Source: an uncultured Granulosicoccus sp.
Lineage (GTDB): Bacteria; Pseudomonadota; Gammaproteobacteria; Granulosicoccales; Granulosicoccaceae
Direction: 5' to 3'
DNA length: 64,000 nucleotides
NCBI GenBank assembly: GCA_937991945.1
Contig: CALKLO010000005.1
Span: 1-64,000 of the forward strand
In this document: positions 1-64,000 of the stretch, piece after piece
How positions within the stretch are numbered: the first letter of the stretch is position 1
How the letters are laid out: each line of letters opens with the position of its first letter
Made by a program: the position numbers and the translations under genes
The notes under the pieces: generated by a model
Seen by the model: only the letters and a program-made list of their open reading frames with translations
The model's database searches: none
Told to the model about the DNA's origin: nothing

Positions 1-1419
1 ACGTATGAGTTCGATGTCTGTTTAACTGATATGCGTCTACCCGATGGTAACGGCGTCGATTTCGTTAAATTTCTTAGCCATGTTAAACCCAACATGCCTG
101 TTGCTGTGATCACCGCACATGGCAACATCGATACAGCCGTAATAGCGATGAAAAATGGCGCATTTGATTTCTTATCAAAGCCCATTGATATCAACGTGCT
201 CAGACAACTGGTTATGCAAGCGATTGAAACGGGAGCCGCTAAAAACAGCATACCCGCCAAGTCAGATGAGCCTCTTGCCGCAGCCAATGACGGCCCCCAT
301 TCAACACAGGCTCCTACGCCGATAGCAGGCTCTCATCAAGACAATGAGCTCTTAGCATTAGACACACAGAAAACTCACACGACCAACGCATCGTTAGAGA
401 CACTATCTGGCCGAGATACTAAAGCTACCAGCACATCTGATGAAGTCGGTGCGCAGTCATTGATTGGTCACTCTGAGCCTATGCGCGAACTTCGCTCAAT
501 GATTGCCAAGGTTGCACGCACTAACGCACCCGTTTGGATAACCGGCGAGTCGGGCACAGGCAAAGAGTTAATTGCACGCTTGATACACGAGAACAGTGCC
601 CGCAACTCCAAACCGTTTATTGCGGTCAACTGTGGCGCTATTCCTTCTGAGCTCATGGAAAGCGAAATGTTTGGGCACCGTAAAGGCAGCTTTACTGGTG
701 CACATACCGATCATGACGGGTTATTTAAGCGCGCTGAAGGCGGTACGCTTTTTCTGGATGAGGTGGCAGAGTTACCGCTGAACATGCAAGTTAAACTGCT
801 ACGCGTTATACAAGAGCGTTCAGTACGCCGTGTTGGTGAGAGCGAAGAGGTAGCAATAGATGTTCGCATACTCAGCGCAAGCCACAAGGATTTAAGCACT
901 GAAGTTGATTCTGGTCGGTTTAGGCATGACTTGTACTATCGTCTTAATGTTATTTGCGTAAAGTCACCCAACTTACGCAGCAGGGCTTCAGATATTGCAC
1001 TTATTGCAAAGCATATACTTCGCAATATTCAAACTAACGAACCGTTAACCACAAGCATAACGCTTTCGCGTGAAGCAGAAGAAGCTCTATGCAACTACGC
1101 ATTCCCAGGTAATGTTAGAGAGCTTGAAAACATACTGGAGCGCGCTATCGCTCTAGTAGAGACAAGCACAATACAGGTTGAAGACTTAAATTTGAGCACA
1201 ACACATAGCAGTAACCTTAGTAACATTTACGACACCCCTCTCCCCCCTGTCGGCAGTGTTAAGGCGACGCATAGTGCTGAGCGTGAAAACATTGAAAATG
1301 CCTTAATGCAAACCCGGTGGAATAGAAAGGCTGCCGCACAAATGCTGGGCTTGAGTTACCGACAACTGAGATACCGACTACAACAGTACGGCATTGATAA
1401 TAATTCAACGGGTACATAG
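1..1419 (+). CDS. pilR: PilR, sigma-54-dependent response regulator of type IV pili (5' end missing)
   Basis: The reading frame is open from base 1, so the start lies before the window; 472 residues are visible. The phospho-acceptor aspartate of the receiver domain is at bases 28-30 (context CLTDMRLPDG) and the conserved lysine lies in FLSKPID. A low-complexity linker of about 80 residues follows. The AAA+ domain has Walker A (GESGTGKE), the sigma-54 contact loop as GSFTGA (serine in place of the first alanine) and Walker B (GGTLFLDEVAEL). The C-terminus has a Fis-type helix-turn-helix (NRKAAAQMLGLSYRQLRYRL). The family activates RNA polymerase-sigma-54 on phosphorylation by PilS. Placement directly upstream of pilA with a sigma-54 promoter between them supports PilR over other NtrC-family members. 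Confidence 0.93.
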   Translation, partial: TYEFDVCLTDMRLPDGNGVDFVKFLSHVKPNMPVAVITAHGNIDTAVIAMKNGAFDFLSKPIDINVLRQLVMQAIETGAAKNSIPAKSDEPLAAANDGPHSTQAPTPIAGSHQDNELLALDTQKTHTTNASLETLSGRDTKATSTSDEVGAQSLIGHSEPMRELRSMIAKVARTNAPVWITGESGTGKELIARLIHENSARNSKPFIAVNCGAIPSELMESEMFGHRKGSFTGAHTDHDGLFKRAEGGTLFLDEVAELPLNMQVKLLRVIQERSVRRVGESEEVAIDVRILSASHKDLSTEVDSGRFRHDLYYRLNVICVKSPNLRSRASDIALIAKHILRNIQTNEPLTTSITLSREAEEALCNYAFPGNVRELENILERAIALVETSTIQVEDLNLSTTHSSNLSNIYDTPLPPVGSVKATHSAERENIENALMQTRWNRKAAAQMLGLSYRQLRYRLQQYGIDNNSTGT

Positions 1420-1574
1420 CTTTTTAGTGATCAGCGTATGAGCTGCGCATAGTAAGAAAACAATCACGTTGCAACATTTGAGTAACGCATCGCTTCCTAC
1501 TTGCAGTCAATAAAGCAGAAAATATTACCTTTGCGCTTTAGCTTTCGAGTGGCGCAACACAGTTTTCATCACAG

Positions 1575-1616
1575 TGACATTCCAGATGTCAACTAGTGAC
1601 ATTTGTGTCACTAGTT
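1575..1616. promoter_or_regulatory. Two abutting perfect palindromes upstream of pilA, candidate PilR binding sites
   Basis: Bases 1575-1591 read TGACAT-N5-ATGTCA, a perfect inverted repeat. Bases 1591-1616 form an 11-bp perfect inverted repeat, AACTAGTGACA with its complement TGTCACTAGTT around a 4-base spacer. Each arm contains TGTC or its complement, the core reported for PilR sites in Pseudomonas, and another TGTCAC lies at 1635-1640. They sit about 95-135 bases upstream of the sigma-54 promoter, a normal distance for an enhancer-binding protein. The palindromes are seen; PilR binding is inferred. Confidence 0.6.
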
Positions 1617-1709
1617 TTCGAGAATCAATTCAATTGTCACTTATCGCATGAAACAGTTAAATCACTGTTTTTGTTGCCAATAATCACTTTTTAGCCATTT
1701 ATTTCCCAA

Positions 1710-1725
1710 TGGCACACCTTCTGCA
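1710..1725 (+). promoter_or_regulatory. Sigma-54 (-24/-12) promoter of pilA
   Basis: TGGCAC followed by five bases and CTGCA matches the sigma-54 consensus TGGCAC-N5-TTGCA at all but one position. It places transcription start near 1736, giving a leader of about 105 bases before pilA. The 423-base gene-free stretch 1420-1842 otherwise holds the two palindromes listed above and a purine-rich ribosome site (CCGGAG) before the pilA ATG. Confidence 0.85.
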
Positions 1726-1842
1726 CTTAACCATTTGTCTGCTGTGACGATACATCTTTCGTAGGTTGATCATCATGCTGATCTACATAATCAAAAACGC
1801 TGATATAAATACAAAATTACATTTTCCGGAGATATAAACAAA

Positions 1843-2262
1843 ATGGTTAAAGTTCAAAAAGGTTTTACACTAATCGAATTAATGATCGTTATTGCGATCA
1901 TCGGTATTTTGGCAGCAGTAGCTGTGCCTCAGTACTCGCAGTACACTAAGCGTGCTCGCTTTGCAGAAGTGGTAGTAGCTTCAGCCCCGATCAAGACGGG
2001 TATCGAAGTATGTGTTCAGACTGAATCTAGCATCGCTGAATGCAACTCTTTTGACGAAATCGGCGTACAGCAGCTGTCTGTTGTAGTTGGTGACGATGTT
2101 GACAACGCAGCAATCAACAACGCTGGTCGTATCACTATGACAGCTTCTGCTGACTTGAATGCAGCTACATACACATTAACACCAGACTACGACAACGATG
2201 ACAACACGTTGACTTGGGCTGTTGGTGGTACTTGCACAAACGCTGACACAAAGTATTGCTAA
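1843..2262 (+). CDS. pilA: Type IVa major pilin PilA (first of two)
   Basis: A 139-residue prepilin. The leader MVKVQKG ends at the prepilin peptidase site G|F, followed by [20 protein letters not shown], the hydrophobic N-terminal helix with Glu5 of the mature protein. Four cysteines remain in the globular part: two in the middle and a pair near the C-terminus (GTCTNADTKYC), consistent with disulfide-closed loops. The mature pilin of about 132 residues would be assembled by PilB/PilC and processed by PilD, all encoded downstream. It is preceded by a sigma-54 promoter and followed by a terminator, so it can be transcribed alone at a high level. The region after the helix is rich in Asp/Asn and small residues, as usual for pilins. 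Confidence 0.95.
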   Translation: MVKVQKGFTLIELMIVIAIIGILAAVAVPQYSQYTKRARFAEVVVASAPIKTGIEVCVQTESSIAECNSFDEIGVQQLSVVVGDDVDNAAINNAGRITMTASADLNAATYTLTPDYDNDDNTLTWAVGGTCTNADTKYC

Positions 2263-2330
2263 TACGTTATAAAGCTGGCTATCTGACTTAGTACTGAATT
2301 GATAGACCAACATTATAAATAGTTAAGTTT

Positions 2331-2358
2331 GGAGGGCTTTTTATAAGCCCTCCTTTCT
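2331..2358 (+). terminator. Rho-independent terminator between the two pilin genes
   Basis: A perfect 9-bp stem (GGAGGGCTT / AAGCCCTCC) with a 5-base loop is followed by TTTCT. It lies 68 bases after the pilA stop and ends about 30 bases before the second pilin, so it would stop or attenuate read-through from the pilA promoter. Confidence 0.8.
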
Positions 2359-2388
2359 AGTTTCTAAATCAGAGAGGTCGCCCTTTTC

Positions 2389-2820
2389 GTGAATAAACAG
2401 ACGAAAGGCTTTACGTTAATTGAGTTAATGATCGTGATTGCTATCATTGGCATATTGGCTTCTGTAGCAATCCCTATGTATGGTCATTATCTAAAACGTG
2501 CAAAATTTACGGAAATCCTTCTGGCATCCACGCCTGTCAAACGAGCAATCGAGAATTGTCTCACTGTAAAATTTGATACTTCAGCTTGTAACAGCTGGGC
2601 AGAAATAGGCATGACGGAAGCTCAGGTCATGTCTACTACCGACCTAATCGATACTATTTCGATCAACACCAGTAATGCAGCTTTTACGTTCACAGGTCAC
2701 TCAGAAGAACTCAATGGCGCTACCTACATATTGACTCCTTCATTCAATCAGAACACTAACATTCTTAGTTGGACTCACACCGGCACGTGCAAGACAGACG
2801 CTGCCAAGCGCTTCTGTTAA
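2389..2820 (+). CDS. Second type IV pilin
   Basis: A 143-residue prepilin with leader MNKQTKG, then [20 protein letters not shown], nearly the same processing site and helix as PilA. The start is GTG at 2389, with a purine-rich AGAGAGG about 10 bases upstream. The globular domain differs clearly from PilA but keeps the same four-cysteine plan (ENC, SAC, GTC, RFC). A terminator separates it from pilA and no sigma-54 promoter is visible in front of it, so it is probably expressed at a lower level or by read-through. It could be an alternative major pilin or a minor component of the same fibre; the sequence does not decide. Confidence 0.9.
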
Positions 2821-3001
2821 CACATAATCTATGTGTCAGAGCGCCTCAACTCACCGTTGACATTCGCTCATTCGAGTCTGACCAGTCCAGCTAAACGCTT
2901 GCGTTTACGGATACCTCTCAAGTGCTTCGTCTATCTGCCGCTTTACCCTTATAGACTTCTAAACCAGCTTAACCCCCTGGTGCTTCTTGTGAGACTCATA
3001 T

Positions 3002-4702
3002 ATGACGACTAATTCTTCACTCTCTGGAATTGCCCGACAGCTTGTTAATCAGGAGCTTATCGACGAGGCGACCGCCAAGGAGGCTTTAGCAACAGCACGC
3101 GAGACGGGTATCGAATTCATATCTGCCTTAGTAGGTACAGGTTCGGTTGATGCCAAAGCTATTGCTCAATATGTTGCTGCAGACTTCGGGCTCTCCTGCT
3201 TTGACTTGGATTCTCTGTCCATCCGAAGCGTGCCCAGAGATTACCTAAACGAAGAGCTGCTAAAAAGCCAAAATGCGGTACCCATTGCGAAGCGCGGGTC
3301 ACGCCTTTTTGTCGCTATCTCAGACCCTACAAATTCAGAGCCCTTAGATAAATATAAGTTCTCTTCTGGCTTGAGCGTGGAAGCGGTCATTGTTGAAGAA
3401 AACAAACTGGCCGAATTTAGAGCGAAAGTACAAGATCAAAGTGATGCTATCGGTGACGGCTTGGGCTCTAATTTTGATTTAGAAGTTGATGAATCAGAAC
3501 TCAAGGATGACGATGACGATGTGCCTTCGGATGAAGACGAGACTCCAGTAGTACGTTTTGTTAATAAAATTTTACTCGATGCAATAAAGCGTGGCGCATC
3601 GGATATACACGTTGAGCCCTACGAGAAAATATTCCGTATACGCTTTCGTATTGACGGTGTACTGGAGGAGGTCACTCATCCACCACTGGCAATGGCAGGC
3701 AGAATTACAGCACGTATCAAAGTCATGTCTCGCATGGACATCTCTGAACGACGAGTCCCTCAGGATGGTCGTATCAAGCTGAAGGTATCGAAAACACAGG
3801 CTATTGATTTTCGTGTCAACACCTGCCCTACTTTGTTTGGCGAGAAAACGGTAATGCGTATTCTTGATCCGAGCAGCGCGCAATTAGGTATCGATGCGCT
3901 GGGATATGAGCCAGAGCAAAAGAAACTCTACATGGATGCCTTGGCTAACCCCTACGGCATGATCCTAGTGACTGGGCCTACCGGTAGTGGTAAAACGGTC
4001 TCACTGTACACCGGTCTTAATATACTGAACGAGCCCGATACTAATATCTCTACAGCGGAGGATCCGGCGGAAATAAACTTAGCTGGAATCAATCAGGTTA
4101 ACGTAAACGCCAAAGCGGGCTTAACGTTCGCAGAAGCGTTGAAGTCATTCTTGCGCCAAGATCCGGACGTGATCATGGTGGGTGAGATACGTGACTTGGA
4201 AACTGCCAGCATCGCTGTTAAGGCCGCACAAACAGGACACATGGTTCTGTCAACGCTACACACCAATGATGCTCCACAGACATTGTCACGCCTGATAAAC
4301 ATGGGTGTTCCACCGTTTAATATTGCTACTGCCGTTTCGCTGATCATAGCTCAACGTTTAGGGCGACGGCTATGCAGCTCATGCAAAGTGATCGACACTG
4401 AAATCCCAAAGGACATATTAATATCAGAAGGGTTTTCTGAAGACATTGTCGACGAACTGGAAATTTACAAGCCTGTTGGTTGCCCAAAATGCAACCGCGG
4501 TTACAAAGGCCGCGTCGGTATCTACCAGGTGATGAAAATCTCTGAAGAGATTGGAAAGATAATCATGGCTGGCGGAAACGCAATTGAAATAGCACACCAA
4601 GCTAAACGCGAAAAAATTCCTGATCTTAGAGAGTCAGCTTTGAAGAAAGTTGCTCAAGGAGTCATGGGACTCGAAGAAGCCAACCGAGTAACCAAGGACT
4701 AG
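3002..4702 (+). CDS. pilB: PilB, type IV pilus extension ATPase
   Basis: A 566-residue cytoplasmic hexameric ATPase of the GspE/PilB family that powers pilus extension. Residues 1-150 form the MshEN-like N-terminal domain, followed by a very acidic linker (DDDDD) near residue 170. Walker A (GPTGSGKT) is near residue 324, Walker B (IMVGEIRD) near 390, and a tetracysteine zinc motif (CSSC ... CPKC) lies near 458-496; the last is typical of extension ATPases and absent from PilT. The length matches the family. The stop is three bases before pilC, implying co-transcription. The 181 bases before its start contain no clear promoter. Confidence 0.95.
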   Translation: MTTNSSLSGIARQLVNQELIDEATAKEALATARETGIEFISALVGTGSVDAKAIAQYVAADFGLSCFDLDSLSIRSVPRDYLNEELLKSQNAVPIAKRGSRLFVAISDPTNSEPLDKYKFSSGLSVEAVIVEENKLAEFRAKVQDQSDAIGDGLGSNFDLEVDESELKDDDDDVPSDEDETPVVRFVNKILLDAIKRGASDIHVEPYEKIFRIRFRIDGVLEEVTHPPLAMAGRITARIKVMSRMDISERRVPQDGRIKLKVSKTQAIDFRVNTCPTLFGEKTVMRILDPSSAQLGIDALGYEPEQKKLYMDALANPYGMILVTGPTGSGKTVSLYTGLNILNEPDTNISTAEDPAEINLAGINQVNVNAKAGLTFAEALKSFLRQDPDVIMVGEIRDLETASIAVKAAQTGHMVLSTLHTNDAPQTLSRLINMGVPPFNIATAVSLIIAQRLGRRLCSSCKVIDTEIPKDILISEGFSEDIVDELEIYKPVGCPKCNRGYKGRVGIYQVMKISEEIGKIIMAGGNAIEIAHQAKREKIPDLRESALKKVAQGVMGLEEANRVTKD

Positions 4703-4705
4703 ATC

Positions 4706-5929
4706 ATGGCTAAAGCAGCAGCAGTAAAAAACACCACCATTCTATTTGAATGGGAAGGTAAAACCAAAGCAGGAGCAAAACAAAAGGGCTACATATCTAG
4801 CCCCAATGCTGACTTGGTTAAAGCCAAACTTAGGCGCCAAGGCATCACTCCAACAAAGGTTCGTAAAAAACCTAGAGAGTTTGGTGGTAAACAGAAAATC
4901 GAAGCTGCGGATATCGCCATCTTCGCTCGACAGCTAACCACTATGATGGGCGCTGGTGTTCCAATGGTTCAATCTTTTGAGATTGTTGCCAATGGCATGG
5001 ACAATAAGTCTATGCGAGATATGGTCAACGGAATAAAAGCCGAAGTCGAATCAGGGAGTAACTTAACAAACGCTTTGCGGCAATACCCCGACCAGTTTGA
5101 TGAACTGTTCTGCAGTTTGACTGAAGCGGGCGAACAGTCAGGTACGTTAGAGACCTTACTGGGAGAAATTGCATCCTATAAAGAGAAATCGGAATCTCTT
5201 AAAAAGAAAATCAAAAAGGCAATGTTCTACCCCATTGCGGTATTGATCATTGCTTTGATTGTTACAGCGATATTACTCGTATTTGTTGTACCTCAGTTTG
5301 AAGCCTTGTTCTCAGGCATGGGTGGAGATCTACCCGCGTTTACTCAGATGATCGTTAATGCCTCAGAGTTTATGCAGGAGTGGTGGTACATTCTGTTTTT
5401 TGGTATCGCTGGAACCGTTTGGGTATTTGCTCAATTTAAAAAACGATCAAAACCATTCCGCGAACTACTGGACAGACTCGCACTGAAAGCACCCGTGTTT
5501 GGCGACATAGCAGTGAAAGCCGCGACCGCCCGTTTTTCACGCACACTTTCTACGATGTCAAAAGCTGGCGTACCATTGGTTGAAGCGATGGAATCGGTTG
5601 CGGGTGTAGCAGGAAACAGTGTGTTTGAAAAAGCGATTCATAAAATGAAAGACGAGGCGGCGACGGGTCAACGCTTGACGGTGTCCATTCAAAGCTCTGG
5701 ACTTTTCTCTAACATGGTGGTGCAAATGGTATCCATTGGCGAGGAGTCAGGTTCCATAGATGACATGCTCTCAAAAGTTGCTGACTACTACGAAGAAGAA
5801 GTCGACAACGCCGTTGATGCAATGACCTCACTCATGGAACCGATGATCATGGCCTTCTTGGGTGTTGTCATCGGTGGCTTGGTTGTCGGCATGTACTTAC
5901 CGATCTTCAAAATGGGCGATGCGTTCTAA
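4706..5929 (+). CDS. pilC: PilC, inner-membrane platform protein of type IV pili
   Basis: A 407-residue GspF/PilC family protein with the usual two repeated cytoplasmic domains, each containing a conserved stretch (FARQLTTMMGAGVPMVQSFE and FSRTLSTMSKAGVPLVEAME). Membrane segments lie near residues 171-193, 226-246 and 378-400. The protein couples the PilB and PilT motors to the growing pilus. It follows pilB by three bases. Length and organisation are normal for the family. Confidence 0.95.
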   Translation: MAKAAAVKNTTILFEWEGKTKAGAKQKGYISSPNADLVKAKLRRQGITPTKVRKKPREFGGKQKIEAADIAIFARQLTTMMGAGVPMVQSFEIVANGMDNKSMRDMVNGIKAEVESGSNLTNALRQYPDQFDELFCSLTEAGEQSGTLETLLGEIASYKEKSESLKKKIKKAMFYPIAVLIIALIVTAILLVFVVPQFEALFSGMGGDLPAFTQMIVNASEFMQEWWYILFFGIAGTVWVFAQFKKRSKPFRELLDRLALKAPVFGDIAVKAATARFSRTLSTMSKAGVPLVEAMESVAGVAGNSVFEKAIHKMKDEAATGQRLTVSIQSSGLFSNMVVQMVSIGEESGSIDDMLSKVADYYEEEVDNAVDAMTSLMEPMIMAFLGVVIGGLVVGMYLPIFKMGDAF

Positions 5930-5964
5930 GTAACGTCGCAACCACTATAATTTACGCCAGACCT

Positions 5965-5987
5965 CGGCAAGCGCTTTGCGCTTGCCG
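5965..5987. other. Stable intergenic hairpin between pilC and pilD
   Basis: A perfect 10-bp stem (CGGCAAGCGC / GCGCTTGCCG) with a TTT loop, 36 bases after the pilC stop and 24 bases before pilD. No T-run follows, so it is not a classic terminator. It may protect the upstream message or tune expression of pilD; this is inference. Confidence 0.5.
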
Positions 5988-6010
5988 ACTATTGCCCCCA
6001 TACTAACGGC

Positions 6011-6895
6011 ATGACACTACTCGATCTATTTTCGCAAAATGCTGCATTCTTCTACGGCATTGTTGCGCTTGTCAGCCTATTGGTTGGTAGCTTCCTGAAC
6101 GTTGTTATTCATCGCTTGCCAATCATGATGGAACGCGACTGGCGCGAAGGCTTGGAAGAGTTCAGCACCTCGGCAGACACAGAGTCGGAGCAATCCGATA
6201 CTGAGCCCGATGTATTTAACCTTGCTGTGCCACGTTCGCGATGCCCTTCGTGCAATCACGAAATAACCGCGATACAAAATATTCCCATCGTTAGCTATGC
6301 GGTGCTTAGAGGCAAGTGCGCTAACTGTAAAACACCTATTTCTGCCCGGTATCCTATCGTTGAATTTGTCACGATGATGCTGTCCTTGGTTGTTGCTTGG
6401 CAGTTTGGCCCGACACCACAAGCCGTGCTAGGTATCGTGACCACTTGGTTTTTGGTATCCATGACCATGATCGATTTTGATCACCAACTGTTACCAGACA
6501 CTCTCACGCTTCCACTCATGTGGATGGGGCTTCTAGCAGCCTTAATACCTGTTTTTGTCGATATCAATGCGTCGGTTATTGGTGCAGCCGCCGGTTATAT
6601 GGTCCTGTGGTGTGTCTACCAAGCCTTCAAGCTGATAACAGGCAAAGAGGGTATGGGCTACGGCGACTTCAAGCTACTGGCTGCCATTGGCGCACTATTG
6701 GGTTGGCAGGCACTGCCGGTCGTTATATTGTTATCGTCCTTAGTGGGAGCCGTTGTTGGTGTAGCCATTATTAGCATCACTGGCCGCGATAGAAACATAC
6801 CCATGCCGTTTGGTCCATTTTTAGCTGCCGCTGGCTGGATTGCTATGCTCTGGGGTGATTCAATGAGCAGCTGGTACTATAGCCTTTTAAGCTAA
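6011..6895 (+). CDS. pilD: PilD, prepilin peptidase and N-methyltransferase
   Basis: A 294-residue polytopic aspartic protease that cleaves prepilin leaders and methylates the new N-terminal Phe. The N-terminal cytoplasmic domain carries the two-CxxC zinc motif (C78, C81, C103, C106) that marks the bifunctional form. The catalytic aspartates lie in DFDHQLLPD (around residue 155-157) and GYGDFKLLA (D219). About eight hydrophobic segments are visible. Its substrates include the two pilins upstream. An acidic insert rich in Ser, Asp and Glu lies before the first CxxC (about residues 55-70). Confidence 0.95.
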   Translation: MTLLDLFSQNAAFFYGIVALVSLLVGSFLNVVIHRLPIMMERDWREGLEEFSTSADTESEQSDTEPDVFNLAVPRSRCPSCNHEITAIQNIPIVSYAVLRGKCANCKTPISARYPIVEFVTMMLSLVVAWQFGPTPQAVLGIVTTWFLVSMTMIDFDHQLLPDTLTLPLMWMGLLAALIPVFVDINASVIGAAAGYMVLWCVYQAFKLITGKEGMGYGDFKLLAAIGALLGWQALPVVILLSSLVGAVVGVAIISITGRDRNIPMPFGPFLAAAGWIAMLWGDSMSSWYYSLLS

Positions 6896-6907
6896 CTCAA
6901 CCCTCCT

Positions 6908-7513
6908 ATGCTACTAATAGGATTAACCGGTGGCATCGCCAGCGGTAAAACATTGGTATCCGATCACTTCGAAACACTCGGTGTTCCGATTATCGATGCG
7001 GATGTACTAGCGCGTGAAGTAGTCAAACCTGGCTCAACAGGTCTCCATGCATTAACACGCTACTTCACAACCGCCATACTAACGCCCAATGGTGAGTTAG
7101 ACAGGGCCGCATTGCGCCGCATTGTATTTGCCAACCCTTCGGACAGAACATTTTTAGACAACACCTTGCACCCTCTCATCAGAGAGCTGTCTGGCGAACG
7201 GATAGAAGCGGCTCGCAAGAACAATCATCCGTATGTAATTTACGCGGTTCCACTACTCATTGAAACCAGCCAGCAAGACCGGTTTGATCGTATTGTGGTT
7301 GTGGACGTCCCGCAGAGTACCCAACTAAGCCGCTTGTTGGCGCGTGACGAGTCCAACAAGACAGAGGCTGAAGCTATTCTTGCAGCACAAGCGAGTCGTG
7401 AGGATCGTTTGAAAATTGCTAATGACGTTATCGACAACACAGGCACTATAGAGAACACCTACGCGCAAGTGCAAACTCTGCATGAGTCATTCTTAACGCT
7501 GGCTAAGCGATAG
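6908..7513 (+). CDS. coaE: Dephospho-CoA kinase
   Basis: A 201-residue P-loop kinase that phosphorylates the ribose 3'-hydroxyl of dephospho-CoA, the last step of coenzyme A synthesis. Walker A is GLTGGIASGKT at the N-terminus, followed by the family's IIDADVLAREVV segment and a later RLLARD lid region. Length matches CoaE. It starts 12 bases after pilD, as in the pilD-coaE pair of Pseudomonas and many relatives. It converges with mutT. Confidence 0.95.
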   Translation: MLLIGLTGGIASGKTLVSDHFETLGVPIIDADVLAREVVKPGSTGLHALTRYFTTAILTPNGELDRAALRRIVFANPSDRTFLDNTLHPLIRELSGERIEAARKNNHPYVIYAVPLLIETSQQDRFDRIVVVDVPQSTQLSRLLARDESNKTEAEAILAAQASREDRLKIANDVIDNTGTIENTYAQVQTLHESFLTLAKR

Positions 7514-7522
7514 AGGCGTAAG

Positions 7523-7918
7523 CTACGCCGCGGCTACCAATGCGTCAACGATCGCTTGGTTAGCATCAGGGAATTGAAGATCGCCCAGTTCCTCTAAGCG
7601 AACCCAACGAAGTTCCTGCCCTTCACACCCATTAGGATTACCCGCAAAATCTGTGACATCCCAGAAGTGCAATCGCACTCGTTTATCGGGGTAACTGTGC
7701 TCAATAATAGTCCGAGGCTCACAAGCCTTAACCGTGATGCCGATTTCCTCTAGCAGCTCTCGCGCTAACCCGGTTGCTAGGCTTTCACCCTCATCAAGTT
7801 TTCCCCCAGGGAACTCCCAACGACCACCTTGATGTTGCTCAGGTTTACGCAGTGCTACCAACACACTCGTTTTAGCAGGGTTAAAAATAACGCCTGCTAC
7901 CACTTCGACCTCTTTCAT
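7523..7918 (-). CDS. mutT: MutT-type Nudix hydrolase (8-oxo-dGTP diphosphatase)
   Basis: A 131-residue Nudix protein. The Nudix box is clear: a GGKLDEGES segment followed by RELLEEIGI, with the catalytic REXXEE glutamates. MutT removes oxidised dGTP from the nucleotide pool. The opening EVVAGVIFN and the WEFPGGK context are typical of MutT rather than of other Nudix families. Its ATG overlaps the argJ stop by one base (TAATG), so the two are translationally coupled. Confidence 0.92.
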   Translation of the reverse strand: MKEVEVVAGVIFNPAKTSVLVALRKPEQHQGGRWEFPGGKLDEGESLATGLARELLEEIGITVKACEPRTIIEHSYPDKRVRLHFWDVTDFAGNPNGCEGQELRWVRLEELGDLQFPDANQAIVDALVAAA

Positions 7919-9150
7919 TAGGATCGATAGTCAGCGTTAATACTTACGTAGTCGTGTGATAAATCACTGGTATAGATGGAGGCTGATGAGTCGCCACGAG
8001 CAAGATCAACCGTCACAACAATTTCATCGTTTGCCATTACCGCCGCACCGCGCTCTTCGGTATAGCCTGGCGCAATACCGGCTTTTTCAAACGCAATAAC
8101 ATCACCTAAGCTTACGGTGACTAAAGAGGCATCTAGAGCGTCCACATCGGCTTTACCAATGGCCATGAGAAGTCTTCCCACATTCGCATCGCTTGCAAAC
8201 ATAGCCGTTTTAACCAACGGTGAATTGGCTATTGCGTAACCAACATTTTTGCATTCAGCGACATCACGTCCGCCAATGATCGTCACGGTGATAAATTTTG
8301 TCACGCCTTCTGCATCACGAATAATGCCTTGCGCTAACTCCAAACACACTTGGGTTATAGACGCCTTGAAGGCATTCCACTGTGGATGCTCAGGATCTAA
8401 GGTTGGGCCTTCACCGGTTGCAATCAACACTAAGGAATCGTTGGTGGACGTGTCACTGTCGACCGTAATCGAATTGAAAGACACACCAACTGCATCGCGC
8501 AGCAGCTGATCTAAATGATCGGTTTTTACGGCCGCGTCTGTGAAGACATAACTGAGCATGGTTGCCATGTTGGGTTGGATCATTCCTGCACCCTTAGCCA
8601 TACCAGTGATGGTCACCATCGCATCGTCAACACTCACCTGCTCTGAAGTGATTTTCGGTTGAGTGTCTGTCGTCATGATGCCAGTAGCAGCATTTTGCCA
8701 ATGAGATGTTGATGAGCAACGGTTATCAGCGAGCGCCGTGGCTGCGTCTGCAATACCTTGCTTCATAGTGTCATCGGGTAACAACTGCCCTATGACACCA
8801 GTTGAAAACGGCAACACTGAATGCACAGGGATTGATAATTCGGCAGCTAGCGCTTCGCAATGCCCTAGAGCCATTGCTAATCCCGCATCGCCAGTGCCCG
8901 CATTGGCGTTACCCGAATTAATGAGCAAGGCCTGTACTTGACCGGCATTAGCACTCATGTGTTTACGACACAAAGTCACAGGCGCAGCAGCGAAAGCACT
9001 TTGGGTAAAAACGGCAGCCGTTGTTGCCTTCTTGGTTAATTTTGCAACAACAAGATCAGGCGTATTGTCACTCTTTATGCCTGCACTCAAGGTGACCAGT
9101 TCAACTCCTGCTACCGCAATAACAGGAGAAAAATGTAGGTTTACTGCCAC
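7918..9150 (-). CDS. argJ: ArgJ, glutamate N-acetyltransferase / ornithine acetyltransferase
   Basis: A 410-residue enzyme that moves the acetyl group from N-acetylornithine to glutamate in the cyclic arginine pathway. The self-cleavage site is visible as MATML after GAGMIQPN, with the threonine that becomes the N-terminal nucleophile of the beta chain. The start is GTG at 9150, directly abutting the secA stop, with a GGAAG ribosome site inside the end of secA. It sits in a secA-argJ-mutT operon. Whether it is mono- or bifunctional cannot be told from sequence alone. Confidence 0.94.
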   Translation of the reverse strand: MAVNLHFSPVIAVAGVELVTLSAGIKSDNTPDLVVAKLTKKATTAAVFTQSAFAAAPVTLCRKHMSANAGQVQALLINSGNANAGTGDAGLAMALGHCEALAAELSIPVHSVLPFSTGVIGQLLPDDTMKQGIADAATALADNRCSSTSHWQNAATGIMTTDTQPKITSEQVSVDDAMVTITGMAKGAGMIQPNMATMLSYVFTDAAVKTDHLDQLLRDAVGVSFNSITVDSDTSTNDSLVLIATGEGPTLDPEHPQWNAFKASITQVCLELAQGIIRDAEGVTKFITVTIIGGRDVAECKNVGYAIANSPLVKTAMFASDANVGRLLMAIGKADVDALDASLVTVSLGDVIAFEKAGIAPGYTEERGAAVMANDEIVVTVDLARGDSSASIYTSDLSHDYVSINADYRS

Positions 9151-11967
9151 TTAATTCAGCTTCCCGTGGCAAGCCTTAAATTTCTTACCAGAGCCACACG
9201 GACAAGGCTCATTTCGACCCACCTTAGGCATGTCACGACGAACTGGCTGAGTTGGTGCGGCATCTTGAGCCGGTTGACGTGCAGCACCACGCGCAGCCGC
9301 TGCTGCTGCAACCGCTGCCTGGTCAGAACCTGCACTCGCTTGTGAATCATCAGAGAGTACGCTGGCAACTTCTTTGTGCTCGTAGCTTACATCCGTGATT
9401 TGTTGCTGCGCCGCTTGAGCCTCTGCTTGTGCTTTAGCTTCTTCGACTTGATCAGCACTTCTGACTTGAACCTTACTCAGGACACCAACAACTTGGGCTT
9501 TGTATTCGCCTAGCATGGTTCCGAAAAGCTCAAAAGCCTCACGCTTGTATTCTTGTTTTGGGTTTTTCTGTGCGTAACCACGTAGCCCGACACTCTGGCG
9601 TAGGTAGTCCATACCAGCAAGATGCTCTTTCCAGCTTTCGTCCAACGCTTGTAGCGCAACGTATCGCTCAAAGTTGCGAAGACCTTCCGCACCTGCTGCT
9701 TCTTCCTTCTTGTCGTAAGCCTCATTGAGCTCTTCAAGAATTCGCTTGCTGATATCTTCTTCAGGTAAATCTGGCGTCTCTTCTAACCACGCTTTTACAT
9801 CGAAGTCTTGGTTCGTTAAAGTTCGAAGCTCAGTTTGCAAGCTATCAAGATCCCACGCCTCTTCCAGCGAACCCTGTGGAATAAATTGATCGATAACATC
9901 AGGAACAACCTCCTCTCGCAGGTCATCGACAATGTCACGCATGTTTTCTGATTCCATCAATTCATTACGCTGCTCGTACACAACTTTACGTTGGTCATTA
10001 GCAACGTCATCGTACTCAAGCAAGTTTTTACGCATATCAAAGTTATGCCCTTCCACTTTGCGTTGAGCATTCTCGATAGCCTTGGTTACCCAAGGATGCT
10101 CGATAGCTTCGCCCTCTTCCATACCAAGCTTTTGCATCAAGTTGCTGACTCGATCACTGGCAAAGATACGCATCAAGCTGTCTTCTAGAGATAAGTAGAA
10201 ACGCGTGGAGCCTGTATCACCTTGACGACCTGAGCGCCCCCGAAGCTGGTTATCGATACGGCGTGATTCATGACGCTCGGTACCAATGATGTGCAAACCG
10301 CCAGCCTGCAGTACGTTGTCGTGCCGGACTTGCCAATCTGCTTTGAGTGCAACGACTCTAGGGTCGTCCGCGGGGACTTCTGCGCCATCGACTTGCAGCG
10401 CGGAAAGCTCCGCCTCTAAGCTACCACCGAGTACGATATCGGTACCTCGTCCAGCCATGTTAGTCGCAATAGTCACAGCACCCGGCTGACCTGCGTTTTC
10501 GATAATGTTGGCTTCACGCTCGTGTTGCTTGGCGTTGAGTACTTCGTGATGGATGCCTTTTTTCTTTAGTAGTCCGGACAAATACTCGGACGTCTCGATT
10601 GACGTCGTACCCACAAGTACAGGTTGAGTCCGCGACGAACAATCTTCGATATCGTCAATGATGGCGTCGTATTTTTCATTCTGTGTCAGGAAGACAAGGT
10701 CAGCCTTGTCATCACGAACCATAGAACGATGAGTGGGTATGACAACCACTTCAAGATTGTAAATAGACTTAAATTCGAAAGCTTCGGTATCTGCCGTACC
10801 GGTCATACCCGATAGCTTTTCGTACAGTCTGAAATAGTTCTGGAAGGTGATAGACGCTAGGGTCTGATTTTCACGCTGTATGGTGACGCCTTCTTTGGCT
10901 TCAACCGCTTGATGAAGTCCTTCAGACCAACGTCGCCCAGGCATCGTTCGGCCTGTAAATTCGTCAACAATGACAATTTCATCGTTACTGACAATGTAGT
11001 CAACGTCTTTTTGGAATAAGGTGTGCGCGCGCAACGCGGCATTCAGATGATGTAGTACGGCGATATTTGAAGAGTCGTACAGCATGCCTTCGCCGGACAA
11101 AATATCATGCTCGATGAGAATGGCTTCTACGTTCTCCATACCGTCTTCAGTTAGGTGAACTTGCTTACCTTTTTCATCGACTGAGTAATCGCCCTCGCCC
11201 TCTTCACCTTCTTCGCCTTGCTGGCGTGTGAGCTTGGGAACAACCAAGTTTAATTTACCGTATAGCTCGCTATCGCCATCAGCAGGACCTGAAATAATAA
11301 GTGGCGTACGCGCCTCATCAATGAGGATGGAATCGACTTCATCGATGATGGCAAAGTTAAGCCCGCGTTGAACGCGTTGCTCAGGGTTATGCGCCATGTT
11401 ATCGCGCAAGTAGTCAAAACCAAATTCGTTGTTAGTACCGTAGGTAATGTCGCATGCGTAAGCTGCACGGCGTTCATCAGTGGGTAATCCACCAACGATA
11501 ACGCCCACGCTCATACCCAAGAAGCCGTAGAGTTTGGACATCCACTCGGCATCTCGCTGTGCGAGGTAATCGTTGACGGTAATGACATGCACACCCTCAC
11601 CGCTCAGTGCGTTCAGATACACCGCAGCGGTTGCGACCAAGGTCTTACCCTCACCCGTTCGCATCTCTGCGATTTTGCCGTTGTTGAGCACCATGCCGCC
11701 AATGAGCTGCACATCAAAATGCCGCATGCTCATAGCCCGCTTACCCGCCTCTCTGGCGACTGCGAAGGCTTCAGGTAGCAACGAATCAAGCGTCACACCC
11801 GAACTTAGGCGCTCGCGAAACTCTACCGTCTTGGCTGCCAAATCTTGATCCGACAAAGACTGAAGCCCGGCCTCCAGTGCATTAATCGCATCGACGTCTT
11901 TACCAAGACGCTTGACGATGCGGTCGTTGCTACTGCCGAAGACTTTCTTGACCAGTTTAGCTAGCAT
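9151..11967 (-). CDS. secA: SecA, preprotein translocase ATPase
   Basis: A 938-residue motor that drives preproteins through SecYEG. I placed the start at the ATG at 11967, giving [16 protein letters not shown], the usual SecA beginning; the frame stays open 60 codons further upstream but that part is unlike the family. Walker A is MRTGEGKT, the DEAD-type box is [16 protein letters not shown], and helicase motifs [10 protein letters not shown] and [11 protein letters not shown] are present. The C-terminal zinc tail has [14 protein letters not shown] (CxC...CH), which binds SecB and ribosomes. A long Ala/Gln-rich linker precedes the tail. Confidence 0.96.
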
Positions 11968-12024
11968 GAATACAGACCTTAATGGCAGCGTGAGCTGCAG
12001 TTGATCACCGACGTCAATCGGTCG

Positions 12025-12054
12025 ACGAAATTTCGTGAATGCTGTTAAACAGCA
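12025..12054. promoter_or_regulatory. Two adjacent palindromes in the secA-dciA divergent region
   Basis: ACGAAATTTCGT at 12025-12036 is a perfect 12-bp palindrome, and TGCTGTT-A-AACAGCA at 12040-12054 is a perfect 7-bp-arm palindrome. They lie 58-87 bases upstream of the secA ATG in the 300-base gap 11968-12267, in which I see no gene. They could be operators for secA or dciA or fold in the secA leader. No SecM-like arrest peptide is evident here. Confidence 0.4.
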
Positions 12055-12267
12055 CAATCCCCTTATTATGGCATTTAACCCGCCTTTTACGGCGTCTTCT
12101 GCCAACGAACAATGCCCGTAAAGCTCAAATCTCGCCTCAAAGAGCAATCACCCTTTAAAATAGACATTTGCATACCTGAATTGACGCAAGATAGGGATGA
12201 CCTGCTACTTTGCAAGCCGAACTTGTCGCCAAATCGAGGCTGACGAAACCAAACACGCAACCGAACC

Positions 12268-12723
12268 ATGAAGTCATTTAACACACTGATCACTGCACAG
12301 GCTCGCACAGCGATGCAACAGAACAGTCGCATACAGGAAGTGATTTCACGGATTGTGCCAGCCTCAAGCGCCGCACACATCGAATTTTGCCGGATTGAGG
12401 GCGGACGCCTTCGGGTCACTGTTGACAGTGCTGCTTGGATCGCCAAATTACGCTTTGGTGAGCGCCAATTGGTTCAAGCGCTACGAGCAGAAAAACTGGA
12501 TGTACACACCATAAGTTGGCATGTGTCGCCGCCGGTGATAAGGGAGCCGCGGGTCATCCGCCGTGATCACAATCGTCTTAGCGCAAAATCAGCCGCTTCA
12601 ATAAGCGCACTTGCCTCGTCGACAACCAATGAGGCTAACGAAGGTCGGGGAACCAATATGAGTAATTCTGGCGAAAGATTACGCCAGGAACTGCTTAAAC
12701 TCGCCGCAAAACTTCGCGAGTAA
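12268..12723 (+). CDS. dciA: DciA-like protein (DUF721), probable replicative helicase loader
   Basis: A 151-residue protein with a DUF721 domain over roughly residues 10-95, including the recognisable segment EGGRLRVTVDSAAWIAKLRF and the following F(G)ERQLVQAL. DciA loads or recruits DnaB in bacteria lacking DnaC. The C-terminal 50 residues are polar and probably disordered. In Pseudomonas the DUF721 gene also sits between lpxC and secA, which supports the assignment. It ends one base before the lpxC stop, so the two genes converge with no spacer. Confidence 0.75.
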   Translation: MKSFNTLITAQARTAMQQNSRIQEVISRIVPASSAAHIEFCRIEGGRLRVTVDSAAWIAKLRFGERQLVQALRAEKLDVHTISWHVSPPVIREPRVIRRDHNRLSAKSAASISALASSTTNEANEGRGTNMSNSGERLRQELLKLAAKLRE

Positions 12724-13647
12724 CTAGCCTACGGCTTCAGCAGGCTGTACGTAGGAGATAGGCGAAATGTCCTCATTGCTGCCTTCGAAGACCACTTCTT
12801 CCCAGCTATTGGGCTGATTGAGTAGCTCTCGCACCAGCAAATTGTTGAGCTCATGGCCAGATTTATAACCATCGAAAGAACCAATAATGCTACGACCTAG
12901 CAAATAGAGGTCGCCAATAGCATCCAGAATTTTGTGCCGTACAAATTCATCTTTGTACCGCAAACCGTCTTCGTTAAGGACACGGTACTCGTCAATGACG
13001 ATGGCGTTGTCCATGCTGCCACCCAAGACGAGATCACGCTTACGCAATTCCTCGATGTCTTTCATGAACCCAAAGGTTCGAGCTCGGCTGATTTCACGAA
13101 CAAATGACGTCGTGGAGAAATCGACTTCGGCAGTTTTGGTGTCGCTACGGAAAACCGGATGCTTGAAATCAATGGTGAACTTCACTTTGAAACCGTTGAA
13201 AGGTTCAAATTTGGCCCATTTATCACCAACTTGAACTTCGATAGGTTTTTTGATGCGAATAAAACGCTTCGCTGCACCCTGCTCCAGTATTCCTGCTGAT
13301 TGAACAAGGAAAACGAAGGGTGCTGCACTACCGTCCATAATGGGCACTTCTTCTGCACTGACATCGACGAAGCAGTTGTCGATACCCAATCCAGCTAGCG
13401 CTGCCATGAGATGTTCGATAGTGGATACTCGTACACCGGCTTCATTATATAAAGAGGTGGCGAGTTCTGTATTTCTAACGCCTAGCGGATCATTAGGGAT
13501 AATGGCTGCAGGACTAACATCTGTGCGTCGAAAAACAATGCCGGCGTTTATGGGCGCCGGGCTCAATGTCAGGTATATCTTTTTACCCGTGTGCAGGCCA
13601 ACGCCTGTTGCACGAATTGAATTTTTTAGTGTTCTTTGTCGTATCAC
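12724..13647 (-). CDS. lpxC: LpxC, UDP-3-O-acyl-N-acetylglucosamine deacetylase
   Basis: A 307-residue zinc deacetylase, the committed step of lipid A synthesis. I chose the GTG at 13647, which gives [21 protein letters not shown], the standard start, and has AGGA nine bases upstream; the frame also opens at a TTG six codons earlier. Zinc and catalytic residues lie in IEHLMAAL, in the KILDAIGDL segment and in [13 protein letters not shown]. It is separated from ftsZ by 259 bases, including a hairpin, so it probably has its own promoter. Confidence 0.95.
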
Positions 13648-13813
13648 AATAAAATCCTGCTGCAACCGGGAAAGCTTGCCTGTACCTGTATATAGCAGTT
13701 CTGGCCACTTTTTCAGCGGTCACAATCGACTATTTTACAAATCAGCAAAAAAAGCTAACCCGCATTGACACGCTCACTTAGCGTCAGCACATCAGGCGAA
13801 ATTAAGCAAAGTA

Positions 13814-13839
13814 AGGAAGCGCCGTCGAAGGCGCTTCCT
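13814..13839 (-). terminator. Hairpin downstream of ftsZ, candidate terminator of the dcw operon
   Basis: A perfect 10-bp stem (AGGAAGCGCC / GGCGCTTCCT) with a 6-base loop, 68 bases after the ftsZ stop on the minus strand. The following run is only weakly T-rich (ACTTTGC), so it may be a weak terminator or a processing stem. Confidence 0.5.
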
Positions 13840-13906
13840 ACCAAAACCGGATTTTACTGGATAATACGACTCCCTGCTTTATTCTTTAGCAGGTGTAATA
13901 CACATT

Positions 13907-15139
13907 TCAGTCAGCTTGACGGCGTAAAAATGCAGGAATATCAAGGTATTCCACATCGTGACCGTCTGTCGTAGGACCTGTTCCTTGAGCAGACCCTCTA
14001 GCGCTCTTTCGAACAACCGATGGCTTGTCATAATTTGCATAAGGAGAAGCAGCCGGCGCTGTTGGACGAGCACCACTTGTATCAGCACGACCTGTGTGTT
14101 GGCTGTAAGGGGATCCACCACTGGCAGCTACTGCACGACTTTGAACCGCTGTTTGCACAGAGCGCAATTGGTGAGCCTGCTGGTGCTGACCTAGGCCCGT
14201 TGCAACGACAGTGACTCGTAGTTCACCTTCCAAGGCTTCGTCGATAGCAGTACCAACAACGACTGTCGCGTCGTCAGCGGCAAAAGCGCGAACCACGTTA
14301 CCCACTTCTTCGAACTCACCGATAGCCATATCTAGGCCAGCTGTGATGTTAACGAGAATACCGCGAGCACCCGCTAAATCGATATCTTCTAGGAGCGGGC
14401 TAGAAATTGCCATTTCAGCAGCTTCTGTTGCACGCTCGTCACCACGACCAACGCCAGAACCCATCATAGCGAGACCCATTTCACTCATGACCGTACGCAC
14501 GTCAGCGAAATCGACGTTGATTAGGCCAGGGTTAGTGATGAGTTCAGCGATACCCTGAACAGCGCCACGAAGAACGTCATTGGCTGCTTTGAAAGCATCC
14601 AACAAGCTGATGTTCTTGCCCAATACAGACAGAAGCTTCTCGTTAGGAATTGTGATCAGTGAATCAACGTGCCCACGAAGCTCTTCGATACCTGCTTCAG
14701 CAGTACGCATACGCTTGTTGCCTTCGAAAGGAAATGGCTTAGTGACAACGGCCACTGTCAGCACACCCATTTCACGGGCAATCTGAGCCACAACAGGAAT
14801 AGCACCTGTTCCAGTACCACCGCCCATGCCGGCTGTGATGAACAGCATATCTGTGCCTTGGATGAGATCTTGGATGCGCTCGCGATCTTCCATAGCCGCT
14901 TGACGACCGATCTCAGGGTTTGCACCCGCGCCTAATCCTTTTGTGATGCTCTGGCCGATATGTAAAACAGTTTGCGCGTCCATATTCTTCAGCGCTTGAG
15001 CATCAGTGTTAGCGCAGATGAAATCCACGCCTTCGATACCTGATGACACCATGTGTTGTACAGCGTTGCTTCCGCCGCCGCCAACACCGATTAATTTGAT
15101 GACGGGTGAATCATTGATTGAGTCAACGAGTTCAAACAT
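13907..15139 (-). CDS. ftsZ: FtsZ, tubulin-like cell division GTPase
   Basis: A 410-residue protein that forms the Z-ring. The N-terminus has IGVGGGGSNAV, and the tubulin signature GGGTGTGAIPV and the T7-loop region NVDFADVRTV are present. After residue about 320 comes a Ser/Ala/Gly-rich disordered linker, and the protein ends in the conserved C-terminal peptide YLDIPAFLRRQAD that binds FtsA and ZipA. A strong GGAG ribosome site precedes the ATG. It is the last gene of the dcw operon, 88 bases after ftsA. Confidence 0.97.
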   Translation of the reverse strand: MFELVDSINDSPVIKLIGVGGGGSNAVQHMVSSGIEGVDFICANTDAQALKNMDAQTVLHIGQSITKGLGAGANPEIGRQAAMEDRERIQDLIQGTDMLFITAGMGGGTGTGAIPVVAQIAREMGVLTVAVVTKPFPFEGNKRMRTAEAGIEELRGHVDSLITIPNEKLLSVLGKNISLLDAFKAANDVLRGAVQGIAELITNPGLINVDFADVRTVMSEMGLAMMGSGVGRGDERATEAAEMAISSPLLEDIDLAGARGILVNITAGLDMAIGEFEEVGNVVRAFAADDATVVVGTAIDEALEGELRVTVVATGLGQHQQAHQLRSVQTAVQSRAVAASGGSPYSQHTGRADTSGARPTAPAASPYANYDKPSVVRKSARGSAQGTGPTTDGHDVEYLDIPAFLRRQAD

Positions 15140-15227
15140 TATGTTTTTCTCCTAATCTAGTTACTTGAGTCGTACGTTCTCTTTGCGATCGGCATCTTAT
15201 GCGCCGTTGTCGCTCCCGGTTCACTAC

Positions 15228-16463
15228 TTAAAAATTCTTTCTGATCCACTCAGTCAACAACGTGAACATGCCTTTCTTTGAGCGTGTGTCCACTGGCTCA
15301 CTACGTGGGTTACTACGACTACGTTGCCCATAAAGCAGCAATCCAACACCTGTGGCATGAATCGGGTTTTTAGCCATCTCTGACAAACCGTTTACATGCT
15401 GCGGTACTCCTAATCTCACTGGCATATGAAAAATCTCCTCGGCCAGCTCTACTACGCCTTCCATTTTTGAAGTACCACCAGTTAGAACTACACCGGCTGC
15501 ACAGGCGTCCTCAAATCCACTTCGTCTTAGTTCTCCCTGAACTAATCCCAACAATTCTTCATACCGAGGCTCTACGACCTCAGCCAATGTTTGCCTAGCT
15601 AAACGACGTGCATTGCGATCACCAACACCTGGTACCTCAATCATATCGTCTGGGCTTGCTAATTGGCGCAATGCACATGCGTATTTAACTTTTATTTCTT
15701 CAGCAAACTGCGTCGGCGTTCTGAATGCCACTGCTATATCGTTCGTTACTTGATCACCGGCTATAGGGATGACTGCAGTATGTCTAATTGCACCTTCTGT
15801 GAAGATTGCAATGTCTGTTGTACCGCCTCCCATGTCAACCAATAAAACACCTAAATCTCTTTCGTCATCCGTTAATACAGAGTGACTCGAAGCCAGTTGT
15901 TCAAGGATGACATCTTCTACCTCAAGATTACAGCGTTGAATGCACTTTGCGATGTTTTGTGCGGCGCTGATGGAACCTGTAACAAGGTGTACTTTAGCCT
16001 CCAATCTAACACCAGACATACCGACTGGTTGATGAATTCCATCTTGGCTATCAATGATAAATTCTTGCGGTAAAACATGCAAAATTCTTTGATCAGCCGG
16101 AATGGCAACAGCCTTAGCTGCATCGACGACACGATCAACATCGTCTTGTTCTACTTCAGAGTTTTTAATGGCCACAATACCGTGGGAATTAAGGCTCTTT
16201 ATATGTGACCCAGCGATGCCTGCAAACACCGAACGTATTTGCACATCAGCCATGCGTTCGGCTTCTTCAACAGCCTTACTTATGGCATGAACCGTAGCAT
16301 CGATGTTGATAACAACGCCCTTCTTCAAACCTTGCGAAGGATGCGTTCCCAAAGCGATAAGCGATAGCTCACCATCTTCATCAACTTCTGCCACTAAGGC
16401 CACGATCTTGGACGTCCCGATGTCGAGACCGACGACCATTTGTTTTTCTGGCGTAGACACCAT
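15228..16463 (-). CDS. ftsA: FtsA, actin-like membrane tether of the Z-ring
   Basis: A 411-residue protein of the actin/Hsp70 fold. I chose the ATG at 16463 (MVSTPEKQMVVGLDIGTSKI); the frame is open upstream but that part overlaps ftsQ and does not resemble FtsA. Phosphate loops appear as DIGTSK and LVDMGGGTTDI, and adenosine binding as VVLTGGTSKMEG. The C-terminal amphipathic helix LLTEWIRKNF is the membrane-targeting sequence. It lies 13 bases after ftsQ. Confidence 0.95.
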   Translation of the reverse strand: MVSTPEKQMVVGLDIGTSKIVALVAEVDEDGELSLIALGTHPSQGLKKGVVINIDATVHAISKAVEEAERMADVQIRSVFAGIAGSHIKSLNSHGIVAIKNSEVEQDDVDRVVDAAKAVAIPADQRILHVLPQEFIIDSQDGIHQPVGMSGVRLEAKVHLVTGSISAAQNIAKCIQRCNLEVEDVILEQLASSHSVLTDDERDLGVLLVDMGGGTTDIAIFTEGAIRHTAVIPIAGDQVTNDIAVAFRTPTQFAEEIKVKYACALRQLASPDDMIEVPGVGDRNARRLARQTLAEVVEPRYEELLGLVQGELRRSGFEDACAAGVVLTGGTSKMEGVVELAEEIFHMPVRLGVPQHVNGLSEMAKNPIHATGVGLLLYGQRSRSNPRSEPVDTRSKKGMFTLLTEWIRKNF

Positions 16464-16476
16464 TAGGATTCTTTTC

Positions 16477-17349
16477 TCATTGCACTGGCCCTGATTGCGG
16501 TGACTGGATTCCCAGCTGCGCCGCAACACTTCTTCGTCCGTATCCTCCAAGCGCAAATCCATTGCTGTAGCGCATATCAAACGTTGTTGGACCGCGCGAA
16601 TCTCCAGCATTTGTGGACGTTGCTGACCCATCTCCTAATTGAGCAAACACATCAAGAAATCGGCTTAAGCGAAGGTCTCTATTTTCATATCCCAGCTTGA
16701 CTGTCACCTGGTCGGACAGCTCAAGCGTTTGCGAACCGCGCTTGTCTTCCCGAAGCACGTCGATGGAGACATTGAAGCGTGCAAGCCTTGCATCATAATC
16801 CCTGAACGTGTCAAGTAAAACGGTATGCCGCCCAGGCGATCCGGAGACCAAAGGTAACGTGCTAAACACCTCATTCCATTCCGTGTAACGTGGGTTATTC
16901 AACAACAATTGAGGTGGTGTGAATAGCTCTAGTCGCTTACTGATCAAACTATCGTCATTCCATCGAGCCGTGGGTTCGTGTTCTTCAACATGAACTTCAA
17001 TTCTCGATGGCCAAACACGACTCACGCGTGCATGAGCAACCCAAGGCAGATCATCGACTGCACGTCTCACACTATCGATATCCAAACTATAGAATCCTGC
17101 ACCCGTGTACTTTTTAACAACACCAATTAACGCATCTCGATCTTCATAATCGACAGTACCCAGTATGTCCACATTGGTGACAGGGAAACGATCAGGATCT
17201 TGCGCTAAACGGGAACCAAAAACACACAAGATTAATAATAAAATTAACCCTATTGCTCCCACACTCCAGCGCGTCGACAAGGATACGCGAGGTGCAGCCA
17301 AAGGCAACACCGGTCCGCTTCCTAAGAGCTGTTCTGTGGTGGTACTCAT
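16477..17349 (-). CDS. ftsQ: FtsQ, bitopic divisome protein
   Basis: A 290-residue protein with a cytoplasmic N-terminus, one membrane segment near residues 29-49, a POTRA domain (FPVTNVDILGTVDYEDRDAL) and a periplasmic beta domain ending near residue 265. FtsQ bridges early and late division proteins through FtsB and FtsL. Its ATG overlaps the ddlB stop by four bases (ATGA). Sequence conservation is low outside the POTRA region, as usual, but position between ddlB and ftsA is decisive. Confidence 0.93.
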   Translation of the reverse strand: MSTTTEQLLGSGPVLPLAAPRVSLSTRWSVGAIGLILLLILCVFGSRLAQDPDRFPVTNVDILGTVDYEDRDALIGVVKKYTGAGFYSLDIDSVRRAVDDLPWVAHARVSRVWPSRIEVHVEEHEPTARWNDDSLISKRLELFTPPQLLLNNPRYTEWNEVFSTLPLVSGSPGRHTVLLDTFRDYDARLARFNVSIDVLREDKRGSQTLELSDQVTVKLGYENRDLRLSRFLDVFAQLGDGSATSTNAGDSRGPTTFDMRYSNGFALGGYGRRSVAAQLGIQSPQSGPVQ

Positions 17350-18305
17350 GCAGCCAACTCCTCAGCGCTCAAAGTACCTGACAAAATTTGCATACACACC
17401 GTTTCGAAATCCACACCTGCTTGGCGCGCCGCAATCGGCACCAGACTATGACTAGTCATACCAGGGGCTGTATTGCATTCGATGAAATGCGGCTCGCCTT
17501 GATCATTCAGCATGAAATCGACTCTTGCCCATGTGCGGCAATCCAACGCTGAAAACACTTGCAATGCCATGTCCTCAATTTTAGCAAGTACATCCGCTGG
17601 AAGATCTACTGGGCATTGATAAACAGTATCGTCGGCGAAATACTTCGCTTGGTAGTCGTAAAAACCCGTTGCTGGCTTCATGCTGACCAGTGGCAGCACG
17701 GTGTCACCAATAACCGTGGCCGCTAATTCAAGCCCAGTCATTTTTTGCTCAATCAACACCGGACCATAACGCCTTGCGTCATTGAAGGCATCAGGGAGTT
17801 GTTTTTCATCATCAAGTAGGGTGACGCCAATGCTCGAACCTTCAAGCGTTGGCTTTACAACAACCGGATAGCCAATTGCATTGGCAGCTGTTTTTGCATC
17901 TTCTAAGCTGAACACCACCTCGGCAACTGGAGTTGTGACTCCTGCTAACGATGCCAAGCCTTTAGCTCGCCATTTATCCATGCAAAGGGCTGAACCAAGA
18001 ACGCCTGTTCCCGTGTAGGGAATACCTGCTAATTCTAACGCACCTTGCAAGGTGCCATCTTCCCCACCACGACCATGAAGAATCAAAAATGCACGGTCGA
18101 AACCGCCTTCAACCAATACGTTGGCGATATCACTACCCGCATCCATCGCGTGAGCATCGACGCCTGCGGATGTTAAGGAATCAAACACTTGTTGCCCGCT
18201 CATTAGCGAGACTTCTCGCTCAGCAGACCAGCCCCCCATGACGACGGCAACTTTACCGAAACGCTCAGGCTTAAAACTACGAATAGTAAACAAAGACTCA
18301 CTCAT
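17346..18305 (-). CDS. ddlB: D-alanine--D-alanine ligase B
   Basis: A 319-residue ATP-grasp enzyme that joins two D-alanines for the peptidoglycan stem peptide. Visible motifs are [28 protein letters not shown], the EGSSIGV loop and the C-terminal metal-binding [11 protein letters not shown]. Length is typical. It overlaps murC by eight bases and ftsQ by four. Confidence 0.96.
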
Positions 18306-19767
18306 TCTGAGCCTCCACTAATGAAAGACGACTTTTAGCAAAGCGCTCAGGCAGCGTGTTTGCAAGCCCACCAACCGTACCCGCACCTAATGTGAGCACA
18401 ATATCGCCGTCTTGAATAATGCGTGCAAGAGCGTCTGGCGTATCGTTGATATTTTCAACAAAGATCGGCTCAACAGCGCCACGATTACGGATAGCTCGCG
18501 CAAGCGCACGACCATCAGCACCTGTGATGTGTTCTTCACCGGCGGCATACACTTCACTAAGCAGCAGAACATCCGTTAAGGACAATGCTTCTGCAAAATC
18601 TTCGAATAGATCGCGAGTACGTGTGAAACGATGCGGTTGAAAGATAACAACCATACGACGGTCTGGCCAACCACCACGAATGGCTTTGAGCGTTGCAGCG
18701 ACTTCCGTCGGATGATGACCGTAGTCGTCCAATAATTCCGCTGAGCCACCGTCAAAATACAACTGACCATGTGCTTGCGCACGTCGCCCTACTCCAGCAA
18801 AACGCGATAACGCTCGCTTGCTGGATTTTACAGACACACCCAATTCAAGCGCCACAGTAATGGCAGCTAGTGCATTGAGCACATTGTGACGACCAGGCAT
18901 GTTCAGCGCGATATCACGAATCTCACTTCTTACATCACCCCCATCATCGATGCACACATCGAAATACATTCGCATGCCTTCTTGTCGAACATTGAGCGCC
19001 CGCACATCAGCGGCTTCATCGAACCCGTAGGTTCTTACCGGCCGACCGACTCGTGGTAACACGTCGCGGATATGCTCATCATCGATACACACAATTGCCA
19101 ATCCGTAGAACGGCAAGTGCATGAGGAAATCAACAAATGTTTGTTTGAGTTTCTCAAAGTCACCGTCGTATGTAGACAGGTGATCAGCATCGATATTGGT
19201 AACGATGGACATGACTGGCTGCAAGTACAAAAATGATGCATCACTTTCGTCAGCTTCTGCGACCAACCATTCAGACTGCCCGAGGTAGGCATTGGCGGAA
19301 GAACTATTCAACCGACCACCGATGACATACGTGGGATCCATGCCACCTTCAGTCAACAGACTGGCCACTAAACTGGTTGTCGTTGTTTTCCCGTGAGTAC
19401 CGGCCACGGCAATGCCTTGTTGAAAACGCATGAGCTCAGCCAACATCTCCGCCCGTCGTACAACCGGTACGCGTAGTTCGCGAGCACGCACTAACTCAGG
19501 ATTATCTTCTGGCACAGCTGTTGAGATCACCACAACATCAGCATCTTCTACATGCTCGGCCGAGTGACCTTGCTTAACAACGACACCCAAACCTTGAAGA
19601 CGCTTCGTCAATGGATTGCTGCCTAAGTCAGACCCGCTGACACGAAACCCTAAGTGATGCATGACTTCAGCAATACCACCCATACCGACACCGCCGATAC
19701 CGATAAAATGCATGGCACGAACACGACGCATCTGGCCTTTAACAACCGGGGAGATATCGACAACCAT
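18298..19767 (-). CDS. murC: UDP-N-acetylmuramate--L-alanine ligase
   Basis: A 489-residue Mur ligase that adds L-Ala to UDP-MurNAc. The N-terminal UDP-binding loop is [15 protein letters not shown], the ATP loop is [10 protein letters not shown], and the C-terminal domain has [10 protein letters not shown] and FQPHRFTRT. Its start overlaps the murG stop by one base (TAATG). Confidence 0.97.
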
Positions 19768-20843
19768 TAGCTGGACACCTCTTCGAGTGCGTTAGCCACA
19801 ACCAGTGCAGCTGAAGGCATGAAGCAGCTGCGAGCCGCCGTACTCATTTGGCTTAATGCCGATCGATCAGTAAGCAAGGGTTTAATTATCTCTGCAAGTG
19901 ATGCGGGTGTTAGCGAGTCTTGAGGTAGCAACACAGCAGCTCCTACAATGGACAAATGCTCAGCATTTTTAGTTTGATGATCGTCAACCGCATACGGAAA
20001 CGGCACTAATATGCTGGGTATGCCTAGCGCACTGAGTTCAGTAACGGTCATAGCGCCACTTCGACAAATAACAAGATCAGCCCGGCTATACGCTTCCGCC
20101 ATGTCATCAATAAAATCACTGACTTCATACGTCACTTTTGGCGCATTGGCATAGCGACCACGCACGGCATCGCCATCTTGCATACCGGCTTGATGATGAA
20201 CATGCACAGGCTCGTTCAGCTCGCTGATGGCAAGCGGCACGATTTCATTCAATGCGCGTGCGCCACGACTGCCACCAACAATAAGAATTTTCAGCGGGTC
20301 ATTTACTGGCGATGCCTGCTCAACAGCCTCCAAGGCCAATTGAGCAATGTGTGAACTAACAGGATTACCGACGACCGTAACGTCAACACGCTTATTGAAG
20401 GCACCGGGCCAAGCAGCGAATACACGAGTTGCTAACCCGCTGAGCAGACGATTAGTCATACCAGCCACAGCATTTTGCTCGTGAAGCACTAACGGTTTTC
20501 GCAGCAACAAGGCTGCAACACCGACAGGACCTGAGACAAATCCGCCCATACCCAACACAGCACGTGGTTTGAGCGTGTAAATCAGCCGCACACTTTGAAA
20601 ACAAGAGCGCAACAGCTTAAAAGGACCAACAAGGGTTTCTACGATATTTTTACCGCGTAATCCGGCAACAGAAATCCAACGGATATCAATACCAGCCGCA
20701 GGCACAAGCCGCGCTTCTAAACCCGCTTTAGTACCCAACCAAACGACGGGAATATCTCGTCGTCGCAATTCATCGACCACGGCTAGTGCGGGTATGACAT
20801 GCCCACCCGTGCCGCCTGCCGCTATAACAACGGGATGCATCAT
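19767..20843 (-). CDS. murG: MurG, lipid II synthase
   Basis: A 358-residue GT28 glycosyltransferase that transfers GlcNAc to lipid I at the inner face of the membrane. The N-terminal [15 protein letters not shown] loop, the [11 protein letters not shown] segment and the C-terminal donor region ([20 protein letters not shown]) are all present. Two ATG codons in tandem open the gene (20843 and 20840); the first overlaps the ftsW stop as ATGA. Confidence 0.97.
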
Positions 20844-22066
20844 GAGACACCTCCAGTTGTTTTGGATTCACGAGCATGCAATGCCAGATGAGCATTTTGC
20901 CGCAACTCCCACTCAACTCTTAGCAATAAGCTAAACGTAATCGCAAACACCACGGCACTACTGCCGCCGTAACTCATCAATGGCAGTGTGATTCCTTTGG
21001 TTGGCAAAATACCCAAATTCACACCCATGTTGATAAATGATTGCAAACCAATCCAAGAGCCAATGCCTAACGCCACAAAACCTGCGAAGCGATTGCCTTG
21101 CTCATCTGCAATTTTTGCCAAACGAAAGCAACGCCATACAATAAAGCAGTAGAGCGATATCAAGAACAACGCACCGAGCATTCCAAGCTCTTCACATAAA
21201 ACTGCAAAGAGGAAATCTGTGTGGGCTTCTGGCAAATAAAATAGCTTTTGCACACTGCTGCCAAAGCCTGTGCCCGTCAAACCACCGCTGCCAATTGCAA
21301 TTAACGATTGAGTTAACTGAAAACCTGCCCCGAATGGATCATCGAAGGGATTCAAAAAGCTTGCAAATCGTCGTAGTCGATACGGTGATGTCAGGATAAG
21401 TATGGAACCCACACTACCCAGTGCAGCAGCAATGGCCAAGAACTGGCTAAATCGAACACCAGCAACCAACAGCATAATGACAGCTGTAGTCACTATGACG
21501 AAAGCTGCGCCAAAATCAGGCTCTACCAGCAGCAAACCACCTGCAACACAAATAAGTGCCAGTGGTCTGAAAAAACCACCAAATGTGGTTTGCACTAAAT
21601 ACCCGCGACGCACAAGGTAGCCAGCTAAATAAACAATAACGAACAGTTTGACGGTTTCGGATACCTGAATCGTAAATAGACCGACATCAATCCAACGGCG
21701 ACTGCCGTTAACTTCCTTGCCTATTCCGGGTATGAGCACCAACAGTAGGAATACCAAAGACGTAATGATGAGGTGCGGCCCGTACTTCTCCCAAACAGCG
21801 AGTGGCAGACGAAATGTCAGCACACCAAAGAAACAACCAATGCCTAAAAAGAATAACTGGCGAGTTAAAAAGAAAAACGGGTTGCCGTAGTTTTCAGCAG
21901 CAAATGCCATAGATGCAGAACCAATCATGGCTGCACCGAACAAACCGAGCACCAATATGGATACCAGCAACGCATGGTCAGAAAATTTATAACTAGACAC
22001 CGGGCTTGCCAACTGCATAGAAATGGGAGAGCGGCTCGTTGCTACTTTTGATACTAAAGTGCTCAT
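20840..22066 (-). CDS. ftsW: FtsW, septal peptidoglycan glycosyltransferase (SEDS)
   Basis: A 408-residue SEDS protein with about ten membrane segments. The family motif GILPTKGITLPLMSYGGSS lies near the C-terminus and the catalytic aspartate region (VEPDFGAAFVI) near the middle. FtsW polymerises lipid II at the septum with FtsI, which is encoded upstream in the same operon. The cytoplasmic N-terminus of about 30 residues is somewhat long. Confidence 0.96.
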   Translation of the reverse strand: MSTLVSKVATSRSPISMQLASPVSSYKFSDHALLVSILVLGLFGAAMIGSASMAFAAENYGNPFFFLTRQLFFLGIGCFFGVLTFRLPLAVWEKYGPHLIITSLVFLLLVLIPGIGKEVNGSRRWIDVGLFTIQVSETVKLFVIVYLAGYLVRRGYLVQTTFGGFFRPLALICVAGGLLLVEPDFGAAFVIVTTAVIMLLVAGVRFSQFLAIAAALGSVGSILILTSPYRLRRFASFLNPFDDPFGAGFQLTQSLIAIGSGGLTGTGFGSSVQKLFYLPEAHTDFLFAVLCEELGMLGALFLISLYCFIVWRCFRLAKIADEQGNRFAGFVALGIGSWIGLQSFINMGVNLGILPTKGITLPLMSYGGSSAVVFAITFSLLLRVEWELRQNAHLALHARESKTTGGVS

Positions 22067-23409
22067 GCGGCGAGCACCTCTTCAACGCGGGCTGCAAACT
22101 GCTCTCCACGATCTTCAAAGTTTCGAAACATATCGAAACTTGAGCACGCCGGTGACAAAAGAACAACATCTCCGGCGATGGCGTGTGCGTGGGCAGAGGC
22201 AACTGCGTCTCGCAGCTGCTCAGCCATAACGATCATTGTTGATCCGTTTAGTTGACTACTGATTTGAGCTCGATCGCGCCCAATCAATATCAGCAATTTA
22301 ACGTGCTTCTCAACGACGCTACGCATGGCGCTAAAGTCAGCTCCTTTTGAAATTCCACCCGCGATAAGAATGACCGCGCCCGGCATGGCTTTTATTGCCT
22401 TACTGCACGCATCAATGTTTGTACCCTTGGAATCGTTGTACCAACGAACACCTGCCTTCTCACCCAAATATTCGCTTCGGTGAGGCAAACCTGCAAAGCC
22501 CAGAAGGCCTTTTTTTAATGCTGTGAAAGGTACTTGCAACGGTTCAATCAGTGCAAGAACCGCCAACGCATTTGCTGCATTGTGATCTCCTGGCAAAGCT
22601 AATTCACTCTGATCAAGAAATGCATAGTGCTCATCACACAACCACGTCTGATCGCCTTTTATCGTGCGATGCCAGCGGCTTTTTTCGTCAGGTTCGCTGG
22701 ACAAAGTCAACCGCTCACACTGCCCGCTGATTAGCTCACCATCGATGGGCCAAGTTCGGCTGTCATCCTGATTCACGACACAATACTTAGCATGCGCTAG
22801 CAAGGTTCTCTTCACCGCCGCGTAATGATCAATATCAGTGTAACGATCCAAGTGATCGTCACTAATATTGAGCACAGCAGCTGCCAACGGTTTTAATGAA
22901 CGAGTTGATTCCAACTGATAGCTGGACAACTCTAGAACATAGACATCCGCTGATTGCTGCAAGCTATCCAAAGCAGGCAATCCAATGTTACCGCAGGCAA
23001 TCGCTTTGATCCCGGCTCCTTGTAAAGCATGCGCTATCCAAGAAACAACGGTGCTTTTTCCATTAGAACCTGTCACCGCAATAACCGGCGCATCAACAAC
23101 CCCAGCAAATAGTTCGATATCACCAATGACATCAACACCTGCTGCAATCGCACTTTCGATAGCAGGCGTCGAGCGCGGTACGCCAGGGCTCAACACCAAC
23201 ACATCAAACTGTTTAAACAGTTCGGTGGAAAACTCAGGGTGAACCTTGCAAGCCAACAATGCGCTTTGCTTATCGGCGGCTTCCTGATCACACTCATCCG
23301 CGACTTCAAATGCGACATGGTGCAGTTGAAGAAACTTAGCCACAGAAGCACCTGTGACACCAAAGCCAACAATAAGCACGCGCTGTGTTGTGAGTAATCG
23401 CGGATCCAT
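22063..23409 (-). CDS. murD: UDP-N-acetylmuramoylalanine--D-glutamate ligase
   Basis: A 448-residue Mur ligase adding D-Glu. I chose the ATG at 23409 ([20 protein letters not shown]), which overlaps the mraY stop as TAATG; a longer frame exists but lies wholly within mraY. The ATP loop is VTGSNGKST, followed by LELSSYQLE and the C-terminal NDSKGTN motif. Spacing and length are typical. Confidence 0.96.
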   Translation of the reverse strand: MDPRLLTTQRVLIVGFGVTGASVAKFLQLHHVAFEVADECDQEAADKQSALLACKVHPEFSTELFKQFDVLVLSPGVPRSTPAIESAIAAGVDVIGDIELFAGVVDAPVIAVTGSNGKSTVVSWIAHALQGAGIKAIACGNIGLPALDSLQQSADVYVLELSSYQLESTRSLKPLAAAVLNISDDHLDRYTDIDHYAAVKRTLLAHAKYCVVNQDDSRTWPIDGELISGQCERLTLSSEPDEKSRWHRTIKGDQTWLCDEHYAFLDQSELALPGDHNAANALAVLALIEPLQVPFTALKKGLLGFAGLPHRSEYLGEKAGVRWYNDSKGTNIDACSKAIKAMPGAVILIAGGISKGADFSAMRSVVEKHVKLLILIGRDRAQISSQLNGSTMIVMAEQLRDAVASAHAHAIAGDVVLLSPACSSFDMFRNFEDRGEQFAARVEEVLAA

Positions 23410-24491
23410 TAGCGAATTTTCAGGGTCGATAGACCCACCAAAACAAGAATGACAGTGATGATCCAAAAACGCACAATTATGCGAGGCTCAGGCCAACCCT
23501 TTAATTCGAAATGATGATGGATAGGCGCCATGCGAAAAATACGCTTTCCGGTCATTTTGAACGAAGCCACTTGCAAAATCACCGATACGGCTTCAAGAAC
23601 AAAAATGCCACCCATAATGAACAGTACAAATTCCTGCCTTACCATGATCGCAACAGCACCTAAAGATGCTCCGATGCTCAACGCACCTACATCTCCCATA
23701 AACACTTGTGCTGGATACGTATTGAACCAAAGAAAACCAAGACCCGCACCCACCAAGGCACTGCAAAAAATAGTGAGCTCCCCCGAACCTTTGATGTTGG
23801 GTATACCGAGGTAGCCAGCAAAGATGGCATGCCCTGCCAGGTAGGCAATCAGGCCCAAACCTGCAGCAACCATGACGGACGGCAAAATGGCTAAGCCATC
23901 CAAACCATCCGTTAAATTCACGGCATTACTACTGCCTACAATGACGAGAAATGCAAACGGTATAAACATCCAACCGAGGTACAAACTAAGATCTTTGAAA
24001 AATGGAATTAACAGTTCAAGCTCTGCTCGCTCTGTTGCAGTCACATACAACACAACAACCGCAGCGCCAGCAACCAAGGTTTGCCAGAGTAATTTTTCAC
24101 GCGCTGTTAAACCAACTGAGTTGGAGAGCACCACTTTACGGTAGTCATCGACCCAACCGATAGCACCAAAGCCTAAGGACACAAACAAGACTATCCACAC
24201 TTGCTTCACAGCAAGGTCTGACCAGATCAGGGTACTTAGAACGACTGCCAAAATAATCATCGCACCACCCATAGTCGGCGTGCCGGCTTTGATTAAATGT
24301 GTCTGTGGTCCGTCACTACGAACCGATTGCCCAATTTTTGCAGCTGTTAACCACTTGATCAATGCCGGACCGAACATCAGACAAATTAACAGCGCAGTTA
24401 GTGCAGCAAAAATTGCCCTTACGGTTATGTATTGAACAACACCAAAACCAGAATTGATTTCCGCTAGCCATTCACCAATCAGTAGCATCAT
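23409..24491 (-). CDS. mraY: MraY, phospho-MurNAc-pentapeptide translocase
   Basis: A 360-residue membrane enzyme that makes lipid I from UDP-MurNAc-pentapeptide and undecaprenyl phosphate. About ten membrane segments are visible. Signature regions are [19 protein letters not shown] and the cytoplasmic [15 protein letters not shown]. The start is a double ATG whose first codon overlaps the murF stop. Confidence 0.97.
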
Positions 24492-25978
24492 AGAATATGC
24501 TCCTGAGTGGCGACACGACGTACCTTAGGCACAGGCATTAAGGCCTTCACCACTCGTTCCATCCTGGAACCACGAGATCCTTTAATCAATACGGTGACGC
24601 CTTCACTCAAATAGGGTTTTAGTGCGCTTACCAGTGCTTCTTGATCAACAAAATGACCACCCGCACTGATTGATTTTTTACCAGAAGAAACATCACTCGT
24701 CTGGGTCTGCGCAGCAGCCGCTAATGATACTGCAGCAGACACTGATTGAGTGGCTGACTCAGCAGTTTTTCGCTTCCCAGCTTGAGCACCATTGAATGCT
24801 TTTATGGCATTCGATGCTAATGGGCCAGTAGTCCACAAACCATCAATTCCATGGTGCTTTGCATAGGCACCGATTTGGGCATGTAGCTTTTCAGCATCAG
24901 AGCCTAGCTCGCCCATGTCGCCTAAGACCAAATAGCGAACACCTTCGTAGCGCGATAATACGTTTATAGCTTGCTTGGAAGAATCTGGGTTAGCGTTGTA
25001 ACTGTCGTCTATAAGCGTCGCGCCTTGCACACCTGGTTTTTTCTCTAAACGTCCGGGTATAGAGCGGACACTTTCCAAACCTTTAACAATGTTGACAGAC
25101 TGCACATCTAAGCACTGGACAGCCGCGACTGCCGCTAGCGCGTTCATGCCGTTGTGATCACCGGTTAGCTGGAATCGTGGCGAAATTTTTGTTCCCAAAG
25201 ACTCGATATTCAACCCTGCGCCTGGAACACCCTGAACATCACAACCAGATTTGGTTCCAAATTCACGTTTGTTGCAGTGCGATGCGGCATCACGCATAAA
25301 GTCAGCAAAAGCATCATCGGCGTTGATCACCGCATAACCCGCCTTACTCAGTCCTGCATAAATTTCTGACTTAGCGCGTGCTATACCTTCAATACTGCCA
25401 AACCCTTCAAGGTGGGCTGAGCCGATGTTATTAATCACAGCAACATCAGGCTTACATATTTGTACAAGACGAGCGATTTCACCCGCGTGATTTGCACCCA
25501 TCTCAACAACCGCATACAGATGCTCTGGACGCATGCCCAGCAGTGTCAATGGCACACCAATTTCGTTGTTCAAATTACCCTTAGTTGCAAGCACTGGCCC
25601 TAGCTGACGCAATATGGCAGTGATTATTTCTTTCACACTGGTTTTACCATTGCTACCTGTAATAGCTATGGTCGGTATATCAAACCGTTGCGCCCACCAA
25701 GTCGCTAATCGACCTAAAGCCACGACCGTATCTTCAACGACGAGTTGAGGTAATTCAGATTTAACAGGCTCGTGCACTAACAACGCAGTAGCGCCCGCTT
25801 CCTGTGCAGCCGCTACAAATTCGTGTCCGTTAAAGTTGTCACCTTGAATAGCAACATACAAATCGCCCGGAGCAAGTGTTCGGGTATCGATACTAACGCC
25901 ACTCACATGTGCTTCGTTGCCTTGCAACGTTGCTTGCAATGCAGACACACAATCACCAATCGAAAACCCCATACTCAT
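24488..25978 (-). CDS. murF: UDP-MurNAc-tripeptide--D-Ala-D-Ala ligase
   Basis: A 496-residue Mur ligase that adds D-Ala-D-Ala. The ATP loop is [12 protein letters not shown], the metal site is [11 protein letters not shown] and the C-terminal domain carries [10 protein letters not shown] and [13 protein letters not shown]. It is roughly 40 residues longer than the usual 450, because of an Ala/Ser/Thr-rich insert at about 24660-24785, in the C-terminal domain just before the last conserved block. It overlaps murE and mraY by four bases each. Confidence 0.95.
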
Positions 25979-27513
25979 GACGCAACCTCTAATGCAGCCA
26001 AGACTTCTGTACGGTCACTAAACGGGTGACGTGTGGTTCCTATAATTTGATAGTCTTCGTGACCTTTGCCTGCCACTAGCACAAGATCGCCAGACTTTGC
26101 TTGGCTCACTGCGTGTTGAATTGCCTTAGAACGATCGGCAATAACAATGACGTTTTCAGGCTTTTGAAATCCTTTCATTGCTGCGGCAATAATGTCGTGT
26201 GACGATTCTGTTCGCGGGTTATCGTCTGTTAACACTACATGATCAGCCTTCTCGGCAGCAGCAGCCATAGGCGCCCTTTTACCGGCATCACGATCGCCGC
26301 CACAACCAAACACAACCCAAAGACTCCCTTGGCAATGCACACGCACTGACTCTATGGCAACGCTCAAAGCTTGAGGTGTATGCGAAAAATCAACAACAAC
26401 CGTTGGAGCATCTTGCCCGCCAAAACGCTCCATTCTGCCCTCAACCGGCTTCACCGAAGACAGGCCATGACGTGCTTCGTTAGCAGCGACACCACAGGCG
26501 CGCAAGCTACCGTAGCAAGCTAATAAATTTTCGACATTAAATTGGCCTAACAACGTGGTGCTGATCTGCTCCGAGCTATCACCTTCACGTAATGAGAATG
26601 ACAAACCTAAGTCATCAGCAACAATATCGCCTGCTTGAATGTTCAACAAATTTGCACTGTCGCTATCAACGAGATTGGTTTGAGATGCACTCGCGCTTGT
26701 TTGATAAGCAATTCGTGAAAGAGCTGCATGCTCTTGCAACATTTCCTGACCTAAGGAATCATCCGCGTTAAGCACCAATGCTGACAATTCAGGCCAACCG
26801 AATAACGTGGCTTTTGCCGCTCGATAATGGGCAACCGTTTTATGATAATCCAGATGATCTCGCCCAAAATTTGTGAGCACAGCAACATCTAAAGACAGCC
26901 CTTTCAAGCGTTGCTCTGACAAGCCGTGCGAAGACGCTTCTAATGCGACAACATCCGCTCCTTGATCTCGCAAACTTGCCAACATACGTCGAAGCGTAAC
27001 GACATCCGGCGTCGTGAGTTCAGTACTCTCTAATACATCACCCAGCCCCCAACCCAATGTTCCGATATAACCACAGCGCCTGCCAACGCCTTCGAAGGCT
27101 TGAGCTATGAATCGACATACCGATGTTTTACCGTCAGTGCCTGTAACTGCAATAAGTGTCATTGCTTGGTCTGGCTGGTGGTAAAACCGAGCCGCTATAT
27201 CAGCGCAACGCGAAGTAAGTTGTGCAACTGAAACGACAGGTACACCGAGCTTTACCAGCGCACTCACTTGATCAGCAAATGTATCAATGGATTCGGGCGA
27301 AGCTGCAATAGCAACGGCACCTGCGGCTACTGCTGATTCGGCGTAATGCATGCCGTGTGTGACGGCACCATCAACAGCTAAATACAAATCTCCTGAAGCG
27401 ATCAAACGACTGTCTAGGCTTAACCCTTCCACCTGAATTTCAGGCACAGAGCCACAAGCCCACTCACCGAGTAATTCTGTTAATGCCCAACTGGTTGAAG
27501 TCACTTCACTCAC
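25975..27513 (-). CDS. murE: UDP-MurNAc-L-Ala-D-Glu--meso-diaminopimelate ligase
   Basis: A 512-residue Mur ligase. The ATP loop is VTGTDGKTSV. The C-terminal DNPRTE motif is the known determinant for adding meso-diaminopimelate rather than lysine, so the cell wall is of the Gram-negative type. Other matches are LEASSHGL and VVDFSHTPQ. Its start overlaps the ftsI stop by four bases. Confidence 0.96.
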   Translation of the reverse strand: MSEVTSTSWALTELLGEWACGSVPEIQVEGLSLDSRLIASGDLYLAVDGAVTHGMHYAESAVAAGAVAIAASPESIDTFADQVSALVKLGVPVVSVAQLTSRCADIAARFYHQPDQAMTLIAVTGTDGKTSVCRFIAQAFEGVGRRCGYIGTLGWGLGDVLESTELTTPDVVTLRRMLASLRDQGADVVALEASSHGLSEQRLKGLSLDVAVLTNFGRDHLDYHKTVAHYRAAKATLFGWPELSALVLNADDSLGQEMLQEHAALSRIAYQTSASASQTNLVDSDSANLLNIQAGDIVADDLGLSFSLREGDSSEQISTTLLGQFNVENLLACYGSLRACGVAANEARHGLSSVKPVEGRMERFGGQDAPTVVVDFSHTPQALSVAIESVRVHCQGSLWVVFGCGGDRDAGKRAPMAAAAEKADHVVLTDDNPRTESSHDIIAAAMKGFQKPENVIVIADRSKAIQHAVSQAKSGDLVLVAGKGHEDYQIIGTTRHPFSDRTEVLAALEVAS

Positions 27514-29267
27514 GAACTATCACCTTCACGCGGTAGCAAAGGAATTTCTACTTTGGCACGGCGATCATCAATATCATCCGGTTCAATTGCGCCTAAACGC
27601 AAAGCCTGTGACATTACTTTTGCAAATACTGGAGCCGCAACAACACCACCAAAGTGCTTACCTGCCTTAGGGTCTTTAACAACAACAGCGATAGCATATC
27701 GAGGATCTGATACCGGTGCGAAACCAGCAAATACCGCTATGTAACGATTCTCCGCATAACCACCCTCTTGAGAGCGATGCGATGTTCCTGTTTTACCCGC
27801 TACTCGATAACCGGGCACTTGAGCAAGTTTACCTGTACCAATAGTGACAACCGACTCAAGCATGCCCTGCACTTCACGAGCTAACGATGCATCAACCACT
27901 CGTCTGCCTGGAGGAGCTTCATCAATTGCAAGATACGAAACCGGCAGCATGACGCCGTCATTGGCTAACGTTGCATAGGCACGAACCAGCTGAACAGCTG
28001 ACACTGAAATTCCATAGCCATATGAAATAGTGGCTTGCTCTGTGTGATTCCATACCGCTGGATGATTGAAAAAACCAGCAACTTCGCCAGGAAATTCAGT
28101 ACCGGGTGGCGTACCAAATCCGAACGAATCAAATACAGACCACATTTGCTCCTCGTCCAGATCACGAGCAACTTTACTGATACCGACGTTGCTGGACTTA
28201 GTCACGATACCGCGCAAATCCAACCAACCATGATCTTTACCATCGTCTGTGATTTCGTAACGACCAATGGTGTAATGACCCGGTGATGTAAACACGATGT
28301 CATCCGCCTTGAACTTGCCAGAATCTAGCGCCGCTGCAACCGTAAAAGGCTTCATGGTTGAACCCGGCTCAAAAACATCCGTAACCGCTCGATTGCGCTG
28401 TCGCCCACCGGTTCGATCAGACGTATCGTTGGGGTTGTAGGTTGGGTAGTTGACCATGGCCATGATCTCACCCGTGCGCGTGTCCATAACCACGACAGAA
28501 CCGGATTCAGCCTCAGCTTCAGTGACGGCTGTTTCCAACGCTCGGTTTGCAAAGTACTGCAACTGCCGATCGATACTTAACCGTAAATCTTGACCCGGAA
28601 TAGCAGGCTTAATGATATCCATGCCGGTAATTTCTCGACCGGTTCGATCACGAACAACACGTCGCGAACCCGACTCACCTGCCAAGTAATTTTCGTAAGC
28701 CATCTCAAGACCTTCACGGCCTTTGTCATCGATACCGGTAAAACCCACCAGATGCGCAGCGGCACTGCCACTCGGATAATAACGGCGATACTCTTGCTGA
28801 ACTTTCACCGCTTTGAGCTTCAGTGCTAGCACTTCATCCACTGTTTCAGGCAGCACATGGCGCTTGATGTAAATGAATTCTGAACCACGCTTAGTTGCTT
28901 GATCGATACGCTTTACTAAAGTGCCAGCATCGATCTGCAGGGCCGATGCGACCTTGTGCATTTCATCGCGACTTGCAAACAAATCTTTGGGCACACCCCA
29001 TAGTGAGGGTATCGGTGTACTAATCGCTAAAGGATCCCCTGAACGATCAAGCAAATCACCACGGTTCGCAGGGATAGGCACTGTTCGTAGTTGACGAGCC
29101 TGGCCCTGACTTAAATAGAAATCCCTTTCGACAACTTGCAGATACGCGGTGCGCGCAACCAGTGTCATAGCCATGCCGAAAAAACACAGCATGACTAGAC
29201 CGCGTCGACGAGACCAGTTGGAAAGCTCGGTGCCTTGGGTTGAGGCTTTTTTAATTGGCGCTCTCAT
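27510..29267 (-). CDS. ftsI: FtsI (PBP3), septal peptidoglycan transpeptidase
   Basis: A 585-residue bitopic class B penicillin-binding protein. One membrane segment lies near residues 26-45, followed by the dimerisation domain (PIPANRGDLLDRSG). The transpeptidase domain has the catalytic serine in GSTMKPF, the SSN triad and KTGT. FtsI cross-links septal peptidoglycan together with FtsW. The C-terminal tail is short. Confidence 0.97.
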   Translation of the reverse strand: MRAPIKKASTQGTELSNWSRRRGLVMLCFFGMAMTLVARTAYLQVVERDFYLSQGQARQLRTVPIPANRGDLLDRSGDPLAISTPIPSLWGVPKDLFASRDEMHKVASALQIDAGTLVKRIDQATKRGSEFIYIKRHVLPETVDEVLALKLKAVKVQQEYRRYYPSGSAAAHLVGFTGIDDKGREGLEMAYENYLAGESGSRRVVRDRTGREITGMDIIKPAIPGQDLRLSIDRQLQYFANRALETAVTEAEAESGSVVVMDTRTGEIMAMVNYPTYNPNDTSDRTGGRQRNRAVTDVFEPGSTMKPFTVAAALDSGKFKADDIVFTSPGHYTIGRYEITDDGKDHGWLDLRGIVTKSSNVGISKVARDLDEEQMWSVFDSFGFGTPPGTEFPGEVAGFFNHPAVWNHTEQATISYGYGISVSAVQLVRAYATLANDGVMLPVSYLAIDEAPPGRRVVDASLAREVQGMLESVVTIGTGKLAQVPGYRVAGKTGTSHRSQEGGYAENRYIAVFAGFAPVSDPRYAIAVVVKDPKAGKHFGGVVAAPVFAKVMSQALRLGAIEPDDIDDRRAKVEIPLLPREGDSS

Positions 29268-29533
29268 CGTACGATCATCACCGCACCGTCCAGACCGGGA
29301 TACATCATGCCCAAGCGATCTCGAGCTGTTCTCTCAACTAGCCCATGCTCTGAGAAGGTGCTTTCCTCAATTTGCAATTGGCTCCACTGGACATCCAAGG
29401 CATCTAGTGTTCGTTGATTACGACTCAACTCCACATAAGCCTGACGACTAAGATGCTTTGAATAAGCAACAGCAATCGCTGAGCAAAAACACAGGGCCGC
29501 AACAACCGCTGACATGACTGAATAACGATTCAT
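29264..29533 (-). CDS. ftsL: FtsL, small bitopic division protein
   Basis: An 89-residue protein with a membrane segment near residues 8-25 and a periplasmic coiled-coil region, ending in a TARDRLGMMYPG segment typical of FtsL. It works in the FtsQLB complex that activates FtsWI. Sequence conservation is weak, but the position between rsmH and ftsI and the four-base overlaps on both sides make the assignment secure. Confidence 0.93.
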   Translation of the reverse strand: MNRYSVMSAVVAALCFCSAIAVAYSKHLSRQAYVELSRNQRTLDALDVQWSQLQIEESTFSEHGLVERTARDRLGMMYPGLDGAVMIVR

Positions 29534-30480
29534 AAAACGCGCTCCGCCACTCTTAACACAGCACTTCTTGCACGCGGATTTCTCTCAAGCTCAGCAGCAC
29601 TTGCCTTGATAGGCTTACTCACCACTTTCCAGGGATGCGCCTCCTGTGCTGGCTGAGGCAAATGACGTGGAATCCTAGGATCAGGAATGGGCTGACGCAA
29701 AGCGCGCTTCACCAAACGATCTTCTAGAGAATGAAAACTGATAACAACCAATCGACCGCCCACTTTCAATGCGGTAGCTGCTGTGCTTAACGCTTCTGAA
29801 ACAGCATCAAGCTCACCATTCACTTTTATGCGAATAGCTTGAAAACTTCTGGTTGCCGGATGATGATGGCGCTCCCAGCGAGGGTGTGCAACTTTGACTA
29901 TTTCGGCCAGCTGAGAGGTTCTGAGTAACGGTTGTTCGGCTCGTGCAGCAATGATAGCCCCAGCAATTCGCTTGGCATATCGCTCCTCACCAAATTCTCT
30001 TAACACCTGCACCAAATCCCCCTCACTCACCCTAGCTAACCATTGAGCAGCAGATTCCCCACTACTCGGATCCATTCGCATGTCGAGCTCGCCATCGCGT
30101 GAAAATCCAAACCCTCGCTCTGCGACATCCAACTGCGGTGATGAAACACCTAAGTCCATCAGCAACCCATCGACCTGCCCAAACCACTGCCGCTCTTTAA
30201 GCACTTGCTCCACGTCAGCAAAATTTGCTTGATGAATCGAAAATCTAGACTCATCCGCGAACCGTGCGTTTGCATCAGCAATGGCTTCTGGATCTCTATC
30301 CAGCGCCAACAAATGCCCATCCTGCCCGAGCTGGGATAGCAAATGACCACTGTGCCCGCCACGACCGTAGGTGGCGTCCACATACTTTCCAGCAACACCC
30401 AGTGACAATGATTCGACGGCCTCGTGCATCAAAACTGACACATGGCCGGGCGCCTCTGGCGCATCCGATTCAGTGATCAA
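29530..30480 (-). CDS. rsmH: RsmH (MraW), 16S rRNA m4C1402 methyltransferase
   Basis: A 316-residue SAM-dependent methyltransferase that N4-methylates C1402 of 16S rRNA. The N-terminal HVSVLMHEAVE, the SAM loop DATYGRGGHS and the later LLMDLGVSSPQLD and VISFHSLEDRLVK segments are all family hallmarks. Its ATG overlaps the mraZ stop by four bases. The other enzyme acting on the same base, RsmI, is encoded 2 kb away. Confidence 0.97.
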   Translation of the reverse strand: MITESDAPEAPGHVSVLMHEAVESLSLGVAGKYVDATYGRGGHSGHLLSQLGQDGHLLALDRDPEAIADANARFADESRFSIHQANFADVEQVLKERQWFGQVDGLLMDLGVSSPQLDVAERGFGFSRDGELDMRMDPSSGESAAQWLARVSEGDLVQVLREFGEERYAKRIAGAIIAARAEQPLLRTSQLAEIVKVAHPRWERHHHPATRSFQAIRIKVNGELDAVSEALSTAATALKVGGRLVVISFHSLEDRLVKRALRQPIPDPRIPRHLPQPAQEAHPWKVVSKPIKASAAELERNPRARSAVLRVAERVL

Positions 30481-30938
30481 AACGATATGTTCTGTAGTTC
30501 AACCGGCATGTCCGCCGGATCCATCTCATTCACTTCACGCTTCCATTTCTCAGACTCGATTTCCCAAGTCCGCTCGTCCCAAAGCTCGAATTTTTTACCT
30601 TGACCAATCAACACAGCCTTGCGGTCCAAGCTTGCGTACTCACGCAACTCAGGCGGCAACAACATACGCCCGGTGCCATCCAGATCAATATCAGTGGCAT
30701 AACCGATGTACAGGCGCTGTAGCGCTCTGGTGGCACGTGTTGAATTTGGCAACTCATTGAGTTTTTGTTCGACATCTTCCCAAACGGGCTTGGGATAGAC
30801 GAGCAAACAGCGGCCCGGATCAGCCGTCACAACCAGCTCTCGAACGCCGTTTTCTTCTAGGCGATCTCGATGGTTCTTGGGCATTGCCAAGCGACCCTTG
30901 GCGTCAATGCTCAATTTTGTGATGCCGCGAAACCGCAT
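30477..30938 (-). CDS. mraZ: MraZ, transcriptional regulator of the dcw operon
   Basis: A 153-residue protein made of two SpoVT-AbrB-like halves, each with a DxxxR motif (DAKGRLAMP and DGTGRMLLP). MraZ forms ring-shaped oligomers and represses its own operon by binding spaced TGGG repeats. Those repeats are present upstream of the gene. It is the first gene of the 15-gene minus-strand operon. Confidence 0.95.
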   Translation of the reverse strand: MRFRGITKLSIDAKGRLAMPKNHRDRLEENGVRELVVTADPGRCLLVYPKPVWEDVEQKLNELPNSTRATRALQRLYIGYATDIDLDGTGRMLLPPELREYASLDRKAVLIGQGKKFELWDERTWEIESEKWKREVNEMDPADMPVELQNISF

Positions 30939-30950
30939 GATTTATTAAAA

Positions 30951-30990
30951 ATTACCCACTAATTGCCACTAAATGGCACTGACGCCCACT
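30951..30990 (-). promoter_or_regulatory. MraZ operator: four 10-bp spaced direct repeats
   Basis: Read on the minus strand, four consecutive 10-base units begin AGTGGG, AGTGCC, AGTGGC and AGTGGG. The 10-bp period and TGGG cores match the known MraZ box pattern. The outer two units are perfect and the inner two degenerate. The array covers the -10 element edge and the start site, fitting autorepression. Confidence 0.8.
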
Positions 30991-31016
30991 ATACGACCCC
31001 TTGAATACACGGTCAA
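30988..31016 (-). promoter_or_regulatory. Sigma-70 promoter of the dcw operon
   Basis: On the minus strand TTGACC and TATAGT are separated by exactly 17 bases. The implied start near 30981 gives a leader of about 43 bases before mraZ. The -10 element overlaps the outermost MraZ box by three bases. Confidence 0.8.
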
Positions 31017-31350
31017 TGATGAGAGCGCGAATACACAATCTTTTCCTAGCAAAGACAAGCATTTAGCGAGATTCTAGACTCCTATTACAATCAAAGACTT
31101 ACATCTCTTTTGACATAAACAAGATGAGAAATATGTCGGAACCTATTACTTCTTCCCCGAGAAGCCCATCAGCAATTCGAAGAAAATGATTTTTTAGGGA
31201 GTTACTCGCTGGCGAGCCGTCAATTTCAGTCGATCAGATGGATACCAGTTACTTGTCCTTCTAAGCCAGTTTTTTCCGATTTGGCTATTCAGGAACAACA
31301 GCAATATGCCGCCGTATGGCTAGGGACATAAAAACAGGTTTGAACGACAC
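31017..31350. other. Gene-free region upstream of the dcw promoter and the 31351 gene
   Basis: No open frame or RNA is recognisable here. The stretch is A/T-richer than its surroundings. A TTGACA at 31110-31115 with TATGTC 16 bases downstream is a weak candidate promoter for the plus-strand gene at 31351; nothing else stands out. Confidence 0.35.
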
Positions 31351-32103
31351 ATGAAGCAACTGGATATTAACTGCGTAAATCGCTGGATTGCCGGTAACAA
31401 TCAGCTTCAGCATCCTGCATCGTTAAGTATCAGCTGCCCTGAGTGCTCACTCAAAGGAGCATTCACAACCAAGCGTCGCCAATACGACGAGCACAGGGAC
31501 ACCCTGATCTGCTCAGCCACCTGCCCCTCGTGTTCAACGATGGTGCACCTGTGGATCACAGATGCCATTGGCAGCTCTAAGAAAGGCCCTGACGAACAGC
31601 CTTCCCTATTCATGATGCCTGGACCTGCCGATGTGGTGGATCTAACCAAAATGCCTGAGAACGTACCTCCCAAGGTCGTTCAGTATTGCGCCTCAACCAT
31701 GGATGTCTATTCCACTGGCAACCTGACTGCCACGGCAGTGCTAGCCCAATCCGCACTTGAAGCGATATTTGACGACTTCCTGCCGATCGGCAACAGCCGC
31801 ACGACGCTGCCCAAGTTAATTCAAGACTCCATCAGCGGCATGGAATTGGACAAGCCGTTAAAAGATCTGGCTATATCCTTCAGACCCGATGGCAATTTGG
31901 ATAATCTGTTTGGCAGCAGTCAGCACACGAGCAAAGAGACCGCTAACGCGATCATGACATTACTCGATAAGATCATCACTTATTTATATGTCATGCCTAA
32001 CGAATTCGCCAAACTCGAAGAAGAGTTTAATGAGCTGAATCGGATCACCAATTTGGCCAGAAATGGGCTAGACAGCAACGGCAACCGACAAAACGCTGCC
32101 TAA
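31351..32103 (+). CDS. Hypothetical protein with N-terminal zinc ribbon, DUF4145-like
   Basis: A 250-residue protein I do not recognise by name. Residues about 29-62 hold two cysteine pairs (CPEC and CPSC, with another Cys between), consistent with a zinc ribbon. The middle part, with the segment STGNLTATAVLAQSALEAIF followed by a LPKLIQDSI region, resembles the all-helical DUF4145 fold found as a stand-alone protein and fused to nucleases and defence proteins. No catalytic motif, signal peptide or membrane segment is visible. It lies between mraZ and rnpB, which are direct neighbours in Pseudomonas, so it looks like an insertion into conserved synteny. Function unknown. Confidence 0.75.
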   Translation: MKQLDINCVNRWIAGNNQLQHPASLSISCPECSLKGAFTTKRRQYDEHRDTLICSATCPSCSTMVHLWITDAIGSSKKGPDEQPSLFMMPGPADVVDLTKMPENVPPKVVQYCASTMDVYSTGNLTATAVLAQSALEAIFDDFLPIGNSRTTLPKLIQDSISGMELDKPLKDLAISFRPDGNLDNLFGSSQHTSKETANAIMTLLDKIITYLYVMPNEFAKLEEEFNELNRITNLARNGLDSNGNRQNAA

Positions 32104-32114
32104 TAACACTCGAT

Positions 32115-32510
<396 letters not shown>

Positions 32511-32514
32511 GCGG

Positions 32515-32520
32515 ATCATA
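32515..32520 (-). promoter_or_regulatory. Extended -10 element of rnpB
   Basis: TGATATGAT on the minus strand gives a TGN plus TATGAT extended -10, seven bases before the expected RNA 5' end. No good -35 lies at the right distance. The element sits at the very end of rsmI, one base from its stop codon. Confidence 0.55.
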
Positions 32521-33378
32521 TCACCGACGCTGCAGTTCAAGGGCGCGATCGTATGCTGTTTTTTTAGTTACCCCATATAATTCAGCCGCACAACGAGCCA
32601 CAGTCTTCACTGGCAGGTGCTGCAAGAGCACGCTGAGCGTCTTATCAAGGTCGACACTAGGCAACGCATCACCATCTGTATCGCTGAGTGTGGCGACGCC
32701 ACCGACAATCAAAACGAACTCCCCTCTCTGCTGATTAGCATCAGCCTGAACGGCTTCAAGAATCTCTTCCACCGTGCCGTAGAGCAGAGTTTCAAAGCGC
32801 TTGGTGAGCTCTCTAGCTAGCGTCATAGGCCTTTCGGGGCCAAAAACTGACGCCAAATCGGTCAAGCTCTCAATTATCCGGTGGGGGGATTCATAAATAA
32901 CCAATGTATGGGGCAGCTGAGCCAGAGGCCGAAACCATGTTTGCCGAGCATTGGATTTGGCAGGCGGAAATCCCACAAATTGAAATCGATCAGTCGGAAG
33001 CCCGCTAACACTTAGAGCGGCTGTGACCGCACAGGCCCCAGGCACGGGTGACACACGAACACCGGCCGCATGACAAGCACGTACCAGCCTAAAACCCGGA
33101 TCGCTTATTAGAGGCGTTCCGGCGTCAGTAATTAGCGCCGCGGAGCTGCCAGCATTCAAATGTTCGATTACCATAGCGATACGAGACTCTTCATTGTGCT
33201 CATGAAGTGTCCAAGTACGCGTTTCAATGCCATGATGTCTCAGTAGCGGTAGACTATGCCGAGTATCCTCCGCATAGATCCTGTCGACGTGCTGTAGTAC
33301 GTCAATCGCTCGCGCTGATAGATCGTCCCGGTTCCCGATAGGGGTAGCAACAATGTACAAAGTACGTTCAGAGAACAT
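32521..33378 (-). CDS. rsmI: RsmI, 16S rRNA 2'-O-methyltransferase (C1402)
   Basis: A 285-residue SAM-dependent enzyme of the tetrapyrrole methylase fold that 2'-O-methylates C1402 of 16S rRNA. I chose the ATG at 33378 (MFSERTLYIVATPIGNRDD), matching the family start; the frame continues upstream without similarity. ITDAGTPLISDPGFRLV and VPGACAVTAALSVSGL are characteristic. It is divergent from lpoA, with start codons only 37 bases apart. Confidence 0.95.
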   Translation of the reverse strand: MFSERTLYIVATPIGNRDDLSARAIDVLQHVDRIYAEDTRHSLPLLRHHGIETRTWTLHEHNEESRIAMVIEHLNAGSSAALITDAGTPLISDPGFRLVRACHAAGVRVSPVPGACAVTAALSVSGLPTDRFQFVGFPPAKSNARQTWFRPLAQLPHTLVIYESPHRIIESLTDLASVFGPERPMTLARELTKRFETLLYGTVEEILEAVQADANQQRGEFVLIVGGVATLSDTDGDALPSVDLDKTLSVLLQHLPVKTVARCAAELYGVTKKTAYDRALELQRR

Positions 33379-33415
33379 GAATTTCCTCAAAGACCTAAAG
33401 CAGGACCCCAATCCG

Positions 33416-35377
33416 ATGGGTGGCGCTCTAGGCGCTATACGAACGCACGCAAAACTGTTGTTAATTACACTGAGCGTGTGTGTTCTCTCAGCGTGCACAA
33501 CGCCCAAGTCTGGGCTGCCACCGCTGGCTGACAATCCGATGTACGCAAGGGTAACAGACCCCGTTGCTCGAAAGCAGCTGCAACAAGGAAACCCACTGGC
33601 TGCCGCTGAGGTCTATACACAGAAAGCAAATCGCGCCGAAAAACCCGAGCTTCGACAAGACTACCTGCTGCTTGCCGCGGAAATTCTGTTTGACCGCTCC
33701 CTGTATAGCGAAGGACAAGAACGTCTTGAAGCCCTGCCTGAAGAACTAGCCACTACAGAGCTTTCTCACCGACGTGACATTCTGAACGCTAAGAATTTTA
33801 TTTTTGATCGCGAAGCCGAACGTGCGCTCAACACCCTGCCCAACCCCTTAAACGTTGAAAGCGCTTTTCATAGAGCACGTCTTTACGAGGCTCAAGCTCA
33901 GGCCTACAACATATTGCAAGATCCCGATAACGAACTCATCGCACGCATAGAACTGGAACAAAACATCGCCGATTCGTCCATCGCACAACGCGGTCACGAG
34001 CAAATTTGGCGTTTACTGTCCACTCAGCCCTTGTCGACGTTACGCAGAATGACAACCAATGTGCGTGGCGATGTCTACCAAGGCTGGATAGAGCTCGCAC
34101 TGACCCACGCTGCAGCGGGCGTGCAAGGCGACACGCGCCGCAGTGGCATAAAAGATTGGCAACAGCGGTTTCCCACTCACCCTGCAAATCCAAAGTTCGT
34201 TGCATCGCTGTACAGACCAACCGGTTTTGACAACAATCAAAACCTGGGTAGCCCTGTCAACCAAATAGCGGTCCTACTGCCACTGTCTGGCAGCAACACG
34301 TCAGCTGTCGCCGCCGCCATTCGTGATGGACTAATAGCTGCCCATGATCACGCAAAGTCGCAGCAAACCGCACCCGTTCTACGGTTTTATGATGTTGGCG
34401 AAAACGCGGGCTATGCACGGACCGCCTACGCTACGGCCATCAATGACGGAGCCGGCGCTGTTATCGGGCCTCTACGAAAAAATGCGGTTGCAGCTGTTGT
34501 CTCGCAACGCAATATTCCCGTCCCAACTATCACGCTCAACACCATTCAAGATGCAGGCGTTGTTGCACGAACCTCCAACATTATTCAATTCGGACTTGCC
34601 CCTGAAGATGAAGCCCGTAGCGCCGCAGCAAGAGCCGCTGGCCTAAGCTTGAAAAACGCTGTCATTCTGCAAAGCGATGACTCGCGCGGCGAACGTGAGG
34701 CCCGCGCCTTTCAAGATGCCATGTTCTTATACGGTGGAGAAGTCGCTCACATAGCCCTACTCCCCACAGATGAATACGACTATTCAAAGCAGATTAAGGA
34801 GGCGCTCGGCATTGATAAAAGCGATGAGCGATTCAAAACACTCAGCAGCGCCATCGGTGAAAAGTTGTTTTTTGAACCGTCAATTCGTAATGACATTGAC
34901 GTGATCTTTCTGGCCGTCACGTCTGAACAAGCCCGATCTGTGCGGCCACAATTGGATTTCTTTCACGCTCGAGAAATCACTCGCTTGGGGACCTCTAGAG
35001 TTGCCGCATTAGATGACAACGCTAAAAACAATAAAGATTTGAATACAATTTACTACCCAGATGCTCCTTGGGTTCTCAGAAAATCATTACAAAAAGATCC
35101 TGTTAGAAGCCGGATTTTAAGTACATTCCCTGCCGCCGAAGGCGCGTATGCAAAGCTCTATGCGCTGGGTGCAGATGCCTACCAACTTGCCACAAGTCTT
35201 GACAAACTTAGCCAAGGCCAGCGACTACAAGGCTACACAGGCGCTCTTGAGCTGAATCAAGATGGGCGAATTCAACGGTACCTGGATTGGGCACAATACG
35301 TCGATGGCGTAAGCGAAACGGTTGAGAGTATTGAAGCTCCCGCCCTCCCCTCCATCACGTCTTCGTCTCTTAATTAA
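33416..35377 (+). CDS. lpoA: LpoA, outer-membrane lipoprotein activator of PBP1A
   Basis: A lipoprotein of 653 residues from the chosen ATG. The lipobox LSAC places the lipidated cysteine at residue 27 after a hydrophobic stretch (LLLITLSVCVL). Earlier in-frame ATGs at 33353 and 33377 would add 21 or 13 residues; 33416 has AGGA 11 bases upstream and gives a normal signal length. The N-terminal half is helical and TPR-like; the C-terminal half has a periplasmic-binding-protein-like fold starting at QIAVLLPLSGSNTSAVAAAI, as in LpoA. It stimulates peptidoglycan synthesis by PBP1A. Synteny rsmI-lpoA-yraN is conserved in gammaproteobacteria. Confidence 0.92.
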   Translation: MGGALGAIRTHAKLLLITLSVCVLSACTTPKSGLPPLADNPMYARVTDPVARKQLQQGNPLAAAEVYTQKANRAEKPELRQDYLLLAAEILFDRSLYSEGQERLEALPEELATTELSHRRDILNAKNFIFDREAERALNTLPNPLNVESAFHRARLYEAQAQAYNILQDPDNELIARIELEQNIADSSIAQRGHEQIWRLLSTQPLSTLRRMTTNVRGDVYQGWIELALTHAAAGVQGDTRRSGIKDWQQRFPTHPANPKFVASLYRPTGFDNNQNLGSPVNQIAVLLPLSGSNTSAVAAAIRDGLIAAHDHAKSQQTAPVLRFYDVGENAGYARTAYATAINDGAGAVIGPLRKNAVAAVVSQRNIPVPTITLNTIQDAGVVARTSNIIQFGLAPEDEARSAAARAAGLSLKNAVILQSDDSRGEREARAFQDAMFLYGGEVAHIALLPTDEYDYSKQIKEALGIDKSDERFKTLSSAIGEKLFFEPSIRNDIDVIFLAVTSEQARSVRPQLDFFHAREITRLGTSRVAALDDNAKNNKDLNTIYYPDAPWVLRKSLQKDPVRSRILSTFPAAEGAYAKLYALGADAYQLATSLDKLSQGQRLQGYTGALELNQDGRIQRYLDWAQYVDGVSETVESIEAPALPSITSSSLN

Positions 35378-35467
35378 CGTAAACAGTCACGACAACGTCA
35401 TTTACAGAGCAATGCTGCACAGCAAGCGCAGCAGCTAACGATTCACTTGGCAGGCACGGAGGCCTCC

Positions 35468-35857
35468 ATGCAGAAGAAAATAATAGGCGACAAAGCCGAA
35501 GCAATCGCGCTTTCCTGGCTGGAGACGCAAGGGTATCGATTTATCCAACGCAACTATGTTCGCCGGGTTGGAGAGATAGATCTAATCGTCAAGCACCCAG
35601 ACGAGATCACCATCGTGTTTATAGAGGTTCGATATCGTTCATCCGAGCGTTATGGAGGCGCGCTCTCAAGTGTGACTCGCACAAAGCGGCAACGTCTCGT
35701 GCGCACAGCTAACGCGTGGCTACAGCGCTACGCAACCTCTGCCACACCTGCTCGCATAGACGTTATAGCTATGCGACCTGAACACATCGGAACCATGCCC
35801 AGCCAACTCTGGATGGGCCACCAACTCGACTGGATTCAAAACGCCGTAGAAGAATAA
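35468..35857 (+). CDS. yraN: YraN, UPF0102 family nuclease-like protein
   Basis: A 129-residue protein from the ATG at 35468, which is preceded by a strong GGAGG; the frame also opens at a TTG seven codons earlier. It has the UPF0102 core: GDKAEAIALSWLETQGYR, then RRVGEIDLIV and FIEVRYRSS, with acidic residues placed as in restriction-endonuclease-like folds. The biochemical role of the family is not established. It converges with sspB, leaving four bases between the stops. Confidence 0.9.
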   Translation: MQKKIIGDKAEAIALSWLETQGYRFIQRNYVRRVGEIDLIVKHPDEITIVFIEVRYRSSERYGGALSSVTRTKRQRLVRTANAWLQRYATSATPARIDVIAMRPEHIGTMPSQLWMGHQLDWIQNAVEE

Positions 35858-35861
35858 ATCG

Positions 35862-36281
35862 CTACTTGACGATTTTAAGGTTTGGACGCTTAGTCTCGGG
35901 CGGCGCTTTGGGACCGATTTCCACCTCAGGCTTCTTAATTGGCGTACCTGAACCTGGATCTGGCGGCGTATCGTCTTGATCGCCAAACATCATGCCTTGA
36001 CCATTCTCGCGCGCATAGATAGCCAGCACACTGATAACAGGCACGTGCACATCCATGGCGGTGCCACTGAAGCGCGCATTAAACGTAACCGCCTCATTGC
36101 CTAACACCAAGCTATGAGTCGCCTCAGGGCTGATGTTAAGAATAATGCGTCCATTTTCGACAAATGCTCTGGGCACCTCTACAACATCTAATGAGGTATC
36201 CACCAGCATATAGGGCGTGTAGCCGTTGTCTACAATCCACTCGTACAGCGCCCTGATTAAATAAGGTCTACTGGAAGTCAT
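35862..36281 (-). CDS. sspB: SspB, ClpXP specificity-enhancing adaptor
   Basis: A 139-residue adaptor that tethers ssrA-tagged proteins to ClpXP. The N-terminal domain shows RPYLIRALYEWIVDNGYTPY and NGRIILNISPEA, both typical. A Pro/Gly-rich flexible linker leads to the C-terminal ClpX-binding motif RPNLKIVK, close to the E. coli tail. Its start overlaps the sspA stop by four bases, the classic sspA-sspB operon. Confidence 0.96.
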   Translation of the reverse strand: MTSSRPYLIRALYEWIVDNGYTPYMLVDTSLDVVEVPRAFVENGRIILNISPEATHSLVLGNEAVTFNARFSGTAMDVHVPVISVLAIYARENGQGMMFGDQDDTPPDPGSGTPIKKPEVEIGPKAPPETKRPNLKIVK

Positions 36282-36916
36282 TGAGCCATTTCCCTTTCTA
36301 AATTACTTAAGCTCGCCTGAAAACCGGGTCGTGCGAACATTCGCTCAGCATACTGCCGGATGGGCAAAGCCCCTTTTGGCAATACGACACCGTATGTCGT
36401 TAGACGCCACAGCAATGGCGCGAGTGTAGCATCCAAAACAGAATAATCATTGCTGAAAAAATAAGGCATAGCAGAAAACACATCGCTCGCAGCGTCCAAG
36501 GAGTCACCAAGCTGCTGACTAGCTTGCGCTTGAGAGAGTGCCTGCCCTTCCAAGTCAGGCCTTAGCGAGTACCACTCCGATTCTATACGAAATAGAGTAA
36601 GACGCGTCCTGGCCCGTGAGACAGGATCTACCGGCATTAATGGAGGGTGGGGATAACGCTCGTCGATGTAATCGACAATTACCCTGGCGTTATAAAGCAC
36701 AAGATCTCTGTCGACTATAGTCGGCAAGGACCCTTGTGGATTAACAGCAAGCAACTCGAGGTTAGCCTCGCCTTGCTCAACCGTGACGATCAAAGCATCG
36801 ATTCCCTTCTCCGCCAATACCAGCCGGACACGATGACAATCGATGCACTCGCTTTTTGTATACAACACAATGGTGGATCGCCGTTTACCGATCTCTGCCT
36901 GCCGCGGCCCATCCAC
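36278..36916 (-). CDS. sspA: SspA, stringent starvation protein A (GST fold)
   Basis: A 212-residue glutathione-transferase-fold protein that binds RNA polymerase-sigma-70 and alters transcription in stationary phase. The surface motif YPHPPLMPVDPVSRAR is the SspA hallmark. Unlike E. coli SspA, the thioredoxin-like domain keeps a CxxC (C24, C27, in ECIDCHRVRL). Paired with sspB and followed upstream by the bc1 operon, as in Pseudomonas. Confidence 0.94.
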   Translation of the reverse strand: MDGPRQAEIGKRRSTIVLYTKSECIDCHRVRLVLAEKGIDALIVTVEQGEANLELLAVNPQGSLPTIVDRDLVLYNARVIVDYIDERYPHPPLMPVDPVSRARTRLTLFRIESEWYSLRPDLEGQALSQAQASQQLGDSLDAASDVFSAMPYFFSNDYSVLDATLAPLLWRLTTYGVVLPKGALPIRQYAERMFARPGFQASLSNLEREMAQ

Positions 36917-36939
36917 TAAAGTGTACTCCTGACATGAAA

Positions 36940-36963
36940 GCGGGCCATATTATTATGGCCCGC
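36940..36963 (-). terminator. Hairpin between petC and sspA, candidate terminator
   Basis: A perfect 10-bp stem (GCGGGCCATA / TATGGCCCGC) with a TTAT loop, 69 bases after the petC stop and 24 bases before the sspA start. On the minus strand it is followed by CTTTC, a short T-run, so it probably terminates or attenuates petABC transcription. Confidence 0.55.
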
Positions 36964-37031
36964 GATAAGTGACTACTCGGAACTACATACTGGCTTTGCA
37001 GAAAAGCCAACGAGCTTTGGGTATCGTTTAC

Positions 37032-37871
37032 TTAAACGACGTCTTTCCAATATTCTTTCTTCAGGGCGTATGTTAACCCTAGTAGGAGGAACAGAAACAA
37101 CATGACCCACGTACCAATGCGGTGACGTGTCTGTTTAATCGGATCACTCATGTAAGCCATGAAGTTTGTGATGTCAGCTACGTAGCCGTCATACTCATCT
37201 GCTGTCATGGTGCCAGGTGTCTCTAACGCTAGAGATGCAATAGGCTGAACACCGTGAGATTCCTCGCCCAATACAGGCACTTGCCAACCTTGTAGCTCGC
37301 CCAACACATGCGGCATAGCAGTACCTGGGTATACCAAGTTGTTAACACCCGTAGTCGTCTTTTCAGGGTCAAGGTAGTATGACTTCAAATACGTGTAGAT
37401 CCAATCAACACCACGTGAACGAGCGGTAAGCGCTAAGTTTGGAGGCACAACACCAAACGCTTGCTTGCCGTATTCAGTGCTCATTGAATTGACCATCAAA
37501 GAACCAATTTTGGTTGGCTCACCCGATGCATCTGTCGTGAAAATTAGATTATTTTCAACATCTGCCTCACTCAAGCCAAGATCTTGAGCCATACGACTGT
37601 AGCGTTGATAGCCCGCCGTATGACAGCCCATGCAATGGTTAACAAAGGCTTGCGCACCACGTTGCAAAGACTTTTGATTGCCTTGGTCAATAAGAGGGGA
37701 CTCTAACGCAACCGAAGAACCCGCCGCTTTAGCCGAACTCATGAATACCAGCGATGCTACTGCGAGCAGCATAGCCGTAGCCAAAAACACGGTTCGGCGG
37801 TTTTCGTTTTGTGTTGCCTGTTTATCCATTGCTTTAACTCGCAATGGCACGGCACGATTTTTCCTGATCAA
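37032..37871 (-). CDS. petC: Cytochrome c1 of the bc1 complex
   Basis: A 279-residue c-type cytochrome. The haem site is CMGCH; the axial methionine is probably in GTAMPHVLGELQGW. An N-terminal signal segment (VFLATAMLLAVASLVFMSSAKA) and a C-terminal anchor (WVMLFLFLLLGLTYAL) are present. The first possible start is a TTG overlapping the petB stop, with GAGAGGG seven bases upstream; the first ATG is 14 codons later at 37829 and would give a shorter signal peptide. The start is therefore uncertain. Confidence 0.94.
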   Translation of the reverse strand: MIRKNRAVPLRVKAMDKQATQNENRRTVFLATAMLLAVASLVFMSSAKAAGSSVALESPLIDQGNQKSLQRGAQAFVNHCMGCHTAGYQRYSRMAQDLGLSEADVENNLIFTTDASGEPTKIGSLMVNSMSTEYGKQAFGVVPPNLALTARSRGVDWIYTYLKSYYLDPEKTTTGVNNLVYPGTAMPHVLGELQGWQVPVLGEESHGVQPIASLALETPGTMTADEYDGYVADITNFMAYMSDPIKQTRHRIGTWVMLFLFLLLGLTYALKKEYWKDVV

Positions 37872-39106
37872 TGTGTGACCCTCTCAGGCAATGGCTTGGT
37901 CGATTCAGTTTTACTCACAAAGTACAAACCGAGGAAGAAACCAAAGTAGATTAGTGAACAGATTCTGGAAACAAGCGTTCCGACTGGCGTAGGAACCTGC
38001 ATACCGAGGTAACCCAGGATGACAAAAGCAATAACGAAAGTGAATAGCAACACTTTGTAAGCTAGTGAGCGATATCGGATTGAGCGGACTGGGCTGCGAT
38101 CGATCCAAGGAAGGAAGAACAACACAACGATAGCGCCACCCATTGCCATAACGCCGCCAAGCTTGTCCGGCACTGCGCGCAAAATGGCGTAGAACGGAGT
38201 GAAATACCAAACAGGAGCAATATGGTCCGGTGTTTTCAGTGGATCAGCCGGAATAAAGTTGGCGTGCTCCAAGAAATACCCGCCCATCTCTGGAGCGAAA
38301 AATACGATAGCAAAGAAGACAATTAGAAACACAACCGCGCCCATCAAATCCTTGACGGTATAGTACGGGTGGAATGGGATTCCATCCTTAGGAATGCCTT
38401 GGGCATTTTTGTTTTTCTTGATGTCGATGCCGTCAGGGTTGTTGGAGCCCACTTCGTGGAGAGCCATGATGTGAGCGACCACTAAGAAGAGTAGTACCAA
38501 CGGGACGGCAATAACGTGAAGCGCGAAAAATCGATTCAACGTAGCATCCGAGACAATGTAATCGCCTTTCAACCACAGTGTTAATGCGTCACCAATGCCA
38601 AAAGGGATAGCACCGAACAAAGAAATGATTACCTGCGCGCCCCAGTAGCTCATTTGTCCCCAAGGCAGTAGGTAACCCATGAACGCTTCAGCCATTAGGC
38701 AAACGTAAATGAGCATGCCGAAGACCCAAAGCAGTTCACGAGGCTTTTTGTACGAGCCGTACATGAGACCACGAAACATGTGCAAATAAACCACGACGAA
38801 AAACATGGAGGCCCCAGTGGAATGCATATACCGGATAAGCCAGCCAAAATTGACGTCTCGCATGATGTATTCAACTGACGAAAACGCCAAATTGCCATCA
38901 GGCTTGTAGTTCATCGTTAAGAAGATACCCGTGACGATCTGAATGACCAACACAAGCATGGCCAGACCACCGAAGTAGTACCAGAAGTTGAAGTTCTTTG
39001 GCGCGTAATACTTAGTTATGTGGTCTTCGAGTAGTTTGGTAAGCGGAAAACGCTCGTCAATCCAACCCATCAGGCCGTTGTCTGATTTGTCCAGTTTTGA
39101 GCTCAT
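37868..39106 (-). CDS. petB: Cytochrome b of the bc1 complex
   Basis: A 412-residue integral membrane protein that oxidises ubiquinol. About eight membrane helices are visible. Haem ligands lie in HSTGASMFF / VVYLHMFRG and in FALHVIAVP / VVAHIMALHE. The Qo-site loop reads PVWY instead of the common PEWY. It is the full-length form (not split b6/subunit IV). Starts overlap with petA (ATGA), so the three genes form one transcript. Confidence 0.97.
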   Translation of the reverse strand: MSSKLDKSDNGLMGWIDERFPLTKLLEDHITKYYAPKNFNFWYYFGGLAMLVLVIQIVTGIFLTMNYKPDGNLAFSSVEYIMRDVNFGWLIRYMHSTGASMFFVVVYLHMFRGLMYGSYKKPRELLWVFGMLIYVCLMAEAFMGYLLPWGQMSYWGAQVIISLFGAIPFGIGDALTLWLKGDYIVSDATLNRFFALHVIAVPLVLLFLVVAHIMALHEVGSNNPDGIDIKKNKNAQGIPKDGIPFHPYYTVKDLMGAVVFLIVFFAIVFFAPEMGGYFLEHANFIPADPLKTPDHIAPVWYFTPFYAILRAVPDKLGGVMAMGGAIVVLFFLPWIDRSPVRSIRYRSLAYKVLLFTFVIAFVILGYLGMQVPTPVGTLVSRICSLIYFGFFLGLYFVSKTESTKPLPERVTH

Positions 39107-39786
39107 GCTGCCACTCCAGAATCTTCCCCAACGATGATAGTTGCATCGTCGATGTATCGGTATGGAGGAATCTCCAGATTAGTCGGCGCTGGAACACCAG
39201 CGTATACACGACCCGACATATCGAACTTAGAACCATGACATGGGCAGAAAAAGCCACCATCCCACTGATCGCCTAGATCGGGTGGTGCAATTTCGGGGCG
39301 GTAGCTTGGTGAGCAACCCAAATGAGTGCAAAGACCGACGACGACTAAATATTCCGGCTTGATGGATCGCGCCGCGTTTTGCGCATATGTAGGCTGCTGC
39401 TCTTCCAATGAATCAGGATCGGATAGCTTTGCCGTTTCTGTTTCAAGGCGTCCCAGAGTTTCCTCAGTACGGTTAACAACCCAAACAGGCTTGCCGCGCC
39501 ACTCCACCGTGATCATTTGACCAGGAGTCAGCTTGCTGATGTCAGCTTCAACCGGTGCGCCTGCCGCTTTGGCACGCGCACTAGGAGACATTGATCCAAG
39601 CATAGGCGCCAGCAAAGCTGCTCCACCTAGCCCACCCACGACCGCAGCACTGCGTACAAGCAGCCTGCGTCGTTTAGGATCACCCACATTTTCAGTGAAG
39701 GAAGACTCCCCTGATGCCATGTTACTTTTAGAAGACGCATCACCCGAGCCTTGCTCGTTGGGAGTCTTCTGGTTACTCGCACTCAT
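39103..39786 (-). CDS. petA: Rieske iron-sulfur subunit of the bc1 complex
   Basis: A 227-residue protein with the two Rieske cluster motifs CTHLGCSP and CPCHGSKFD. The N-terminal region has KRRRLLVRSAAVVGGLGGAA, a twin-arginine-like signal anchor. Before it lies a Ser/Asn-rich extension of about 37 residues, longer than in most Rieske proteins. It is the first gene of petABC. Confidence 0.96.
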   Translation of the reverse strand: MSASNQKTPNEQGSGDASSKSNMASGESSFTENVGDPKRRRLLVRSAAVVGGLGGAALLAPMLGSMSPSARAKAAGAPVEADISKLTPGQMITVEWRGKPVWVVNRTEETLGRLETETAKLSDPDSLEEQQPTYAQNAARSIKPEYLVVVGLCTHLGCSPSYRPEIAPPDLGDQWDGGFFCPCHGSKFDMSGRVYAGVPAPTNLEIPPYRYIDDATIIVGEDSGVAA

Positions 39787-40106
39787 GCGATTTCTCCAGA
39801 TAAAACGAATTCGGACCTGCCAATGTCCGACATCGACATTGGTTTTAGTTGTTTAGAAGCGGGCTTGATGGGCTAAAGACAGCAAATTGCACACCAGCAG
39901 CAACCCCTGATTTTATCACAAGGACACACAATTGCTTGACTGTTAAGGCAAAGGTTCCGTGAGAAATGCAAATAAGCTGCGCATCGTCGACATAACCTAC
40001 TCCGAGCAGCCCACTTACAACACAAAAAACTCATAACGGCTAACATATTGCGGCAGCAAGATTTTTCTCTCCAGCAGCTTAGACACCCTATCCGCACAAC
40101 ACATCC
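39787..40106. promoter_or_regulatory. petABC-degS divergent intergenic region
   Basis: A 320-base gene-free stretch. On the minus strand an extended -10 (TGA then TAAAAT, bases 39909-39917 of the plus strand) would start petABC near 39902 with a 115-base leader, though no good -35 is present. The leader contains a perfect inverted repeat (39820-39842). No clear promoter for the plus-strand protease gene was found. Confidence 0.35.
39820..39842. promoter_or_regulatory. Perfect inverted repeat in the petABC leader
   Basis: CCAATGTC and GACATTGG flank a 7-base spacer, an exact 8-bp dyad 34 bases upstream of the petA ATG. It may be an operator or a leader stem; no matching known regulator site is recognised. 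Confidence 0.4.
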
Positions 40107-41279
40107 ATGATCAGGTTACTTTTCTTCATCGTGTGCATAGCCTTAGGGGTTATCACAGGCTGGTGGCTATCCTCTGGCCCCCTGCCCGTGGCAAACTTTG
40201 TCCACAACTTACCGTTCAGTACGAAACTGGGCTCCCAGACAGATTCACGGATCAGCCAAAACACGGTATCAACAGCCACGAGCACAGACCAGAACACAGA
40301 AAACGCGAGCATCAATAGCCCTGTTGTTCTGAGTTACCACGACGGCATCATGAAAGTGGCCCCATCGGTCATTAGCTTATTTGCCCGAGACACGGCCGAA
40401 GATCGACCCGTCAGCCAAGGCTCTGGGGTTATTGTTGACACCAACGGCATCATCTTGACGAATTTGCACCTTATTGATGGTCGCGACCTAATCACGGTAG
40501 TTCTCAGCGATGGCCGCAGATACTCAGGCCTTCTCATAGGCAGTGATCAAGAAACCGATCTGGCGGTCGTTCGAATTGCCGCGAAAAACCTACCCGCCCT
40601 CGAGCTAGACGAAGCAGACCCGTTGCGCGTCGGCGATGTGGTTTTGGCTATCGGCAACCCTTTTGGTGTTGGCCAAACCGTGACCCAGGGAATCGTCAGC
40701 GCAACACGCCGGCGAGTAGCAGGCGGTACGGTATGGCAAAACTTCATTCAAATCGATGCAGCGATAAATCCTGGTAATTCAGGTGGCGCACTCATCAATC
40801 CGATGGGGCAGCTGGTCGGCGTTAACACCGCCGTATTCAGAGGCGACTCCAGCGCAATGGGTATTGGCTTCTCTATACCGGCGGACCTACTAGCGCAGGT
40901 GGTTCCTCAGATCATTGAAAACGGCTCTGTCGCTCGAGGTTGGTTAGGCATCGGCGTAGACGACATCACGATGTTCCCTGTGTTGCGCCAACTAGAGTTT
41001 GAAGGCGCAGTCATTACCGCCGTCATCGACGACAGCCCCGCTAGCAAGGGCGGACTTAAACCAATGGATATCGTCGTACGTCTCGGTGAGCAACCTATCA
41101 CCAGCGCAACACAGCTTCTACTGCAAGTGTCGGCACTGCCGCCCGGGGCAACCGTAAAGCTAAGCATTTACCGTAGCCAAGCCAACCTGCTGACGGCTTC
41201 AAACCAAAACATCGAGCTGCAGGCGGTTGATCTGAAAATGAAGCTAGGCACAAGGCCGCAACTCAACAGCAAGCGCTAA
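40107..41279 (+). CDS. degS: DegS/AlgW-type membrane-anchored periplasmic serine protease
   Basis: A 390-residue HtrA-family protease. An N-terminal anchor (residues 2-22) is followed by about 55 polar residues, the trypsin-like domain and one PDZ domain. The catalytic triad is His in TNLHLIDG, Asp in ETDLAVVRI and Ser in NPGNSGGALIN. One PDZ (GWLGIGVDDI onward) plus a membrane anchor fits DegS/AlgW, which cleaves an anti-sigma factor on envelope stress, rather than two-PDZ DegP. Position between the pet genes and the hisG-murA block agrees with algW of Pseudomonas. Confidence 0.9.
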   Translation: MIRLLFFIVCIALGVITGWWLSSGPLPVANFVHNLPFSTKLGSQTDSRISQNTVSTATSTDQNTENASINSPVVLSYHDGIMKVAPSVISLFARDTAEDRPVSQGSGVIVDTNGIILTNLHLIDGRDLITVVLSDGRRYSGLLIGSDQETDLAVVRIAAKNLPALELDEADPLRVGDVVLAIGNPFGVGQTVTQGIVSATRRRVAGGTVWQNFIQIDAAINPGNSGGALINPMGQLVGVNTAVFRGDSSAMGIGFSIPADLLAQVVPQIIENGSVARGWLGIGVDDITMFPVLRQLEFEGAVITAVIDDSPASKGGLKPMDIVVRLGEQPITSATQLLLQVSALPPGATVKLSIYRSQANLLTASNQNIELQAVDLKMKLGTRPQLNSKR

Positions 41280-41298
41280 TACACTTGCTCAAGGCGAT

Positions 41299-43545
41299 TC
41301 AGCGAATCCAGCTTTTGCTACGCCAGTTCTCTTGTTGACGTACCAATAAGAAAATCCAAAGTGCTAACCAAGACCATCCCAACGCGCCCGACGATTTAGC
41401 GGCACTAAGCGTGGAGTCACCATCGGCTGTTGTCTCAGAGGGCGTCAGTGAACTAATTGGCGGCTGACTACCGCTAATCAAATGCTGCGAGGATGCCCCA
41501 CCCTCAACGAGTACCGTTGCCAGATTATCTGACGAACGCAACTCAAGCAAACCGATAGGCGTCAGCTGTGCCGACACCGGAGAATCACTGTTAAGAAACG
41601 GCTCGTTAACGACAAACGAGATAGTCTGCTGAGAGCCTGGTTGAATGCCATCGATAAAGCACATGGCACTTGTCGGCGTTTGGACACGACAGCCTGCGGG
41701 CCACTCAACTTGGTCGGGACTACTTGTCTCAACTTCAAGCTGAGCATCCAGTGTTAACACGGCATCTGGATTCACAATATCGAAATTAACAACTGACCCG
41801 GTAGACGACGCATTCAATGATAAATCGACGCTATTGATTAAGCATTGCTTTGCATGAGATTGCAAAATACTCGCCTGACTGCACGAGGTAAATTCTGGAT
41901 CCGTGCTACTTGAAATATTGGGCCACATTAACGAGCTAGAGTTCGTATTGCACTCAGTGTCTGTATCGTGTTGCGCACCCAAAGAATGGCCAAGCTCGTG
42001 AGTGAGTAACACATCGCCAAAACGCGACGGTGTTGTCACACCCACATCGTATCCGTCGACTCTACACGCGGTATCAATCCAAGCCAGACCCAACGTCACA
42101 TCGGAGCGAGGGTTACCCGTGAACAAATAGGTTAACGCGCTGCTACCAAATAAGGTTTCGTATTGCAGACGATATTCTCTGAAGGTTCGGAGTATGGTTT
42201 CAAGAGTCACTCGACCTAGGTTCATAGGGTCGTCGTCTTCTCGAAGCGTCACCGCCTCATCCAACACTAGCGCCAAACCAAACTGTCGGTAGATACCATC
42301 AGCAACGTTCATGTTGTTGAGCGCTTCAACCAAGCCAGAACCTGCATAGTATCGGTTGTATTGGCTATCGATAACAATCGACACAGGCACTGCACGCACA
42401 TCGGTCTGCACGGTTCGCGAACGCGACTCTAGAGATTCCTGCAACTCTTCGGGAGGGGCAATTAACGCATCTATTCCGAGCACGCTATCCGCTAAATCAG
42501 ACGACATAGTTCGCGTACTGTCGTCTTCGCGAGTTCGTGGCTGGTAGTAATCTAACGTGCCAATTAAGTTGTCGGGTTGAACCTGATATTGCTTGCCGTT
42601 GATGAACACAGCCCCACTAATAGCACTTTGCTGCAACACAACTCTTACCCAACTATCATCGATGCCTTCAACCACTCCATCGTAAACACCAACTGATGGA
42701 GGCAGCTGATTGGACAAGTCACCATCCAACCATTGCGTTTGACGGGTCAATGGGCTGGGAACAAGCAACAGCTGCAAGTCGAGCCCGTTGACGTTAACAG
42801 ACACTCGCAGCTTTCCATCCGATTGCTTCTGGCGCGACCCAAGTCGACTAGCGGTGGTTACCCGCTCTTCAACAATAGCCAGTCGTCGATCAGCTCTATC
42901 AAACCAGTAACGCGATAAAACGGTGCCCTTGGGCCACCTAAACTCTAAAGGCAAATTCAACGCGGTATGCCTGTCACGAAGATCCATTAATAAGATTTTC
43001 GCTGCATCTGTATTGCCTAATTGCTCCAAGGCGATAGCTTCAAGATACTGCGCCGAATCCGTATAAGCAGACTCGGGAAAGCGCGACTCTAAGGTTCGCA
43101 AAGAAACGATAGCCTTAGCAAAATCATAGCGATCCATAACCTGAAGATAAGCAATGATGTACAAAGCATCATCGGTGAGTGTTCCCGCAGGATCAGCCGA
43201 TGCTATTGTTCCCAGCGACACTAAGGCTGCATCCATATCGCCGTCATCTCGCAGATTCAGTGCCGCTAGAAAGACCCTGAGCGATTCACCTGCATCAGCA
43301 GATTCCTGCAACACGGCCATGCGAGTTTGAACACCAGCAATTTTCGAAAACGACGGATAACGACTCTGCACTTGTCGCAAGTTCGCTAACGCTTGCGAAT
43401 AGTTCTGAGCCTCTATTTGTTCGAGCGCTAGTGAGTAGGCTCTCTCGGCAAGCATCTCATTTGCAGATTGAGACTGAGCTGACGCCGTCGATACAAACAA
43501 TGCCATTGCGACACCGCACAAGGCACGCTTAAACGAAGCATTCAC
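41299..43545 (-). CDS. Secreted reprolysin/ADAM-like (M12B) zinc metalloprotease with TPR-like repeats
   Basis: A 748-residue exported protein. Residues 1-24 are a signal peptide ending in ASAQ. Residues 30-190 are helical, TPR-like (AERAYSLALEQIEAQNYSQA). Residues about 245-335 resemble the M12B propeptide (VYDGVVEGIDDSWVRVVL, GAVFINGKQYQVQP). Residues 385-570 form a metzincin domain: zinc site HELGHSLGAQHD at 516-527, Met-turn SSLMWP with M540, and a C-terminal FTSCSQASI ... CLI pattern like ADAM proteases. Two beta-rich segments follow. The C-terminus (GALGWSWLALWIFLLVRQQ, then a basic tail) looks like a GlyGly-CTERM-type sorting signal. It follows the HAMP gene by 17 bases. Specific substrate unknown. 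Confidence 0.85.
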   Translation of the reverse strand: MNASFKRALCGVAMALFVSTASAQSQSANEMLAERAYSLALEQIEAQNYSQALANLRQVQSRYPSFSKIAGVQTRMAVLQESADAGESLRVFLAALNLRDDGDMDAALVSLGTIASADPAGTLTDDALYIIAYLQVMDRYDFAKAIVSLRTLESRFPESAYTDSAQYLEAIALEQLGNTDAAKILLMDLRDRHTALNLPLEFRWPKGTVLSRYWFDRADRRLAIVEERVTTASRLGSRQKQSDGKLRVSVNVNGLDLQLLLVPSPLTRQTQWLDGDLSNQLPPSVGVYDGVVEGIDDSWVRVVLQQSAISGAVFINGKQYQVQPDNLIGTLDYYQPRTREDDSTRTMSSDLADSVLGIDALIAPPEELQESLESRSRTVQTDVRAVPVSIVIDSQYNRYYAGSGLVEALNNMNVADGIYRQFGLALVLDEAVTLREDDDPMNLGRVTLETILRTFREYRLQYETLFGSSALTYLFTGNPRSDVTLGLAWIDTACRVDGYDVGVTTPSRFGDVLLTHELGHSLGAQHDTDTECNTNSSSLMWPNISSSTDPEFTSCSQASILQSHAKQCLINSVDLSLNASSTGSVVNFDIVNPDAVLTLDAQLEVETSSPDQVEWPAGCRVQTPTSAMCFIDGIQPGSQQTISFVVNEPFLNSDSPVSAQLTPIGLLELRSSDNLATVLVEGGASSQHLISGSQPPISSLTPSETTADGDSTLSAAKSSGALGWSWLALWIFLLVRQQENWRSKSWIR

Positions 43546-43562
43546 GTAACTTACCCCTTAAG

Positions 43563-44222
43563 TTATCGTTTGCTTATTCGTCGCGTCTTTGCCCCTGCCG
43601 CATCCTTGAACGTATCGTTTTTAGCGCGTGAATCGCCATCGAAATAGGTCAATACTTCACGACATCCTACAAGCGCCTGCCGTATATCACTGTCTTCAGG
43701 GTTGGGCTGATCCTGCAGATTATCAAGCACCTTGGTGAGTTCTCGGGCCTCAGTGATTTTCCCATCGACTTGATCCAATGCACGGTTAAGTGCCACGCAC
43801 AACTCATTGAACTCTTGGCTATCCTCAGTACGCAAGCGCACATCAAGGTTACCATCGCCAATTTCGTTCAAAGCACGTTTGATCGCCAGGATGGGATTGC
43901 CCAATTTACGCAGCACGTAAACCGCAATACTACCGGTGACGAGACCATTAATAGCCAACATGGCGACTAACCACCAACCCAGAACGCTACTCATGGACGG
44001 TATGGCATCGCCTAACCCGCCCATATCTTCGGAAGCAAACAGTAACGGCGCATTGCCTGCGACTAAATTACCTAAGAAGCTGTAATAGAAAACACCCAGC
44101 ACGATCGTTGACTGAACAATGAAGAATCCAGTCATTATCATGATCCGACGAATCAACCGAAGCTGGAATGCCTTGTCAGTGAATAATGACTTTGGAAACG
44201 AAGCGTCAGAAGAACGCGCCAT
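43563..44222 (-). CDS. HAMP-domain membrane protein without an output domain
   Basis: A 219-residue protein with two membrane segments (about residues 28-52 and 82-103) separated by a short periplasmic loop. A HAMP-like linker follows (about 105-160: VLRKLGNPILAIKRALNEIG, then GDGNLDVRLRTEDSQEF). The remaining 60 residues are polar, partly coiled-coil, with a basic end. There is no kinase, cyclase or methyl-accepting domain, so it cannot signal alone in the usual way. It is the upstream partner of the metalloprotease and probably co-transcribed. Function unknown. Confidence 0.75.
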   Translation of the reverse strand: MARSSDASFPKSLFTDKAFQLRLIRRIMIMTGFFIVQSTIVLGVFYYSFLGNLVAGNAPLLFASEDMGGLGDAIPSMSSVLGWWLVAMLAINGLVTGSIAVYVLRKLGNPILAIKRALNEIGDGNLDVRLRTEDSQEFNELCVALNRALDQVDGKITEARELTKVLDNLQDQPNPEDSDIRQALVGCREVLTYFDGDSRAKNDTFKDAAGAKTRRISKR

Positions 44223-44324
44223 GGTATACCCCTGCTGGATACTCGAAACATAACGAGCGATACAGGGCGGATCGGCTTAATGACTAATTACTTGACGGGC
44301 TCAACACTCTGCAAGAGCACTTTC

Positions 44325-44355
44325 GTGGTCCACACACTCTATTGACGTGGACCAC
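44325..44355. other. Perfect inverted repeat between aroG and the HAMP gene
   Basis: GTGGTCCAC and GTGGACCAC, nine exact bases each, flank 13 bases. It lies 28 bases after the aroG stop. Neither side has a T-run, so it is only a possible terminator; it could be an operator for the HAMP/protease pair about 100 bases downstream. Confidence 0.4.
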
Positions 44356-44382
44356 TTATCAAAATTGCAGCGCTACATAACC

Positions 44383-45438
44383 TCAAGTATTGCGTCTAGC
44401 TTTTACAGCCTCAGCTAATTGCTCAAGCATGGGAATAGTGTCGTCCCAAGAAATACAAGCATCAGTCACACTCTGTCCACGAACAAGCGGCTTGTTGCTA
44501 GGGTTTTGATTGCCTTCTACCAGGTTACTTTCGATCATGACACCCATAATACGTTTGTCGCCATCTTGTACTTGTGCACAGATGTCGCGGCACACGTAAC
44601 GTTGGCGTCTGTGTAGTTTGCGAGAGTTTGCATGGCTACAGTCGATCATAACTCGCTCAGGTAATCCGGATTTAACCAACAAAGCACTGGCATCATCGAC
44701 GCTTGCAGCATCGTAGTTAGTGTGAGATTTGCCGCCGCGCAAAATAACATGGCAATCGTCGTTGCCTGAAGTTTGAAAAATAGCTGAGTTGCCATCCTTA
44801 GTCACAGATAGAAAATTATGCGAACCTCGTGCAGCGCCAATAGCATCAACCGCAATTTGAATGCTGCCAGCAGTACCGTTCTTAAACCCGACGGGGCAAG
44901 ACAAACCCGAGGCTAATTCTCGATGTCCTTGGCTTTCAGTGGTTCTGGCGCCAATAGCACCCCACCCTACGAAGTCAGCAATATATTGTGGGCTGATTAA
45001 ATCTAAGTATTCAACGCCTGCAGGAATGCCTCTGTCATTAATGTCGGATAACAGACGTCTGGCAATTTCCAAACCTTCGTTTATTTGAAATGTGTTGTCC
45101 ATTGTCGGGTCATTAATCAAACCCTTCCAACCCACGGTTGTGCGAGGCTTTTCAAAATAAACACGCATGACAATGCACAGTTCTTCGCGCAAAGATGGAT
45201 TCAACGCAGCCAGTTTTTCAGCATATTCAAGCGCTGCATCAGGGTCATGAATAGAGCACGGCCCGACAATGACCACAAGACGATCATCGCGTCCTTGCAA
45301 AATATCTCGAACATCGCTGCGACAACGAGTCACAGTCGTTGCGGCGGCCTCACTCACAGGCACAAGAGACATTAGCTCCTCTGGCGTGCGAAGCTCTCTG
45401 GTTCCTGTGATTCTTAAATCGTCCGTATTGGTAGTCAT
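44383..45438 (-). CDS. aroG: 3-deoxy-7-phosphoheptulonate synthase (class I)
   Basis: A 351-residue DAHP synthase that condenses erythrose 4-phosphate and phosphoenolpyruvate at the entry of the aromatic pathway. Family motifs are VIVGPCSIHDP, RVYFEKPRTTVGWKGLINDP, GARTTESQGHRELASG and IDCSHANSRK. Which of the AroF/G/H feedback classes it belongs to cannot be settled by eye; aroG is used for the family. It starts 21 bases after the hisG stop, so it is probably in a murA-hisG-aroG operon. Confidence 0.93.
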   Translation of the reverse strand: MTTNTDDLRITGTRELRTPEELMSLVPVSEAAATTVTRCRSDVRDILQGRDDRLVVIVGPCSIHDPDAALEYAEKLAALNPSLREELCIVMRVYFEKPRTTVGWKGLINDPTMDNTFQINEGLEIARRLLSDINDRGIPAGVEYLDLISPQYIADFVGWGAIGARTTESQGHRELASGLSCPVGFKNGTAGSIQIAVDAIGAARGSHNFLSVTKDGNSAIFQTSGNDDCHVILRGGKSHTNYDAASVDDASALLVKSGLPERVMIDCSHANSRKLHRRQRYVCRDICAQVQDGDKRIMGVMIESNLVEGNQNPSNKPLVRGQSVTDACISWDDTIPMLEQLAEAVKARRNT

Positions 45439-45459
45439 GAAAGGCTGTGTACTCTTGTT

Positions 45460-47498
<2,039 letters not shown>

Positions 47499-47528
47499 TC
47501 AAAAATTAATCAGCCCGCGTGGGGAAGA

Positions 47529-47834
47529 TTATATCAGGCCGTCAACCTGACAAACGCCCGCAAGCTGACGAAGGCTGTCTGGAATCTGATTAAAAGTGAC
47601 AGAATGTTTTTCCGAACGGGCAATAGCCAGCCATTCGATCATCAGGGCAAGCCCAACACTGTTGCTCTCAGACACACCTGATAGATTAATTTCTAACTGC
47701 GGATTGCCTTTAATGTGCTTTGCAACCTCACTAAGTGCATCTCTGGCCGTAACAAAATTCAAGGCGCCAGACACGTGACAAATATGACCGTCGAGCTTGA
47801 TTGTGGCACCCCTTGCGTCACTCACTTGGGTCAT
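47529..47834 (-). CDS. mlaB: MlaB, STAS-domain subunit of the Mla transporter
   Basis: A 101-residue STAS protein that stabilises the MlaFE ATPase. The STAS core is LEINLSGVSESNSVGLALM, with a serine at the position often phosphorylated in STAS proteins. It overlaps the mlaC stop by four bases and is last in mlaFEDCB. Confidence 0.9.
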   Translation of the reverse strand: MTQVSDARGATIKLDGHICHVSGALNFVTARDALSEVAKHIKGNPQLEINLSGVSESNSVGLALMIEWLAIARSEKHSVTFNQIPDSLRQLAGVCQVDGLI

Positions 47835-48436
47835 GACCTATTGTTACGCTCTTTAAGCGTTTCGATGAGCCCAGCAATTCCGCCTTTATCGATCTCATTG
47901 GAGAATGCAGAACGATAGCTTGTCACCAAACTAATGCTGTTGACCTCGATGTCATAGATTGACCAGCCATCTTTGTCTCTGAGCTTGTAGACGACTGGGA
48001 CATCACTACCACCAGATTGACTGAAAGTGGATCGGACAACCGCTCGGTCTTCTCGGTCTTCAGGGCGGAACGGCTCGAAATTAATCGACTCGCCACTGTA
48101 TTCAGCCAAAGCACCGGTGTAGGTATTGAGCAACAACGTTTTGAACTCGACAACCAACTCGACTTTTTGATCAGCGTCAGCTTTACGCCAAAACTTACCC
48201 ACCGCAAGCTTGGTCATGGTGTTGAAATCTAAATTTGGCACGATTAACTCGTCAACCCGAGACTGCAAGTATTCGGAGTCAGCTTGAATCTTGTCACCAT
48301 CGTTTTTAAGTACATCAAGCATTGTCGTGATGGACTCGACAACCATTTTTTGAGCTGGATGGTCCTCAGCACGAACCATAGAACTGGTGAAGCTGAGAGC
48401 AATCGCTACAAGTACCACAGAAAGATTTTTAAACAT
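47831..48436 (-). CDS. mlaC: MlaC, periplasmic phospholipid shuttle
   Basis: A 201-residue periplasmic protein that carries phospholipids between MlaA and MlaFEDB. I chose the ATG at 48436, which gives a clean signal peptide ending in MVRA and has AAGAG nine bases upstream; an ATG three codons earlier abuts that site, and the frame opens further upstream. Family matches include VGKFWRKADADQKVELVVEF and VNSISLVTSYRSAF. Confidence 0.93.
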   Translation of the reverse strand: MFKNLSVVLVAIALSFTSSMVRAEDHPAQKMVVESITTMLDVLKNDGDKIQADSEYLQSRVDELIVPNLDFNTMTKLAVGKFWRKADADQKVELVVEFKTLLLNTYTGALAEYSGESINFEPFRPEDREDRAVVRSTFSQSGGSDVPVVYKLRDKDGWSIYDIEVNSISLVTSYRSAFSNEIDKGGIAGLIETLKERNNRS

Positions 48437-48517
48437 CACATTCATCTCTTGTATAGACCTACCTGACGCATTATTTTGCATCAGGCATTTAAATAGGTTT
48501 CCAGGGGAGCTGGATCA

Positions 48518-48979
48518 TTAGCTTCCACCAGAACGGCTGAACAGAACCTGACCAATCAGTCGCTCGAGAACAATAGCGGACTGAGTTAGCGTTATTTCGT
48601 CATCATTTTGCAGAAAATCCTCTTCTGCGCCTGGATCCAAACCAATGTACTGCTCACCGAGCAACCCAGAGGTGTAGATGCTGGCGGTGGTATCCAGCGG
48701 AAATGCATCGAAGGCCTTATCTAGCCTTAGAGTCACCATGGCTTCAAAGTTCTCTGGATCGTAAATAATGCGGGTCACTTCACCTACCCGAACACCACTG
48801 GCCGACACTCGAGCGCGCTCTTTCAAGCCACCAATGTTTTCAAATTTCGCTGTGAGCGTATAGCCCTCAGAGCTGTTGAGGCTGGTCAAATTGCTCACTT
48901 TCATGGCCAACACAAACATTGCTAGCAAAAACAGCAACATAAACAGACCAACCAAAATCTCAGACGTACGTGAATTCAT
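48518..48979 (-). CDS. mlaD: MlaD, MCE-domain subunit of the Mla transporter
   Basis: A 153-residue protein with an N-terminal membrane helix (residues 7-27) and one MCE domain (YTLTAKFENIGGLKERARV, then GVRVGEVTRI). MlaD hexamers form the lipid channel above MlaE. The TSGLLGEQYIGLDPG segment is diagnostic. Length is normal. Confidence 0.95.
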   Translation of the reverse strand: MNSRTSEILVGLFMLLFLLAMFVLAMKVSNLTSLNSSEGYTLTAKFENIGGLKERARVSASGVRVGEVTRIIYDPENFEAMVTLRLDKAFDAFPLDTTASIYTSGLLGEQYIGLDPGAEEDFLQNDDEITLTQSAIVLERLIGQVLFSRSGGS

Positions 48980-48999
48980 TTGTAATCCCAGACAATGTC

Positions 49000-49776
49000 T
49001 TAAAACATGACTGCTGTTAGTAGAAAATCAAGGCCTAATATAGCCAGCGACGAATAAACAACAGTACGAGTTGTGGCGCTACTGACACCTTCCGATGTCG
49101 GTATGCAATCAGCCCCTTCGAATATGGATATCCAGCTCACTACGAATCCAAAGACCAAACCTTTGACAAGTCCGTTGCAAACATCGTGAGTAAAACTAAC
49201 TGAACTGTGCATTTGCGACCAATAGGCGTTGGCATCTACACCTAAGACTTCGACGCCTACTAAGTGCCCACCCATAACACCCACGGCACTAAACATCGCG
49301 GCTAGCATGGGCAAAGCGATGAAACCGGCCAAAAACCGAGGAGCAAATACTCGCTTAAAGGGGTCAACCGCCATCATCTCGAGACCTGATAGCTGCTCAG
49401 TTGCCTTCATTAAGCCAATTTCAGCAGTCATCGCTGAACCGGCCCGACCAGCAAATAACAACCCTGTTACAACGGGGCCTAGCTCTCTCACTAGAGTTAA
49501 GGCGACTAGCGTGCCGACGCGCTCTTCTTGGCCAAAATCAATGAGAGTGTTGTAGAACTGTAATGAAAGCACCATGCCGACGAACAAGCCTGACACTAGA
49601 ACAATGGATAGGGTCATGACGCCAGAGGCGTGCAACTGTTTGACTAACAACGATGGCCGCTTGACCAAGGAAGCCAAGGCTGCCACCAGATGGAACAAGA
49701 AAAGCGTCGCCCGCCCTAGTCGCTCCAGCTTGCCCAGCCAATAGGCTCCAAACTTTTGCAGAAAGTTGCTCATCAC
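49000..49776 (-). CDS. mlaE: MlaE, permease of the Mla transporter
   Basis: A 258-residue inner-membrane permease with about five membrane segments. Conserved parts include LVRELGPVVTGLLFAGRAGS and ATEQLSGLEMMAVDP, the coupling region to MlaF. It overlaps mlaF by four bases. Confidence 0.96.
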   Translation of the reverse strand: MMSNFLQKFGAYWLGKLERLGRATLFLFHLVAALASLVKRPSLLVKQLHASGVMTLSIVLVSGLFVGMVLSLQFYNTLIDFGQEERVGTLVALTLVRELGPVVTGLLFAGRAGSAMTAEIGLMKATEQLSGLEMMAVDPFKRVFAPRFLAGFIALPMLAAMFSAVGVMGGHLVGVEVLGVDANAYWSQMHSSVSFTHDVCNGLVKGLVFGFVVSWISIFEGADCIPTSEGVSSATTRTVVYSSLAILGLDFLLTAVMF

Positions 49777-50582
49777 AATTTCCCGAGAAGCTGGGCTTCG
49801 TAGTCCGGAGCCGGTGCTTGAAAAGGCACCGGGCCATCGGGCTTACCTTGTAAAAATTGTTGTATCCATTCTGAGGTGGAAGATTTCAGCTGTTCTGGCG
49901 AACCAGCCTCAACAACGATTCCTTCTGAAATAACCACTAAATAGTCTGAAATAGACATTGCCTCTTCGAGGTCGTGCGACACCATAAGACTGGTTAACCC
50001 AAGTGCTGTGTTTACGGTTTGAATCAACTCTAACAACACACCCATAGAGATGGGATCCTGCCCTGTAAAAGGTTCGTCGTACATAATCATCATGGGATCG
50101 AACACCAGCGCTCGCGCCAAAGCCGCTCGACGAGCCATGCCGCCTGAGAGCTCAGCAGGTGAGAAATCTTTCGCACCGCGCAATCCAACAGCGTGCAAAC
50201 GCATGAGTACCAAATGACTGATTAAACTCTCTGGGAGATCAGTGTGTTCTCTTAATGGGTAGGCAACGTTCTCAAACACACTCAGATCTGTTAACAACGC
50301 ACCGGATTGAAACAACATGCCCATTCGTTTGCGCAGATCGTATAGTTTGTTTCGAGATAGCTCACCTACATTTAAGCCATCGACAACGATACTGCCGCTG
50401 GCGGCCTTAAGCTGGCCACCAATCATTTTTAAGAGGGTGGTTTTTCCGGTACCGCTAGGGCCGAGAATAGTCGTGACTTTGCCGCGTGGAATATCAACGC
50501 TCAGCCCACGGAAAATCGCATTGCTCCCCCGTGAAAAATGGAGATCGCGAATCTTAACCAGCGCCTCTCCTTCTTCAGACAT
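49773..50582 (-). CDS. mlaF: MlaF, ATPase of the Mla phospholipid transporter
   Basis: A 269-residue ABC ATPase. Walker A is GPSGTGKTT, the signature is LSGGMARRAALARAL and Walker B is MIMYDEPFTGQDP. MlaF powers phospholipid movement between inner and outer membranes. It is first in mlaFEDCB and divergent from mlaA across 257 bases in which I found no confident promoter. Confidence 0.96.
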   Translation of the reverse strand: MSEEGEALVKIRDLHFSRGSNAIFRGLSVDIPRGKVTTILGPSGTGKTTLLKMIGGQLKAASGSIVVDGLNVGELSRNKLYDLRKRMGMLFQSGALLTDLSVFENVAYPLREHTDLPESLISHLVLMRLHAVGLRGAKDFSPAELSGGMARRAALARALVFDPMMIMYDEPFTGQDPISMGVLLELIQTVNTALGLTSLMVSHDLEEAMSISDYLVVISEGIVVEAGSPEQLKSSTSEWIQQFLQGKPDGPVPFQAPAPDYEAQLLGKL

Positions 50583-50839
50583 GTCTATGGGTGAACTCTA
50601 TTACTATCATTGTGAAATAAGTGTACCAGTTTGAATCTGCGCCAATCGTAAGCGTATGTACAGCATACTGACTATTGAAGCGTAACTGCTAGGGTCACCT
50701 TAGTTACTTCTTGGCAATTAGCTAATCAGGCTAATATCATTGTGCCAATGAACTTTCGCATTGTGTAATGGTCGAGCAAAGGGTCAACTACACTCACCTT
50801 ATTGATTCTAACAAGCGCCGAAAAACTGGCACAAAACTC

Positions 50840-51712
50840 ATGACTGCATTCAAACGTCTCGTAATAACCGCTCTTATTGGCTTGTCAGTAACAGCCTGCG
50901 CAACCGGCAAACCAACGGGACCTGTCTATGACCCATTCGAAAATACGAATAGAAAAATATACAGTTTTAATACAGCACTCGACAATGCAGTTTTAAAACC
51001 TGCCGCAAAAACATATCGGTACATTCTTCCCGATATCGTCGAGATTGGTATTGGTAATTTTTTTAGCAACCTAGACGATATCAATGTCATCGCCAATGAC
51101 TTGCTGCAAGGTAAGTTTCGCCAAGCAGGTTTGGACACCGGCCGGTTTTTATACAATACAACAGCTGGCTTATTGGGCTTTATTGACGTCAGCACCAAAG
51201 TCGGATTAGTCAAACATAATGAATCCTTTGGGCAAACCTTAGGCGTTTGGGGGGTTGGCGAAGGGCCGTTCCTCATGTTGCCTTTATTCGGACCGGCCAA
51301 CGCTAGATCCACCGTTGGCATGGTCGTTGAAAACGCCACGACCAACGTCCCTAACCTTGTTGTAGACGATGACCCAACGCGCTATGGGATAACGGCTCTG
51401 AATGTCATCGCACTGCGCGCACGACTATTGTCCGCTGGCAACCTCCTCAACAGCGCAGCCCTTGACCCCTACCTCCTGTTTCGCGATTTCTGGGTTCAGC
51501 AGCACCGTCGCGCCACCGTAGATGGCAAAGTGCCCGTGGCCATTGGGGAACAATCTTCCGGCGATGAGCTAGATGAGCTAGATGAGCTGGACGAGCTGGA
51601 CGAGCTGGACGAGCTGGACGAGCTGGACGAGCTGGACGAGCTGGACGAGCTGGACGAGCTGGACGAGCTGGACGAGCTGGACGAGCTGGACGAGCTGGAC
51701 AGCTTGAACTAA
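50840..51712 (+). CDS. mlaA: MlaA (VacJ), outer-membrane lipoprotein, with an acidic tandem-repeat tail
   Basis: A 290-residue lipoprotein that removes misplaced phospholipids from the outer leaflet and passes them to MlaC. The ATG at 50840 gives a 19-residue signal with lipobox SVTAC; an upstream GTG/ATG extension is unlikely. The VacJ core is intact: YDPFENTNRKIYSFN, NDLLQGKFRQAGLDTGRF, GLLGFIDVS, FGQTLGVWGVGEGPF, LPLFGPANARSTVG. After residue about 240 comes the unusual tail, 15 copies of Asp-Glu-Leu, then DSLN. The tail is encoded by a 9-bp tandem repeat. The gene is divergent from mlaFEDCB, uniting all six mla genes at one locus. Confidence 0.94.
   Translation: MTAFKRLVITALIGLSVTACATGKPTGPVYDPFENTNRKIYSFNTALDNAVLKPAAKTYRYILPDIVEIGIGNFFSNLDDINVIANDLLQGKFRQAGLDTGRFLYNTTAGLLGFIDVSTKVGLVKHNESFGQTLGVWGVGEGPFLMLPLFGPANARSTVGMVVENATTNVPNLVVDDDPTRYGITALNVIALRARLLSAGNLLNSAALDPYLLFRDFWVQQHRRATVDGKVPVAIGEQSSGDELDELDELDELDELDELDELDELDELDELDELDELDELDELDELDSLN
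51563..51697 (+). repeat. Fifteen-copy 9-bp tandem repeat inside mlaA
   Basis: The array encodes (Asp-Glu-Leu)15. Units 1-2 are GATGAGCTA, unit 3 is GATGAGCTG and units 4-15 are identical GACGAGCTG. A decayed unit (GAC AGC TTG) follows. Because the unit is 9 bp, copy-number slippage would change tail length without shifting the frame. Confidence 0.97.
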
Positions 51713-51797
51713 CCGTCTCGTTTGTCCAGTCGCAAAGCAGCGATTTTCGCTTACACCGCCACAATCCTCTGGGCGCGACTATCATAGAGTCAATCGT

Positions 51798-52820
51798 TTG
51801 GTGCCTACTCTTAGATATTTAGTGCAAAGCAAATCCAAAAGCAGTTCTGAAAACACCACAGAGTCAATAGTGAAGCTGGGGCGTTCTGTCATTCAAATTG
51901 AGTCTCAGGCCATTGCGGCTCTGGAGGAGCGTATCGACAAGCATTTTGTCGACGCCTGCCAACTGCTACTGAGCTGTAAGGGCAGAATCGTTGTGTGTGG
52001 CATTGGCAAATCTGGCCATATCGGCGCTAAGCTGGCCGCCACCTTCGCCAGCACTGGCAGCCCTGCTTTCTTCGTGCATGCGGCTGAAGCCAGTCATGGC
52101 GATCTTGGGATGTTTAAATCTGACGATGTCGTTATCGCCATCTCATACTCTGGCACGTCAGGAGAACTACTGACACTTGTTCCTGGGATTAAACGACTCG
52201 GCATTCCTCTCATTAGCTTGTGTGGAGAACCCGACTCGCCGCTGGCCAGCGCCTCCGATGTCTGGTTGAGTACGCGTATTGAGCGTGAAGCCTGCCCGTT
52301 AGGGTTAGCACCCACCTCAAGCACCACAGCCTCTTTGGCCCTCGGCGATGCGCTGGCAGTGGCATTGCTCGGCGTCCGAGGCTTTACTGAAGAAGACTTT
52401 GCCCGCTCCCACCCTGGTGGCCGCTTAGGGCGACGACTTCTATTAAACGTCCAAGATGTCATGGTGTCAGCCGAGGCCTCTCCGCGCTGCCTTGAATCTG
52501 CAACATTGGCCGAAGCGCTCATGGAAATTTCATCCAAAGGGTTGGGAATGGTCGCAATCGTCAACCAAACACAAGAACTTCGTGGCATCTTTACCGATGG
52601 CGATTTACGTCGTACGTTTGCCACGGATATCGATATTCGCACGCTAAAAATCGACGCACTCATGACCCGTGAGCCAGCCACGACCACTAAAGAAGCACTG
52701 GCGGTTAACGCGGTGTCTATTATGCAAGAACTCAAAATCACCTCTCTTCCAGTGGTCAACGACAACACGCTCGAAGGCGTCGTCACCATGCACGCCCTTC
52801 TCGCTGCTGGAGTCGTGTAA
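51798..52820 (+). CDS. kdsD: Arabinose-5-phosphate isomerase
   Basis: A protein of up to 340 residues with an SIS domain (CGIGKSGHIGAKLAATFAST, ISYSGTSGEL) followed by two CBS domains from about residue 215. It turns ribulose 5-phosphate into arabinose 5-phosphate for Kdo, the inner sugar of LPS. The start is uncertain: a TTG at 51798, a GTG next to it, and a GTG 24 codons later (51870) that gives the more usual length; I kept the longest frame. The next gene is lptC, five bases later, where kdsC usually lies between. Confidence 0.93.
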   Translation: MVPTLRYLVQSKSKSSSENTTESIVKLGRSVIQIESQAIAALEERIDKHFVDACQLLLSCKGRIVVCGIGKSGHIGAKLAATFASTGSPAFFVHAAEASHGDLGMFKSDDVVIAISYSGTSGELLTLVPGIKRLGIPLISLCGEPDSPLASASDVWLSTRIEREACPLGLAPTSSTTASLALGDALAVALLGVRGFTEEDFARSHPGGRLGRRLLLNVQDVMVSAEASPRCLESATLAEALMEISSKGLGMVAIVNQTQELRGIFTDGDLRRTFATDIDIRTLKIDALMTREPATTTKEALAVNAVSIMQELKITSLPVVNDNTLEGVVTMHALLAAGVV

Positions 52821-52825
52821 GTCTC

Positions 52826-53401
52826 ATGCTGACGCGCATTCTGTCCCGCTACTGGTTTTTGCTGCCTATTTTGGTGCTTGTCGTCATAGCGCTCGATCGC
52901 ATAGAGACTCCAGCCACTGTTGAGATCGAAGAGACCATCAACATGCGCGACACGCGCTCTGACTACTATATGGCCGACTTCAAATCTCGTAAATTCCGTA
53001 GTGATGGCACTCTGGAATACACCATTCAAGGCAATACACTGGCCCATTACCCGCAAAACGATCGCTCTGAAATCATTGCGCCAAAAATGCATCTCAACCG
53101 CTCAGGCGGGACTTGGGACATTAGCTCCTCTAGCGGAAGGTTCGATACAAACCCTGATTTATTCACGCTACGCGGCGACGTCATCATGCACAGACGCCGA
53201 GACGACAGCGAGCTGATCACGATCAAAACCGAAGCCTTGACGGTTGAGACTGAATCCAACCGAGTATCCACCACTGAACCTATTGAAATTGTATCTGCTC
53301 ATTGGGCCTTGAAAGCTATCGGCATGACATCCGCTATCGATGACGGCACGCTATCACTGTTGTCGCAAGTCTCAGCACGCTACGAGGTGCCCCGTGAATA
53401 A
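52826..53401 (+). CDS. lptC: LptC, inner-membrane component of LPS transport
   Basis: A 191-residue bitopic protein with an N-terminal membrane helix (residues 9-23) and a periplasmic beta-jellyroll that takes LPS from LptBFG to LptA. Recognisable blocks are YYMADFKSRKFRSDGTLEY and GTWDISSSSGRFDTNPDL. It lies in the kdsD-lptC-lptA-lptB cluster. Confidence 0.92.
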   Translation: MLTRILSRYWFLLPILVLVVIALDRIETPATVEIEETINMRDTRSDYYMADFKSRKFRSDGTLEYTIQGNTLAHYPQNDRSEIIAPKMHLNRSGGTWDISSSSGRFDTNPDLFTLRGDVIMHRRRDDSELITIKTEALTVETESNRVSTTEPIEIVSAHWALKAIGMTSAIDDGTLSLLSQVSARYEVPRE

Positions 53402-53467
53402 CGCCCAGTTATTGCGCGTTCAACTATTCTTTTCGTCTAACTTGAACTCAACGTCGAGACACTGCCT

Positions 53468-54007
53468 GTGACTACTATCCGACAATCTGTCTATGCCCTT
53501 CTTGTCGTAGGCGCCCTCATTGCTACAGGCTCGGCATACGCCCGAGACGGCGATTTAACACAAGCCATAGATGTCAAAGCTGACAGGTCTGAATTTGACG
53601 AAAAAGCGGGCAAGCAAACCCTATCGGGCAATGTAGAAATCAGCCAAGGCACGATGAAAATCCGCGCCGACAAAATCGCTATCTCTTTAAAAGACAACGC
53701 CCTACACACCATCTCAGGATCGGGAAACCCGATTAGCTTCCAGCAAGAAACCAATGCTGGCGAACTGATGAAAGGCGAAGCTGAGAACATAATTTATGAT
53801 GCAATCGCCGGAACACTGACTCTCAAGGGTGCCGCCACACTGAGTCAGCCGCGCCAGAATCTGGTCAGCGATCTAATCGTTTTTGACGCTCGGACACAAA
53901 AAGTGAACGCTGAAGGCGGGGGCTCAACGGGTCGCGTCAGCATTAAAATCTTGCCACCGGGTGCGGGCGCGGGTGCAGGCACAGCCTCAGGCGAAGCATC
54001 ACAGTGA
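53468..54007 (+). CDS. lptA: LptA, periplasmic LPS bridge protein
   Basis: A 179-residue periplasmic protein. The start is GTG at 53468; a signal peptide ends at YARDG. The OstA-like domain reads [20 protein letters not shown] and [16 protein letters not shown]. The C-terminal 20 residues are Gly/Ala-rich. Its TGA overlaps the GTG of lptB. Confidence 0.94.
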
Positions 54008-54732
54008 AACGAACACTCGCCGCCACTGACTTACACAAAGCCTACAAAAAACGTCGCATCTTAGAAGGTGTGTCGCTCACCGTGAGTAGCGGGGATGTCG
54101 TCGGCTTACTCGGCCCCAATGGCGCCGGCAAAACCACCTGCTTTTACATGGTTGTCGGCTTAGTCAAACCTGACCAAGGCACTATCACCTTAGATGGCGA
54201 AGACATCACAGGCCACCCAATGCATGTACGTGCACGCCAAGGTGTGGGTTATTTACCGCAGGAAGCCTCCGTTTTCAGACAACTTACCGTTAGTCAGAAC
54301 ATCATGGCCATCTTGGAGACGCTTAAAGGGCTAAGCAAGGCCGATCAACGTGATCGACTCGAGTCTCTCCTAGAGGAACTGCAGATAACCCATATCAGAG
54401 ACAGTTTGGGCATAAGCCTGTCTGGCGGGGAGCGGCGGCGCGTAGAGATAGCTCGGGCACTGGCTGCAGACCCCGGATTCATCTTGCTTGATGAGCCTTT
54501 TGCGGGGGTCGATCCAATCTCGATTCTGGACATTCAACGCATCATCACACACCTCAAAGAACGCAACATTGGGGTGTTAATTACGGACCACAACGTACGT
54601 GAAACCCTCGGAATCTGTGACAGGGCCTATATTCTTAGTAATGGGAAATTAATTGCTGAAGGAACGCCTGCTGACGTGCTTGCCAACGAGGAAGTCAAAG
54701 CGGTCTACCTAGGCGACAACTTCAAAATTTAG
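54004..54732 (+). CDS. lptB: LptB, ATPase of the LPS exporter
   Basis: A 242-residue ABC ATPase of the LptB2FGC complex. Walker A is [13 protein letters not shown], the signature is [16 protein letters not shown] and Walker B is [13 protein letters not shown]. The GTG start overlaps lptA as GTGA. LptF and LptG are not in the window, as is common. Confidence 0.97.
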
Positions 54733-54949
54733 GTTTCGCAACAGAACCAGTTAGTTAATCCAGACACTCGTACTGAAATTGGGTATGCCAACGGCCGCCA
54801 TACAAGCAATGGTTAGATCGGAAAATGCTTTTCTTACACGTTTGTAATATAAAAATAATGGGCCATACTCGATTACGGCGGGAAATTTGCGAAGTAGACA
54901 TTTTTAACTGTTACTTCCTTCGCCCGGACAGGTTCACTGGACACGCATA

Positions 54950-56482
54950 ATGAAACAGTCACTTCAAGTAAAGATGGGCCAATCGCTGGCCATGACTCCT
55001 CAGCTACAGCAAGCTATAAAATTGCTGCAGCTGTCCACGTTAGAGTTGCAAACAGAGATCCAAACGGCTCTGGAAAGTAACCCAATGCTGGAGATGCAGG
55101 ACGAAGAAGGGGCCGAACCCCGTGAAGCCGATTTAGCTAACGAATCCCGTGAAACCCGTGAAGCCAATCAAGAAGCCGAGACCGCTGCTGCTGAGCAAAG
55201 CAAGACAGCCTCTGAAGTTGAGCTTCCTGGTGAAAATTCAACGCCTGCTGACGATGTCATGCCGGAAGACCTGCCCGTGGACAGCGCATGGGACGATATC
55301 TACGACTCAGCCACTCCCAGCAGCTCTGGTAGCGGTAGCGATGGCGAATCTCGAGACTTTACCGAATTCCACAATGCAGGCATTGCCAGCATTCAAGACC
55401 ACCTGAATGAGCAAATCCGTTTTGCCCCGCTCACCGAGCGCGATCAGGAGATCGCAGAGACCATCATCGATGCAATCGACAACAACGGCTACCTACTAGA
55501 CGACGTTGATGTGTTACTCGAAGGCTTGAATCGCGATGTGGCAGACCCTGACGCGATGTTCGTACTCGACGAGTTCGAGACAGTGCTTCATCTGGTACAA
55601 CATTTGGACCCAGCAGGTTGTGGCGCTCGTGACGCCAGCGAATGCATGAATATTCAGCTAAGTCAGCTACCTGCGTCTGAACTTGTGACGACCGCCATGG
55701 GCATTGTCGACAAGCACTTGGACTTACTCGCAGCGCATGACTTCGCTCGACTGCGTCGATTATTCAAAATCAACGAAGAATTCCTGCAAGAGGCCATTGC
55801 CCTGATCCGCAGCCTCAACCCTCGCCCAGGTCGTCAATTAGTGAACGATCATGACGAATATATCGTCCCAGACGTCTTCGTAAAGAAAGTCAAAGGTGTT
55901 TGGCGAGTCGAGTTGAACCCGGATATTGCTCCAAAGCTTGGAATCAACGCCTTGTACGCCGGCATGGTCAAACGTGCTGATAAGAGCGACGACAACAATT
56001 TCATGCGAAATCACCTGCAAGAAGCTCGGTGGTTCATTAAAAGTTTGCAATCACGCAACGAGACACTGTTACGCGTGGCTACGGCCATTGTCGAGCGTCA
56101 ACGTAGCTTTTTAGAGTATGGCGATGAGGCGATGAAGCCTCTGGTTTTACGCGATATTGCCGAGCAACTCAGTTTGCACGAATCGACTATTTCGAGGGTC
56201 ACAACGCACAAATACATCCATACACCGCGCGGTATCTTCGAATTTAAGTACTTTTTCTCTAGTCACGTCTCTACCGCAAACGGTGGTGAATGTTCCGCAA
56301 CTGCGATCCGAGCCATGATTCGAAAGTTCATTGCTGCGGAGGACGCCACGAAACCGTTATCCGACAGTAAAATCGCCAGTACGTTAGTCGCTGAAGGAAT
56401 ACAGGTTGCGCGAAGAACCGTTGCCAAGTATCGTGAGTCTATGGCGATTCCGCCATCGAATGAGCGCAAACGATTGAATTAG
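54950..56482 (+). CDS. rpoN: RpoN, RNA polymerase sigma-54
   Basis: A 510-residue sigma factor. Region I is Gln/Leu-rich (MTPQLQQAIKLLQLSTLELQ), followed by an acidic region II of about 90 residues, a core-binding domain, and the C-terminal RpoN box ARRTVAKYRE that reads the -24 element. It serves sigma-54 promoters such as the one in front of pilA. It lies after lptB as in Pseudomonas and E. coli, with 217 bases between that may hold its own promoter. Confidence 0.97.
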   Translation: MKQSLQVKMGQSLAMTPQLQQAIKLLQLSTLELQTEIQTALESNPMLEMQDEEGAEPREADLANESRETREANQEAETAAAEQSKTASEVELPGENSTPADDVMPEDLPVDSAWDDIYDSATPSSSGSGSDGESRDFTEFHNAGIASIQDHLNEQIRFAPLTERDQEIAETIIDAIDNNGYLLDDVDVLLEGLNRDVADPDAMFVLDEFETVLHLVQHLDPAGCGARDASECMNIQLSQLPASELVTTAMGIVDKHLDLLAAHDFARLRRLFKINEEFLQEAIALIRSLNPRPGRQLVNDHDEYIVPDVFVKKVKGVWRVELNPDIAPKLGINALYAGMVKRADKSDDNNFMRNHLQEARWFIKSLQSRNETLLRVATAIVERQRSFLEYGDEAMKPLVLRDIAEQLSLHESTISRVTTHKYIHTPRGIFEFKYFFSSHVSTANGGECSATAIRAMIRKFIAAEDATKPLSDSKIASTLVAEGIQVARRTVAKYRESMAIPPSNERKRLN

Positions 56483-56611
56483 TTGAATATATGATTAAAT
56501 CGCACCCCAAATACAAGCGTTTCCCGATCCCCCAGCCATTCGCGCTGGAGAAAGCGGAGCCATGGGCGTGCCACTCCCCTCCCACAGGACACGCAATGGT
56601 CCTGGCAAAAA

Positions 56612-56637
56612 GCGAGGGGTTGAAAAAACGCCCTCGC
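56612..56637. other. Inverted repeat upstream of hpf
   Basis: GCGAGGG and CCCTCGC flank 12 A-rich bases, 44 bases before the hpf start. No T-run follows. Possibly a leader stem affecting hpf translation. Confidence 0.35.
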
Positions 56638-56681
56638 ATACCTAGTTGAACACTAATAGCTGAACAAACCAGGAGATGCCC

Positions 56682-57002
56682 ATGAACCTCACAGTAACCG
56701 GTCACCACGTTGACGTAACAAGCTCCATGCGAAACTACGTAACTGGAAAGATGGAACGCCTCCAGCGACACTCTGAAAATCTGTTCGGGGTCCAAGTCAC
56801 ACTCACCGTCGAAAAAATGCGACAAAAAGCCGAGGCAACTATTCAAGTCTCAGGCACTAAATTGCACGCAGCCACGACAGAGCCTGACATGTACGCAGCC
56901 ATTGACCTGCTTACAGACAAATTGGACCGCCAGCTCATACGGCACAAAGAAAAACAAAAAGCCCAGCGCAGATCGCGCGAACCTGTGCTCCTAGACGAGT
57001 AG
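56682..57002 (+). CDS. hpf: Ribosome hibernation promoting factor, short form
   Basis: A 106-residue protein that helps form inactive 100S ribosomes. I chose the ATG at 56682, since AGGAG lies six bases upstream; an ATG two codons earlier overlaps that ribosome site. It has the sigma-54 modulation fold: NLTVTGHHVDVTSSMRNYV and ATIQVSGTKLHAATTEPDMY. It lacks the C-terminal dimerisation domain of long HPF. Its position after rpoN is conserved. Confidence 0.94.
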   Translation: MNLTVTGHHVDVTSSMRNYVTGKMERLQRHSENLFGVQVTLTVEKMRQKAEATIQVSGTKLHAATTEPDMYAAIDLLTDKLDRQLIRHKEKQKAQRRSREPVLLDE

Positions 57003-57070
57003 ATAGCAAAACTTAATACTGGACACTTTTAATCCGGACGACGAGAGCGCACAATAGCGTTATCGCAAAT

Positions 57071-57122
57071 CTCAAAGGCTCTGACAGTCTGTGCTCTTCG
57101 CACAGGTTGCAGGGCCTTTGAG
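57071..57122 (+). other. Compound stem-loop in the ptsN leader
   Basis: An outer 9-bp stem (CTCAAAGGC / GCCTTTGAG) encloses an inner 6-bp hairpin (CTGTGC / GCACAG, loop TCTTC) and further CTG/CAG pairing. It ends 28 bases before the ptsN ATG and has no T-run, so it is more likely a structured leader or processing site than a terminator. Confidence 0.5.
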
Positions 57123-57150
57123 CCGCCAAGAGTTGCAAATCGTTTACGTC

Positions 57151-57756
57151 ATGGATTTATCCGACCTGCTCGAACCTGAGCGAATACGCTGTCATCACAG
57201 CGTGCAAAGTAAAAAGCGAACGCTACAAACTGTTGCCGAACTGCTCGGGGCGTCTCTGCGATCCCAGCATCAAGCAAAGTGCGACCAAGCCGCTGCGCAA
57301 AACACTGATGAAGTGGAAAAAAGTGCGACTAAAAGTGCTTTATCCATCGGCAAAAAGAAAAGCCGAAAAGTCCCCGAAAAAAACGAATCCGACGTAGAAA
57401 CCCTGACCGACATGGCCATTCTCGACGCGTTGATTGGTCGCGAGCGCTTGGGCAGTACAGGCCTGGGACATGGCGTAGGACTCCCACACAGTAGACTCAG
57501 CTGCATTCAAGAGCCTATCGCAGCCTTCGTAACCCTGGACAAGGGTGTCGATTACGAATCGACTGACGGCCAAGCCGTCGATCTGGTGCTAGGGTTACTG
57601 GTTCCAGAAAAGTGCAATGACGAACATCTGAAAATTTTGGCGCAACTAGCTAGACGGTTCAGCGACGAAACACTGCGCGCAGAGCTAAGGGATTTCGCAG
57701 ACCCCGACAAGCTCTACCAGCATCTTCTCTCGCTAGCTCCAGCCAGCAACACCTGA
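57151..57756 (+). CDS. ptsN: PtsN, EIIA-Ntr of the regulatory phosphotransferase system
   Basis: A 201-residue protein from the ATG at 57151 (MDLSDLLEPERIRCHHSVQS); upstream frame opening is not supported. It has the EIIA fold with the phosphorylated histidine at residue 113 in GVGLPHSRLS, and LGLLVPEKCNDEHLKIL near the end. The family is usually 150-165 residues: here about 40 extra Lys/Ser/Glu-rich residues (about 40-83) interrupt the region between the first helix block and ILDALIGRERLGSTG. PtsN regulates potassium uptake and sigma-54-linked processes in other bacteria. Confidence 0.93.
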   Translation: MDLSDLLEPERIRCHHSVQSKKRTLQTVAELLGASLRSQHQAKCDQAAAQNTDEVEKSATKSALSIGKKKSRKVPEKNESDVETLTDMAILDALIGRERLGSTGLGHGVGLPHSRLSCIQEPIAAFVTLDKGVDYESTDGQAVDLVLGLLVPEKCNDEHLKILAQLARRFSDETLRAELRDFADPDKLYQHLLSLAPASNT

Positions 57757-57781
57757 CGCCCATCAAGAGATATAGCTAGCG

Positions 57782-58816
57782 ATGCCTTCACGACCACTCA
57801 CTGTCGGAGAAGCTTTTGACACCTTACAAAGCGACCTAAAGCTCTCATGGGTGGCAGGCCAAGGTTCAGAATCCCGCTTACTCACACGCGATCTAGCCCC
57901 CGAAGAACGTCCTCGCCTGCTAGGTCCTCTAAATTTTAATAGCTCTAATCGAATCCAATTATTAGGCGCCGCTGAAGTACGTTTATTTGGCGAAAGCTCC
58001 GATCTCGACGCCTCTCGCTTTGAATATTCCTTATCCGATACTTGCGACATGATTGTCGTCTCAGATCAGCTTGCACCACCACCCAGTCTTGTGGCGCTAG
58101 CTGAACGCGATCAAATTGCACTGTTGGTAACACCTTTGGAATACGCGCAGCTTCATAACCGTATGCGTTTTCTGCTCGTACAACTGTTAGCAGAGCGAGA
58201 AATTATTCATGGGGTCATGATGGATGTTCACGGTACTGGAGTGCTGATCACCGGTGACGCCAGCGTTGGCAAAAGCGAACTAGCGCTTGAACTCATTAGC
58301 CGTGGACACATTCTGGTCGCTGATGATGCGCCAGAATTTACGCGCATAGCGCCTGGCACCATCGAATGTCGCTGCCCGCCTTTGTTACGTGATTTTCTGG
58401 AAGTACGCGGACTTGGCATACTCAACATTGCATTAATGTACGGGGATGCACATACCCGTTCGCGAAAAATACTACGCTGCATCGTGCACTTAAAACCGAT
58501 AAGCGTTGAAGGTTTCACCGAAGATTTAGCCACCATTGCCGGCGATCGCATCAGTGAACCCTCTGACACTCGAGTCGTTTTAGGTGTCAACGTACCGCGT
58601 CGCACCATACCAGTTGCACCCGGGCGCAACATGGCTGTTTTAGTCGAAGCGGCTATTCGTGATCAAATACTGCGTGCTGGAGGTTACAGTGCCTCTAAAG
58701 ACCTCGTACAAAAACAGGCTGATGCCATGGCCAGTACTGCACAGAATGTGCATGCTATTCAAGGTGTAAGACCCAAATCTGGAGTTGAAACCATTGCAGG
58801 GACGGAGCCTGAGTAA
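57782..58816 (+). CDS. hprK: HPr kinase/phosphorylase
   Basis: A 344-residue bifunctional enzyme that phosphorylates and dephosphorylates the regulatory serine of HPr. Walker A is GDASVGKSELALELI and the HprK signature is LEVRGLGILNI. The N-terminal domain has the usual beta-alpha region. Enteric bacteria and Pseudomonas lack it, but many proteobacteria keep it in a ptsN-hprK-rapZ-ptsH-ptsI cluster as here. The stop abuts the rapZ ATG. Confidence 0.95.
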   Translation: MPSRPLTVGEAFDTLQSDLKLSWVAGQGSESRLLTRDLAPEERPRLLGPLNFNSSNRIQLLGAAEVRLFGESSDLDASRFEYSLSDTCDMIVVSDQLAPPPSLVALAERDQIALLVTPLEYAQLHNRMRFLLVQLLAEREIIHGVMMDVHGTGVLITGDASVGKSELALELISRGHILVADDAPEFTRIAPGTIECRCPPLLRDFLEVRGLGILNIALMYGDAHTRSRKILRCIVHLKPISVEGFTEDLATIAGDRISEPSDTRVVLGVNVPRRTIPVAPGRNMAVLVEAAIRDQILRAGGYSASKDLVQKQADAMASTAQNVHAIQGVRPKSGVETIAGTEPE

Positions 58817-59680
58817 ATGACACGTTTAACGATAGTGACCGGCCTATCCGGTTCTGGCAAAAGCGTCGCCTTGCATACCCTTGAGGACGAAGGCTTTTTT
58901 TGCATCGATAACATCCCAGCAAACTTGCTGTCGGGTCTGATCGATAAGCTTCTTGCCAGTGGGTCTGACCTTTACGCAAACCTTGCCATTGGCGTTGATA
59001 TGCGCAGTGAGCGAGCCTCGGCTGATAACCTACTCGCCCTGCTTCTCTCTTTACGCTCACGCAACGATACGACCGTGGAAGTTCTGTTTCTTGATACCGA
59101 CAGAAACACCTTGGTCAAGCGCTTCTCTGAAACGCGTCGCAAGCATCCTTTGAGCAGTGAAGACTTACCTCTCATCAGCGCTATCGATGCAGAGACTCGC
59201 CTACTTGAGCCTGTAAAAGCGGTAGCCGATCTCGTCGTTGATACCGGGTCTATGAATCTGCACGATTTGCGAGACATCATCCGAACCTATTTGCTCGGCA
59301 AAACTCAAGGCGGTATGGCCCTCATATTTCAGTCCTTCGGGTTTAAGCATGGAGCGCCTGCCAGCACCGATTTCATGTTTGATGTGCGCTGCTTGCCAAA
59401 CCCACATTGGGAGCCTGAACTGCGTGAATTTACCGGCAAGCAACAGCCCATCATCGACTACCTCGGGCAACAACCGGAAGTCGAAAACATGTACAAAGAT
59501 ATTCGAGATTTTGTCACCCGCTGGTTGCCCTCGTTCGATTCCGAAAACCGCGCTTACCTAACCATCTCCATTGGCTGCACTGGCGGCAGACATCGATCAG
59601 TGTATTTAACAGAGCGACTCGTGGCACACTTCAGCAAACATCGTGGCAATGTGTCTAAACGCCACCGCCAACTTTCCTGA
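58817..59680 (+). CDS. rapZ: RapZ, RNase adapter protein
   Basis: A 287-residue P-loop protein. Walker A is TGLSGSGKSVAL, followed by EDEGFFCIDNIPANLL; the C-terminal domain ends IGCTGGRHRSVYLTERL, the part that binds RNA and glucosamine-6-phosphate in E. coli. There RapZ directs RNase E to the GlmZ small RNA, controlling amino-sugar synthesis. A GlmZ homologue is not visible in this window. Confidence 0.95.
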   Translation: MTRLTIVTGLSGSGKSVALHTLEDEGFFCIDNIPANLLSGLIDKLLASGSDLYANLAIGVDMRSERASADNLLALLLSLRSRNDTTVEVLFLDTDRNTLVKRFSETRRKHPLSSEDLPLISAIDAETRLLEPVKAVADLVVDTGSMNLHDLRDIIRTYLLGKTQGGMALIFQSFGFKHGAPASTDFMFDVRCLPNPHWEPELREFTGKQQPIIDYLGQQPEVENMYKDIRDFVTRWLPSFDSENRAYLTISIGCTGGRHRSVYLTERLVAHFSKHRGNVSKRHRQLS

Positions 59681-59699
59681 ACACCGGAACACAAACACC

Positions 59700-59969
59700 G
59701 TGATTACACGCGAACTGCAAATCATCAACAAACTGGGCCTGCATGCCCGGGCTGCAGCAAAGCTTGTGAAGCTCTCCTCCTCGTTTGCTAGCAATATCGA
59801 TATCGAAAAAGAAGGTCAACGAGTCAATAGCAAGAGCATTATGGGTGTCATGATGCTAGCCGCTAGCTGCGGCTCTATGGTGATACTCCGTGCTGAAGGA
59901 AGCGATGAAGAAAATGCACTAACCGCAGTAGCTGAGCTTATCAATAACCGATTTGACGAAGAGGAGTAA
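59700..59969 (+). CDS. ptsH: HPr-like phosphocarrier protein
   Basis: An 89-residue phosphocarrier starting at GTG 59700, 19 bases after rapZ; an earlier ATG gives an unrelated N-terminal extension. The phosphorylated histidine is in NKLGLHARAA and the regulatory serine is in NSKSIMGVMML, so it can accept phosphate from enzyme I and from HprK. It may be the NPr-type of the nitrogen-PTS branch. Confidence 0.94.
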   Translation: MITRELQIINKLGLHARAAAKLVKLSSSFASNIDIEKEGQRVNSKSIMGVMMLAASCGSMVILRAEGSDEENALTAVAELINNRFDEEE

Positions 59970-59975
59970 CACTCA

Positions 59976-61727
59976 ATGAGCCTGATGTTCAATGGCATCG
60001 GCGTCTCGCGTGGCATTGCCATTGGTAATGCTTACCTGCTTCGACGCAATCAAATTGATGTCACCTCACGCTCTTTAAGTAAGAAATCTATACCCACAGA
60101 AGTACGCCGCTTTAAGCGTGCTTTAAAAGCTGCTCGCGTCCAACTCCTGACTGCCAGAGACAACATCCCCAAAGATGCTCCGACCGATGTCAGCGCGTTC
60201 ATAGAGACTCACATTTTAATGCTCGACGATGGTGTGCTGTCACAGCGCCCTATCGAAATCATTAAGTCTGAATTGATTAATGCAGAAGCCGCCTTGCAAC
60301 AACAGCGCGAGGAGCTCATCAAAGTCTTCGGTTCTATGGAAGATGTTTACCTAGCCACTCGTATTGACGACGTTAATCACGTGATTGATTCGGTGCTGCG
60401 TGCACTGGATGACGGAGCCGAACCTGCTGAAGGACCCGAACATTGGAAGGGCCAAATCATTATCGCTGATGATCTGACGCCTGCCGACACGGTGTCTATG
60501 CAACACCACGGCGTGGCAGGCTTTATAACTGAAACCGGTGGGCAGCTATCGCATACCGCCATCTTGGCCCGAAGCCTTGGCATCCCCGCCATTGTAGGTA
60601 TTTCCAACATACGAAAATACATCAGCAGCGGTGAAGTGATCACGCTTGATGGACGTCTGGGCATGGTGCTCGCCGAACCCACAGACCAAATGTTGGCAGA
60701 TTTTAAGCGCCAGCAAAAAGAAACCAAACAGAAGAAGCGTGAGCTAAGCAAACTGATAGATACCGAAGCTATCACCCTGGACGGTGTCAAGCTTACGCTA
60801 TCAGCGAACATCGAAATTGAAGAAGATATCAAAGCACTAAAACGCGTCAATGCCGATGGTGTTGGCTTGTACCGTACCGAGTTTTTATATCTTAATCAGG
60901 CGACCGTACCCACGGAACAAGAGCACTTTAAGGTGTACACCAAAGTGCTACGAGCACTCAAAGGCGAAACCCTAACGATTCGCACGGCAGATTTGGGCGC
61001 TGACAAACAGATGGCAAGTCAGCTGAATACACGCGATAGACCTCTGGCACACAACCCTGCCATGGGCTTACGTGGAATCCGCTTATGCCTCAGTGATCCA
61101 TCGTTATTTTTGCCTCAAATTCGCGCTATTTTGCGCGCATCAGCTCGCGGCCCTATTCGCATGCTGATACCCATGCTCACCAACGTGGCTGAAGTCGATC
61201 AGTGCTTAAAGTTGTTAGAACAAGCCAAACAAACACTGCGTGAAGAGAACGTGGAGTTTGATGAAAAAATGTTAGTCGGTGCCATGATTGAAGTGCCTGC
61301 TGCCGCTATCCAAGCAGCGCAGTTTGCCGAACGTTTAGATTTTTTATCCATAGGCACCAATGATCTTATTCAATATACGCTGGCTATCGATCGAATTGAT
61401 GACCAAGTGAATTATCTGTACGACCCCATGCACCCAGCCGTTTTACAGCTCATAAAAATTATCATTGATGCTGGACGACAAAGCGGAATCCCTGTGAGCA
61501 TGTGTGGAGAAATGGCAGGAGATTCGCGTTATGTACGTTTGTTGCTGGGCTTGGGTTTGACTGAATTTAGTATGCCGCCTAACCTTATTCTTGAAACCAA
61601 ACGAAGCCTGATTTCTGCTCGCAGATCCACCTTGAAAAAACAAGTCAATACGTTGCTTAACGCAGGCTCAAGTGATGAGCAAAAAACGCTATTGGACAAA
61701 ATAAACGCCTCAGCACCTGAGGATTAA
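59976..61727 (+). CDS. ptsI: Phosphotransferase system enzyme I
   Basis: A 583-residue enzyme that transfers phosphate from phosphoenolpyruvate to HPr. The active histidine is in GGQLSHTAILARSLGIPAIVG-like context, and the C-terminal PEP domain has ADGVGLYRTEFLYL, MLIPMLTN and SMCGEMAGDSRYV. It lacks the N-terminal GAF domain of the PtsP (EI-Ntr) form. It follows ptsH by six bases. No sugar permease (EIIBC) lies nearby. Confidence 0.95.
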   Translation: MSLMFNGIGVSRGIAIGNAYLLRRNQIDVTSRSLSKKSIPTEVRRFKRALKAARVQLLTARDNIPKDAPTDVSAFIETHILMLDDGVLSQRPIEIIKSELINAEAALQQQREELIKVFGSMEDVYLATRIDDVNHVIDSVLRALDDGAEPAEGPEHWKGQIIIADDLTPADTVSMQHHGVAGFITETGGQLSHTAILARSLGIPAIVGISNIRKYISSGEVITLDGRLGMVLAEPTDQMLADFKRQQKETKQKKRELSKLIDTEAITLDGVKLTLSANIEIEEDIKALKRVNADGVGLYRTEFLYLNQATVPTEQEHFKVYTKVLRALKGETLTIRTADLGADKQMASQLNTRDRPLAHNPAMGLRGIRLCLSDPSLFLPQIRAILRASARGPIRMLIPMLTNVAEVDQCLKLLEQAKQTLREENVEFDEKMLVGAMIEVPAAAIQAAQFAERLDFLSIGTNDLIQYTLAIDRIDDQVNYLYDPMHPAVLQLIKIIIDAGRQSGIPVSMCGEMAGDSRYVRLLLGLGLTEFSMPPNLILETKRSLISARRSTLKKQVNTLLNAGSSDEQKTLLDKINASAPED

Positions 61728-61777
61728 ATTGACTATCAGTGCCATTTCAATCCGGCACTTGCTCACATCGCACGGCT

Positions 61778-63118
61778 ATGGAAAGTAACCTCGAACAGCA
61801 ATCTAGTGCGCTAGCTGAAAATATCAGCGATGGGTCACTATCGGCTGCTCGAAAAATAATACTAGCCATGCACCCGGCTGAAATAGCCGATGCATTAGAA
61901 GCCCTGCCCCCAAATCGCCGACGCATCCTTTGGGATGTCATAGACCCTGAGATAGAAGGTGAGATTCTCATGGAGGTCGGCGACGAGGTTCGCGAAAGCC
62001 TCGTTCGTGACATGGATGTCGAAGAGCTTCGGGCGGCCACAGAGCATCTAGATCTTGATGATCTGGCCGACTTTGTACAATCACTACCGGAGCATTTAAC
62101 CGCCGAAGTGTTGGCTGGCATGGGCCGGCAAGATCGAGCTCGACTTGATCAAGTACTAGCCTATCCAGAAGAGAGCGCGGGCGGCCTGATGAACCTGGAT
62201 GTGATCACAGTCAGAGGCGATGTCACGCTTGATGTTGTGTTGCGCTACCTAAGGCGTCGTGGAGATATGCCACGCCAAACAGACAGACTCTGGGTGACTG
62301 ATCGCTACGGGCGATACCAAGGCGAGTTATCGCTGCGCCTACTCTTAACCAACGCTGAAGATACCCTGGTCAGCGACGTCTCCTTACGTAAAATTGAGCC
62401 TTTGCATGTTCTAACCAACCAAACCGATGTAGCTAGGATGTTCGAGGATTTCAACTTGGTATCAGCACCCGTGGTTGATAATGACAATCGATTAATCGGT
62501 CGAGTGACGATTGATGATGTCGTCGATGTCATACGAGAAGAAGCCGAACAATCGGTCATGAGTATGGCGGGCCTTAACCAAGAAGATGACATCTTTGCAC
62601 CTGTGCTGAGAAGCACCCGAAAACGCGCACTATGGCTCGGCGTCAATCTCCTCACCGCCCTACTCGCTTCATGGGTTGTCGCGCAATTTGAAGGCACCCT
62701 TGAACGGGTCGTCACCCTCGCTGTATTGATGAGCGTCGTGCCAAGCATGGGAGGCATCGCGGGTAATCAGACCTTGACGCTTGTCATTCGTGGCCAAGCA
62801 CTTAATCAGATCAACAAAAGCAACCTGAAAGACCTACTGACTCGTGAAATGGCCATTGGATTACTCAACGGCGTGTTCTGGGCAATGATAGTGGCAGCGT
62901 TAGTTTCGTTCTGGTTTGGTGACCCTCAAATCGGCATTATTATAGGGATTGCATTGGTCGTCAATATGGTGACCGCGGCCTATGCAGGCGCCATGCTGCC
63001 GATGTTCATGAAAAAAATTGGCGTTGACCCAGCACTGGCAGGGGGTGTTGCACTGACGACTATTACCGACGTGGTAGGTTTGGTTGCATTTCTAGGACTA
63101 GCAACTCTGATTTTATAA
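61778..63118 (+). CDS. mgtE: MgtE-type magnesium transporter
   Basis: A 446-residue channel from the ATG at 61778; a GTG 13 codons earlier is also possible and neither has a clear ribosome site. The N-terminal superhelical domain (HPAEIADALEALPPNRRRIL) is followed by two CBS domains (about residues 135-260) that sense cytoplasmic magnesium, then five membrane segments with PSMGGIAGNQTLTLVIRG and the C-terminal TITDVVGLVAFLGLA, whose aspartate binds the ion. The N-domain and CBS pair gate the pore when magnesium is high. Confidence 0.94.
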   Translation: MESNLEQQSSALAENISDGSLSAARKIILAMHPAEIADALEALPPNRRRILWDVIDPEIEGEILMEVGDEVRESLVRDMDVEELRAATEHLDLDDLADFVQSLPEHLTAEVLAGMGRQDRARLDQVLAYPEESAGGLMNLDVITVRGDVTLDVVLRYLRRRGDMPRQTDRLWVTDRYGRYQGELSLRLLLTNAEDTLVSDVSLRKIEPLHVLTNQTDVARMFEDFNLVSAPVVDNDNRLIGRVTIDDVVDVIREEAEQSVMSMAGLNQEDDIFAPVLRSTRKRALWLGVNLLTALLASWVVAQFEGTLERVVTLAVLMSVVPSMGGIAGNQTLTLVIRGQALNQINKSNLKDLLTREMAIGLLNGVFWAMIVAALVSFWFGDPQIGIIIGIALVVNMVTAAYAGAMLPMFMKKIGVDPALAGGVALTTITDVVGLVAFLGLATLIL

Positions 63119-63279
63119 TTTGAGCGGACTTCAGACTTGGCCACGGGAACTAACGTTACCTATATGTGGACAGACAGTTGATAAAATTCTTAGCTGAAAG
63201 GTTAAAATTTAAACAACACTCTCCCACCCAGTGTCGAGCGTCACGATGCCTTCACTCCCTATAAAAATCACCGCGACTC

Positions 63280-64000
63280 ATGACGCTCTTATTTGAATGG
63301 TTCACACAGCCATTAGGCGTAATATTTTTTTTCCTGATTGTCTCATTGGCCTTATCCATGCGACGCGGCTCAGGCACTATCTGGTCTCGTTTACCATTGG
63401 TGACTGGGGTGTTGCTTCTCTGGGCGGCTAGCGCCCCCATTACAGCTAACTGGCTTGTGCAACAGGTAGAACTCACAGGCTCAGAAACGAGCTGCGAGGC
63501 GGCCGATTCGGCGACACCAGTGGTTATCTTAGGCGGCGGTATGAATCCGTATGTGCTCAGTGATAGTCCTTTAGAGGTCTTATCTCAAGACACTGTGCAA
63601 CGCACGCTCAAATCGATCAGCTTGGATTCTGGGGCAAATACATTTTATGTACTCGGCGGCGGGAAAACCTCTCGAAAGCTTGGGCAGTACATGAAGCTAC
63701 TGTTGGTCGAGCAAGGCATTAATCCAGAGCGTGTCGTGACGGAGGTCCATAGCCAGTCAACACTTGAAAATGCGCGAGAATTAAGTCGACTTCTACCCCC
63801 TGATCAAACGCCTGAGTTTTTTCTCGTCACTAGCGCTTTGCACATGAAACGAGCTCAATCAACATTCAAAGAGCAAGGCTACCCGTCAATCTGCCCTATC
63901 AGCGCCGTATCGTTATATGCACCATCAGCAGGCTGGGTTGGGGCCTTACCCTACATCGGCCCTCTCACTAAAACCACATTAGCCGCCAGAGAATGGTTGG
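63280..64000 (+). CDS. YdcF/ElyC-like DUF218 membrane protein (3' end missing)
   Basis: The frame is open from the ATG at 63280 to the end of the window, 240 codons. Two N-terminal membrane segments (about residues 12-26 and 38-53) are followed by a DUF218 domain: VVILGGGMNPYV, then YVLGGGKTSRKLGQYM, SQSTLENARELS and FLVTSALHMKRA. This matches the envelope-maintenance proteins ElyC/SanA/YdcF. Exact function is not established; ElyC affects peptidoglycan assembly in E. coli. The 161 bases before it show no feature. Confidence 0.85.
   Translation, partial: MTLLFEWFTQPLGVIFFFLIVSLALSMRRGSGTIWSRLPLVTGVLLLWAASAPITANWLVQQVELTGSETSCEAADSATPVVILGGGMNPYVLSDSPLEVLSQDTVQRTLKSISLDSGANTFYVLGGGKTSRKLGQYMKLLLVEQGINPERVVTEVHSQSTLENARELSRLLPPDQTPEFFLVTSALHMKRAQSTFKEQGYPSICPISAVSLYAPSAGWVGALPYIGPLTKTTLAAREWL

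Follow-up and report, generated by a model that had tools for sequence, protein, structure and literature searches.

A putative exported M12B metalloprotease of Granulosicoccus with a TPR domain, a probable ADAM-like prodomain and a GlyGly-CTERM-like tail

We analyzed a 64,000-nucleotide stretch of DNA from an uncultured Granulosicoccus sp. (hereafter the window), which encodes an M12B metalloprotease with an N-terminal TPR domain. Our computational analysis identified the domains of this protein, an intact catalytic site, a conserved HAMP/TPR pair, and sorting and secretion genes in the same genome. The best explanation, which we hold to be fairly probable, is that of an exported M12B protease that would be made as an ADAM-like zymogen, docked to the HAMP protein, and sorted to the cell surface. 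The signal peptide would direct the precursor into the periplasm, where the TPR domain would hold or present it through contact with its operon partner, the inner-membrane HAMP protein. Folding and latency of the catalytic domain would be maintained by the short, cysteine-free prodomain, with activation by a cut in the basic linker at residues ~373-384. The Gly/Ser-hydrophobic-basic tail would be cut off by rhombosortase. The type II system would deliver the protease to the outer face of the cell, where it might digest proteins from its marine or algal surroundings.

The gene and its orthologs

The gene is an intact minus-strand reading frame of 748 codons with a GTG start preceded by AAGGGG, and the plus strand contains stops throughout this region (Table 1). 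An earlier note, made from the sequence alone, had placed the gene correctly without naming the strand. Near- or full-length orthologs were found in nearly all genomes of the same genus that were searched, with up to 83% identity (Granulosicoccus sp. MAG-44, the nearest named relative), which puts the TPR-M12B gene far beyond chance. For G. antarcticus, an isolate genome is available (PMC9238374). The proposed signal peptide, MNASFKRALCGVAMALFVSTASA, was read by eye and agrees with the hydrophobic leaders at the N-termini of the orthologs; it comprises residues 1-23, with predicted cleavage between ASA and Q. The assumption of a single-family distribution had to be rejected, since TPR-M12B fusions also occur outside the Granulosicoccus family, in the families f52 and f61.

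Table 1. Positions of the gene, its domains and associated genes (window coordinates unless a locus is named)
Feature	Coordinates	Strand	Residues	Evidence
Gene for TPR/putative ADAM-type prodomain/M12B/GlyGly-CTERM-like protein	41299..43545	-	748 aa	near- and full-length orthologs
Predicted signal peptide	43477..43545	-	1-23	sequence reading, ortholog leaders
TPR domain	42871..43455	-	31-225	TPR_6, YbgF/BamD NCBIfam, Foldseek 2xev
Putative ADAM-type prodomain	42541..42813	-	~245-335	ADAM17 profile match, Foldseek; without Pfam propeptide match
Linker	42397..42540	-	336-383	paired basic residues in 18/29
M12B catalytic domain	41830..42396	-	384-572	Reprolysin 54.2 vs 20.8, venom structures E 1.3e-19
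Zinc-binding motif HELGHSLGAQHD	41965..42000	-	516-527	ligands invariant in 29/29
Met-turn methionine	41926..41928	-	M540	29/29 orthologs
C-terminal beta-sandwich, DUF11-like	41476..41829	-	573-~690	model strands, DUF11 in 3/29
GlyGly-CTERM-like tail SSGALGWSWLALWIFLLVRQQENWRSKSWIR	41302..41394	-	718-748	tripartite in orthologs, two pass TIGR03501
HAMP partner gene	43563..44222	-		17 bp upstream; HAMP 31.6 bits; 28/29 loci and f52
DegS/DegQ-type trypsin-like protease with PDZ, convergent	40107..41279	+		conserved neighbor; not claimed as functional partner
Second HAMP gene and choice-of-anchor-D/TPR probable lipoprotein	L055:5811-6908 and 6823-7458, contig C123	-		

The catalytic domain belongs to M12B

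In Pfam profile searches, the catalytic domain matched Reprolysin (PF01421) with 54.2 bits against a cut-off of 20.8. Reprolysin_2, _3, _4, and _5 likewise exceeded their cut-offs, and a Reprolysin profile match was obtained in 29/29 orthologs. The best solved structures were snake-venom M12B proteases, both for the single sequence (E 6.5e-10) and for the family profile run against PDB sequences (E 1.3e-19, crystal structures). Residues H516, E517, H520, H526, and D527 of the zinc-binding motif and the Met-turn M540 are identical in 29/29 orthologs, as are C494, C532, C555, and C568, which align with the cysteines of the venom proteases. The motif, the Met-turn and the ADAM-like cysteines claimed in the earlier note therefore hold residue by residue. 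The M domain of M12B proteases has two or more disulfides (PMC4885070); the four invariant cysteines could form two. The profile match, HEXXHXXGXXHD with Met-turn, and the cysteine set expected for MEROPS M12B are all present in the window protein. As judged by its sequence, the catalytic domain is a member of M12B.

It is very improbable that the domain represents another metzincin (pappalysin, astacin, serralysin, or fragilysin) that merely resembles M12B. The M43, M10, and astacin models did give weak matches, and fragilysin as well, but all of these were sub-threshold, whereas all five reprolysin models scored above their cut-offs, in line with the metzincin comparison suggested earlier. 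Moreover, the PDB matches were M12B proteins, and the M12B cysteine pattern and the putative ADAM-type prodomain described below also argue against another family. M12B matches had been expected over residues 245-570; they were obtained for 384-572, and the remainder is occupied by the putative prodomain (~245-335) and the linker (336-383).

The notion that M12B is rare in bacteria was not upheld, and the statement that such proteases are mainly known from animals and snake venoms needs qualification: in a sample of 249 genomes from the phylum, Reprolysin_5 exceeded its cut-off in 43. The window genome itself harbors a further M12B paralog without TPR domain (L054:5337-6986, contig C20), in which a segment resembling the prodomain, HEIAHNLGAVHD and a tail of the GlyGly type are present. 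Shorter copies resembling this paralog are present in many relatives.

A putative ADAM-type prodomain and a basic linker

A profile of residues ~245-335, built from 19 divergent family members (A3), displays an invariant G, SW.R, G pattern. Its best match among 177,635 distinct PDB sequences was the ADAM17 propeptide (E 0.0046, ~90 positions); the next four chains were also ADAM17 and count with it as one finding, not five. Structure models were calculated from an alignment of five sequences. From the first model, of the whole protein, we took only the TPR and beta domains, because the catalytic domain had a pLDDT of about 25. The second model, of the prodomain and the catalytic domain, was of low confidence (mean 46); with this low-confidence model, the top four Foldseek matches were ADAM17 zymogen entries (best E 3.5e-6, 235-307 columns). 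Because the sequence profile and Foldseek agree and the position within the protein fits, the best reading of this segment is that of an ADAM-type prodomain, which is marginal by sequence. The propeptide-like segment of the earlier note thus gained the ADAM17 matches, but it did not match the Pfam propeptide model: Pep_M12B_propep (PF01562) gave no match in the window protein, its genome or any family segment, nor did residues ~245-335 match any Pfam family.

Residues 226-383 are free of cysteines in all 29 orthologs, and the cysteine switch of the ADAM subfamily is absent from the prodomain. Therefore, latency, if present, would not be exerted by a cysteine switch. The linker contains a cluster of paired basic residues just ahead of the catalytic domain (SRSR in the window protein), which is found in 18/29 orthologs and missing from 11/29. 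Presumably, this cluster is the maturation site, at which the precursor would be cleaved.

The window protein resembles ADAM17, ADAM10, and the P-I snake-venom M12B proteases in its prodomain-like beta segment directly preceding the M12B domain, the HEXXHXXGXXHD motif, the Met-turn, and the paired cysteines. It differs from the ADAMs in the length of the prodomain (about 90 residues compared to about 200; PMC4885070), the cysteine-free pro-region and the additional N-terminal TPR domain, and a GlyGly-type tail takes the place of the permanent transmembrane anchor. Profile searches detected no disintegrin or cysteine-rich domain after the catalytic domain. Hence, the zymogen layout of ADAMs, an ADAM-type prodomain followed by M12B, is indicated in bacteria too, and such a protein could serve as a small, tractable comparator for prodomain function without a cysteine switch.

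The C-terminal region and proposed surface sorting

The catalytic domain is followed by a predicted beta-sandwich that the earlier note did not contain. Its strands reach pLDDT values of ~70-78 over much of the region, C619 and C629 are invariant in the 29 orthologs, and DUF11 matched in three of the 29 family members (best E 0.0023).

The hydrophobic-plus-basic tail described previously was recovered in the window protein. In most of the 29 orthologs, the tail is tripartite, with a Gly/Ser motif, a hydrophobic stretch, and basic residues. TIGR03501, the model for GlyGly-CTERM (defined in PMC3237569), did not match the window protein's own tail, but two ortholog tails passed its cut-off of 15.5 with 16.4 and 17.4 bits. 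Tails of a similar SSG/SGALG type occur elsewhere in the same genome (SSGAMAGWSMILLSLVFGIRR, SGALGLFALLALMGISGVR). The genome also encodes a rhombosortase (TIGR03902, 146.8 bits, cut-off 84) and the type II secretin GspD (606.6 bits). Of 28 genomes tested that carry the fused gene, 27 have a rhombosortase above the cut-off; its presence discriminates only weakly, because it is common in the class (8/16 genomes of other families). Taken together, the tail is GlyGly-CTERM-like by sequence and probably marks the protease for the cell surface, where it would be anchored.

Alternatively, the tail could be a plain inner-membrane anchor, and the protease would remain periplasmic and act on envelope proteins, perhaps with the DegS-like neighbor, without ever being displayed. 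The missing TIGR03501 match, the little net positive charge of some ortholog tails, and the DegS-like and HAMP neighbors, which hint at envelope control, are in agreement with such a role. Against a plain anchor, nearly all orthologs have a Gly/Ser motif immediately ahead of the hydrophobic stretch, and the two tails above the GlyGly-CTERM cut-off, the typical GlyGly-type tail of the TPR-less paralog, and the further tails of this kind in the genome also argue for sorting. We therefore regard a plain anchor as rather unlikely.

Processing in the GlyGly-CTERM/rhombosortase system comprises cleavage of the tail, addition of a glycerophosphoethanolamine-containing group and placement at the surface. 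Exported proteases with such tails are known from Vibrio cholerae. In VesB, the rhombosortase cut exposes the second glycine, which is then modified before surface display by the type II system (PMC6219818). VesB and the other GlyGly-CTERM substrates of V. cholerae share with the window protein the export, the Gly/Ser, hydrophobic, and basic tail, and a genome with rhombosortase and type II secretion (PMC6219818). VesB is a serine protease, and we found no mention of a TPR domain or an ADAM prodomain for it (PMC6219818). The curated NCBIfam family NF038115 ('SVAGG family GlyGly-CTERM protein') gave a weak match to the catalytic region of each of the 29 orthologs. In the window protein, this match was restricted to residues 485-575 (20.4 bits, cut-off 150), and no TPR domain is indicated in NF038115.

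The TPR domain and its putative HAMP partner

By profile and predicted fold, residues 31-225 form a TPR domain resembling those of YbgF and BamD, in agreement with the TPR-like repeats first noticed near the N-terminus. TPR_6 scored 31.9 bits over residues 126-159 (cut-off 26.3) and matched in all 29 orthologs, the best NCBIfam matches were YbgF and BamD, with scores far below the curated cut-offs, and Foldseek matched the model to the YbgF TPR structure 2xev (TM (TMt) 0.83, rmsd 2.9). YbgF/CpoB and BamD are the closest TPR families by profile and fold; unlike in these, the TPR domain is here fused to a putative protease zymogen and paired with HAMP.

The HAMP gene ends 17 bp ahead of the protease start. 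It encodes a membrane protein of 219 amino acids, composed of two hydrophobic segments, a HAMP domain (31.6 bits, cut-off 25), and a short helical tail; profile searches recognized no output domain of the kinase or chemotaxis type in it. The gene is located upstream of the protease gene in 28 of 29 testable orthologous loci and in all three f52 genomes, and the conserved gene order is aroG-HAMP-protease-(DegS-like, convergent)-petABC. Among 229 genomes sampled from the class, only the window genome and two f52 genomes contained HAMP homologs of near full length (~40% identity), and all three carry a TPR-M12B gene.

The convergent DegS/DegQ-like gene beside the M12B gene is retained in almost all relatives. 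Unrelated genomes of the same class also encode short HAMP proteins that have two hydrophobic segments but lack an output domain (L096:1300-1893 and L100:1492-2019). These proteins have a similar N-terminal K.FQ motif, and one adjoins a pilin-like gene; no TPR neighbor was seen for either.

A second HAMP/TPR pair without protease is encoded in the window genome (G000:C123). Here, a HAMP paralog (42-43% identity) is followed by a probable lipoprotein, in which a choice-of-anchor-D domain (43.0 bits, just under the cut-off of 45) is combined with a TPR domain that is 40% identical to that of the protease. Gene order is the same in both pairs; the lipoprotein differs from the window protein by the Ig-like domain before the TPR, the likely lipoprotein signal, and the lack of a protease. 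This second pair is intact in 17/17 testable loci of the family. The TPR tree separates proteins 'with protease' from those 'with choice-of-anchor-D' on one branch (support 100/98), and the HAMP tree splits by the same partner types with weak support (87/67). In the catalytic-domain tree, the fused proteins are placed on one side (98/93). The rooted tree places ASH-TPR inside the M12B group, and a single M12B-TPR clade was not rejected (p-AU 0.237). A further such pair is found in f194, another family of the phylum: its HAMP protein (24% identity over 194 residues, pairwise E 3e-23) is encoded directly before a TPR protein of the same type (profile E ~1e-36), whose C-terminal region comprises ~500 residues.

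These data also bear on the question of whether the TPR domain could instead be part of the mature enzyme, as a substrate-binding or dimerizing arm, with the HAMP gene as an operon neighbor without contact. TPR domains commonly bind peptides, and in other genera of the family, three loci (L052, L053, and L063) encode the fused protein with no HAMP gene nearby, so that the HAMP partner is not indispensable. But the same TPR type stands beside the same HAMP family in the protease-free operon and, with other cargo, in f194, and the constant association is therefore TPR-HAMP rather than TPR-protease. Furthermore, a cut before residue 384 would remove the TPR domain, which precedes the prodomain. 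For these reasons, we consider an arm of the mature enzyme doubtful and prefer docking of the precursor to the HAMP protein.

A possible exchangeable HAMP/TPR module

Bacterial M12B proteins were already known, and so was NF038115 as a curated GlyGly-CTERM family. Apparently new, as far as we found, are the fusion with a TPR domain, the HAMP/TPR pair, and the occurrence of an ADAM17-like prodomain in an M12B protein from a bacterium. Among the titles and abstracts listed, our literature search returned nothing relevant on HAMP+TPR pairs or bacterial ADAM prodomains; with subscription papers mostly outside its scope, this is weak evidence. In the window protein, known parts are combined in a new way, and the enzyme as such is not of a new kind.

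Because the second HAMP/TPR pair does without a protease and the f194 TPR is joined to an unrelated domain, HAMP plus TPR appears to be the constant element, with the TPR protein as the exchangeable half and the protease as one cargo. We tentatively suggest that the pair might be an undescribed two-gene envelope module for interchangeable exported cargo (an ADAM-like zymogen, an Ig-like choice-of-anchor-D domain, or the ~500-residue f194 domain), in which conformational signaling by HAMP would control retention or activation of the cargo. Such a module, speculative as it is, would allow a bacterium to gate an ADAM-type protease across its inner membrane.

In f194, the TPR protein is present in L134, with the HAMP gene ahead of it (1970-4504 and 4508-5134), and in L131, where no HAMP gene precedes it. 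Its conserved ~500-residue C-terminal region had no Pfam match; from the motifs EPEFNK and LGNW, a TIM-barrel hydrolase can be guessed.

Follow-up and report, generated by a model that had tools for sequence, protein, structure and literature searches.

In an uncultured Granulosicoccus sp. (assembly GCA_937991945.1) the gene for the outer-membrane lipoprotein MlaA ends in a minisatellite, which raises the question of whether the repetitive tail is a by-product of DNA slippage or a working part of the Mla lipid-transport system. The window, as we call the whole stretch of 64,000 nucleotides analyzed here, contains an exact run of fifteen 9-bp units by direct reading of the sequence, in the 5' to 3' order GATGAGCTA (two copies), GATGAGCTG (one copy) and GACGAGCTG (twelve copies), units 4 to 15 thus being identical. 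The array is in the reading frame of mlaA, and because it is followed by one more GAC and then by AGC TTG AAC TAA, the protein ends in (DEL)15-DSLN (Table 1). Tandem Repeats Finder placed the repeat at 51566-51704 (period 9, 15.6 copies, 97% matches), and this was the only array scoring above 50 in the window. Across the 3.83-Mb assembly, all 14 matches to a (DEL)2D pattern lie inside the MlaA array, and the reversed control of that pattern gave no match in the same assembly.

Table 1 Features of the mla locus in the window and the evidence on which each was assigned
Feature	Coordinates	Strand	Description	Evidence
mlaB-like short ORF	47529..47834	-		position and length
mlaC	47831..48481	-	lipid shuttle of the periplasm, candidate ligand for the MlaA tail	PF05494, 164 bits; phmmer to solved MlaC chains
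mlaD	48518..48979	-	inner-membrane MCE protein	PF02470
mlaE	49000..49776	-	permease	PF02405, 239 bits
mlaF	49773..50582	-	ATPase, divergent from mlaA	PF00005
mlaA	50840..51712	+	outer-membrane lipoprotein, 290 aa, Cys20, C-terminal (DEL)15 tail; ATG at 50840, stop at 51712	PF04333
Linker	51515..51562	+	last core helix to array (TVDGKVPVAIGEQSSG)	sequence, alignment
Array	51563..51697	+	(Asp-Glu-Leu)15 array of fifteen 9-bp units, putative tandem motifs for MlaC docking	sequence, conservation, selection
Tail end	51698..51712	+	Asp-Ser-Leu-Asn-stop; codons 1-3 form a degenerate sixteenth unit	

The encoded protein matches Pfam family PF04333 with 234 bits (cut-off 25) over profile positions 2-193 of 195. 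Its Cys20 is invariant in all 14 aligned sequences, and a lipobox, VTAC, was identified by eye. The tail of 65 residues contains 33 Asp or Glu and a single Lys or Arg, which bears out the claim of an earlier note on this DNA that an in-frame minisatellite adds (Asp-Glu-Leu)15, and with it about 30 negative charges, to MlaA; the array also sits, as that note had it, where other MlaA proteins carry a short C-terminus, and this is often acidic. An AlphaFold2 model of the protein (14-row alignment) was poor, with a mean pLDDT of 59 and values of about 38-52 in the tail, and uninformative on binding, and a promoter and terminator scan around mlaA gave nothing reliable. The gene adjoins a divergent mlaFEDCB cluster, with the mlaB-like short ORF as its mlaB member. 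Downstream of mlaA lie a SIS/CBS-domain protein, which we take to be KdsD, and then LptC-, LptA- and LptB-like proteins, these names being in part presumptive.

According to published E. coli work, residues 227-251 of MlaA suffice to bind the periplasmic shuttle MlaC with a KD of 57 µM (PMC10245069), truncations as well as the exchanges I241N, L245N and I248N lead to loss of function and to weakened or abolished binding, and charge reversal at D243/D244 or D247/E251 breaks the contact between MlaA and MlaC (PMC10245069, PMC10719372). D243 and D244 touch K84 and R90 of MlaC, and MlaA D243R/D244R is rescued by MlaC K84D/R90D (PMC10245069, PMC10719372). The E. coli tail is described as a bait whose flexible linker might let it extend across nearly half the periplasm (PMC10719372), and the beta6-beta7 loop of MlaD (F118, E119, D120, E122) as using the same cleft of MlaC (PMC10245069, PMC11289387). 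The earlier note had the short C-terminus of other MlaA proteins contact the porin partner and the periplasm; the published partner of this tail is the shuttle MlaC (PMC10719372, PMC10245069).

The tail of E. coli K-12 MlaA, read from the genome as AQAIQDDLKDIDSE, contains DDLKDID, which has the same acid-acid-phi-x-acid-phi-acid order as DELDELD in the array, and its L245 and I248 are spaced three residues apart, as are successive Leu residues of the array. By phmmer, the stretch qssgdeldeld of the window protein was aligned to QAIQDELKDID of the solved MlaA chain 5nuo_D. The window MlaD has AEEDFLQNDDE near the position of the E. coli beta6-beta7 loop, as placed by eye, so that MlaC may meet similar acidic-hydrophobic ligands at either end of its route. 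On the order of residues in the E. coli tail, the phmmer alignment and the acidic-hydrophobic beta6-beta7 loop of E. coli MlaD, the array can be read as a series of tandem, overlapping docking motifs; written as [DE]-phi-x-x-phi-[DE], the motif has 14 overlapping matches in the window tail, C-terminal after the linker. Counting against a docking function, the strict three-residue period gives no straight hydrophobic face on an alpha-helix, and DEL units also occur in one ORF other than MlaA (G013:C281).

On the side of the shuttle, MlaC of the window carries R and K at the columns of E. coli K83 and R90 (the published K84 corresponds to residue 83 of our translation), and among 15 aligned MlaC proteins of the family a basic residue occupies the K83 column in 13 and the R90 column in 10. 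The net charge of these 15 sequences, which are partial, is -1 to -12 throughout, compared with +4 for E. coli MlaC. A simple charge bait is disfavoured by this net acidity, though the local basic patch is mostly kept, and the strict conservation of Leu in the tail suggests that the contact is more than electrostatic.

MlaA is present in 50 of 57 related genomes, and 38 MlaA proteins were recovered from 34 of the 36 Granulosicoccaceae genomes; no MlaA was found in G010 and G020, with completeness of 63 and 76. Nearly all tails in the family end in acid-acid-hydrophobic triplets. Most of the genus has long DEL arrays and other relatives have DEL blocks with short linkers between them, as in G023 (PDELDELDRLDALDNATK repeated) and G031 (PDELDLLLGDDPAPAQE repeated), while G005 and G016 carry acidic tails with Phe and two motifs only. 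Three genomes (G029, G030, G033) encode two or three MlaA paralogues, every tail of which is acidic and hydrophobic-spaced. The [DE]-phi-x-x-phi-[DE] motif occurs once or more in 36 of the 38 family proteins (19.9 expected from shuffled tails). The two without it are from G015, whose array contains a stretch of N in the assembly, and from G031, in which the regular expression found none. The tail is conserved family-wide, which answers the check for a tail in relatives' MlaA that the earlier note had suggested. An assembly artefact as the source of the array was ruled out, as these 36 proteins come from separate assemblies, the one-contig genome G023 being among them.

Tails in the family are also longer than elsewhere (median 65 vs. 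22 residues), and at least three motifs are found in 32 of 38 family proteins vs. 2 of 82 other MlaAs. The latter comprise 81 proteins from other gammaproteobacterial families plus the E. coli protein, drawn from 70 of 103 listed MlaA rows (30 loci plus 40 regions, mostly in order of E-value), 16 outgroup proteins (5 overlapping the 70) and E. coli; four with a weak tail anchor (G041, G057, G071, G078) are counted among them with no motifs. At least one motif is present in 21 of the 82, against 7.1 expected on shuffling each tail, an enrichment that is partly post hoc since the motif was written after the tails had been viewed and was guided by the E. coli residues. As written it is absent from the other 61, and hence it is not universal.

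A 30-base (DEL)3D pattern was detected in 28 of the 57 relatives, all 28 of them Granulosicoccaceae. Class-wide it occurred in 4 of 369 gammaproteobacterial genomes, in MlaA each time: three are Granulosicoccaceae, whereas G091 comes from a different family and has the match at the end of its MlaA (...NLADELDELDELDELDELDNSMS). The single positive among 299 genomes across the phylum is the source genome itself. After filtering by anchor and length, 37 of 38 MlaAs from the family and 74 of 82 from elsewhere remained, and a midpoint-rooted FastTree phylogeny was built from these 111 cores with their tails removed. The 37 family sequences all fall into a single clade (SH 0.904), and G091, G227 and G248 make up a separate one (SH 0.918) that groups with array-less lineages. 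This separation implies two or more origins of the array, or else many losses. A search for further relatives of G091 and G248, in the few genomes of those families, gave no MlaA beyond G091, G227 and G248. Two contigs from a viral collection have short DEL stretches, in short frames (55 and 41 aa) with no MlaA core.

The earlier note anticipated length variation between strains; copy number varies between species (one genome per species), qualifying runs in family MlaAs ranging from 3 to 22 units. The note's idea that the tail is important and might modulate activity is plausible. The array interrupts a contig or scaffold in 4 of the 36 family genomes. G017 and G019 each have two contig ends within it, the partner contigs holding the downstream gene (61.8% and 71.6% identity, respectively, to that of the window), a contig of G002 starts in the array, and G015 has its run of N there; because of these breaks the count of 15 units in the window is provisional. 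As to the recent expansion assumed in the earlier note, the DNA has been recently homogenised, twelve of fifteen units being identical, but the tail itself is found throughout the family and is no recent local novelty.

The relation between DNA and peptide is clarified by the differences among units. In 338 units from 30 arrays, codon differences from the consensus of the respective array were 289 synonymous vs. 63 non-synonymous (82%), whereas in neutral simulations the synonymous share averaged 39-50%, with 57% as the highest value. The simulations kept the consensus units, numbers of changes and inclusion filter of the real arrays, a unit being included, in data and simulation alike, when at least 2/3 of its residues matched DEL. 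The simulated neutral spread is too narrow since units of one array share ancestry; counting distinct units once per array, which lessens this problem without removing it, gave 224 vs. 59 (79%; neutral maximum 58%), with synonymous exceeding non-synonymous differences in 30 of 30 arrays. The modal unit varies between species. Of the 338 units, 333 have Asp as first residue and 325 have Leu as third, but only 291 have Glu as second. The peptide is under purifying selection. The mostly synonymous differences and the near-invariant Asp and Leu indicate that the DNA slips and homogenises and that the peptide is selected: the DNA units turn over and become homogeneous within each genome, and the peptide stays.

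The genomes of these relatives tend generally to form 9-bp arrays. In 400,000 bases of G023, 3 of 10 tandem-repeat rows have period 9, and at 16544-16796 this genome has 28 perfect copies of CTGACCTTG inside a minus-strand open frame of 1289 aa. Other 9-bp arrays, several at contig ends, were seen in G024, G015, G011, G018, G002 and G006 (LPE, KEL, ADQ, VDE, LDS and SAL, SEV). The ORF of G013:C281 mentioned above (about 1601-2161) has DELDELDELDEADELDELDEADEL near its C-terminus, and the ORF directly downstream of it resembles, as we presume, valyl-tRNA synthetase. A genome-wide 9-bp satellite was rejected for the source genome, where a sample of 260,549 bases gave 8 tandem-repeat rows, all with periods other than 9; contig C17 of this genome has, at 67-296 near a contig end, a 12-bp unit repeated 19 times that reads (TTDS)n in one frame. 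These samples establish that background 9-bp arrays exist in relatives, yet they leave the MlaA pattern unexplained.

One alternative is a neutral minisatellite formed by slippage at a tolerant C-terminus and functionless in both sequence and length. Such a reading would accommodate the arrays elsewhere in relatives, several of which lie in no evident gene (LPE, KEL, ADQ, VDE and SEV readings), the 28-fold repeat of G023 and the near homogeneity of the array in the window. It is disfavoured by the substitution pattern, with its synonymous excess in every array, and the recurrence of the same pattern at the same position in 36 of 38 family proteins and the lack of period-9 rows in the sample of the source genome argue against it as well; we regard it as very improbable. 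A different possibility is that the tail binds cations (Ca2+ or Mg2+ of sea water) or serves solubility in salt, the exact partner being irrelevant. The acidity of about half of its residues would fit, and so would the net acidic MlaC of the family, as a sign of general acidity. A charge-only tail would not need Leu, however, and Leu, near-fixed at every third place, is almost as constant as Asp while the second acidic position is freer, which makes this explanation unlikely.

We give similarly little credence to a length-setting tether, in which MlaC would dock at one site and the copies would lengthen the reach, possibly towards the inner-membrane MlaFEDB. The range of copies per qualifying run agrees with it, as do the linkers parting the short DEL blocks of G023 and G031 and the E. 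coli bait with its flexible linker and its potential reach of nearly half the periplasm (PMC10719372), but a pure spacer needs no Asp and Leu in every unit. The reading that we prefer, and consider rather probable, is that the array is an amplified MlaC-docking motif, the copies forming an MlaC-catching arm on a flexible linker. The docking segment would have been multiplied, mostly by 9-bp slippage, to between several and about 20 overlapping copies, and the long arm would offer MlaC many equivalent docking registers. Slippage would both supply and homogenise the copies, with selection retaining Asp-x-Leu, and repetition may raise the capture and rebinding of MlaC, lengthen the arm and perhaps hold several MlaC molecules. 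The arm is probably multivalent; we infer that it binds MlaC, that one tail takes up several MlaC molecules or speeds their rebinding, and that its length matters. Only tentatively do we entertain a polyvalent MlaC rail, perhaps spanning much of the periplasm, on which several MlaC would sit per tail or one would slide along equivalent registers. Empty shuttles would in that case be concentrated at the outer membrane, and slippage of the 9-bp repeat would let evolution quickly adjust how fast lipids are recycled.

An MlaC-docking array of this kind would be relevant to two questions, namely by what means MlaA catches MlaC in its proper form and why the low affinity of a single tail, 57 µM in E. 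coli (PMC10245069), is enough in the cell. Natural MlaAs with 2 to about 20 putative docking copies provide a titration series for avidity, reach and the direction of lipid transfer. The case also provides a bacterial example of a minisatellite with amino-acid selection acting on its units. We found no report of a repeated MlaA tail in the open-licence literature on MlaA/VacJ, MlaC multivalency and Granulosicoccus. The single docking segment is known; what appears to be new is its minisatellite-encoded array form under amino-acid selection.

Compared with known systems, the window tail has in common with the tail of E. coli MlaA (227-251) the protein itself, the C-terminal place after a flexible linker and the order of acidic and aliphatic residues, but the latter is one copy of about 9-14 residues, whereas the window MlaA has 15 tandem, minisatellite-encoded, putative docking copies. 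With the beta6-beta7 loop of E. coli MlaD the tail shares acidic beside hydrophobic residues as a ligand for MlaC; the loop is single, lies on the inner-membrane side and is unrepeated, in contrast to the repeated MlaA array. Variable-number tandem repeats with in-frame units, the number of which can be changed by slippage, are familiar from bacterial surface proteins. The MlaA array differs from these in being periplasmic and probably partner-binding, and in belonging to a housekeeping lipid-transport protein.
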